A stretch of DNA of 34,294 nucleotides, from assembly GCA_946412245.1 (NCBI GenBank), contig CAMKGM010000034.1:1-34294 (forward strand), given 5' to 3'. Numbering within the stretch: the stretch's first letter is position 1; every line of letters starts with the position of its first letter. The translations under genes were made by a program, and so were the position numbers. This document shows positions 1 to 34,294 of the stretch, in pieces. This DNA is from an uncultured Bacteroidales bacterium (GTDB lineage: Bacteria; Bacteroidota; Bacteroidia; Bacteroidales; Muribaculaceae). Below the pieces are notes generated by a model. That model did no database searches, was not told the DNA's origin, and was given only the letters and a program-made list of their open reading frames with translations.

Positions 1-655
1 CATCGCCCTTTTCCTTTCCATCCCATCGTGTGCAATATAGGCGAGATTGCCACAATGGGCAGTCATCGGCAAACAACGCTCCTGCATTTGTAAGAAGCCC
101 AGCATTAGTGACAAGGCCAAATGAAAGGAGATACTTTTTGTCCCATTCTTGACTGGTACGCTTTTTGAACGTGTTGGCCAAAATCGTGAAAGAATAGTCT
201 TCAACTTTATAATCCGTATGAAGGGAATCGTAAGTTTTGTTAGAACCTTTCAGTACCAAGCGAACCATCTGTTCTGCCGTAGCTGGTACGCTCTCATCAC
301 CGATGCGGACAAAGGCAATGCGCTGGCCATCCCCAACGTAGTAATATGGGGTATAATGCCCTGTTTTGATTTTGAGTTGCAAGATATGTAAACCATCTAT
401 ATCATGGGGAATCATCTCCACCTCTGGCAGAGGATCCATATAATCCCGAATTTTACTACTGATAGCCTCGCATTCATGCTGCACGTCATCAAACCCTTTG
501 ACGACGCCATCATTATCAATGCCGAAGAAAAGGGAACCACCCAAGCCATTGGCAAAAGCGCTTACGCTCTTCAACCAACTCTTAGGTTTCTTTTCTTCAA
601 GCATTACCTTGAAGTCGTATGCTGTACATTCAGCTATCAAAGCATTTAATTCCAT
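1..655 (-). CDS. AlbA_2 / Schlafen-like putative ATP-binding protein (N-terminal part, runs off the window)
   Basis: Reading the minus strand from ATG at 655 gives 218 open codons to the window edge, so the C-terminal part is missing. The first ~120 residues look like the AlbA_2 (Schlafen AAA-4) fold: an early 'EEKKPKSWLKSVSAFANG' stretch, then 'GGSLFFGIDNDGVVKGF', and later 'AFVRIGDESVPAT'. In this family the domain is followed by a helix-turn-helix/ATPase-like C-terminal half; these proteins are common in Bacteroidales and are thought to act as nucleic-acid-linked regulators, but most have no tested role. A good promoter lies just upstream (683-711), so this is probably the first gene of its unit. 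The family call is fairly sure; the function is not. Base composition is AT-rich, like the neighbouring genes up to 2450. Confidence 0.75.
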   Translation of the reverse strand, partial: MELNALIAECTAYDFKVMLEEKKPKSWLKSVSAFANGLGGSLFFGIDNDGVVKGFDDVQHECEAISSKIRDYMDPLPEVEMIPHDIDGLHILQLKIKTGHYTPYYYVGDGQRIAFVRIGDESVPATAEQMVRLVLKGSNKTYDSLHTDYKVEDYSFTILANTFKKRTSQEWDKKYLLSFGLVTNAGLLTNAGALFADDCPLWQSRLYCTRWDGKEKGD

Positions 656-682
656 TGTATATGAATACTCGTTTCTTATCTT

Positions 683-711
683 GCAAAGGTACATTTTTTT
701 ATTGAGAACAA
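683..711 (-). promoter_or_regulatory. Bacteroidota-type promoter for the AlbA_2 gene
   Basis: On the minus strand, TTG (711-709) is followed after 17 bases by TACCTTTG (691-684), which matches the -7 consensus TAnnTTTG of the Bacteroidota primary sigma factor. The start codon is 28 bases further on. The -33 spacing is slightly short. Confidence 0.55.
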
Positions 712-783
712 GGCATAAAATCATCATTTCGCGCGTAATTTAAGCAAATTTTATCTAAAAACACATCTATTGGAGAGTAAAAG

Positions 784-815
784 TTGCGTTAATTGAAGTT
801 TTTTAATTAACTTTG
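784..815 (+). promoter_or_regulatory. Bacteroidota-type promoter driving the structured leader RNA
   Basis: TTG (784-786) and TAACTTTG (808-815) are separated by 21 bases. The predicted transcript start near 822 lies upstream of the structured RNA and of the small membrane-protein operon. It points away from the minus-strand promoter at 683-711, so the two units diverge. Confidence 0.55.
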
Positions 816-860
816 CAACGCATAGTGGCGACATGCCATCTTTGCACGACATATTGATAA

Positions 861-1001
861 TACGAAGCGTTATGCTCGACTTGCAAAAGGAAACGTGAGA
901 AACTTCCAAGAAAGAACTGCAAGAACGGTGTACGGTTCGCGCTATATAGCGTGGGCTGGTTACTCCTTCTCAGTTCAGGTAATTCTCACGACCTCCTTTT
1001 G
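861..1001 (+). ncRNA. structured leader RNA, copy 1, upstream of the membrane-protein/J-protein operon
   Basis: The plus strand folds into nested helices visible by eye. CAAAAGG (884-890) pairs with CCTTTTG (995-1001). CGTGAGAA (894-901) pairs with TTCTCACG (983-990). GAACTG (914-919) pairs with CAGTTC (971-976). A perfect hairpin CGCTATATAGCG sits at 940-951. Between the arms is GTGTACGGTTCGCG (928-941). CGAAGCG (863-869) and CTCGA (875-879) lie just upstream. The same words occur in the same order in a second element at 28101-28197. No ORF of note runs through it. Two further hairpins, 1003-1030 (AGAAGTGG with CCAC...TTCT) and 1042-1063 (GCCCT/AGGGC), lead to the start codon at 1082, so a cis-regulatory role is likely. 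It may belong to a known Bacteroidota class such as the DUF805 motif; I recall that class only loosely and cannot confirm it. Confidence 0.7.
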
Positions 1002-1081
1002 AAGAAGTGGTATATCAGTGCCACGCTTCTAACGTTTAATAGCCCTTTTGGTCGCTGGAGGGCAAAATAAAAGAGACGACT

Positions 1082-1297
1082 ATGAGTCAATTATCTAAAA
1101 TCTTGGTTACTATAGGAGTGGTTGTCCTATTTGTTATTATCTTTGGTGCAATTGCTGGTTCTATGAGCGATGCTGGTCGGACACCTGGTATTTTGGGACT
1201 AATTGTTTTTGGTGCTTTGATAGGAGCATTGAGGGCTATTTGGAAGAAGCCTAAGAACGAAGAAAACAAAGACAATACATCCGTTCTTCAGAAGTAA
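1082..1297 (+). CDS. small two-helix inner-membrane protein of unknown function
   Basis: 71 residues. A hydrophobic helix at about residues 7-26 (ILVTIGVVVLFVIIFGAIAG) is followed by a short polar turn (SMSDAGRTPG), a second helix at about 37-52, and a charged tail rich in Lys, Glu and Asn. No family is recognised with certainty. It is the first gene after the structured leader RNA and lies 12 bases before the J-domain gene, so the two are probably co-transcribed. The antisense 62-residue ORF is a shadow. Codon use is AT-rich, like its neighbours and unlike the genes after 2700. Its position behind a long structured leader suggests that expression of this membrane protein and its partners is controlled post-transcriptionally; that is inference. 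Confidence 0.7.
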   Translation: MSQLSKILVTIGVVVLFVIIFGAIAGSMSDAGRTPGILGLIVFGALIGALRAIWKKPKNEENKDNTSVLQK

Positions 1298-1309
1298 AAC
1301 AAACTCGGA

Positions 1310-1789
1310 ATGTTTAAAGACTATTATCAGATATTGGATGTTTCTTTTTCTGCTTCCAAGGAGGAGATAAAGAAGGCATACAGAAAGATGTCATTGCAAT
1401 GGCATCCAGACAGAAATCCAGGAGCTGATGTTACAGAAATGATGCAAGACATCAATGAGGCCTATAAGATTCTGAATGATGATATTAGTCGGGCAAGATA
1501 TGACAAGGAGTATCTATTATTCACCCAACAACGCGAGAACAGCAAACTTAAACGTTCAAGCCCACAGCCAGAGTCTTGGAATTACGATTATGAAGTAAAT
1601 GATGACGATTTAAGGAATGACATTAACGAGGCAAGAGCTTACGCAAAAGATTTGGTTGACGAGTTCTTCAAGAGCCTAAAAGAGACATCAAAAGCCGCAG
1701 CGAAAGGTGCTTGGGATGGCGCTTATGGCTATATCATTGGCGGTATTATCGCCACAATAATATTTGCATTAATCAGAGCATGTCATTAA
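1310..1789 (+). CDS. J-domain (DnaJ-like) protein with C-terminal membrane anchor
   Basis: 159 residues. The first ~68 residues are a J domain: 'DYYQILDVSFSASKEEIKKAYRK'-type helices I/II, the HPD motif at residues 32-34 within 'QWHPDRNPGA', and 'INEAYKILND' in helix III. J domains stimulate the ATPase of DnaK. There is no Gly/Phe region, zinc centre or client-binding domain. An acidic, charged linker follows, and the protein ends in a Gly/Ile-rich hydrophobic segment (about 138-157, 'YIIGGIIATIIFALI') that would anchor the C-terminus in the membrane. This looks like a specialised co-chaperone recruiting DnaK to the membrane rather than a housekeeping DnaJ. It sits 12 bases after the small membrane protein and 14 before the lipoprotein. 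The J domain is certain; the client is unknown. Confidence 0.85.
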   Translation: MFKDYYQILDVSFSASKEEIKKAYRKMSLQWHPDRNPGADVTEMMQDINEAYKILNDDISRARYDKEYLLFTQQRENSKLKRSSPQPESWNYDYEVNDDDLRNDINEARAYAKDLVDEFFKSLKETSKAAAKGAWDGAYGYIIGGIIATIIFALIRACH

Positions 1790-1803
1790 AAACAAACAGA
1801 ATC

Positions 1804-2451
1804 ATGAGCATTAAATTTTTTATTGGATTAGTGGTTTCTTCCATGATATTCACATCATGTGGTCAGAAGAAAGAAGTAACTTATAGTAAACATTCAAGCG
1901 CTGATAATACATATAGTGTTGAGCTTCCAACGAGCGCAACACCGGGAAGATGTGTTGGTGATTTATTGAGTTTTGAGGATGCTAATTCTCATCTAATAAT
2001 CACCATACAGCACATTAACGAAGGAAGCATCGAAGAATATATCCGTAACAAGGATGTAACAAACGACACCTTTTCTTATGATCTCTTCCAGTCTTCTGAT
2101 ACAACATCCTTCTATAAAATCACAAGAGGAAACAATATGTGGTCGGCTTATGACCTTTATATGCTCAAATGTTTGGATGGAAAGAACTATCTTTTCAAGG
2201 TTAGTTCTGATGTGCTTGGCCAATCGGAGATGATAGAGATGATAAAGCATATCTACACTTCGATGAAACTAAATGGAATGGGAGAAGGTGCTGATGCAGA
2301 TGCCGCAACAGAAGAAGCAGAAGCTGTTTCTCTTGAAAAGACGTATTCGACAAGATTCTATTCTGTAAAGTACCCTAAGGGATGGAAGATTACAGAGCAT
2401 TTAGATGAAATGACGGAAGTATATATCGGTTGTCAACCAGAGAATTTATAA
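1804..2451 (+). CDS. lipoprotein with a repeated domain, truncated at the 3' end
   Basis: The ATG at 1804 is preferred over the upstream in-frame ATGs because it directly begins a lipoprotein signal peptide: MSIKFFIGLVVSSMIFTSC, with the lipobox Cys at residue 19. The mature part starts with a ~115-residue domain (from 'VTYSKHSSADNTYSVELP' to 'IYTSMKLNG'), then an acidic Ala/Glu linker. A second copy of the same domain then begins ('KTYSTRFYSVKYPKGWKI') but ends after about 36 residues at a TAA. The lost half of the repeat shows the gene is broken near 2445, where the sequence changes character. The intact form would be a periplasmic or outer-membrane lipoprotein of unknown function, probably working with the two genes upstream. 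Confidence 0.65.
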   Translation: MSIKFFIGLVVSSMIFTSCGQKKEVTYSKHSSADNTYSVELPTSATPGRCVGDLLSFEDANSHLIITIQHINEGSIEEYIRNKDVTNDTFSYDLFQSSDTTSFYKITRGNNMWSAYDLYMLKCLDGKNYLFKVSSDVLGQSEMIEMIKHIYTSMKLNGMGEGADADAATEEAEAVSLEKTYSTRFYSVKYPKGWKITEHLDEMTEVYIGCQPENL

Positions 2452-2600
2452 GGAATTCCGTTCTGGATGGTATAATACAGGTTGCCAGCCACGAAATCAT
2501 AGGTTACGATACCACTCTGGCACTTGATATTACTTGCTCCAAAGGCGGCAACCCACTTGCTGTCGGCCTTCAGCGCATTCATCCCTCGATAGGTGGCTGT
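2433..2600 (-). pseudogene. C-terminal fragment of a surface/secreted protein, reversed relative to its neighbours
   Basis: On the minus strand a reading frame with natural-looking protein composition ends at a TGA at 2435-2433: it contains 'ALKADSKWVAAFGASNI' and 'YDFVAGNLYYTI' and ends '...IPYKFSG'. The last part recalls the extracellular beta-rich proteins of Bacteroidales, but I cannot name the family. It has no credible start: upstream, the frame runs into sequence that reads better on the plus strand. It is wedged between the broken lipoprotein and the headless dockerin protein, so it is best seen as debris of a rearrangement or an assembly join. Weak call. Confidence 0.3.
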
Positions 2601-2609
2601 GGAAACTCT

Positions 2610-3677
2610 CTTGGAAGTGCCGGAGCTGCCGATGTGGTGGGCAACTATACCTGGACCTATCAAACCTCAACAGCCTAAGGCGATACCGCCACCTTCACCC
2701 CCGGTTATGGCCAAGTTAGCTTGACCCAGATTACCGGCACTCAAGACTCTGTCATATTCAATGGCTTTAACCTCAACAATATGAACCTTAAGCTCCATGC
2801 CGTGGTCAATACGGAGCAAGGCTATGTGCTCATCCCCGACCAAATTGCCTACAACCACCCCACCTACGGCAACATCAAGGCCGTGGCGCTCTACAACTAC
2901 AACGGCTCATGGTACTATGAGGAATCTATCGGCATGAACATCAATGTTGACGGTAGTCTCACCATACCCGACTATGTGTTCACTATCATCACATCGGGTG
3001 CCTATAGCGGCCTTATGTATGGTAACTACTACAGCAGCAACAACTTCAGTACCATGACCGATGGCAACGGCATCATGATTGTGACCTTCAATAGCACCCT
3101 GTCGAGCGACTACACCACACAGACCTATCCCGTGAAACTCACGCAACAGGGCAATGTGGTAGCAGTTGAGAACTTCCTGAACATGGGCTATACCGTCAAC
3201 ATCAACCTCGCCGCCGACCGCACCATCACCATCGACAAGCAACTGGTGGAACAAGGCGATGCCGAGTATGGCGACTTCTACACCTATGCCGCCGACTTCA
3301 CCAACACCGGTGCCACCGACGTGAGCGAGCTCATTGCCGGCGACGTGATTTCAGGCATTGGTACCGACACTGAACTCTCATGGGGCAAATTCATTGCCAT
3401 GTCGACTACCGGTTACTGGACAGGCGCTATGGAGACGGGACGCATCGTTCGCACCGACAACCTCACGTTCATCTACGACCAAACTCCCGCAGTGAAAATT
3501 GGCGATGTGAACAATGACGGTGACATCAATGTGCTCGACGTCACCGCGCTCATCAACTACATCCTGGGCAAGAACCCAAGCCCGTTCAATCTGGCAGCCG
3601 CCGATGTGAATGGCGAAGACGGTATCAATGTTATGGATGTGACCGCGCTTATCAATCTGGTGCTGAGCAACGAATAA
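2610..3677 (+). pseudogene. secreted dockerin-type protein, N-terminus lost and in-frame stop
   Basis: The plus-strand frame reads '...VVGNYTWTYQTSTA', a TAA stop at 2676-2678, then continues in the same frame 'GDTATFTPGYGQVSLTQITG' to the TAA at 3677. The product has no signal peptide or proper start; the first real ATG after the stop is in the middle of a domain (about 2781). The body is a beta-rich extracellular domain of some 250 residues. The last ~60 residues are a type I dockerin with two calcium-loop repeats, 'GDVNNDGDINVLDVTALINY' and 'DVNGEDGINVMDVTALINL'. In non-cellulosomal Bacteroidales such C-terminal dockerins occur on many secreted proteins and their partners are often unknown. 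An expressed product from 2721 or later is possible but would not be exported. A strong terminator follows. Confidence 0.6.
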
Positions 3678-3698
3678 CTCACGCTAACACACATCACG

Positions 3699-3738
3699 AC
3701 GCACTCGGGACCGCATTGCCCGAGTGCGTTGTGTTTTT
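3699..3738 (+). terminator. intrinsic terminator after the dockerin-type gene
   Basis: ACGCACTCGGG (3699-3709) and CCCGAGTGCGT (3719-3729) form a perfect 11-bp stem with a 9-base loop, followed by TGTGTTTTTGT. It lies 22 bases after the stop codon and before the promoter of the DUF4254 operon. Confidence 0.85.
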
Positions 3739-3790
3739 GTCCGCTTTTTCTCTTTTTTAGTCACTTTCTTCAAGTTTTGAACGCTTATAG

Positions 3791-3820
3791 TTGACATTAC
3801 ACAAAAAATCGTTATCTTTG
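3791..3820 (+). promoter_or_regulatory. promoter of the DUF4254-glycosyltransferase-epimerase operon
   Basis: TTG (3791-3793, within TTGACA) is separated by 19 bases from TATCTTTG (3813-3820), an excellent Bacteroidota -33/-7 pair. The start codon is at 3855, giving a short leader of about 28 bases. Confidence 0.8.
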
Positions 3821-3854
3821 TAAGTTTAATAACGACATTTTTACTTTCAACCCT

Positions 3855-4463
3855 ATGAATTTCATTGAAACCTGCAACGATATTTTCACCCGCACCGTCA
3901 TTCTCTATCATAAGACCGACGATGTGGATGCCCAAGTGACTAACCCGTACGATCAAGGCACTATTGAGGCCCGACTGTTTGAAAAATGCTGGATTGACGC
4001 TGTGCAATGGCATCTTGAGGACATCATCCGTGACCCGAACATCGACCCGGTTCAGGCGCTCGCCATCAAGCGTCGCATCGACAAGTCGAACCAAGACCGC
4101 ACCGACTGTGTTGAGGACATTGACTCGTACTTCCGCACCACCTATGCCCAAGTGCAGCCGCAACCCGATGCCACCATCAACACCGAGAGCCCTGCATGGG
4201 CCATCGACCGCCTCTCGATTCTCGCACTGAAAATCTATCACATGCGCGAGCAGGCCGAGCGCACCGATGCGTCGGCAGAGCACATCGCCACCTGCCGAGG
4301 CAAGCTCAACATCCTGCTCGAACAGCAGGTTGACCTGTCAACGGCCATTAGCCAACTGCTTGACGACATCGCCGCCGGACGCAAGTTCATGAAGGTCTAC
4401 CGACAGATGAAAATGTATAACGACCCTGATACAAACCCCGTGCTATATGCTCATAAAAAATGA
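3855..4463 (+). CDS. DUF4254 domain protein
   Basis: 202 residues, soluble, mostly helical. The sequence matches what I know of DUF4254: an N-terminal 'MNFIETCNDIFTRTVILYHKTDDV' type opening, 'EKCWIDAVQWHLEDIIRDP' and a central 'WAIDRLSILALKIYHMREQ' helix. The biochemical role is unknown; the family is found in Bacteroidota next to family 9 glycosyltransferases, as here, which suggests a part in making an envelope glycan. The 3' end overlaps the next gene by 17 bases, so translation is likely coupled. It is the first gene of the operon, with a clear promoter upstream. Confidence 0.85.
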   Translation: MNFIETCNDIFTRTVILYHKTDDVDAQVTNPYDQGTIEARLFEKCWIDAVQWHLEDIIRDPNIDPVQALAIKRRIDKSNQDRTDCVEDIDSYFRTTYAQVQPQPDATINTESPAWAIDRLSILALKIYHMREQAERTDASAEHIATCRGKLNILLEQQVDLSTAISQLLDDIAAGRKFMKVYRQMKMYNDPDTNPVLYAHKK

Positions 4464-5505
4464 ACCTCGCAAGGTGCTCATCGTGCGCTTCTCGGCGCTC
4501 GGCGATGTGGCGATAGCCATACCGGTGATCTACTCGGTGTGCAATGCCTATCCTCACATCAAGTTCATCATGCTCACGCGCAAGTGGTCGTCCTATCTGT
4601 TTGCTGAACGGCCGCGAAACCTCATTGTCTTGGGCGTTGACGTGACCAAACGCTACAAGGGGGTGCGGGGACTGACACACCTTGCCAAGAAACTGCGCAG
4701 AAACTATCGCATCGACGCTGTCGCCGACCTGCACAGCGTGTTGCGCTCCTGGGTTATTGATGCCTACATGAAGACATACGGCGTGAAAGTTGCGCGCATC
4801 GACAAGGGACACAAGGAGAAAAAGAAACTCACCAAGGGCAAAATTCGCCGTCAACTCACAACCACGCACGACCGCTATATTGAGGTGTTCAACAAATTGG
4901 GACTCAACTTCAAGGAAACTTTTGAAGGTTTCTCTAAAGCAGAGACAAAGATTATTCCGCCCAAGGCCGACGGCGACACCTGGGTGGCTGTTGCGCCCTT
5001 CTCGCAACACCGCAGCAAGGAATATCCGCTCGACAAGATGCAGAAAGTCATTGAGTTATTGCTCAATCAAGATCCCAAATTGCACATCGTGCTGTTTGGT
5101 GGCGGCAATAAAGAACGCACCTTGCTTAACAAGATCACCGAAGCCTACCCCCGCACCGTGTCGATTGCCGGCATCAAGCACGGTTTCAACGACGAGTTTG
5201 CCGTGCTGCGCCAGTGCGACGTGATGGTGTCGATGGACTCTGCCAACATGCACTTGGCCTCGCTCACACGCACGCCGGTGGTGAGCGTGTGGGGTGGTAC
5301 TCACCGATATAGCGGCTTCTTTGGCTGGGAACAAGACCCCAATAACATTGTGCAACTCGACTACCCCTGCCGCCCGTGTTCGGTCTTTGGTCAGGAGCAA
5401 TGCCGATTTGGCGACTACCACTGCATGACCGACATCACGCCCGAGATGATTGCCAATCAAGTGCTGCAAGTACTGCAAAAGCAAAAACAAGCCAACAATG
5501 GATAA
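4447..5505 (+). CDS. glycosyltransferase family 9 (heptosyltransferase-like)
   Basis: 352 residues, the usual length for GT9. The N-terminal GT-B half opens with 'KVLIVRFSALGDVAIAIPVI', the diagnostic FSxLGDV motif that positions the acceptor and catalytic residues. The C-terminal nucleotide-sugar half has 'VAVAPFSQHRSKEYP', 'LFGGGNKER' and 'SMDSANMHLASLTRTPVVSVWGGTH', a typical GT9 donor-binding region. Members add heptose or related sugars to LPS core or other envelope glycans from the cytoplasmic side. The start at 4447 keeps the frame directly before the first beta strand and overlaps DUF4254. The stop overlaps the epimerase start by 8 bases. The exact donor sugar cannot be read from the sequence. 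Confidence 0.9.
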   Translation: MLIKNEPRKVLIVRFSALGDVAIAIPVIYSVCNAYPHIKFIMLTRKWSSYLFAERPRNLIVLGVDVTKRYKGVRGLTHLAKKLRRNYRIDAVADLHSVLRSWVIDAYMKTYGVKVARIDKGHKEKKKLTKGKIRRQLTTTHDRYIEVFNKLGLNFKETFEGFSKAETKIIPPKADGDTWVAVAPFSQHRSKEYPLDKMQKVIELLLNQDPKLHIVLFGGGNKERTLLNKITEAYPRTVSIAGIKHGFNDEFAVLRQCDVMVSMDSANMHLASLTRTPVVSVWGGTHRYSGFFGWEQDPNNIVQLDYPCRPCSVFGQEQCRFGDYHCMTDITPEMIANQVLQVLQKQKQANNG

Positions 5506-6511
5506 GAAGATTCTCATTACCGGTGCCGGCGGTTTCATCGGCGGTTTCATTGTTCAGGAAGCCATCGACCGAGGTTACGAGACCTGGGCGGCAGTGCGCA
5601 AGACCACCAGCCGCAAGTTTCTGGTCGACGAGCGCATTCACTTCATTGAACTTGACTTTACCGACGCTCAAGCCTTGCACGACACGCTGCAGGCTCATGT
5701 TCAAGAACATGGCAAGTGGGACTATGTGGTACACAATCTGGGGGCAACCAAGGCTACCAACTACATCGACTTCGAGAATGTGAACTACTACTACATGAAG
5801 TTGCTCGTCGACACGCTCCTGGAGATTGATGCAGTTCCGCAGGTGTTCCTGCTCATGAGCAGTCTGAGCGTTATGGGACCCGGCGACGAGAAGAACTACA
5901 CTCCTTTCAAAGCATCCGATATTCCCGCGCCCAACACCCGCTACGGTCTCTCCAAGGCCAAGGCCGAGAACTACCTCGTGATGAAGGGCAACGAGATGCC
6001 TTACACCATTTTCCGCTGCACGGGCGTCTATGGTCCGCACGAGCGCGACTACTACCTGATGATGAAGAGCATCAAGATGCGTTTTGACTTCAGCGTGGGC
6101 TTTAAAAAGCAGATGCTCACCTTTATCTATGTCAAGGACCTGGCTCGCGCCGTGATGATGGCGCTCGAAAAGGGGCCGCTGCGTCGCTCCTATTTCATCA
6201 GTGAGGACCGCGCCTACACGCAAAAGGAGTTCCGCTCCATCGTTGCCAATGAACTCAAGCGCAAATTTGTGATTCCCGTCGTGTGTCCCATTTGGCTCGT
6301 GCGCATTGTGTGTGCCTGCTCGCAGTGGCTCGGCAAGGTTACCGGCAAACCCAGTACCCTCAATCTTGACAAATTCAAGATTCTGAAACAGCGCAACTGG
6401 CTGTGCGACACCGCCGATGCTGAGCGAGACTTTGGTTTCAAGGCACAGTACTCACTCCGGCAAGGCGTGCACGAGGCCATTGAGTGGTACAAACAAGCCG
6501 GCTGGCTTTAA
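5498..6511 (+). CDS. NAD-dependent epimerase/dehydratase (extended SDR)
   Basis: The start at 5498 is chosen because 'MDKKILITGAGGFIGGF' begins right at the Rossmann fold; the in-frame ATG 48 bases earlier lies deep inside the glycosyltransferase gene. 337 residues. The GxxGFIG dinucleotide motif is at residues 8-14, the catalytic Ser lies in 'LLMSSLSVMG', and the YxxxK pair is in 'TRYGLSKAKAENY'. Extended SDRs of this type alter nucleotide-activated sugars (epimerisation, dehydration, reduction). Position after DUF4254 and GT9 suggests it makes or modifies a sugar for the same envelope glycan. Its stop codon TAA (6509-6511) lies inside a 23-bp repeat that recurs at 8056. Confidence 0.85.
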   Translation: MDKKILITGAGGFIGGFIVQEAIDRGYETWAAVRKTTSRKFLVDERIHFIELDFTDAQALHDTLQAHVQEHGKWDYVVHNLGATKATNYIDFENVNYYYMKLLVDTLLEIDAVPQVFLLMSSLSVMGPGDEKNYTPFKASDIPAPNTRYGLSKAKAENYLVMKGNEMPYTIFRCTGVYGPHERDYYLMMKSIKMRFDFSVGFKKQMLTFIYVKDLARAVMMALEKGPLRRSYFISEDRAYTQKEFRSIVANELKRKFVIPVVCPIWLVRIVCACSQWLGKVTGKPSTLNLDKFKILKQRNWLCDTADAERDFGFKAQYSLRQGVHEAIEWYKQAGWL

Positions 6512-6529
6512 CCCAAATCGGTCATTAGG
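6507..6529 (+). repeat. 23-bp direct repeat, left copy
   Basis: The 23 bases from TTTAACCCAAATCGG to CATTAGG are identical to 8056-8078. The repeat overlaps the stop codon of the epimerase gene. It resembles one arm plus the loop of the complete palindrome at 17512-17546. The two copies bracket the ATPase gene. Confidence 0.8.
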
Positions 6530-6577
6530 CGACGATATGCAGTTTTAAAGGTCTAAACGGACACGAATGAAATTTTT

Positions 6578-7750
6578 CTAATATGTGAGACCGAATGCCC
6601 ATAATGGGATAATGCAACCAAAACCCAATTCAATATCGTCCTTGACCACATAACCTTCAGCTACGTCAGCGATTTGTTTTCCACCTTTTTTCCTTCCGCC
6701 AACTTCAAAGGTTTTACCATCTATTTCAAAGTCGCTTATGCGTGAGCCGATTACATCAGTCGTCACACGCATTTGGTTATAGAAGAATGTTTCGCGTATG
6801 TTACCCACATCAGTGCTCTCTACTCCTAGAGTATAGGCCAGGTTCGTGTTGTCAAGATACACTTTTTCAACCTTTCCCACCCCACGCATTCCGCCAGTTT
6901 CATCGCGTAGTTGACCTATCATTCCCGCTTTCTCCATATACAGGAAATAGTCAGGGAGCACATTTCGACTAACCCCGACAATCGTCGCTAATGTATCCAT
7001 GACTGGCTTAAACGGTACGCTTTGGGCTATAACTGTTAGCAGTTTCTTTAACTTCCTTCCTGTCGATGTGTTCATATTGGCATACAATGGAATATCTACC
7101 TCCATGGTTTGATTGATTATTTGCCTTAGAAGCAACTCAAAGTTTCCATCACTCGAAAAAGGATAATAACCACGCTTCAGATAGTCACGGAATAGCGGAA
7201 GTGGGTGGACTATGCCTGGAATACTTGCTTTATTTTCAAGAATTTCTCTGAAGTCATACACAGGCGCTTCAATTTGGTGAAACAAAAGCAAGTACTCTCG
7301 GAACGACAATCCCTGCATCATGAAGATGGGAGCACGACGACTCAAGTCGGCCTGTCCCTTATAAATATCAAGCACTGAAGACCCCGTAAAACCCACCTTG
7401 ACATCAGGGTGGGTGTCATAAATCTGCTTCAATTCCCGTGACCAATTATCATATTTATGGATTTCGTCAATAAATATCTGTTGTCCACCTTCCTTTGCAA
7501 ATTCGTCAACCAAGTCAACAAGCGTGTGCGATGAAAAATACATGTGATCTGCCGAGACATAGAACATTCTTTCCTTGTCACGATGCTCTTTGATATATTG
7601 CAATATCATGGTTGATTTGCCCACACCGCGTGGACCGACCAATCCGAACATTCGTGATTGCCAACTGACTTGGTTATACATATAGCGATGGAATGTAGAT
7701 AGCACCTGTTGCAGTTGCCCTTCCATATAGGTTACTAGTGAAATGTGCAT
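6578..7750 (-). CDS. AAA ATPase with DUF4143 C-terminal domain (AAA_14 family)
   Basis: 390 residues. The N-terminal ATPase has a Walker A loop 'GLVGPRGVGKSTMI' (about residues 36-49), Walker B 'QQIFIDEIHKYDNW' and a sensor-like 'KVGFTGSSVLDI'. The C-terminal half ('RQIINQTMEVDIPLY', 'LPDYFLYMEKAGMIG', 'FFYNQM', 'DFEIDGKTFEVGG') is DUF4143, which is related to PD-(D/E)XK nuclease-like folds. This family is abundant and very mobile in Bacteroidales; no cellular role is established. The upstream region holds a -7 box TATCTTTG (7855-7848, minus strand) without a clear -33 box, overlapped by a dyad operator. The gene is AT-richer than its flanks and sits between two direct repeats, consistent with recent acquisition. 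Family call is firm, function unknown. Confidence 0.9.
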   Translation of the reverse strand: MHISLVTYMEGQLQQVLSTFHRYMYNQVSWQSRMFGLVGPRGVGKSTMILQYIKEHRDKERMFYVSADHMYFSSHTLVDLVDEFAKEGGQQIFIDEIHKYDNWSRELKQIYDTHPDVKVGFTGSSVLDIYKGQADLSRRAPIFMMQGLSFREYLLLFHQIEAPVYDFREILENKASIPGIVHPLPLFRDYLKRGYYPFSSDGNFELLLRQIINQTMEVDIPLYANMNTSTGRKLKKLLTVIAQSVPFKPVMDTLATIVGVSRNVLPDYFLYMEKAGMIGQLRDETGGMRGVGKVEKVYLDNTNLAYTLGVESTDVGNIRETFFYNQMRVTTDVIGSRISDFEIDGKTFEVGGRKKGGKQIADVAEGYVVKDDIELGFGCIIPLWAFGLTY

Positions 7751-7860
7751 AGCTGTAACTATTTTATGTTTTTACATTTATCGGAAATTATCCTGAAAAG
7801 TCATTCGTTATTATCTCTTTAAAAAGCAAAAATAGGATTTCCAAGCGCAAAGATATAAAA

Positions 7861-7883
7861 AATTGCACTATCGTAGTGCAATT
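7861..7883. promoter_or_regulatory. dyad operator 1 upstream of the ATPase gene
   Basis: AATTGCACTA-TCG-TAGTGCAATT is a perfect inverted repeat with 10-bp arms and a 3-base centre. It begins 6 bases upstream of the minus-strand -7 box TATCTTTG (7855-7848) and covers where the -33 element should be. Because it lies upstream of the predicted transcript start it is more likely a protein-binding site than an RNA hairpin. Confidence 0.6.
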
Positions 7884-7892
7884 TTATCAAAA

Positions 7893-7915
7893 TTTTGCAC
7901 TATAACAGTGCAAAA
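7893..7915. promoter_or_regulatory. dyad operator 2 upstream of the ATPase gene
   Basis: TTTTGCACT-ATAAC-AGTGCAAAA shares the TTGCACTAT...AGTGCAA core with operator 1. The two centres are 32 bp apart, about three helical turns, so bound proteins would sit on the same face of the DNA. Confidence 0.6.
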
Positions 7916-8055
7916 ATACCCCAATAAAAGAGTTTGGGCAATATAAATTGAATAATTCCGCTAATATGCCAATCTCACAAATAAGTAAGGCATATTGAGG
8001 CCCAAAAACAACAAAGGCACCGCATATAGTTGATTTTGCAGTGTCTTAATTGCTG

Positions 8056-8078
8056 TTTAACCCAAATCGGTCATTAGG
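8056..8078 (+). repeat. 23-bp direct repeat, right copy
   Basis: Identical over 23 bases to 6507-6529, in the same orientation. It ends 9 bases from the 3' end of the tRNA-Arg gene. No integrase or transposase gene lies between the copies. Confidence 0.8.
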
Positions 8079-8087
8079 ATTTAAGAG

Positions 8088-8159
8088 TACTTCCACTGGG
8101 AATCGAACCCAGATTTTAGGTTTAGGAAACCCACGTTCTATCCGTTGAACTATGGAAGC
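8088..8159 (-). tRNA. tRNA-Arg (anticodon CCT)
   Basis: Read on the minus strand from 8159: the acceptor arm GCTTCCA pairs with TGGAAGT, followed by discriminator A. A D-arm GTTC...GAAC, an anticodon arm TGGGT/ACCTA with loop TTCCTAA (anticodon CCT, reading AGG), and a T-arm TGGGT-TCGATTC-CCAG type complete the cloverleaf. The CCA end is not encoded. A strong promoter lies just upstream. Confidence 0.92.
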
Positions 8160-8186
8160 ATTCTTAACATATTGCTTATCCCGGCG

Positions 8187-8217
8187 CAAAGTTACAACTA
8201 TTCTTCCACTTTTCAAA
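8187..8217 (-). promoter_or_regulatory. promoter of tRNA-Arg
   Basis: On the minus strand TTTG (8217-8214) is followed after 19 bases by TAACTTTG (8194-8187), a full consensus Bacteroidota promoter. Transcription would start some 20 bases before the tRNA. Confidence 0.8.
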
Positions 8218-8240
8218 AATTTCTCTCATACCCCCTACAT

Positions 8241-8278
8241 AATAAAGGTCACAATCCACAGTGGATGTGACCTTTATT
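8241..8278 (-). terminator. long hairpin after pckA, probable terminator
   Basis: AATAAAGGTCACA (8241-8253) and TGTGACCTTTATT (8266-8278) form a 13-bp stem with a loop that can itself pair (TCC/GGA). It lies about 110 bases past the pckA stop and before the tRNA promoter. The A/T-rich ends of the stem supply short T runs in both directions, so it may work both ways. Confidence 0.65.
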
Positions 8279-8386
8279 GAAATATAGAATCTTGTTTTAT
8301 TATAGTCTAACGCTATGATTCAGCCCCTTGACTGTGGCTGAGGACATTTGGGTCCAAAACGCATTTAGCTTCTATTAACCCACGAA

Positions 8387-10003
8387 TTAGAGCTGAGGAC
8401 CGGCGGCAACCAGTTTCTTGCCAGCCTCGTTGCTCTCATACTTCTTGAAGTTGTTGATGAAGCGGCTTGCGAGGTCCTTGGCCTTCTCTTCCCACTCGGC
8501 AGCGTTAGCATAGGTGTCGCGGGGATCGAGGATGCCGGAATCTACGCCCTCGAGCTGGGTGGGCACCACAAAGTTGAAGTAAGGAATCATCTTCGTGGGA
8601 GCCTTGTCGATGCTGTGGTTCAGGATGGCGTCGATGATACCGCGAGTGTCGCGAATCGAGATGCGCTTGCCTGTGCCGTTCCAGCCGGTGTTCACCAAGT
8701 AAGCCTTGGCACCGCTCTTCTCCATGCGTTTCACCAGTTCCTCGGCATACTTGGTAGGATGCAGTTCCAGGAAGGCCTGGCCAAAGCATGCGCTGAAGGT
8801 GGGAGTAGGCTCGGTGATGCCGCGCTCGGTGCCTGCCAACTTGGCGGTGAAGCCCGAGAGGAAGTAGTACTTGGTCTGCTCGCTGTCGAGAATTGACACG
8901 GGAGGCAGCACACCAAATGCGTCGGCGCTCAGGAAGATCACCTGCTTGGCGGCGGGACCGTGGCTATAAGGGCGCTGAATGTTCTTGATGTGATAGATGG
9001 GGTAAGAAACGCGGGTGTTCTCGGTAACGCTCTTGTCGGCGAAGTCGATCTTGCCGTTTTCGTCAACGGTCACGTTTTCGAGCAGTGCGTCGCGGCGAAT
9101 AGCGTTGTAGATGTCGGGCTCAGCGTCCTTGTCCAGGTTAATCACCTTAGCGTAGCAGCCGCCTTCGAAGTTAAACACGCCCTCGTCGTCCCAGCCGTGC
9201 TCGTCGTCGCCGATGAGTTTGCGCTTGGGGTCGGTCGACAAAGTGGTCTTGCCGGTGCCCGAAAGGCCGAAGAAGATGGCGGTGTTCTCGCCGTTCATGT
9301 CGGTGTTGGCCGAGCAGTGCATAGCAGCAATGCCCTTGAGCGGCAGGAAGTAGTTCATCATTGAGAAGAGGCCCTTCTTCATCTCGCCACCATACCAGGT
9401 GTTCAGAATCACCTGCTCCTTGCTGGTCACGTTGAAGACCACAGCGGTGTCGCTGTTCAAGCCCAGTTCCTTGTAGTTCTCAACGCGAGCCTTCGATGCG
9501 TTGTAGACCACGAAGTCAGGTTCCTGATCAAATTCCTCCTCGTTCTGAGGACGGATGAACATATTGGTCACAAAGTGAGCCTGCCATGCCACTTCCATGA
9601 TGAAGCGCACTTTCATGCGAGTGTCCTTGTGTGTACCGCAGAATCCGTCGACCACATAGAGTTTCTTGTTCGACAACTCTTTCTTGGCGAGTTCCTTCAC
9701 GGCTGCCCAAGTCTCTTGCGAAGCAGGCTTGTTATCGTTCTTGTATTCAGGGGTGGTCCACCACACGGTGTCGCGAGAGTTCTCGTCCATGACGATGAAT
9801 TTATCTTTAGGCGAGCGGCCGGTGAACACGCCGGTCATCACATTGATGGCACCCAGTTCGGTCTCTTGACCCACATCAAATCCCTTGAGTCCGGGTTTCG
9901 TCTCCTCATTGAACAACACTTCATAGGAAGGATTGTAGAGAACCTCGGTAGTACCCGTAATACCATACTTTGTTTCTAAGTCTTTTTTGTTAAACCTTGC
10001 CAT
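8387..10003 (-). CDS. pckA: phosphoenolpyruvate carboxykinase (ATP)
   Basis: 538 residues, the usual length. The enzyme interconverts oxaloacetate + ATP and phosphoenolpyruvate + CO2 + ADP in the cytoplasm; in gut Bacteroidales it mostly runs toward oxaloacetate, fixing CO2 on the route to fumarate and succinate. Visible signatures: '[10 protein letters not shown]' near residue 60, '[18 protein letters not shown]' (metal/substrate site), the kinase loop '[13 protein letters not shown]' near 244-256, 'LIGDDEHGW' and 'FEGGCYAK'. The start at 10003 opens with '[15 protein letters not shown]'. Upstream, TAATTTTG (10067-10060, minus strand) matches the -7 consensus, though no clear -33 partner is seen. 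It is a single-gene unit with a hairpin downstream. Confidence 0.97.
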
Positions 10004-10235
10004 TTTCTTAAAGAGTTTAAGTTATTTATTGATTTAGTTATATCTCAAGTTTTAGGCTACAAAATTAGTCATTTATTTTGCGATAGCATAATTTAATTAA
10101 AGAAATTTTTCCGTAATTTGTTTTTTTATATTTTTTTAACCCATAAAGCAGTTAGATTCGCTGAATAGTTATCGGTTAGAACCATCGCAAAACACTAACG
10201 AAACACTGGTTTTCAAAAAAAAGGTAGGTTAAGGC

Positions 10236-10265
10236 TTGCCTATTACAAAAAAGTGCTTACCTTTG
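10236..10265 (+). promoter_or_regulatory. promoter of the metK transcript
   Basis: TTG (10236-10238), 19 bases, then TACCTTTG (10258-10265). The transcript would start just before the SAM-II aptamer, leaving a leader of about 170 bases before metK. Confidence 0.8.
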
Positions 10266-10283
10266 CAGCCTGAAATATTAACA

Positions 10284-10335
10284 CGGTGGAAAAATTTGGC
10301 TGCTTGCAACCACTTGAAAAAATGCTAAAACTGCG
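10284..10335 (+). promoter_or_regulatory. SAM-II riboswitch aptamer upstream of metK
   Basis: The element fits the SAM-II pseudoknot plan. P1 is GGTGG (10285-10289) with CCACT (10310-10314). The loop ends in the conserved CTTGCAA just before the 3' arm of P1. A linker TTGAAAAAAT then leads to GCTAAAA (10324-10330). The pseudoknot helix forms between TTTGGC (10295-10300) and GCTAAA (10324-10329), with one G-U pair. It sits directly behind the promoter and upstream of S-adenosylmethionine synthetase, the enzyme that makes the ligand, so feedback control by SAM is the natural reading. Confidence 0.82.
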
Positions 10336-10368
10336 AAGACTTCCCTCAACCTTTCACAGCACAATTAG

Positions 10369-10411
10369 CGTTCTTTTTCAATGCAGATGACAAAGAGCGG
10401 AAAAATTTTTT
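10369..10411 (+). terminator. candidate attenuator terminator between SAM-II aptamer and metK
   Basis: CGTTCTTT (10369-10376) pairs with AAAGAGCG (10392-10399), 8 bp with one G-U, loop 15 bases, followed by GAAAAATTTTTT. It lies 34 bases after the aptamer and 33 before the start codon. This is the right place for an expression platform working by termination, although SAM-II elements more often mask the ribosome site. Moderate stem strength. Confidence 0.45.
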
Positions 10412-10444
10412 CATAAATTATTAATAATTAATTTTTAATGCTTT

Positions 10445-11743
10445 ATGGAAAAAAAGAATTATTTTTTTACATCCGAATCGGTTTCGGAGGGACACCCCGA
10501 CAAGGTGGCAGACCAAATCAGCGATGCGATTTTGGACCAGTTCCTCGCCTTTGACCCACAGTCGAAGGTAGCCTGTGAAACCATGGTGACTACCGGCCAA
10601 GTGATTGTAGCCGGTGAAGTGAAATCGAATGCCTACATTGACTTGATGGACGTGACCCGTCAGGTGATTTCGAAGATAGGCTACACCAAGAGTGAATACA
10701 AGTTTGATGCCGACGCTTGCGGAGTGCTCTCTGCCCTGCATGAGCAGTCGCCCGACATTAATCGCGGTGTGGAGCGCACCAGCCACGAGGATCAAGGAGC
10801 CGGCGACCAAGGCATGATGTTTGGCTACGCGTGCAACGAAACGCCCGACTTGATGCCGCTGTCTCTTAGTTTGTCGCACTTGCTCATGCGCGAACTCGCC
10901 GAGTTGCGCAAGGGCAAACTGCTGCCCTACCTGCGTCCCGATGCCAAGAGTCAGGTGACGGTGGAGTACGATGGCGAGACTCACAAGCCCGTGCGTATTC
11001 ACACCATTGTAATCAGCACCCAGCACGACGAGTTTGAGAAGCCCGAGGATAATACTCCCGAGGCACAAGAACGCGCCGACAAGGCAATGCTTAACCGCAT
11101 CGAGAACGACATCAAGACCATTCTACTGCCTCGCGTGTTGCGCAGGGTGAAAGAAGAGGAGCAAGCCTTGTTCGACGAGAATCTCAAACTCTATGTAAAC
11201 CCCACGGGCAAGTTCGTCATAGGTGGACCTCACGGCGACACCGGACTCACCGGACGCAAAATCATTGTTGATACTTACGGCGGACGCGGAGCGCACGGTG
11301 GCGGCGCCTTCTCCGGCAAAGACCCCAGCAAGGTGGACCGCAGCGCAGCCTACGCCGCACGTCACATCGCCAAGAATGCTGTCGCAGCCGGCATTGCCGA
11401 CGAAATGCTTGTGCAAATCTCCTATGCCATTGGCAAGGCCGACCCTGTGAGCTTCTATGTAAATACCTATGGTACAAGTCATGTAGACATGACCGACAGT
11501 GAAATTGCTCAAGTGCTGCAAGGCATCTTCAACATGCGCCCCCACGCCATTGAAGAACGGCTCAAACTGCGCATGCCCATCTACGAAGAAACCGCAGCCT
11601 ACGGACACATGGGACGCACCCCCAAGGTGGTCACAAAGCACTTCAGCTCCAAGTACGAAGGCGAACGCACCATGCAGGTGGAGCTCTTCACTTGGGAGAA
11701 ACTTGACTACGTCGAAAAGCTCAAAAACGCCTTTCATCTTTGA
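10445..11743 (+). CDS. metK: S-adenosylmethionine synthetase
   Basis: 432 residues. Makes SAM from methionine and ATP in the cytoplasm. The N-terminus '[24 protein letters not shown]' is diagnostic, followed by '[20 protein letters not shown]' (ATP/methionine loop region) and the phosphate-binding '[28 protein letters not shown]'. It is slightly longer than the ~390-residue enzymes of proteobacteria, as usual for Bacteroidales, which carry an insert in the middle ('[16 protein letters not shown]'). The ATG at 10445 gives the standard N-terminus; an ATG 7 bases earlier is out of frame. The gene is preceded by a strong promoter, a SAM-II aptamer and a possible terminator, so it is probably repressed when SAM is plentiful. 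Confidence 0.97.
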
Positions 11744-11754
11744 AAAAAAGTGAA

Positions 11755-11811
11755 TTTATCGCATTTTAACCCTAAAAAAGTGCGATAAACACAAGTTATT
11801 GATTACTTTTG
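11755..11811 (+). promoter_or_regulatory. inverted repeat and -7 box between metK and the penicillin-binding protein gene
   Basis: TTTATCGCA (11755-11763) and TGCGATAAA (11781-11789) form a 9-bp inverted repeat with a 17-base loop and no T run after it. It is followed by TACTTTTG (11804-11811), a -7 match. The second arm occupies the -33 position, so this may be a promoter with an overlapping operator, or a weak terminator for metK. Confidence 0.4.
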
Positions 11812-11836
11812 CAAAGGTTAACCAACCTTTCAAACG

Positions 11837-14485
11837 ATGGTAAAAAAGAATCCGGGCTGGATTTCACGCATGTGGAGTCGGCTCAAACGCTGGAATCACA
11901 ACTTCTGGCAATGGTATAAAGGCATCTTCAAAGGGCGTCCCTGGTACATCAAGATGCTGTCAGCCTTAGGCACTTTCGTGGTCTGCGTGCTGTTGTTCGT
12001 CATTGCGGTGAGCATTAATTTCCTTTGGTTGTTCGGCAAGTCGCCTTCCATTGGCGAAATCATGCATCCGAAGACCAACAACGCCTCCTATATTTATAGT
12101 GCCGACGGCGAACTGCTGGGTAAGTACTACAGCGAGAACCGAACCCCTGTGAAGTATGAGGAGATAGCTCCTGTCTTCTTCGATGCACTCATCGACACCG
12201 AGGACGAGCGCTTCTACTCCCACCACGGCATTGACTATGGCGGTGTGCTGGCAGCTGTGAAAGACAATTTGATGCACGGCAAGTCGCGTGGAGCGAGCAC
12301 CATCACGCAGCAGTTGGTGAAGAACATGTTCAAGGTGCGCACTAAGTACTCCACCGGATTGCTCGGCAAGATTCCCGGGCTGGGCATACTCATCTCGAAA
12401 ACCAAGGAGTGGATTCTGGCCACGGAGATTGAGCTATTCTATGATAAGAAGGAGATTCTGACCATGTATGCCAACACGGTCGACTTCGGTAACAACTCCT
12501 TCGGTATCAAGACCGCCGCTCGCACCTATTTCAACACATCGCCCGACAGCCTCAATGTGGAGCAATGTGCAGTGCTGGTGGGTCTGCTCAAGGCTACCTC
12601 GGCCTACAACCCCAAACAGAATCCCAAGAACAGCCTGAAACGCCGCAACGTGGTGCTACAAAATATGTACACCCACAATCACCTCACCAAGGCGCAATTT
12701 GACTCCATCTCACAGATTCCTATTGAATTGAAGTTCAACATTGAACGCCCCGACAACGGCAAGGCGCTCTACTTCAAGGAAGCGGTTAAAGAGGAGATGC
12801 GCGACTGGTGCGAGGCCAACGGCGTGGACTTTGAAACCGACGGACTGAAAATCTATACTACGCTCGACTCCCGCATGCAACAGCATGCCGAGGAGGCAGT
12901 CATGGAGCAGATGTATCAGATTCAGCAGTCGTTCAACCATCACTGGGGCAATCAGGACTTTTGGATTGACGAGCACTTCCAAATCATTCCCAACTTCCTG
13001 GAAGACGTGGCATCGCGCAGCGAGGTCTACAAGCAACTTGAGGCCCGATTCCCCAACAACAACGACTCGGTCATCTATCACATGAACCAGCCGCACAAGA
13101 TGCAGTTGTTTGAGTATCAGCGCGACCCCAAGACCGGAAAAATTGTGGGCGGTTACAAGGAAGCCGAGATGAGTTCCATGGACTCCATTCGCTATGCCCT
13201 CAAGTTCATGCACACCGGCTTGGTGGCCATGGACCCACACACCGGCTTCATCAAGGCGTGGGTGGGCGACATAGACTTCAACACCTGGAAATATGACAAG
13301 GTGAAGTCTATGAGGCAACCCGGATCTACGTTCAAACTCTTTGTCTACACAGCCGCCATGGAGGCCGGCATGAACCCCTGCACCCGCTACAAGGACCAGT
13401 ATGTGAGCATGCAGGTCTATAACGAGCAGAAACGTGAGATGGAGACCTACGCGCCCCATAATGCAAATGGCCGCTTCACGAATGCCAACATGACGCTGCG
13501 CCAAGCCTTCGTGCAGAGCATCAACAGCGTTTCGGTGCAAGTGGGTACCGACCCCGCCGTGGGCATGAATCGCGTGGAGACCACTGCCTATGAAATGGGC
13601 ATCAAGTCGCCTCTGCGCCCCGATATGGCCAAGGAAGCCAAGCCCTCACTGTGCTTGGGTGCCATGGACGTGAACCTGCTGGAACTCGTTAATGCCTATG
13701 CCACCGTGGCCGACGGAGGATGGCAACGCCCACCGGTGATGGTGACCCGCATCGTGCGTCAGGAGCCCGACGGCTCTGAAACAGAGATTTACAATTATCG
13801 CGAGTATGCCGAGAAACACCAAGCCATCACGGCACGCAGTGCCTACTTGATGCAACGCATGCTCATAGCCGGCACGACCGACCCCGGCGGCACTTCCATG
13901 AGTCTAAACCGCTTTGTGGGACGCTATTCGTCGGCCTATAGTGGTGGACGCACCGACTTTGGCGGCAAGACCGGCACCAGTAACAATCATAGCGATGCCT
14001 GGTTTGTAGGCGTGACACCACGGCTTGTAACCGGCGTGTGGGTGGGCGGCGAATACCGTAGCATTCACTTCCGCACCGGTAAATTGGGTCAAGGCAGCCG
14101 CACGGCATTGCCCGTGTGCGGAGCCTTCTTTGAAAAGGTGTGGAACGATCCGCAACTGCGTCCTTTGGTCGAGGCACGTTTCCGCAATGTGGGCATCAGC
14201 GAGACTGAGTACAATTGCGACAACCTGCCCGCTCTTGAGGAATATGACTTCGAAGACAGTACACTCTACTACTACGAGGAATATGCCGACGACTCGCTCG
14301 ACCTCAACTACCCACAACCGGTTGAGGAACCGGCGCCGACGACTCCCACCAACCCCGAGCAGGCCACCGCTCCCGAAAATACAACCACTCAGCAAGGTAA
14401 CAACGGCAACAAACCCGCTGTTCCGCCAAGACCCGCGGCGACAGAACCTGCGAAGGCTCCGGTTCCCGAGCCCAAACAAAACTGA
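11837..14485 (+). CDS. bifunctional class A penicillin-binding protein (PBP1A type)
   Basis: 882 residues. A basic cytoplasmic N-terminus and one membrane helix (about 40-65, 'ALGTFVVCVLLFVIAVSIN') precede the GT51 transglycosylase domain, with catalytic Glu in 'DTEDERFYSHHG' near residue 122 and 'GASTITQQLVKNMF'. The transpeptidase domain has the three penicillin-binding motifs: 'STFK' with the active Ser near 497, 'SINS' near 561 and 'KTGT' near 711. It polymerises and crosslinks peptidoglycan at the outer face of the inner membrane. The last ~65 residues are a low-complexity Pro/Thr/Asn/Gln/Ala tail of no recognised fold. The gene starts 93 bases after metK behind a possible own promoter, and nadB follows 27 bases later. 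Confidence 0.95.
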   Translation: MVKKNPGWISRMWSRLKRWNHNFWQWYKGIFKGRPWYIKMLSALGTFVVCVLLFVIAVSINFLWLFGKSPSIGEIMHPKTNNASYIYSADGELLGKYYSENRTPVKYEEIAPVFFDALIDTEDERFYSHHGIDYGGVLAAVKDNLMHGKSRGASTITQQLVKNMFKVRTKYSTGLLGKIPGLGILISKTKEWILATEIELFYDKKEILTMYANTVDFGNNSFGIKTAARTYFNTSPDSLNVEQCAVLVGLLKATSAYNPKQNPKNSLKRRNVVLQNMYTHNHLTKAQFDSISQIPIELKFNIERPDNGKALYFKEAVKEEMRDWCEANGVDFETDGLKIYTTLDSRMQQHAEEAVMEQMYQIQQSFNHHWGNQDFWIDEHFQIIPNFLEDVASRSEVYKQLEARFPNNNDSVIYHMNQPHKMQLFEYQRDPKTGKIVGGYKEAEMSSMDSIRYALKFMHTGLVAMDPHTGFIKAWVGDIDFNTWKYDKVKSMRQPGSTFKLFVYTAAMEAGMNPCTRYKDQYVSMQVYNEQKREMETYAPHNANGRFTNANMTLRQAFVQSINSVSVQVGTDPAVGMNRVETTAYEMGIKSPLRPDMAKEAKPSLCLGAMDVNLLELVNAYATVADGGWQRPPVMVTRIVRQEPDGSETEIYNYREYAEKHQAITARSAYLMQRMLIAGTTDPGGTSMSLNRFVGRYSSAYSGGRTDFGGKTGTSNNHSDAWFVGVTPRLVTGVWVGGEYRSIHFRTGKLGQGSRTALPVCGAFFEKVWNDPQLRPLVEARFRNVGISETEYNCDNLPALEEYDFEDSTLYYYEEYADDSLDLNYPQPVEEPAPTTPTNPEQATAPENTTTQQGNNGNKPAVPPRPAATEPAKAPVPEPKQN

Positions 14486-14512
14486 ACATCAAACATTTAA
14501 CGATAATATATT

Positions 14513-16105
14513 ATGGTTTTTAAATATGACTATCTCATCATCGGCTCAGGCGTTGCCGGCATGAGTTTCGCGCTGAAAGTGGCTGAAACCGGTTCAGTCG
14601 CTCTCATCTGCAAGAGTTCCCTCGAGGAGGCCAACACCGACTTGGCGCAAGGCGGCGTAGCATCGGTGACCAACCTTGAAGTAGACAACTTTGAGAAACA
14701 CATACACGACACTATGGTGGCGGGTGACTGGCTGAGTGACCCCGAGGCCGTGAAGCAAGTAGTCACGCAGGCACCCGAGCAAATTCGTGCCCTGATTAAC
14801 TGGGGCGTAGACTTTGACAAGAACGAGAAGGGCGACTTCGACCTGCATCGCGAGGGCGGACACTCCGAGTTCCGCATCTTGCACCATGCCGACAACACGG
14901 GGCATGAGATTCAGACCTCGCTCATAGAGGCTGTTCGAGCCCACAAGAATATCGACATCTTCGACAATCACTTTGCCGTTGAGATTCTCACCCAGCACCA
15001 TTTGGGCAAGATTGTGACACGTCGCACCTCGGGCATAGAATGCTTTGGAGCCTACGTGCTCAATCAGGAGACCGGCAAGGTGAACACCTTCCTGTCGCGC
15101 GTCACCCTCATGGCTACCGGCGGTGTGGGATCAGTCTATCAAACCACCACCAACCCGCTCATTGCTACCGGCGACGGCATCGCTATGGTGTATCGTGCCA
15201 AAGGCACCGTGAAGGATATGGAATTTATCCAGTTCCACCCCACCGCGCTGTATCATCCCGGCGACCGTCCCGCTTTCCTCATCACCGAGGCCATGCGCGG
15301 CTATGGCGCCGTGCTGCGCAACCTTGCCGGAGAGGAGTTTATGCAGAAGTATGACCCGCGTCTGTCGCTCGCTCCGCGCGATGTGGTGGCCCGCGCCATC
15401 GACAGCGAGATGAAGCTGCGAGGCGAGGACCACGTGTTCCTGGACGTGACACATAAAGACCCCGAAGAGACCAAACACCACTTCCCCAATATCTACAAGC
15501 ACTGCCTGGAACTGGGCATCGACATCACTAAGGACTACATTCCCGTAGTGCCAGCGGCACACTACCTGTGCGGCGGCATCAAGGTAGACCTGAAAGCGCG
15601 CTCGTCAATCAAGCGACTCTTTGCCGTGGGCGAGTGCTCATGCACCGGTCTGCACGGCGGCAACCGACTTGCCAGCAACTCGCTCATCGAGGCGGTAGTG
15701 TATGCCGAAGCGGCTGCACAGCATGCCAAGGAATGTATTAAGCACTTCGACTTCCGCGACGACATTCCTGAGTGGAACGACGAGGGCACGCAGCACCCCG
15801 AGGAAATGGTGCTCATCAGTCAGAGCGAGAAGGAAGTGAACGAAATCATGAGCTCCTACGTGGGCATCGTACGTAGCAACCTGCGTTTGGATCGTGCATG
15901 GAACCGTCTCGACATCCTGTATCAGGAGACTGAGAAACTGTTCAAGGAGAGCAAGGTGTCGCGCCGCATTTGCGAGTTGCGTAACATCATCAACGTGGGC
16001 TATCTGATTATGCGTCAGGCCAAAGAGCGCAAAGAGAGCCGTGGCTTGCACTACACGCTCGACTACCCACCCGCACCCAAGAATGAAGAAGACCTGAAAC
16101 TGTAG
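14513..16105 (+). CDS. nadB: L-aspartate oxidase
   Basis: 530 residues. Oxidises L-aspartate to iminoaspartate, the first step of de novo NAD synthesis, with FAD. The N-terminus 'FKYDYLIIGSGVAGMSFALKVAE' is the FAD Rossmann motif. 'NTDLAQGGVASV', 'HREGGHSEFRILHHADNTG', 'EFIQFHPTALYHPG', and 'FAVGECSCTGLHGGNRLASN' are conserved in the family, and the C-terminal helical domain is present. The partner genes nadA and nadC are not in the window. It lies 27 bases after the penicillin-binding protein gene with no terminator between, so read-through transcription is likely although the functions are unrelated. The start is at 14513; there is no better upstream ATG. Confidence 0.96.
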   Translation: MVFKYDYLIIGSGVAGMSFALKVAETGSVALICKSSLEEANTDLAQGGVASVTNLEVDNFEKHIHDTMVAGDWLSDPEAVKQVVTQAPEQIRALINWGVDFDKNEKGDFDLHREGGHSEFRILHHADNTGHEIQTSLIEAVRAHKNIDIFDNHFAVEILTQHHLGKIVTRRTSGIECFGAYVLNQETGKVNTFLSRVTLMATGGVGSVYQTTTNPLIATGDGIAMVYRAKGTVKDMEFIQFHPTALYHPGDRPAFLITEAMRGYGAVLRNLAGEEFMQKYDPRLSLAPRDVVARAIDSEMKLRGEDHVFLDVTHKDPEETKHHFPNIYKHCLELGIDITKDYIPVVPAAHYLCGGIKVDLKARSSIKRLFAVGECSCTGLHGGNRLASNSLIEAVVYAEAAAQHAKECIKHFDFRDDIPEWNDEGTQHPEEMVLISQSEKEVNEIMSSYVGIVRSNLRLDRAWNRLDILYQETEKLFKESKVSRRICELRNIINVGYLIMRQAKERKESRGLHYTLDYPPAPKNEEDLKL

Positions 16106-16169
16106 CACAATTCGGTTTTAGAATTCCGGTTGCGACATTATTTAGATTTAACTTATCAACTTCATAGCA

Positions 16170-17507
16170 ATGAAAAGAGCGGTATTTTTCCTAACGGCGC
16201 TTCTGACTCTGCTGGGCGTTGACGCACAAGTGAACTTCAAGGGGTCGTGGGGCGGCACCTTGAATGTGGGCGTGGAACTGCGCCTGGTGTTCAACATCGA
16301 GAAGAATAGCGATGGCACCTACAGTGCCACGATGGACTCTCCCGACCAAGACACAAAGGGAATTCCTTGCAGCAAGGTTGAGGCAAAGGATGATGAACTA
16401 CTCATTGAGGTGGGCAACGGTGTCATCAAGTACAATGGCCGCTACGATGCTGCCAAGCAGACTATTATCGGCACCTTCGCTCAAAACGGGAATTTAATCC
16501 CTCTGGAATTGAGCCGCTTAGAGGCTAAAGACAAGGGCAACGAACGGCCTCAGGAACCGCAACCGCCATTCCCCTACGGCCAAGAGGAAGTGACTTTTAA
16601 CAACGGTAAGGTGACCCTTGCCGGCACACTCACGCTGCCTTCTGAGGGCACGAAGCATCCCGCTGTGGTGCTGGTGACAGGTAGCGGGCCTCAAGACCGT
16701 AACGAAACCATCATGGGACACAAGCCCTTCCTACTCATTGCCGACTATCTCACTCGCCGGGGCATAGCCGTGCTGCGCTACGATGACCGCGGCGTGGGGC
16801 GCTCAAGTGTTGCGACCGGCTATGAGACCACCCTTGACCTTGCACAAGATGCCATGGAGGCAGTACGCTACCTGCGCAACCGTGCCGACATCGATGCCTC
16901 AAAGGTGGGCATCATAGGCCACAGCGAGGGCGGACTGATTGCTATGATCAATGCGGCAGAGCATCCCGACGAGGTGTCATTCATTGTGTCACTCGCCGGT
17001 CCGGCTCTGAAAGGCAAGGACTTGATGATTGCCCAAAACCTGATGATTATGGAAACGCAAGGCATCACTCCCACGGCTGAGGCAAAAGAAATGTTGACAC
17101 AACTGTTTACCACCATCGACGAGAGCAAGGACAATGCCTCGCTGCGCACGCAGTTGCAAGCCATGCTGGGCAATAATCCGCAGTTCAGCAGCCAGATTCC
17201 AATTCTCTCCTCGCCCGGCTACGTGGCCATGATTAAAATGGACCCGACTCCCTATCTGAAGAAAATCAAGTGCCCTATGCTGGCACTGAATGGGGCCTGG
17301 GATTCACAAGTGGCTGCAACTGAAAATCTTGCCGCCATCAAGAAATATGTGAAGCGGGCCGAGGTGAAGCAATATGAGCGACTCAATCACCTGTTCCAGA
17401 CTTGCGACAGTCGCGCCATGAGCATGGCCTACGGAAGAATAACCGAGACAATGGCTCCCCAGGTGCTTGCCGACATGGCAACCTGGCTCATCAAACAGAC
17501 GAAATAA
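16170..17507 (+). CDS. secreted alpha/beta hydrolase (serine hydrolase/peptidase-like)
   Basis: 445 residues with a signal peptide (MKRAVFFLTALLTLLGVDAQ, cut near residue 19-20). An N-terminal beta-rich domain of ~100 residues ('FKGSWGGTLNVG' to 'LIPLELSRLE') is of the type often found before such hydrolases. The hydrolase domain begins near residue 135. The nucleophile elbow is 'GHSEGG' (Ser near 251), the oxyanion region 'VTGSGPQDRNE', the probable acid Asp near 376 ('NGAWDSQV') and the His near 406 ('RLNHLFQ'). 'VLRYDDRGVGRS' is typical of the family. It acts in the periplasm or outside; substrate unknown, with ester, acyl or peptide bonds all possible. It is separated from nadB by 64 bases and is followed by a palindromic hairpin shared with the convergent tatD gene. 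Confidence 0.85.
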   Translation: MKRAVFFLTALLTLLGVDAQVNFKGSWGGTLNVGVELRLVFNIEKNSDGTYSATMDSPDQDTKGIPCSKVEAKDDELLIEVGNGVIKYNGRYDAAKQTIIGTFAQNGNLIPLELSRLEAKDKGNERPQEPQPPFPYGQEEVTFNNGKVTLAGTLTLPSEGTKHPAVVLVTGSGPQDRNETIMGHKPFLLIADYLTRRGIAVLRYDDRGVGRSSVATGYETTLDLAQDAMEAVRYLRNRADIDASKVGIIGHSEGGLIAMINAAEHPDEVSFIVSLAGPALKGKDLMIAQNLMIMETQGITPTAEAKEMLTQLFTTIDESKDNASLRTQLQAMLGNNPQFSSQIPILSSPGYVAMIKMDPTPYLKKIKCPMLALNGAWDSQVAATENLAAIKKYVKRAEVKQYERLNHLFQTCDSRAMSMAYGRITETMAPQVLADMATWLIKQTK

Positions 17508-17511
17508 TCTC

Positions 17512-17546
17512 TAACCCCAATCGGTCATGAGGCCTAATTGGGGTTA
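17512..17546. terminator. palindromic element between convergent genes, probable two-way terminator and repeat-family member
   Basis: TAACCCCAAT (17512-17521) and ATTGGGGTTA (17537-17546) are perfect 10-bp arms; GG/CC inside can extend the stem. The element lies between the ends of the hydrolase gene (+) and tatD (-). The left arm and loop (AACCCCAATCGGTCATGAGG) closely match the 23-bp repeats at 6507 and 8056, so it belongs to the same short repeat family. Confidence 0.7.
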
Positions 17547-17565
17547 ATCAACTTGTTTACAGATA

Positions 17566-18195
17566 TTACTCGGTGCCGAGAAACAGCCGAGTGGCATTGG
17601 CTGTGGCTATGTCGAGAATGTTCCCGACTGATGTGCTACGCGCCTTGGCGACGGCACTAGCCACATCGTCAATGACGGCGCCACTGTCGTCGGTCTCAAT
17701 CAGCATTTGTTCCAGGGGCGTAATAGCCGCTGTATCAGGGTTAAAACGAGGCCCAAACGAGAGATAGAACCCGGCATCAAGCAATGGTCGGGCCACTTGA
17801 GGTTTGCCGCGCATGCCATGAATCACCCACGCCACCGCACGGCCCGATTCACGCCAAGCCTTCAGCACCTGCTGCGACGTGCGCACCATGTGAACGATGA
17901 GCGTCTTGCCCAGTGCCTCGGCCAGTTCTATGTGGCGGTTGAATATATCCCACTGAACATTGAACGGTGCGCCTCGCAAGGCGTCAAGGCCCGTTTCGCC
18001 TATGGCAACCACTTGTTCATGCCGGGCAACGGCAGCGAGGGCCTGCAACCGGTCGGCCATCACATCGGCGGTTTTCCACGGATGAATGCCCACGCTATAC
18101 AGTCGCCCCTCATGAGGGTTGAACTCCATGGGGTCGCAGGCGATAAGCGCGTCTTGCGCTTGAGGGTTATGGGTATGTGCGTCAATAATCATCAT
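17566..18195 (-). CDS. TatD-family metal-dependent hydrolase
   Basis: 209 residues, shorter than the ~260 of E. coli TatD, as is normal for the Bacteroidales version. Metal-binding residues are visible: HxH in 'IIDAHTHN' (residues 3-10), Glu in 'AIGETGLDA', His in 'TLIVHMVR', His in 'WVIHGMRG' and Asp in 'MLIETDD'. TatD proteins are TIM-barrel 3'-5' DNases or related phosphoesterases. The ATG at 18195 overlaps the yidD stop by four bases (ATGA); a second in-frame ATG follows at once. It is the last gene of the rnpA-yidD-tatD chain, an order common in this group. Confidence 0.88.
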
Positions 18196-18455
18196 GGAAC
18201 CGGGTCATAGCCGCTACCGCCCCATGGGTGACAGCGCAGAATGCGTTTCACCGCCAGCCAAGTGCCCTTGAACGGACCATGTTTCTTGATAGCCTCAATT
18301 GCATAATTACTGCAAGTGGGGGTAAAACGGCACATGGGCGGCGTGAACGGAGAGATGCAACGCTGATAGAACTTGATGGGCAACATCAGCAACCAACCCA
18401 GTGCGGTGAGCACCGCCTTCAGGCCAGCTTTGAGGATGTTCAACAAGCGGTTCAT
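18192..18455 (-). CDS. yidD: membrane protein insertion efficiency factor YidD
   Basis: 87 residues. The N-terminal amphipathic/hydrophobic stretch ('[20 protein letters not shown]') is followed by the family signature '[20 protein letters not shown]' with its three Cys and '[19 protein letters not shown]', then '[17 protein letters not shown]'. YidD sits at the inner membrane and helps YidC-dependent insertion. It overlaps rnpA upstream by 4 bases and tatD downstream by 4 bases, so the three are translationally coupled. Confidence 0.95.
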
Positions 18456-18844
18456 GGCTGAGAGGCATCTTTTGAAATCTTGTCAAGCAGTTGTTTCATA
18501 CTTGCCTCGATGGTTGCATAATCACTCTTATGCGTTGACAAATAGATAAATGCCATATCGCACTGCAGGTGGCTGTCGGCAAGCGACGTGAACAGGATGT
18601 CGCGGTTCAGCCTGTAAGCCTCACGCATGCGTCGACGCAACAGCACGCGGTCCACAGCATGACGTTGTTTCTTCTTGGGCACCGTGAGCATGAAGCGTGC
18701 AGGAACCTCTGTCCTTGAATCTTCTCGGAAACAGTACACCGCGCGCAACGGATAGGCAATGGCACTCTGTCCCTTGCTGAACAAGTGCTCAACAGCCTTG
18801 GTGCTGCACAAGCGGTGGCTTTTGGGTAGGGTTTTGCGATTCAT
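18452..18844 (-). CDS. rnpA: ribonuclease P protein component
   Basis: 130 residues, typical size. '[20 protein letters not shown]' is the usual N-terminus and '[26 protein letters not shown]' carries the RNA-binding arginine-rich motif. In this copy the conserved 'RNRVKR' core is changed to 'VDRVLLRRR', as in other Bacteroidales. The protein binds RNase P RNA and helps mature tRNA 5' ends. It leads the rnpA-yidD-tatD operon and has a strong promoter 30 bases upstream. In many bacteria rpmH precedes it; here it does not, which is normal for the phylum. Confidence 0.93.
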
Positions 18845-18848
18845 GCGT

Positions 18849-18902
18849 TGTGTAACTTTGCTTTTTCTCTCGCAAAGTTACACACATTTTTCTGAATAGC
18901 AA
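18849..18902 (-). promoter_or_regulatory. rnpA promoter with a mirror-image -7 box
   Basis: On the minus strand TTG (18902-18900), 19 bases, then TAACTTTG (18880-18873). The -7 box is one arm of a perfect 13-bp inverted repeat: TGTGTAACTTTGC (18849-18861) and GCAAAGTTACACA (18872-18884), so the plus strand also carries a TAACTTTG (18853-18860). The second arm lies at or after the expected transcript start. Confidence 0.75.
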
Positions 18903-18988
18903 GTCACATCGTCACTGAATGTGCAAACCGCGTCAACGCAGCCATTTTCAACTTGCTACCGAGCAATATCGTTTTTTCAGATGAAAAA

Positions 18989-19522
18989 TTATTCTACATT
19001 CTTAATAAACTTGGCAGGATTACCGCCTACGATGGTGTTGGGGGCGACATCCTTGGTGACAACGGCACCTGCTGCAACCACAGCATTCTCACCTACTGTC
19101 ACTCCGGGTAGAATGGTGGCGCCGGCACCTATCCACACATGCTTGCCGATGTGCACGGGCTTGCAAGTGAGCAATTGGCGGTCATGCAAGTCGTGATTGT
19201 TGCTGATGAGTTGCACATTGGCGGCTATCATGGCATCATCCTCAATGGTAATGTCGCCTCGCGACATCATCAGGCAGTCAGACATAATCATCACATTTTT
19301 GCCAATTTTCACCCTATCGAAACACACTCCCTTGAGCGGAGGCATCACCATGGAGCCGTCACCTATATTGTCTCCAAAGAGTTCTTTCACCAGATTGTTA
19401 TATTCATCGGTATAAGGCACGGTGTGGTTTATCTTAAACACGAGTTTAACATCTCTCATGGCTCGCTCCAACTCCTCAGGAGAGGTCTTGCGGGGATCAA
19501 CAATAATTGCTTCTGCTTTCAT
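18989..19522 (-). CDS. hexapeptide-repeat O-acetyltransferase (maltose/galactoside acetyltransferase type)
   Basis: 177 residues. The C-terminal two thirds are left-handed beta-helix hexapeptide repeats: 'VKIGKNVMIMSD', 'ITIEDDAMIAANV', 'VHIGKHVWIGAGATILPGVT' and 'VGENAVVAAGAVVTKDVAPN', ending 'IVGGNPAKFIK'. The probable catalytic His is in 'NNHDLHDRQL'. These enzymes transfer acetyl from acetyl-CoA to a sugar or similar acceptor in the cytoplasm. A -7 box TAACTTTG (19557-19550, minus strand) lies 28 bases upstream; no good -33 is seen. It stands alone. The acceptor cannot be deduced. Confidence 0.88.
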   Translation of the reverse strand: MKAEAIIVDPRKTSPEELERAMRDVKLVFKINHTVPYTDEYNNLVKELFGDNIGDGSMVMPPLKGVCFDRVKIGKNVMIMSDCLMMSRGDITIEDDAMIAANVQLISNNHDLHDRQLLTCKPVHIGKHVWIGAGATILPGVTVGENAVVAAGAVVTKDVAPNTIVGGNPAKFIKNVE

Positions 19523-19634
19523 TTAGTTCTTGATATTTGATTTACATTGCAAAGTTACAACCAAACTGCGAGGCGTTTGTTTTACAAATAACATCATATT
19601 TTTCACTTTTTCCACAAACGATCAGTTCCTTCCC

Positions 19635-19799
19635 TCAATGCGTAGCCTTGAGATACTGTAAGTCGCCATACCAGTAGCCGGCCGTGCAGCCGCCGTCGAT
19701 GAGCAAGTCGGCACCGCTAATGAAGCGGCCTCGCGAGGACATGAGGAACTCAGCCAGGTCGCCTACCTCGTCGGGCGTACCCGCACGACGTTTCCTCAT
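19635..19799 (-). pseudogene. C-terminal stub of a short-chain dehydrogenase/reductase
   Basis: Minus-strand translation from 19799 gives 54 residues: 'RAGTPDEVGDLAEFLMSSRG', 'FISGADLLIDGGCTAGYWYG' and '...LQYLKATH' before TGA. This is the end of a classical SDR (the region after the catalytic helix, with the xPxEVA and SGxxxxxDGG motifs). The Rossmann fold and Ser-Tyr-Lys residues are missing, and upstream sequence is unrelated, so this is a remnant. Confidence 0.75.
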
Positions 19800-19812
19800 A
19801 GCCCTCTTTTTA

Positions 19813-19917
19813 TTATTTTGCCATGTTTGCTATCTCCTGTGTCTCGCGGTCAGCATTGGCCGCCTCGGCAATGCTCTTCAAGGTATTGTCAATGATGATA
19901 TGCTCAACGTTTTCCAT
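19813..19917 (-). CDS. possible small protein (34 residues) downstream of rnhB
   Basis: An ATG at 19917, 4 bases after the rnhB stop, opens a 34-codon frame: it begins 'MENVEHIIIDNTLKSIAEAA' and ends '...EIANMAK'. It is acidic and predicted helical. It could be a genuine short gene of the Na/Pi transporter-rnhB unit or another remnant like the SDR stub 14 bases further on. No family recognised. Confidence 0.35.
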   Translation of the reverse strand: MENVEHIIIDNTLKSIAEAANADRETQEIANMAK

Positions 19918-19921
19918 ACGC

Positions 19922-20524
19922 TTAAAACAAGCTCAACTGACGGTGCTCCAGAGCAAACGACTTGCGATGATAGGGGGTGATGCCATACTGCTCAATGGCG
20001 GCATAATGGTCCTTAGTGGGATAGCCCTTGTTGTGCTGCCAGCCATACTGCGGGAAATCCTGGGCTATGCGCATCATGTACTCGTCGCGGTGGGTTTTGG
20101 CAAGAATGGACGCGGCGGCTATGCTCAGCATTTTGCCGTCACCTTTCACAATGGTGGTGTAAGGGACATCTTGCCAGGGCTTGAAGCGGTTGCCGTCAAC
20201 CAGAATATACTCTGGCTTCACGGTCAGCGCGTCGAGTGCTCTGTGCATAGCGAGTATCGATGCGTTCAGAATGTTGATGCGGTCTATTTCTTCAGGCCAC
20301 ACCATGGCCACTGCCCAGGCTAGAGCATGATGCTCAATGACGGGGCGCAGCAACTCACGCTTGCGCTCTGTGAGTTGCTTGCTGTCATTAATGAGGTCGT
20401 TACTGAAGTCGGGCGGTAATATCACCGCAGCGGCTGTTACCGGCCCTGCGAGCGGACCACGTCCGGCCTCGTCACATCCGGCTTCTAAGCGTCCCGGTTC
20501 CAAATAAGGGGCTAATGTTGCCAT
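19922..20524 (-). CDS. rnhB: ribonuclease HII
   Basis: 200 residues. Cuts the RNA strand of RNA-DNA hybrids and starts removal of single ribonucleotides from DNA. The catalytic DEAGRG motif is at residues 18-23 ('CDEAGRGPLAGPV'), followed by 'DSKQLTERKRE', 'YILVDGNRF', 'KGDGKMLSIAAASILAK' and 'DEYMM', together giving the four acidic metal ligands. It ends 'RKSFALEHRQLSLF', a PIP-like tail common in the family. It starts 31 bases after the Na/Pi transporter gene and is probably co-transcribed with it. Confidence 0.95.
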   Translation of the reverse strand: MATLAPYLEPGRLEAGCDEAGRGPLAGPVTAAAVILPPDFSNDLINDSKQLTERKRELLRPVIEHHALAWAVAMVWPEEIDRINILNASILAMHRALDALTVKPEYILVDGNRFKPWQDVPYTTIVKGDGKMLSIAAASILAKTHRDEYMMRIAQDFPQYGWQHNKGYPTKDHYAAIEQYGITPYHRKSFALEHRQLSLF

Positions 20525-20555
20525 AAGATTGTAGTTTAAGTGTGTAATGAAAGTT

Positions 20556-22367
20556 TTATACCGTCTCTAATTCACCGTTATGCACCGCCCCGTCTTCAAG
20601 GTCATGATGATGCCGGCGTAATTGCGTGTCCACACTGTCAATTACATTAATAATGTAGTCGCCCAGTTTCTCGGCCTCGCAAATGATGTCCATGTAGAAG
20701 ATGCCGGCCTGGTAGGCATACTTCTTTTGGTTGATGTTCTCAATATTCTCAATGCGGCACTGATTGCGGAAGTTATTGATCTCGCGCTCCTTGTTGTAGT
20801 TGCGCATTAGGTCGTCACGCGTCACCTCGTCAATGTCGCACAGCACCGAAATCATGTTGGTCATCGCCTCGCTCACATATTTCAGTATCGTGTCGATGTT
20901 TTGATAGTTATATTCGCTGAAGTGGGCATGCGCCTCCTCTTTGCGCACCAGCGAGCGCGCTATGTTGTTGCAACTGTCGGCTATGCTCTCAATCTCGCTC
21001 ACGATGCTCAGCAGCATGCTCACGCGCATCTTGGCATCATAACTCAAGCGGCCGTCAATCACCTTGTTCAGGTAGTTTCCTATCTCTATCTCCATGCGGT
21101 CGCTGATGTCCTCGTACTTGCCTATGCGGGTGTACAATTTGTTAAATTCCTCGGTACCCGTCTTGGTGTGCAGCAATGTCTTCACCATGCCCAGCATACG
21201 CTCTACCCGCTCGGCATAGACCGCCGTCTCGCGTTGAGCCAACTCAATGTTCAACTCCGACGCACTGAGCAGACCGCGCGAAATGTAGCGCAATTGGAAA
21301 CTCTCCTCGTCTTTTTTCTTGGTCTTCACTATCTTGTTGACGATGTTCACCAACTGCTTAACAAAGCCGATGACCAGCAACAGGCTGAACACATTGTAGA
21401 CCGTGTGATAAATCGTTGCGCCAAACGACATTGAGAACATCATCGACTTCAACTGCGCGGGGTCGGTGACACCGCTCTGAACCGCTTGATACAGTGCGGT
21501 GGGATCGCCGGCGTTCAGCACATCGCGTGTGAGCCACACTATCATCTTCACAAACGGGAAGAAGACCACCAGCATCCATGCGGCACTAATCAAATTATAC
21601 ACCAAGTGCCCCATAGCCGCCTTCTTGGCCGCCGTGTTTCCGCCTAGCGATGCCAGTAGCGGGGTGATGGTCGTTCCAACATTGCTGCCCAGCACAATCG
21701 CGCAAGCCATGTCAAACGGAATCCAACCCTTTGTGCCCATGATTATCACGATGGCAAACGTGGCCGCACTCGACTGAATGACCATCGTAACGATCACACC
21801 CACCGCGAAGAAGATGAGCAGGGACCAGAATCCCATGCTCGTGTAGTACTGCAGCGACTCAAATATCTCCGGACTCTTGCTCAAGTCGGGTACATTTTGG
21901 CTAATGGCCGCCAGCCCCATGAACAGGAACACAAATCCTATCACGAACTCGCCTATTGACTTGGTGCTGCTGCGCTTGAAAAAGAGCATCGGCACACCCA
22001 CGGCCAGTAACGGCAGGCATATCAGCGACATATTGACTTTAAAGCCAAATATCGACACAATCCACGAGGTGAATGTGCTACCCATGTTGGCGCCCAGTAT
22101 CACCGCCATTGACTGCTCAAGCGACATTAAGCCCGCATTCACAAAACTCACGACCATCACAGTCGACGCACTCGAACTCTGAATGAGCATCGTGATGAGC
22201 ATACCGGTCATCAATCCGGTGACACGGTTGCGGGTCATGGCCGACAAAATGGAGCGAAGACGATCGCCCGCCGCTTTCTGTAGGCCTTCACTCATCACCT
22301 TCATTCCGTAGAGGAATAAGCACACTGAGCCCAGCAACGCAAGAAAATCAAGAATCGAATAGTCCAT
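20556..22367 (-). CDS. Na/Pi cotransporter family protein with C-terminal PhoU-like domain
   Basis: 603 residues. The membrane half contains two inverted repeats of the NptA/SLC34 fold, each with the QSS signature: 'MLIQSSSASTVMVVSF' near residue 62 and 'MVIQSSAATFAIVIIMG' near 196, plus 'LGANMGSTFTSW' and 'LGSNVGTTITPLL'. The C-terminal ~230 residues are helical and PhoU-like ('LSIVSEIESIADSCNNIARS', 'EAEKLGDYIINVID'). Family members import phosphate with sodium, or act as regulators of nucleotide signalling; the phosphate role here is inferred. The gene has a strong promoter and is the first of a unit with rnhB. Confidence 0.9.
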   Translation of the reverse strand: MDYSILDFLALLGSVCLFLYGMKVMSEGLQKAAGDRLRSILSAMTRNRVTGLMTGMLITMLIQSSSASTVMVVSFVNAGLMSLEQSMAVILGANMGSTFTSWIVSIFGFKVNMSLICLPLLAVGVPMLFFKRSSTKSIGEFVIGFVFLFMGLAAISQNVPDLSKSPEIFESLQYYTSMGFWSLLIFFAVGVIVTMVIQSSAATFAIVIIMGTKGWIPFDMACAIVLGSNVGTTITPLLASLGGNTAAKKAAMGHLVYNLISAAWMLVVFFPFVKMIVWLTRDVLNAGDPTALYQAVQSGVTDPAQLKSMMFSMSFGATIYHTVYNVFSLLLVIGFVKQLVNIVNKIVKTKKKDEESFQLRYISRGLLSASELNIELAQRETAVYAERVERMLGMVKTLLHTKTGTEEFNKLYTRIGKYEDISDRMEIEIGNYLNKVIDGRLSYDAKMRVSMLLSIVSEIESIADSCNNIARSLVRKEEAHAHFSEYNYQNIDTILKYVSEAMTNMISVLCDIDEVTRDDLMRNYNKEREINNFRNQCRIENIENINQKKYAYQAGIFYMDIICEAEKLGDYIINVIDSVDTQLRRHHHDLEDGAVHNGELETV

Positions 22368-22400
22368 CTTTCACAGGTGGGATTAGGGTTTATAATAGCA

Positions 22401-22431
22401 CAAAGTTACAATTTTATTACAATTTCAGCAA
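22401..22431 (-). promoter_or_regulatory. promoter of the Na/Pi transporter-rnhB unit
   Basis: On the minus strand TTG (22431-22429), 20 bases, TAACTTTG (22408-22401). The start codon of the transporter is 33 bases further on. Confidence 0.75.
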
Positions 22432-22493
22432 CTTTTTATGCATTTCATCGCTAAAAAAAGCATAACCGGGAACACATTTTGCGCAGTCAGGCA

Positions 22494-22525
22494 TTTGCTT
22501 ATGACTGGAGAAATCACTACCTTTG
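22494..22525 (+). promoter_or_regulatory. promoter of the beta-helix protein gene
   Basis: TTTG (22494-22497), 20 bases, TACCTTTG (22518-22525). It diverges from the transporter promoter about 60 bases away and rules out the upstream ATG at 22523 as the start of the next gene. Confidence 0.8.
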
Positions 22526-22567
22526 TCAACGATAACAGATTCTTTTAACAACTTTACTTTAAAACTT

Positions 22568-24016
22568 ATGAAGAACATTTATACACTGACTCTTGCCGCG
22601 CTTGCCGCTTGGAGCATGCAGGCTCGTGTGTATACATTCCAAGACCTTGCAGAATTTGAAAACTGTGGTGTGAGCCAGGTCGATGGCGCTTGGGTGATTG
22701 CACCCAACAGCGAAATGGGCAACAAGGACACCTTGAAATTTGACAACGGACAAGTGCTGCGCCTGAAGAGCAAAATACAGATTGCTGAAGGCAACACCTT
22801 GCAAGTGCTCAACAACGAGGTGGTGAAATTTGGCGACGGCATGCAGATTGAGGTGCTGGGCGACATTGACTTCGCTCCCGAGGACAATGCCACTTTCACA
22901 GCCACCGACGACGCAGTGGCATCGGCCAAAGGTTTCTTTGTGCACGGTGACAACTCGAGTGCAGTGGTCAAGAATGTACTGTTTGAATATGTGGGTCTGT
23001 CCTACGGCAGTTCGGCAGGCACCGGTTCGTTGACGATGAACAACTGCACCTTCGACAAGTACAACACCAAGAACGCCGGCGGCGCGGCACTCAACTTCTG
23101 CGCCCAGTGCGACGGCAATGTGGTGGAGAACTGCGTGTTCAGAGCCAGTCAGGTGAGCGCGATTGCCAACGGCTCCAACACCCCCGTGGGCATCGTCATC
23201 CGCAACAACGAGTTTGACAAGAACTCGACACAAAAGCGCAACCGTCCGCAGATAAACATGTCGGCAGGTGGCAATCACAAGATGATTATCGAGAACAACA
23301 ACGTGATAGGCATTGGCGAGGTGACGCTTGCCGGCGGCATCGCTGTGAGCAACCTGCTGGGCGGTGCTTCGAACGAGATTGTTGAAATTCGCAACAACCA
23401 TGTGGAGAACAACCGTTATGGCATCACCGCCACTGGCGGCATGGAGGTGCTCATTGAGGGCAACTACCTGCTGAACAACAACTTCGAGAGCAATCCCATG
23501 CAAGGCGGCAGCGGCATCAACGTCACCGACAACAATGGCAACGCCATTGTCTTGATTGTTGACAACCACATTGAAGGTCACTTTTGGGGTGTTACAATCA
23601 TTGGCGGCAAGGACATTAACTTGGGCAAGGTGAGTGAGGCGAAGGCCGGCGAATCGCGCCCGGGCAACAATGTGTTTATCAACAACGGCTGCGAAGGCCA
23701 ACTCTATGACCTGTATAACAACTCTGCCAACACCGTCTATGCCCAGGGCAACACCTGGAATGTGGAGGTGCAGGATGAAGAACACATCGAGCAGGTTGTG
23801 TTCCACCAAAACGACGACCCATCGCTGGGCGAGGTCATCTTCATACCCGCCAAGGCAGTTGTAAGTGTGAACGACGTGAACACCAGCAAACAGGTTGCCG
23901 GCGTGAAGTACTACAACCTGGCCGGTGTTGAAGGCGCTAAGCCCTTTGACGGCGTGAATGTGGTAGTCACCACCTACACCGACGGCACTAACGCCACTAC
24001 AAAGGTCATTAAATAA
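22568..24016 (+). CDS. secreted right-handed beta-helix protein
   Basis: The start at 22568 is chosen because it begins a signal peptide (MKNIYTLTLAALAAWSMQA) and lies after the -7 box; an upstream in-frame ATG falls inside the promoter. 482 residues. The middle is a parallel beta-helix built from Asn-rich turns: 'GSLTMNNCTFDKYN', 'NVVENCVFRASQ', 'GIVIRNNEFDKN', 'MIIENNNVIG', 'EIVEIRNNHVENNRYG', 'VLIEGNYLLNNNF' and 'VLIVDNHIEGHFWG'. Such folds occur in polysaccharide lyases and adhesins, but no catalytic signature is clear. The C-terminal ~40 residues ('VKYYNLAGVEGAKPFDGVNV' and on to 'TTKVIK') resemble a tail seen on many secreted Bacteroidales proteins. The large antisense ORF is a shadow. 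Confidence 0.8.
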   Translation: MKNIYTLTLAALAAWSMQARVYTFQDLAEFENCGVSQVDGAWVIAPNSEMGNKDTLKFDNGQVLRLKSKIQIAEGNTLQVLNNEVVKFGDGMQIEVLGDIDFAPEDNATFTATDDAVASAKGFFVHGDNSSAVVKNVLFEYVGLSYGSSAGTGSLTMNNCTFDKYNTKNAGGAALNFCAQCDGNVVENCVFRASQVSAIANGSNTPVGIVIRNNEFDKNSTQKRNRPQINMSAGGNHKMIIENNNVIGIGEVTLAGGIAVSNLLGGASNEIVEIRNNHVENNRYGITATGGMEVLIEGNYLLNNNFESNPMQGGSGINVTDNNGNAIVLIVDNHIEGHFWGVTIIGGKDINLGKVSEAKAGESRPGNNVFINNGCEGQLYDLYNNSANTVYAQGNTWNVEVQDEEHIEQVVFHQNDDPSLGEVIFIPAKAVVSVNDVNTSKQVAGVKYYNLAGVEGAKPFDGVNVVVTTYTDGTNATTKVIK

Positions 24017-24091
24017 ACATTTTGCCTTGAAAAGGGAGAGGTGGGGCTGTTGGTGACTCGCCTCACCCTAAACTCAAAAACCTATTGAGAG

Positions 24092-25606
24092 ATGATGAAC
24101 TTTACACCTCTTGCCCGCAAGCACTTCATTGACCGACTGCACACACAGTTGCGTTACAAAGACTATGCCGACAGCATTCAGCAAGGCGAACTGGTGAAAC
24201 TCATTGAGCGCGCTGCCCTCACTGAGATTGGACGAAAGTACAATTTCTCGCGCGTGCGCACCTACAAGCAGTTTGCCACGACCGTACCGCTGTATCGCTA
24301 CGAGGACCTCCGTCCGCAAATCATGCGCATGGTGAACGGCGAGAAAGATGTGCTGTGGCCCGGACGCACCTTTCACTTCGCACAGTCTTCAGGCACAAGC
24401 GACGGCAAGAGCAAGTACATTCCCATTACCACCACATCGCTGCGCAAGAACCACTATCAAGGCGCCAGCGATGTGGTTTCTCACTATCTCAACCTCAACC
24501 CCGAGAGTCGCATTTTCTCGGGTAAAGGGCTGATTTTAGGCGGCAGTTTCGCCAATGAACTGAGGCTCAAACCCGGCACCCGCGTGGGCGACCTGTCGGC
24601 TACCCTCATCAACAACATCAACCCGCTGGTAAATCTCTTCAGAGTGCCCGGCAAGCGCATCGCACTCATGGAAGACTGGAGCGAGAAGCTGCCCGCCATC
24701 GTTGAGGCCAGTATGGACCAAAATGTCACCAACCTCTCAGGCGTTCCCTCATGGTTCCTCACAGTGCTCAAGGAGGTGCTCAAGCGCAAGGGAGCCGGTT
24801 GCATTCACGAGGTGTGGCCCAATCTGGAAGTATTCTTCCACGGGGGTATCGCCTTTGCGCCTTATCGCGAGCAATATGAGAAGATTTGCGACATGAGCAA
24901 GATGCACTTCCAGGACACCTACAACGCCAGCGAAGGCTTCTTTGCCGTGCAGAGCGACTGGGACTCCACCGCCATGCTCCTGCTGCTCGATGTGGGCATC
25001 TTCTACGAGTTTATACCGCTCAGCGAAACACTTAGCGAAACGCCCGATGTGTTGCCCGTTTGGGAAATTGAGGCGGGAAAGACCTACGAACTGGTCATTA
25101 CGGCTTGCAACGGTCTGTGGCGCTACCGCATTGGCGACACGGTCACCATTGAGCAGACGCATCCCGTCAAAATCAAAATTGCCGGTCGCACCAAGAGTTT
25201 CATCAATGCCTTTGGCGAAGAACTCATGGTCCACAATGCCGACGACGCCATCACGGCAGCATCGGCCGCTACCGGAGCTCAGGTGCTCAACTACACCGCC
25301 GCGCCCGTCTATGCCGGCGACAGCAACCACGGATGCCACCAGTGGCTCATTGAATTTGCCGCTCCGCCGGCCGACCCCGACGCTTTCATGCGCATTCTCG
25401 ACGAGCAACTGCAGCAAGTGAACAGCGACTATGCCGCCAAGCGAGCCGGAAGCATCTTCCTTGACCCGCCTACCCTCACCATCGCCGCCACAGGACTCTT
25501 TGACCGATGGCTCGGCTCCACAGGAAAACTGGGCGGACAGCGCAAAATTCCCCGCTTGAGCAACAACCGCGACATCATTGACGATATGCTTTCTTTTAAC
25601 CACTGA
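24092..25606 (+). CDS. GH3 auxin-responsive promoter family protein (acyl-adenylate-forming enzyme)
   Basis: 504 residues. Plant GH3 enzymes activate a carboxylic acid as its adenylate and join it to an amino acid. Bacterial members share the fold but have no assigned substrate. Visible features are 'FHFAQSSGTSDGKSKYIP' (the P-loop-like ATP motif), 'FHGGIAFAPYREQYEKI', 'QDTYNASEGFFAVQSDWD', and 'LWRYRIGDTVTI' followed by 'KIKIAGRTKSFINAFGEELM' (second ATP motif and hinge). Two ATGs stand side by side at the start. It lies 75 bases after the beta-helix gene and 14 before a small membrane protein, so it may head a short operon with it and the phosphotransferase. Confidence 0.88.
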   Translation: MMNFTPLARKHFIDRLHTQLRYKDYADSIQQGELVKLIERAALTEIGRKYNFSRVRTYKQFATTVPLYRYEDLRPQIMRMVNGEKDVLWPGRTFHFAQSSGTSDGKSKYIPITTTSLRKNHYQGASDVVSHYLNLNPESRIFSGKGLILGGSFANELRLKPGTRVGDLSATLINNINPLVNLFRVPGKRIALMEDWSEKLPAIVEASMDQNVTNLSGVPSWFLTVLKEVLKRKGAGCIHEVWPNLEVFFHGGIAFAPYREQYEKICDMSKMHFQDTYNASEGFFAVQSDWDSTAMLLLLDVGIFYEFIPLSETLSETPDVLPVWEIEAGKTYELVITACNGLWRYRIGDTVTIEQTHPVKIKIAGRTKSFINAFGEELMVHNADDAITAASAATGAQVLNYTAAPVYAGDSNHGCHQWLIEFAAPPADPDAFMRILDEQLQQVNSDYAAKRAGSIFLDPPTLTIAATGLFDRWLGSTGKLGGQRKIPRLSNNRDIIDDMLSFNH

Positions 25607-25620
25607 ACACGCACAAGGCT

Positions 25621-25905
25621 ATGAAACTTCTCGACGACTTCAACAAACTCTCTCCGCACGGCTTTAAAATCGTAGTTTTCATCTCTTTGCTACCCGTGCT
25701 GCTTTGGCCGCTCTTGATGGTCAACGCCAGCCAACTGCAATCGTCAACACAACGATTTCTCATGCTCGCCATGCCCGTCTACGCCCTGGCATCGGGCTAT
25801 CTGGCTCACCGCTGTTACGATGAACGCCCCTACGTGTCATGGGTGATATTGGCCGTGCTGTGGCTCTCCTACATAGCCTTCACCCTCATGGTTTGCGTGC
25901 ATTAA
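25621..25905 (+). CDS. small membrane protein of unknown function
   Basis: 94 residues with three likely helices ('IVVFISLLPVLLWPLLMV', 'FLMLAMPVYALASGYLAH', 'VSWVILAVLWLSYIAFTLMV'). No family is recognised. It starts 14 bases after GH3 and ends 32 before the LTA-synthase-like gene, and all three face the same way, so it probably belongs to that unit. Confidence 0.7.
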   Translation: MKLLDDFNKLSPHGFKIVVFISLLPVLLWPLLMVNASQLQSSTQRFLMLAMPVYALASGYLAHRCYDERPYVSWVILAVLWLSYIAFTLMVCVH

Positions 25906-25937
25906 CCCCATAGTTCCGATAAAATCTATTTCATATC

Positions 25938-27941
25938 ATGATCTCACTGAAAGATTGCTTCTCTAAGATACGTCACATCGTCACTTCGACCATCGCGGCG
26001 CCGTTGCTCGCCCTTTTGTGTAACCTGGCTCTCGCCTATTTCGTCTATTTTGCGTGCCGCATCATCTTCCTGCTGGTCAACTACAGTTTCTTCAGCGACA
26101 ATCTTTCAGCCGGGCACCTATGGCAACTGCTTCGCGGCGGCTTCTTGTTCGACACCTCTGCCATCATGTACACCCTCTCGCTGTACATTGTCATGATGCT
26201 CTTCCCGCTTCACTTCAAGGAAACTGCTTGGTATCAGAAACTTTGCAAGTGGGTATTCGTTGTTGTCAATACCATCGCCATCGTGATGAACCTGTGCGAT
26301 ACGGTCTATTTCCAGTACACGTCACGACGCACCACCAGCGCGGTCTTCTCTGAATTCAAGAACGAGAACAACCTGTTGGGAATCTTCGGCACCGAGACAC
26401 TACGGCACTGGTACCTCGTCATTGCGGCTGCAGTGCTCGTTTTCATTCTTTGGAAATGCTACGTCAGGCCCAAGCTCAACCGCCATAGGTTGAATTGGCT
26501 CAAATACGACCTTGCGTGCCTCGCCGGCCTGCTGCTGATGGTGGGCCTGATGATAGGCGGCATGCGCGGCGGGTTCACTACCGCGGTCAGACCCATCACC
26601 GTGAGCAACGCCAGCAAATATGCCGACCGCCCCATTGAGGCCGCAATTGTGCTCAACACTCCGTTCTCCATGCTGCGCACGCTGGGCAAGAATGTGTTTA
26701 ACGAACCCAAATATTTCACTAACGAGCATGAGATGCAGGCGCTATTCTCGCCCATTCATCTGCCCGACTCTGCCGCCACGCCCAACAACAAGAATGTGGT
26801 CATCATCATCATTGAGAGTTTCGGTAAAGAATATATAGGCGCGCTCAACCACAAAAACATTGGCCCCAACTACAAGGGATACACGCCTTTCACCGACTCG
26901 TTGCTCAATCACTCGCTCACCTTTGAGTACTCGTTTGCCAACGGACGCAAGAGCATCGATGCAATGCCCAGCGTCCTCTCGTCCATCCCCATGATGATTG
27001 AGCCGTTCATCCTCACACCGGCATCTATGAACGACCTGACGGGCATCGCCAAGATGCTGGCCGGCAAGGGCTATCATACCGCATTCTTCCACGGCGCGCA
27101 AAATGGTTCCATGGGATTCGATGCCTTCGCCCACGCCACAGGTTATAAGGAATACTACGGGCGCACCGAATTCAATGCCGACCCCAACTTCAACGGCGAC
27201 AAGGACTTTGACGGCACCTGGGCCATTTGGGACGAACCCTTCCTACAATTCATGGAGCAGCGCATCAACACGTTCAAGCAGCCTTTTGTAGCCACAGTGT
27301 TCACCGCCTCGTCGCACAATCCGTTCAAGGTCCCCGAACAATATGCCGACATCTATAAGGAAGAGGGAGGGAATCCCATGCACAAATGCATACGCTACAC
27401 TGACATGGCGCTGCAACGCTTCTTTGACAAGGCCAAACACGAACCCTGGTATCAGAATACCGTTTTTGTGATTGTCGCCGACCATACTAATCAAACCACA
27501 CACGACTTTTACAAGACCGATCAGGGGCTCTACTCCATTCCCATCATCTTCTTCGCTCCCGACGGGTCACTCACGCCGGGTCTCAACTCCGATGCCATCG
27601 CGCAGCAAAGCGACATCATGCCCACGTTGCTGCACATTGTGGGCTATGACCGGCCTTATCTCGCCTTTGGTTGCGACCTACTATCCACGCCACCTGAACA
27701 AACTTGGGCTTTCAACTACAACAACGGAATCTACCAGTTCTTCAAGGGCAACTGGATGATGCTCTTTGACGGCGAGCGCGTCAAGGCGATGTATCGCTTC
27801 AAGACCGACCCCTTACTCAAGCAGAACATGGTGGGCAAGGTGCCTCAACAGAAGGCCATGGAGCAACAACTCAAGTCACTCATCCAGCAGTACATGCACC
27901 GCATGAGCAACAACCAGCTCATCTACACTCCAGCCAACTAA
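25938..27941 (+). CDS. LTA synthase family / sulfatase-fold phosphotransferase
   Basis: 667 residues. About five membrane helices occupy residues 1-210 (for example 'LALLCNLALAYFVYFACRII' and 'YLVIAAAVLVFILWKC'). The extracellular alkaline phosphatase/sulfatase-fold domain follows from about residue 285: 'NVVIIIIESFGKEYIG' supplies metal ligands, 'FANGRKSIDAMPSVLSSIP' carries the presumed Ser/Thr nucleophile, and 'FVIVADHTNQT' holds later Asp/His ligands. Relatives move phosphoglycerol or phosphoethanolamine from phospholipids to glycans or lipids outside the inner membrane. As this is a diderm organism without teichoic acid, the likely acceptor is an envelope glycan or lipid; that is inference. 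Confidence 0.9.
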   Translation: MISLKDCFSKIRHIVTSTIAAPLLALLCNLALAYFVYFACRIIFLLVNYSFFSDNLSAGHLWQLLRGGFLFDTSAIMYTLSLYIVMMLFPLHFKETAWYQKLCKWVFVVVNTIAIVMNLCDTVYFQYTSRRTTSAVFSEFKNENNLLGIFGTETLRHWYLVIAAAVLVFILWKCYVRPKLNRHRLNWLKYDLACLAGLLLMVGLMIGGMRGGFTTAVRPITVSNASKYADRPIEAAIVLNTPFSMLRTLGKNVFNEPKYFTNEHEMQALFSPIHLPDSAATPNNKNVVIIIIESFGKEYIGALNHKNIGPNYKGYTPFTDSLLNHSLTFEYSFANGRKSIDAMPSVLSSIPMMIEPFILTPASMNDLTGIAKMLAGKGYHTAFFHGAQNGSMGFDAFAHATGYKEYYGRTEFNADPNFNGDKDFDGTWAIWDEPFLQFMEQRINTFKQPFVATVFTASSHNPFKVPEQYADIYKEEGGNPMHKCIRYTDMALQRFFDKAKHEPWYQNTVFVIVADHTNQTTHDFYKTDQGLYSIPIIFFAPDGSLTPGLNSDAIAQQSDIMPTLLHIVGYDRPYLAFGCDLLSTPPEQTWAFNYNNGIYQFFKGNWMMLFDGERVKAMYRFKTDPLLKQNMVGKVPQQKAMEQQLKSLIQQYMHRMSNNQLIYTPAN

Positions 27942-27989
27942 AATCTGATAACTGATAACGGATATAGGATAACTGACAACCGAACTTAC

Positions 27990-28012
27990 GTCTCTTATTT
28001 TTCCTAAGAGAC
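27990..28012 (+). terminator. hairpin after the LTA-synthase-like gene
   Basis: GTCTCTTA (27990-27997) and TAAGAGAC (28005-28012) form an 8-bp stem with a 7-base T/C loop, 49 bases past the stop. No T tract follows, so termination is only possible. The bases before it (27945-27980) contain loose repeats of GATAACTGA. Confidence 0.4.
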
Positions 28013-28100
28013 AGCATCTTATACCCTCGTCTACTAAACTGTGTGGTTGCTATAGCATCCGCATCGCCTCTGCTTTATCTTTGCCACACACCCACGCTCA

Positions 28101-28197
28101 TTGAACCGCGAAGCGCTCGAGGAAGTTTTGCAGCAAGAGTCGGCCGCCAGGCCGGTGTGCGGTTCGCGAAGCGAAGCAAAACCTTCCTCACCTCCTT
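28101..28197 (+). ncRNA. structured RNA, copy 2 (orphan)
   Basis: GAGGAAGTTTTGC (28119-28131) pairs with GCAAAACCTTCCTC (28176-28189) over 13 bp with a single bulged C. Inside are hairpin CGGCC-GCCA-GGCCG (28141-28154), the core GTGTGCGGTTCGCG (28155-28168) and hairpin TTCGC-GAA-GCGAA (28163-28175). Upstream are CGAAGCG (28109-28115) and CTCGA (28116-28120), and the 3' edge is CACCTCCTT. The same words in the same order occur at 861-1001, while the helix sequences differ, as expected for a conserved RNA. GAACCGC (28103-28109) can also pair with GCGGTTC (28159-28165), forming a pseudoknot. A -7 match TATCTTTG lies at 28076-28083 but without a -33 box. Unlike copy 1, no plus-strand gene follows. 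The remaining sequence between 28200 and 28416 shows no credible gene. Confidence 0.6.
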
Positions 28198-28360
28198 CCC
28201 ATCCCTCGATCTTTGACATCCTTCCCATATTCTTTAATCGCACGAAAGTACACAAAACCGCAACGAACGCGGTACAATCATCATCGCCGCCCTGTACGGT
28301 CGTTACCTGTGACGACCCTACAACGACACACCATGTCAACCAACAAATTCTACTTTTTCC

Positions 28361-28387
28361 CACATTTCCCACATTTCCCACATTTCC
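28361..28387. repeat. 9-bp tandem repeat, three units
   Basis: CACATTTCC is repeated three times without change (28361-28369, 28370-28378, 28379-28387), with a partial unit TTTTTCC before it. It lies in the non-coding stretch 30 bases from the end of the lipoprotein gene. Confidence 0.85.
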
Positions 28388-28416
28388 CAAAAGATTCACC
28401 TTTCCCGGTTTTCTCA

Positions 28417-28860
28417 TCAATACTGTTTCACGAGCCAGTAGCGCAGAGCGGTCTCATCAGGGCGGCCTGCATGTGACAGAATCACACGGTCAGCACCCGA
28501 TTCCTCAATCGTGAACACATTGTCACGCTCTATGCCCGGCATGGTACAGACAAACTGGTCATCATCAGGAAAATACACATGGAGCAAGCCTTCAGACTTG
28601 TCATCCCACATTCCGAATGACTGCTCGAAATTATGTAGGCTATCAGTAGCCACCACGCGCACCACACCACTCTGGAACTGCATGAAGTGGTGCCCCTCAT
28701 AACCCTGCACGGGCTCGCCGTCGACCACGCGTGCAATCTTCGACACATGCCATGTACCGAACCAGATGCCTATGTCGCCATTATTGTGCGTGCAGGCACT
28801 CAGCAGCACAGTTGCCACAAATCCCAAAACGATATATTTCAAGAATCTTCCTTTTTTCAT
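28417..28860 (-). CDS. lipoprotein with a lipocalin-like domain
   Basis: 147 residues. A lipoprotein signal peptide (MKKGRFLKYIVLGFVATVLL, then SAC with Cys at residue 23) precedes a short domain: 'IGIWFGTWHVSKIARVVDGE', 'HFMQFQSGVVRVV', 'SFGMWDDKSEGLLHVYF', ending 'ALRYWLVKQY'. The opening Trp-containing strand and overall length resemble the small lipocalin-like lipoproteins of Bacteroidales, which often bear DUF numbers; I am not certain which. The ATG overlaps the stop of the Wzi gene by 4 bases, so translation is coupled. Probably anchored in the outer membrane and working with that protein; ligand unknown. Confidence 0.75.
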   Translation of the reverse strand: MKKGRFLKYIVLGFVATVLLSACTHNNGDIGIWFGTWHVSKIARVVDGEPVQGYEGHHFMQFQSGVVRVVATDSLHNFEQSFGMWDDKSEGLLHVYFPDDDQFVCTMPGIERDNVFTIEESGADRVILSHAGRPDETALRYWLVKQY

Positions 28861-30392
28861 CTTCCTATTGTAAAATTACCATGATAAGTCAGGGACAGCA
28901 ATGCCCCGAAATTGTTGCCGTAGAGCGTGCCGCGATCCACTCCCACTTGCGCCGTGAGCGAAAGCCCCGGCACAGCCACTGGGCGATAAATCACCTCGGC
29001 AAAGATGGAGGTGCCGGTCAGTGGTTTGGGACGAGGCAAGAAGGGTGTGCCCCACGTCTTGCGGAACGAGAGCATAGCCCTGTATTCCAGCGGCGCGATG
29101 ATGTTGCCCGTCAACGCCATGTGGAAACCGCGCATCATGTTGTCAGTGTAACGCAGATAACCGTCGGTGTTGTATAGCGGTGACTTTACAAACGGCGAAC
29201 CTACACTCATGCCGCGTATCTGGTAGCCGTTATAGGTGTAGTTATTATAGTAGTCATCGTTGCCCGTGGCCTGCTTGGTGATGGCCGTGCCCTCAAAGTC
29301 CTTCGGTGCCCAGTGGATGGGGCCGCTCTGATTCGTCAAGTCCAAATACTCCACCACAGCAGCATTAATGATGCCTTTGTGTGGACTACGATACTCTATG
29401 CCCCACAACCCGTCGAAGCCATTAAGCATGCCAATGCCCGAACCATCTTCCCAAATGCGCTGGTGGTAGCCGCGCACCATGTGACCCGATGGCAAGCGAT
29501 AGCGCAAGGCTATATCCCAACTGCCCAGATGATTACCCTCCACAAACTTGTCGCCCGGATTGCTACCGCCACTACCGGCTATGATGGTGCGGAAAAACGC
29601 CTTTAGATCGGCAGGCATCTTCATCGTGCTCACAAGCACACCGTTAGAGTAAGTGCTCATGCTACCGGCAAACTGGCACGCGGCCTGTGCTCCGATGCTG
29701 AACATCACGGGTTGCGAAGGTTTTGTACGCAATTGGAACTGCTTGTAGTGTAGCCACAAGCCGGCCGACACAAAGTGATTATAGTAGTTGTAGTGGTTCT
29801 CCATCCACTTGCCGTCGCCGGGTTTGTAGTACCCCACCTTGCCTTGTATTTGAAGCCATCCCTTGGTGAACGGGAAATTCTGAAAATTCACAAATCCCAA
29901 TTCAAAACCTATGGGGGGACGTGCGTTGCCGCTCATAATCAGGTCACCGCTCGACAGCCGATTGTCTACCAACACTGACTCCGGTGCTTTCGCTCCCAGC
30001 GTCGCCAGCACGCCACGGTATTTCACTTGAGCATAAATCTGCTGTGCCCAAGCGCGCGACGGATGTCGCGACACGGGGTTGAAGTGTTGCGTTTCAGGGT
30101 CGTAGCGGTCATACTCCGCGCTTGAGGCAAACCCGGTCCACAACTCGGCTCCAAAACCATAGCTGAAGCGTCGCGTGGTATCCAACTCATGCCATAACGC
30201 ACCATGTGCCATGAACGACTTTGACTGCGTGATGGTGCCACCGCGGTTCGATGCTATATAATAAGGTGCGAATTGCCCTGAACTTGCGTTGACAGTCACA
30301 CCGGCTTCATAGTCCACGTCCACTTGCGCCATGAGCAACAGCGGGGTGAGCAATACCATCAACAATAAGTGTGTTTTCATGCTTCTCATCAT
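28857..30392 (-). CDS. capsule assembly Wzi family outer-membrane protein
   Basis: 511 residues with a signal peptide (residues 1-~22, '...LLLMVLLTPLLLMAQ'). The rest alternates polar and aromatic residues as in an outer-membrane beta-barrel: 'FSYGFGAELWTGFASS', 'WAQQIYAQVKYRGVLATLGA', 'FVSAGLWLHYKQFQL' and 'SLTYHGNFTIGR' at the C-terminus. E. coli Wzi is an 18-stranded barrel that binds capsule at the cell surface; the Bacteroidota family is related but broader. The ATG at 30392 has an AAGGAG Shine-Dalgarno 10 bases upstream, unusual for this phylum, and is preferred over the Met at residue 5. It starts 24 bases after glsB ends and overlaps the lipoprotein gene. Confidence 0.88.
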   Translation of the reverse strand: MMRSMKTHLLLMVLLTPLLLMAQVDVDYEAGVTVNASSGQFAPYYIASNRGGTITQSKSFMAHGALWHELDTTRRFSYGFGAELWTGFASSAEYDRYDPETQHFNPVSRHPSRAWAQQIYAQVKYRGVLATLGAKAPESVLVDNRLSSGDLIMSGNARPPIGFELGFVNFQNFPFTKGWLQIQGKVGYYKPGDGKWMENHYNYYNHFVSAGLWLHYKQFQLRTKPSQPVMFSIGAQAACQFAGSMSTYSNGVLVSTMKMPADLKAFFRTIIAGSGGSNPGDKFVEGNHLGSWDIALRYRLPSGHMVRGYHQRIWEDGSGIGMLNGFDGLWGIEYRSPHKGIINAAVVEYLDLTNQSGPIHWAPKDFEGTAITKQATGNDDYYNNYTYNGYQIRGMSVGSPFVKSPLYNTDGYLRYTDNMMRGFHMALTGNIIAPLEYRAMLSFRKTWGTPFLPRPKPLTGTSIFAEVIYRPVAVPGLSLTAQVGVDRGTLYGNNFGALLSLTYHGNFTIGR

Positions 30393-30416
30393 TCTATCTC
30401 GCTCCTTTTCCAGTTT

Positions 30417-31355
30417 TTAGTATTCATCAGGATTATAAGTGTCAATGTGGCGACTCTTCTTGTGATCGGCAATTTCATCAATCTTGAAGAAGATGCCCGT
30501 TTCTTCCACCTCGCCAAACTCGTGATTCACGGCGGTGCCCACCATGCGCATGGTTGGCGACAGACTCATGTAGGCGTTCACCAGCGGGGGGATGTTGATG
30601 TTGTGCTCACGCACAAATGCGTTGAGCTTATTGTAGTCCTTTTTGAAGTCATTGCCATCATAGAAATTGTCAAGCACTTGTGCCTCGGTCTTGGCAGTCA
30701 CCGGCTCTATCGGCCAAATGATGCGGTCGGGGTCGGGGAAATAGATGGTCAAGAATCGCAGCAGCAAGTCACGGCAGGGCAATGGATAGGTAGGATACAT
30801 CGTCATCTTGCCAAACAGATACTTGATTTGCGGATACTTCACAGTGAGCGCGCCCAGTCCGTCCCACAGGTTGTCGAGCGCGAATATAGCCTTCACACCC
30901 ACACGCGTTGACTGATACTCCGGCCTCACAAACGAGCGACCTAACTCTATTGACTTAGGCAGATAGCGTGTCAGGAACTCCGGCGAGAAATGAAACATGT
31001 GCGCCATGGCTATGTGGGGCGTGCCATCGGCATTCAATGTCATGTTCTCTCCCAGCAGAAAACGGTAGGCCCCAATAATTTCGCGCGTCTCCGGATTCCA
31101 CACCAGCAGTTGTTGGCACGGTGACTCCATGGTGTCAAACTCATCAATGTCGCACTCCTTGCCGGTACCGCCGCCCGAGGCACGGAATGAAATCTCACGC
31201 AACCGGCCTATTTCGCGCATGGTCCACGGCGAGTTGTGGGCATCGACTACATAGATTTCATTGTTCGCCTTGTTGGTGCGGCGCAACAATCGCTCTGCGG
31301 TCAATTCCTGCTCTATGAGCTCGGTCTTCACGGGGTCAATGATAGGTTTCTGCAT
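30417..31355 (-). CDS. glsB: glycine N-acyltransferase GlsB (GNAT/OlsB-like)
   Basis: 312 residues. GlsB transfers a 3-hydroxy fatty acyl chain to the amino group of glycine, the first step of glycine-lipid (monoacyl glycine) synthesis in Bacteroides. The GNAT-like, autoinducer-synthase-related core shows 'REISFRASGGGTGKECDIDE', 'LLVWNPETREIIGAYRFLLG', 'FLTRYLPKSIELGRSFVRPE' and 'LWDGLGALTVKYP'. The name is supported by the next-door acyltransferase glsA, the same pair as in B. thetaiotaomicron. Gene order here is glsA then glsB with 7 bases between. Cytoplasmic face of the inner membrane. The family is often annotated as 'hemolysin'; that is misleading. Confidence 0.85.
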   Translation of the reverse strand: MQKPIIDPVKTELIEQELTAERLLRRTNKANNEIYVVDAHNSPWTMREIGRLREISFRASGGGTGKECDIDEFDTMESPCQQLLVWNPETREIIGAYRFLLGENMTLNADGTPHIAMAHMFHFSPEFLTRYLPKSIELGRSFVRPEYQSTRVGVKAIFALDNLWDGLGALTVKYPQIKYLFGKMTMYPTYPLPCRDLLLRFLTIYFPDPDRIIWPIEPVTAKTEAQVLDNFYDGNDFKKDYNKLNAFVREHNINIPPLVNAYMSLSPTMRMVGTAVNHEFGEVEETGIFFKIDEIADHKKSRHIDTYNPDEY

Positions 31356-31362
31356 ACCGTTA

Positions 31363-32202
31363 TTATTTTTGAGTCTCGACGGGTTTCAGCCCGTAGGTTA
31401 TGTCACAAATTCGTTGTGCCTCGGCGACGGCATGGCTCGCGTCAAGGCTCGTCCACGGGATGGGACGACCAAAGTAGACCTTGAAGTTTGAGCCTTTGCA
31501 TTTAAACATCTCGCCCGGCAAATAAATCATCTCAAAATTGAACTTGATGCCCAAACGCTTGCGCCACTTGGCCATGCGATAGAAGAACTTTGAGTTTTGA
31601 GCGTCGAAGTAGATGGGTATCAAGTCGCGCTTTGATTTCACAGCTTGAGTGACGATGAATTTCTTCCACTCCAAGTCATGAATCACACCCTTCTTGCCCA
31701 TGCGAGAACATAGACCAGCCGGGAAAGTTATCATTTGGTCGTCGCCCTGATACTCCTGCTCAATGAGCGAAGCAACCTCGCGAGCCTGACGGCCGTGCTT
31801 GTTCACGGGCAGCAGTATGGGGCGCAACGGCTTCACGGCCATGAGCAAATCGTTAACGATGAAACGGATGTTTCCGCCATACCTGTGCCCTACTGCCGAC
31901 ATCAGCGCCATGCCGTCAAGACCGCCCAACGGATGATTGGACACAAAGATGAAACGGCCCTCGGCAGGGATGTTTTCAGTGCCGATGAGCGTCGTCGACA
32001 CCTCCAAGTCATGCAACGCGCTATCGGCTGCCTCCACACCGGTCTTGGTTCCCATATTGCGCAATATCTGGTTCAATTCATCTTGGTGAATGGTGCGCTC
32101 AAGCTTCCTGATAGCCCAGCGCGGAATGAATTTGTAATGGCGCGCTGCGCGTGTGCGCAACACTTCATCAACATTGATTTGTATGGGTTTAAATTCGTTC
32201 AT
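31363..32202 (-). CDS. glsA: O-acyltransferase GlsA (PlsC-like)
   Basis: 279 residues. GlsA adds the second fatty acid to N-acyl glycine to give the diacyl glycine lipid. The PlsC-type motifs are 'FIFVSNHPLGGLDGMALM' (motif I, His and Asp), 'VNKHGRQAREVASL', 'ITFPAGLCSRMGKKG' (motif III region, FPxG) and 'DLIPIYFDAQNSKFFY' (motif IV). In motif I the spacing between His and Asp is five residues rather than the usual four. A -7 match TATCTTTG lies at 32248-32241 on the minus strand, 39 bases upstream, without a good -33. It is the first gene of a probable four-gene operon with glsB, wzi and the lipoprotein. Confidence 0.85.
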   Translation of the reverse strand: MNEFKPIQINVDEVLRTRAARHYKFIPRWAIRKLERTIHQDELNQILRNMGTKTGVEAADSALHDLEVSTTLIGTENIPAEGRFIFVSNHPLGGLDGMALMSAVGHRYGGNIRFIVNDLLMAVKPLRPILLPVNKHGRQAREVASLIEQEYQGDDQMITFPAGLCSRMGKKGVIHDLEWKKFIVTQAVKSKRDLIPIYFDAQNSKFFYRMAKWRKRLGIKFNFEMIYLPGEMFKCKGSNFKVYFGRPIPWTSLDASHAVAEAQRICDITYGLKPVETQK

Positions 32203-32240
32203 CGGTTATATTGCCAACTTCTTTAGTCGCTTTTAAAAAG

Positions 32241-32248
32241 CAAAGATA
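32241..32248 (-). promoter_or_regulatory. -7 box for the glsA-glsB-wzi-lipoprotein operon
   Basis: TATCTTTG on the minus strand, a consensus -7 element 39 bases before glsA. No TTG at the right distance upstream, so the promoter may need an activator or use a weak -33. Confidence 0.5.
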
Positions 32249-32358
32249 ACAAATATTGCCCACAATTACACTGAATACACCCAAAATTTTCATACAAATG
32301 GAATAAATGTATTAAATTTGCACCCGAAAAGCCTACCATTAACCGACTTTTCACGACA

Positions 32359-33849
32359 ATGACACAACCTATAACCAACATAGGTAATCACAGCGCCGGC
32401 AAATGGCAACTGCTCGTTGAGGTGCTGTGTTTCGGCATCTTTGCTGCCGTGCTCTCTCATTGCTTTGACTTTAGCGATGCCGTCGCCATTTTGCTTGCAA
32501 TGACTGTGGTCTATATCGTGCCTCGCCTCGCTTTCGCACGGCTCAACTGTTGGAGTCGCAAGGGGAGCTGGGTGCTACTCATTGCCAGCATGATGGTCAT
32601 CGGCTTTGCCATTGGCAACCTTTGGGATTGGAGCGTGGGCAGCGGACGCTCGTTGGTCGACCCCAACCTGAAATCGGACGATTTGGGTTACTATCACTGG
32701 GCATTGCACCACTACGATGGTTCATGCCCCGAACCGTCCATGACTTTCCGCGGACTCCCTGTCACCATTCTGATACTCTGGAAAGTACTGGGCGTGAGTG
32801 TAGTGTGGCCCATCGCGCTCAATGCCATGATGACGCTACTCTCAATCGTCATCGCCGGAGCCACCGCGGCAAGAGTAGCAGGCGACAAGGTCAAGTCCAG
32901 CCCCGGCACCATTGCCATGATTGCTATGATTATGACGACCCTGCTGGGATTCTACATTTCTCAAGGCATCAGGGTGCAAAAGGAAGCCGGACTCTATTTG
33001 GGCATAGGACTCATGGGTTATGCGCTGGCGAGAATGGCGAGAACGCAAGCCGACCGCAAGATGTGGCGCGATATTCTCACGTTCACCATCGGAGCGCTCA
33101 TCACTGCCTTCTACCGCAGCAATATGCTCTACTTCATCACGGCCGGCATCATCATTATGATTCTGAGCAATCGCCGGCAGTGGCGCTACGGATCCACGTT
33201 GCTGGCCATCAGCATCGCGGCTTTCATCATTGGCTTCTATTGCTCAAGTTACACAATGCTTCAGCAAATGAACATCGCCACAGGCAGCGGCAGAATGAGC
33301 GACGTGTTTGCCATGCGCACACCCTCGCAGTCGCCCTACAGAGCCATTATTGGCAACTACTTCACCTACCCCATTTGGCAACGAATACTCATGCTGCCGG
33401 TCACCGCCGGCGTGCAATACATCATTCCTTTCCCGTGGCTCTATGACTATCAGCCGGCCATCGACAGTTGGCTACCACGCGTGCGAATCGCCTGGTATGT
33501 GGTGGGAGGTATGGTTCTCTACTACTACCTCTTCATCGGGTGGCGCAAGGGACGCGGCATCGGCTCATGGGGGCTGCTACCCGCCGTGTGCTACTTGGGC
33601 GTTTGCTATGTGGTGGGCGGTACCGTCAGCCGTTATATTCTGCCCTTCCAACCCATGTTTGTCGTCATCGCCACTTTCGTGTGCTGCAAACTACGCGACG
33701 GACTCTGGCGGCACTCCTTCCGCGGATGGATGGTGGGATACACCCTTGTACTCATCGCTGTGCTCGTGCTGTGCTACAATATGCAACTCGCCTACTTTGA
33801 CGAACTTGACGAATTCTACCATCAGTACCGCGTCACGCACGGCCTGTGA
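32359..33849 (+). CDS. polytopic membrane protein, possible GT-C glycosyltransferase
   Basis: 496 residues with about eleven hydrophobic helices. After the third helix, a loop contains 'SDDLGYYHWALHHYDG'; an acidic DD pair in the first large outer loop is typical of GT-C lipid-sugar-dependent glycosyltransferases. 'VQKEAGLYLGIGLMGYALA' and 'ITAFYRSNMLYFITAG' also recall PMT/ArnT-like proteins. The C-terminus ('GGTVSRYILPFQPMFVVIAT') has the RY...P element often seen near the end of such enzymes. I cannot assign a named family. A -7 match TAAATTTG is at 32313-32320, with only a weak -33. The gene stands alone, diverging from glsA. Likely role: adding a sugar at the outer face of the inner membrane; inferred. 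Confidence 0.6.
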   Translation: MTQPITNIGNHSAGKWQLLVEVLCFGIFAAVLSHCFDFSDAVAILLAMTVVYIVPRLAFARLNCWSRKGSWVLLIASMMVIGFAIGNLWDWSVGSGRSLVDPNLKSDDLGYYHWALHHYDGSCPEPSMTFRGLPVTILILWKVLGVSVVWPIALNAMMTLLSIVIAGATAARVAGDKVKSSPGTIAMIAMIMTTLLGFYISQGIRVQKEAGLYLGIGLMGYALARMARTQADRKMWRDILTFTIGALITAFYRSNMLYFITAGIIIMILSNRRQWRYGSTLLAISIAAFIIGFYCSSYTMLQQMNIATGSGRMSDVFAMRTPSQSPYRAIIGNYFTYPIWQRILMLPVTAGVQYIIPFPWLYDYQPAIDSWLPRVRIAWYVVGGMVLYYYLFIGWRKGRGIGSWGLLPAVCYLGVCYVVGGTVSRYILPFQPMFVVIATFVCCKLRDGLWRHSFRGWMVGYTLVLIAVLVLCYNMQLAYFDELDEFYHQYRVTHGL

Positions 33850-34034
33850 TTGAACACACCTATCCCCTCCACAACACAGCCCTCGGGGTAATCTCCTTGT
33901 TTTTGTGGCACACCCCTCAAAACCATTCTTGTGCTTTTACATCTGAATCTAATTCGCCTCTTTCATCAAAAGACAATTATTGCACAATTATGGCATTTTT
34001 TTGAAAAGAATGTGCCATTCTCGGATATTATTAT

Positions 34035-34042
34035 TAAATTTG
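34035..34042 (+). promoter_or_regulatory. possible -7 box in the 33850-34119 gap
   Basis: TAAATTTG matches TAnnTTTG, 77 bases before the last start codon; no convincing -33 box. Nothing else is seen in this 270-base gap. Confidence 0.35.
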
Positions 34043-34119
34043 CTAGCTTAAAATGAATAATACTGATATCCATCTTATTGCTGACAATAAGTTTAAACTA
34101 CTTGCCTTACTTTGCGCTA

Positions 34120-34294
34120 ATGTTTAAGAAGCAATTATATGCCATATTGATAATGCTGCTGGCATCAGTTATGATGCTAGATGCTAATGCTTATAACGTA
34201 AACCAGTACAATCAATGGGTCAAGGTCTCTACCGAAGAGCTGATGCGTCGTGGTCAGGATTACCTTCAAAACAAAGGATGGGTTGACAGCGCGA
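34120..34294 (+). CDS. N-terminal part of a secreted or membrane protein, probably a TPR-type sensor protein (cut by window end)
   Basis: The ATG at 34120 opens a signal-peptide-like start ('MFKKQLYAILIMLLASVMML', then DANA) followed by 'YNVNQYNQWVKVSTEELMRR' and 'GQDYLQNKGWVDSA' up to the window edge (58 codons). The beginning resembles the Bacteroidales proteins that have periplasmic tetratricopeptide repeats followed by a transmembrane helix and a kinase or LuxR-type output domain. Only the first repeat is visible, so this identity is tentative. Confidence 0.55.
   Translation, partial: MFKKQLYAILIMLLASVMMLDANAYNVNQYNQWVKVSTEELMRRGQDYLQNKGWVDSA

Follow-up and report, generated by a model that had tools for sequence, protein, structure and literature searches.

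Bacteroidota dominate the human gut, and we know of few long mRNA leaders in this phylum to which a role has been assigned. A single leader RNA can serve many genes in one genome: c-di-GMP (GEMM) riboswitches occur in many copies per genome, sometimes in tandem, ahead of diverse genes that often encode surface proteins. Within Bacteroidota, only about 2% of long 5′ UTRs in B. thetaiotaomicron are assigned to riboswitches in the text covered of one study (PMC7366714). Flavo-1, Bacteroidales-1, and Bacteroides-1 are described, in the pages concerned, as structured RNAs of this phylum that have Rfam accessions and an unknown role (PMC2864571). FopS, as far as its main description goes, is a multi-copy sRNA family of the Bacteroidaceae that is transcribed from standard promoters, carries a single-stranded 5′ stretch and a terminator hairpin, and acts in trans on susC-like mRNAs (PMC11697453). 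According to the portions of text covered, thousands of RNA candidates from the human microbiome are deposited in supplements (PMC8040213) and 64 structured 5′ regions are reported for Flavobacterium psychrophilum, some of them without Rfam hits (PMC9723704).

Here we analyzed a window of 34,294 nucleotides, which is one of the 138 contigs (C34) of the 3.17-Mb genome of an uncultured Bacteroidales bacterium. The leader near the start of the window is a member of an uncatalogued, strongly conserved RNA family that occurs in several copies per genome in many Bacteroidota.

The leader and its locus

A Bacteroidota-type promoter on the forward strand at 784–815 was read from the sequence, with TTG at 784–786 and TAACTTTG (TAnnTTTG) at 808–815, using a consensus that we take to be that of the phylum. 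The original prediction had placed a promoter here, and the homologues bear it out: 155 of 179 copies carry TAnnTTTG at the matching place, 25–75 nt upstream of the domain, compared to 1 of 168 in a control stretch. About 260 nt of leader lie between this promoter and the first gene. Just downstream of the presumed transcription start, a 5′ hairpin (P0, GTGGC/GCCAT, 825–839) appears in the fold of 819–1081; in the homologues its own arms outperformed swapped ones (0 of 500 swaps as good; control 408 of 500). A linker, GACAT (848–852), leads to the main domain, and its positions 851–852 are 86–91% conserved among 100 homologues.

Three genes follow on the same strand. The first (1082–1297) encodes a 71-residue membrane protein that matches no family above cut-off, the second (1310–1789) a 159-residue DnaJ-domain protein (PF00226, 81.2 bits), and the third (1804–2451) a 215-residue protein that is lipoprotein-like by eye and has no Pfam match. 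Within 2430–3677, the lipoprotein-like reading frame stops at 2451 and is directly followed by a dockerin-bearing frame (2721–3677) without a clear start of its own; near 2450, either the assembly may have joined two pieces or a gene may have been broken. Elsewhere in the window are a tRNA-Arg (CCT) at 8087–8159 on the reverse strand and a SAM-II riboswitch at 10280–10338 on the forward strand (RF01726, 59.4 bits, a long-loop variant). In a scan of the whole window against Rfam 15, only a tRNA and the SAM-II riboswitch scored above gathering thresholds.

Fold, covariation, and competing pairings

The leader was originally flagged for carrying more ordered pairing than a random leader would, and its folding energy agrees. 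The fold of 861–1081 has −76.9 kcal/mol, compared to −56.2 (sd 4.1) for dinucleotide shuffles (z = −5.04; 0 of 200 as stable), and a similar result was obtained for 819–1081 (z = −4.89; 0 of 200). The three nested helices that were predicted are all present in the minimum-energy fold of 861–1081, namely P2 (884–890/995–1001), P3 (894–901/983–990), and P4 (914–919/971–976). They are enclosed by P1, whose 5′ strand (864–876) and 3′ strand (1009–1029) form P1a (864–870/1023–1029) and P1b (871–876/1009–1014); the 3′ strand also holds a bulge, T (CAGTGCC, 1016–1022), and a strand that we call Z (1016–1026). At the center is the P5 hairpin (932–959), which comprises two of the helices, with strand X (932–944) on its 5′ side and strand Y (949–959) on its 3′ side. 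The palindromic hairpin predicted at 940–951 proved to be the tip of P5 (938–944/949–955), which swapped-partner and alignment tests support. Unpaired positions 892–893, 904, and 992–993 are conserved in 99–100% of 100 homologues, and ACC (991–993), located between the 3′ strands of P3 and P2 (983–1001), is conserved in 87, 99, and 99%.

We evaluated this structure in two sets of homologous loci, both non-random and made up mostly of best-scoring matches. Fifty-four representatives, less than 80% identical to each other, stand for 181 copies; 52 of them served as sources for the first set, with representatives L091 and L111 left out. For the later set, 98 sources were chosen, leaving out the distant loci L253, L256, L265, L266, L268, and L271. 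When 100 members were aligned on the 39-pair structure, standard pairs made up 92.3% of cells, compared to 74.6% after shuffling. Changes on both sides of a pair were present at 35 of the 39 pairs and amounted to 662 cells, against 200.5 (sd 11.0) for shuffled partners and 55–137 for slid ones. A covariance model of homologous leaders with an R-scape-like test, the check proposed along with the original prediction, gave 11 significant pairs (E < 1e-4) against a tree-based null: six in P2 (885–890/995–1000, E from 2e-13 to 3e-5) and five in P3 (E from 3e-10 to 3e-7). These E-values are rough, because they come from a script of our own that follows R-scape and fits the tail of the null with an exponential. 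An earlier run had yielded eight canonical pairs at E < 0.05 plus a non-canonical one (898–987).

The remaining helices were assessed by comparing partners from the same sequence with partners swapped between sequences. P4 varies in length and was tested in this way without alignment, giving z = −20.4 (0 of 200) in the 54 representatives. The P1 strands are paired in 86–97% of cells across 100 homologues, with swapped-partner z-scores of about −6 to −8; for P1a, the test was not significant when the 23 distant members were taken by themselves (66 of 500 swaps). The predicted hairpin at 1003–1030 fared less well: it folds in the window, but is not conserved in the homologues, where it gave no swapped-partner signal (58 of 200; second test 46 of 500, z = −1.3). 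Pairing with the 5′ end (P1a), with the P6 loop, and with strand Y of P5 gives a better account of its 3′ strand.

Strand Z thus has three possible partners, the 5′ end (P1a), Y, and the P6 loop. With 100 sequences and 500 swaps, the pairing X–Y reached z = −11.7 (0 of 500) and Y–Z reached z = −8.8, compared to z = 0.1 for X–Z, a nonsense control; the pairing of Z with the 5′ end gave z = −7.8 overall. In the 23 distant members alone, X–Y and Y–Z retained z = −5.7 and −4.7. Because the Y–Z core, GCGUGG/CCACGC, is nearly invariant, the evidence for this pairing comes from its flanking extensions and a few variants, such as L254 (GGGUGUUCC/GGAACACCC). Mutually exclusive pairings, by which the expression platform of a riboswitch is judged, were found insofar as X–Y and Y–Z are both supported and the control is not, with the near-invariance of the Y–Z core to be borne in mind. 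The competing partners have the logic of a switch, and we infer that switching takes place.

Downstream of the domain, the hairpin predicted at 1042–1063 corresponds to P6 (GCCCT 1042–1046/AGGGC 1059–1063). Stems at the same place in the homologues are supported (0 of 500 swaps; control 50 of 500). Bases 1050–1057 of its loop (GGTCGCTG) pair with the P1 bulge at 1016–1022, forming in the window a pseudoknot with one mismatch and a duplex energy of −10.7 kcal/mol. Across homologues, the bulge (CAGUNCC) and the downstream loop (GGNACUG) belong together by the swapped-partner test (z = −7.8), and compensated versions include AAACCC/GGGUUU, GGUUCC/GGAACC, UGGUUC/GGGCCA, and CAGUACC/GGUACUG. The best bulge–loop duplex reaches −8.5 kcal/mol or better in 131 of 181 copies and is weak (above −6) in 18; it is −8.5 or better in 16 of 28 distant members, whose average was equaled in 0 of 300 swaps. 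Pseudoknot and P6 pairs were below significance in the alignment-based covariation test with the tree null. P6 leaves the start codon uncovered: the pairing in its loop ends a median of 22 nt upstream of that codon (117 copies), and the last 15 bases before it are on average 74% A/T. In L069, L105, L107, and L167, and in part in L126, L146, and L204, a second short conserved stretch resembling GTTGCGCCCGACACG lies between P6 and the start codon. Copies with this stretch have longer spacing, and in L069 it has no Rfam match.

Distribution, downstream genes, and exchange

A DNA search of the window's own genome found two further partial copies, of 74% and 88% identity, and relatives yielded longer ones. 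A covariance model built from seven copies (R1, E ≤ 0.01) detected nine copies in this genome, including the leader of the window, and matched 80 of 101 genomes of the genus and 55 of 198 drawn from the order. A second model built from 53 matches (R2, E ≤ 1e-4) was run on 296 genomes sampled from the phylum and matched 28, of which 25 belong to the same class but another order and one lies outside the class. It also matched all five named genomes (6 to 15 matches each) and all six genomes of one further genus (3 to 20 matches); counting weaker matches, there were seven in Bacteroides gallinarum, seven in Phocaeicola sartorii, and 15 in Butyricimonas synergistica. Together with the lack of a Rfam 15 match, a domain of about 180 nt that is this common in the genus and multi-copy in cultured species would suggest that surface proteins are under a form of control not recognized so far.

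Named genomes scanned with a sequence pattern gave at least 119 stretches, of which the 80 listed were used; from the genus and order searches, too, copies were taken from among the matches listed. Among these 80 stretches, 79 carry the titles of Bacteroidales or Bacteroidia groups and one is from an uncultured ‘Firmicutes’ MAG; Bacteroides, Phocaeicola, Parabacteroides, Alistipes, Butyricimonas, Prevotella, and others are among the matches listed. Matches on the opposite strand, which represent the natural noise level, score at most 29.9 bits, and aligned members at least 44 bits; seven such matches (22.9–29.9 bits) among 108 were dropped. Longer, weaker-scoring variants (about 49–80 bits) were observed at L173 (487–695) and as copies of about 205–212 nt in G593, and are possibly a subfamily. 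One copy is on a Bacteriophage sp. scaffold (MT836071.1); we rejected a phage origin, given that the scaffold is unannotated and the nearby frames look bacterial by eye. A pattern match on a viral contig (L025) sits inside a coding gene and was set aside as chance, and blastn found no match on plasmids.

The position of the RNA relative to genes was highly regular. An ATG reading frame of at least 100 residues begins 25–90 nt downstream on the same strand in 149 of 179 copies. On the other side, the count is 15 of 163, and an offset control gives 35 of 169. At a threshold of at least 50 residues within 10–130 nt, such a frame follows 168 of 181 copies, in 103 of which it begins 45–59 nt after the domain. 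Half of the distant loci (14 of 28) lack a frame of at least 50 residues starting within 10–160 nt; further downstream, 11 of these 14 have a TonB-receptor-like frame, and none was found in the other three. A frame further downstream on the same strand is common to 12 of the 28. That of L252 has TonB-receptor Plug and CarboxypepD_reg domains, and the other 11 were assigned by blastp similarity. On the strength of this shared frame, we rejected the notion that the copies in the distant genus g156 are free-standing sRNAs. The homologues therefore show what marks a cis-acting leader, i.e., compensatory changes in structure and a near-constant place in the 5′ UTR on the same strand, with the exception of close spacing in half of the distant loci. 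By these comparisons, a cis-regulatory leader RNA is well supported as the kind of element.

The genes behind the leader are varied. A signal-peptide-like start was detected in 110 of 161 distinct first genes, compared to 142 of 544 other frames in the same loci, by a rule and by first-gene picks that come from simple scripts of our own, some picks being doubtful. Pfam recognized 74 families among 129 first genes, led by BspA-type leucine-rich repeats (13), Big_2 (5), BACON (3), lipocalin-like (3), and PorV (2), with single cases of SPFH, an N-6 methylase (HsdM), and WG repeats. No shared pathway emerges from these 129 genes, nor do their families point to a candidate ligand. The original view of the leader as a cis-regulatory RNA of an envelope-related operon therefore stands in its first part, given covariation, promoter, and fixed orientation; the envelope is a tendency and not a rule, since DnaJ, HsdM, and others are also found behind the leader.

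Closely similar leaders often precede dissimilar genes. There are 213 leader pairs of at least 85% identity, and for 149 of them blastp detects no similarity between the first genes (E ≤ 0.01); the pairs are not independent, and some loci of the same genome entered twice, L060 and L166 being an example of such identical copies. Seven pairs were compared base by base. L057/L064 and L145/L167 are 97–98% identical ahead of unrelated genes, and identity drops around the promoter and soon after Z. Some upstream similarity is kept in L057/L177 and in L155/L185, the genes of the latter being related, and L134/L156 and L092/L027 have some similarity in the P6 region. Judging by where identity ends in pairs such as L057/L064 and L145/L167, the clear pairs are best read as having exchanged promoter and leader together, a reading that need not hold for every pair. 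It would suggest a cassette-like exchange of promoter and leader between unrelated genes. L057 and L061, from two genomes of one genus, have similar leaders, are identical over the 130 nt read upstream, and carry different genes downstream, as if genes had been swapped at the leader.

Tandem copies were also observed. Those at L279 and L280 are 53 and 35 nt apart, respectively, and have no visible promoter between them. At L277 and L278, from the Butyricimonas synergistica genome, two-copy units of about 560 nt with a diverged first copy precede unrelated exported proteins; the copies are about 170 nt apart and TAnnTTTG stands before the second.

A possible mechanism, its rivals, and known RNAs

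Comparing homologues shows how the leader is built, that it has alternative pairings, how it lies in cis to genes in Bacteroidales, and that it is used in multiple copies. We propose, at roughly even confidence, that it represents a new Bacteroidota-wide class of cis-regulatory RNA in which a signal sets the choice of strand partners and this choice decides translation start. Transcription from a housekeeping-type promoter would produce an RNA that begins with the small hairpin P0, folds the domain of about 180 nt (P1–P5), and then forms P6, whose loop would be pinned to the P1 bulge, usually about 20 nt upstream of the start codon. Strand Z would pair with one partner at a time, be it the 5′ end (P1a), Y, or the loop of P6. 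A ligand or protein bound by the conserved P2–P3 junction and the P5 region would be the signal that sets the partner of Z, and that choice would decide whether P6 and the P1 domain dock beside the stretch on which the ribosome lands, turning translation on or off. Switching, translation as the output, and signal sensing are what we infer beyond the comparisons. The leader is probably a signal-responsive translational switch, counted against which are the 18 of 181 copies with a weak partner for the P6 loop, the position of P6 away from the start codon, and the spacing in the distant loci. Also weighing against it are the first genes, which point to no common pathway, ligand, or protein partner, the little variation in the Y–Z core, the distant members taken by themselves as regards P1a, and the pseudoknot and P6 pairs in the tree-based test.

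Competing partners for a 3′ strand are also usual in transcription attenuators. Z followed by a U-run would then terminate, its choice of partner would decide read-through, and the P6 loop would lock the read-through form. A T-rich stretch (at least six T in a window of eight) does follow Z in 123 of 209 copies; where the P6 partner is weak, 12 of 18 copies have it, compared to 65 of 131 where the partner is strong. However, 86 of the 209 copies lack this stretch, including that of the window, a simple terminator scan found none in the leader, and the stem that would have to serve as terminator, the local hairpin at 1003–1030, is the one without swapped-partner signal; we consider an attenuator rather unlikely. 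In a second alternative, nothing is sensed. A constitutive element could protect the mRNA with its 5′ structure and offer an unstructured A/T-rich stretch to ribosomes that do not use a Shine-Dalgarno sequence, which would suit the great diversity of downstream genes, the A/T-rich last 15 bases, and the nearly fixed spacing between P6 and the start codon. The median of 22 nt is close to the commonest 5′ UTR length of B. thetaiotaomicron, given as 23 nt in the text covered of PMC7366714. Conserved unpaired positions and conserved exclusive pairings nevertheless exceed what a passive clamp needs, and we regard a purely constitutive role as unlikely.

Two further readings are less likely still. 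That it is the gene of a mobile, trans-acting small RNA standing ahead of genes by chance is very improbable, given that its orientation and its spacing to the start codon are fixed in the Bacteroidales set and that the pseudoknot forms with a partner that lies further downstream on the one transcript. A MITE-like transposable DNA repeat with terminal inverted repeats would explain the multiple copies, the inverted repeats formed by the P1a strands, and the near-identical copies beside unrelated genes. We rejected it and give it hardly any credence: flanking direct repeats at the P1 ends, as left by target-site duplication, show no excess (3 of 181 compared to 2.7 expected), the promoter and P0 travel along in several pairs despite being outside the P1a repeats, and the inner helices covary.

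Returning to the translational switch, an extended version of it is tentative: a phylum-wide riboswitch-like RNA that would respond to a single global signal (such as a second messenger or a cue of envelope stress), use a three-way exchange of strands to set the translation of a large, species-specific set of surface proteins, and spread as a promoter-plus-leader cassette. If this were true, any gene captured behind the leader would join the regulon. The leader would also offer a defined handle, with helices that can be broken singly and a known set of genes to look at.

How the leader relates to described RNAs was examined with Rfam and the literature. The original prediction suggested a search of the leader against Rfam and possible membership of DUF805 RNA. 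The search of 700–1150 against Rfam 15, up to E = 10, produced six matches, all far below gathering scores and none from a Bacteroidota family, and the domain was not matched in homologous loci (19 searched up to E = 1 and 20 at E = 0.1). With no Rfam family matching the domain in the window or in these 39 loci, membership of DUF805 RNA falls away and is a near miss only; the same searches gave no match to Flavo-1, Bacteroidales-1, or Bacteroides-1. The text covered of PMC8040213, PMC9723704, PMC7366714, PMC10994844, PMC11697453, and PMC2864571 holds no description of this RNA, though one may still exist elsewhere, and the part covered of PMC8632094 gave no match for the Bacteroidota names searched. 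The sets of PMC8040213 and PMC9723704 may hold unnamed members or fragments.

DUF805b RNA (RF02914, clan CL00115) is, like the leader, a Bacteroidota cis-regulatory motif near start codons. However, it consists of 35 nt with one 4-bp hairpin, and the leader domain of about 180 nt matches no part of it. At L077, the stretch from the leader to the start codon holds a DUF805b match (1717–1752, 41.7 bits), located 33 nt past the domain. By coordinates, three others lie about 30 nt after copies at G251:C5, G251:C2, and G141:C1; those at G251:C2 and G141:C1 score below cut-off. The other 29 of 33 DUF805b places are not adjacent to a copy among the matches listed. As a separate stretch downstream of the domain, DUF805b is therefore a neighboring module and not the same RNA. 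6S-Flavo RNA (RF01685) is found in Bacteroidota and has a comparable size range; identity with 6S RNA was rejected, its matches being elsewhere and below cut-off in six of nine genomes, with none in the genome of the window. FopS, going by the part of its description covered, is set apart from the leader, which is long, folded from near its 5′ end, and has no unpaired 5′ seed. For GEMM-type riboswitches, the Rfam searches gave no match to the leader, but in outline their multi-copy use resembles that of the leader RNA.
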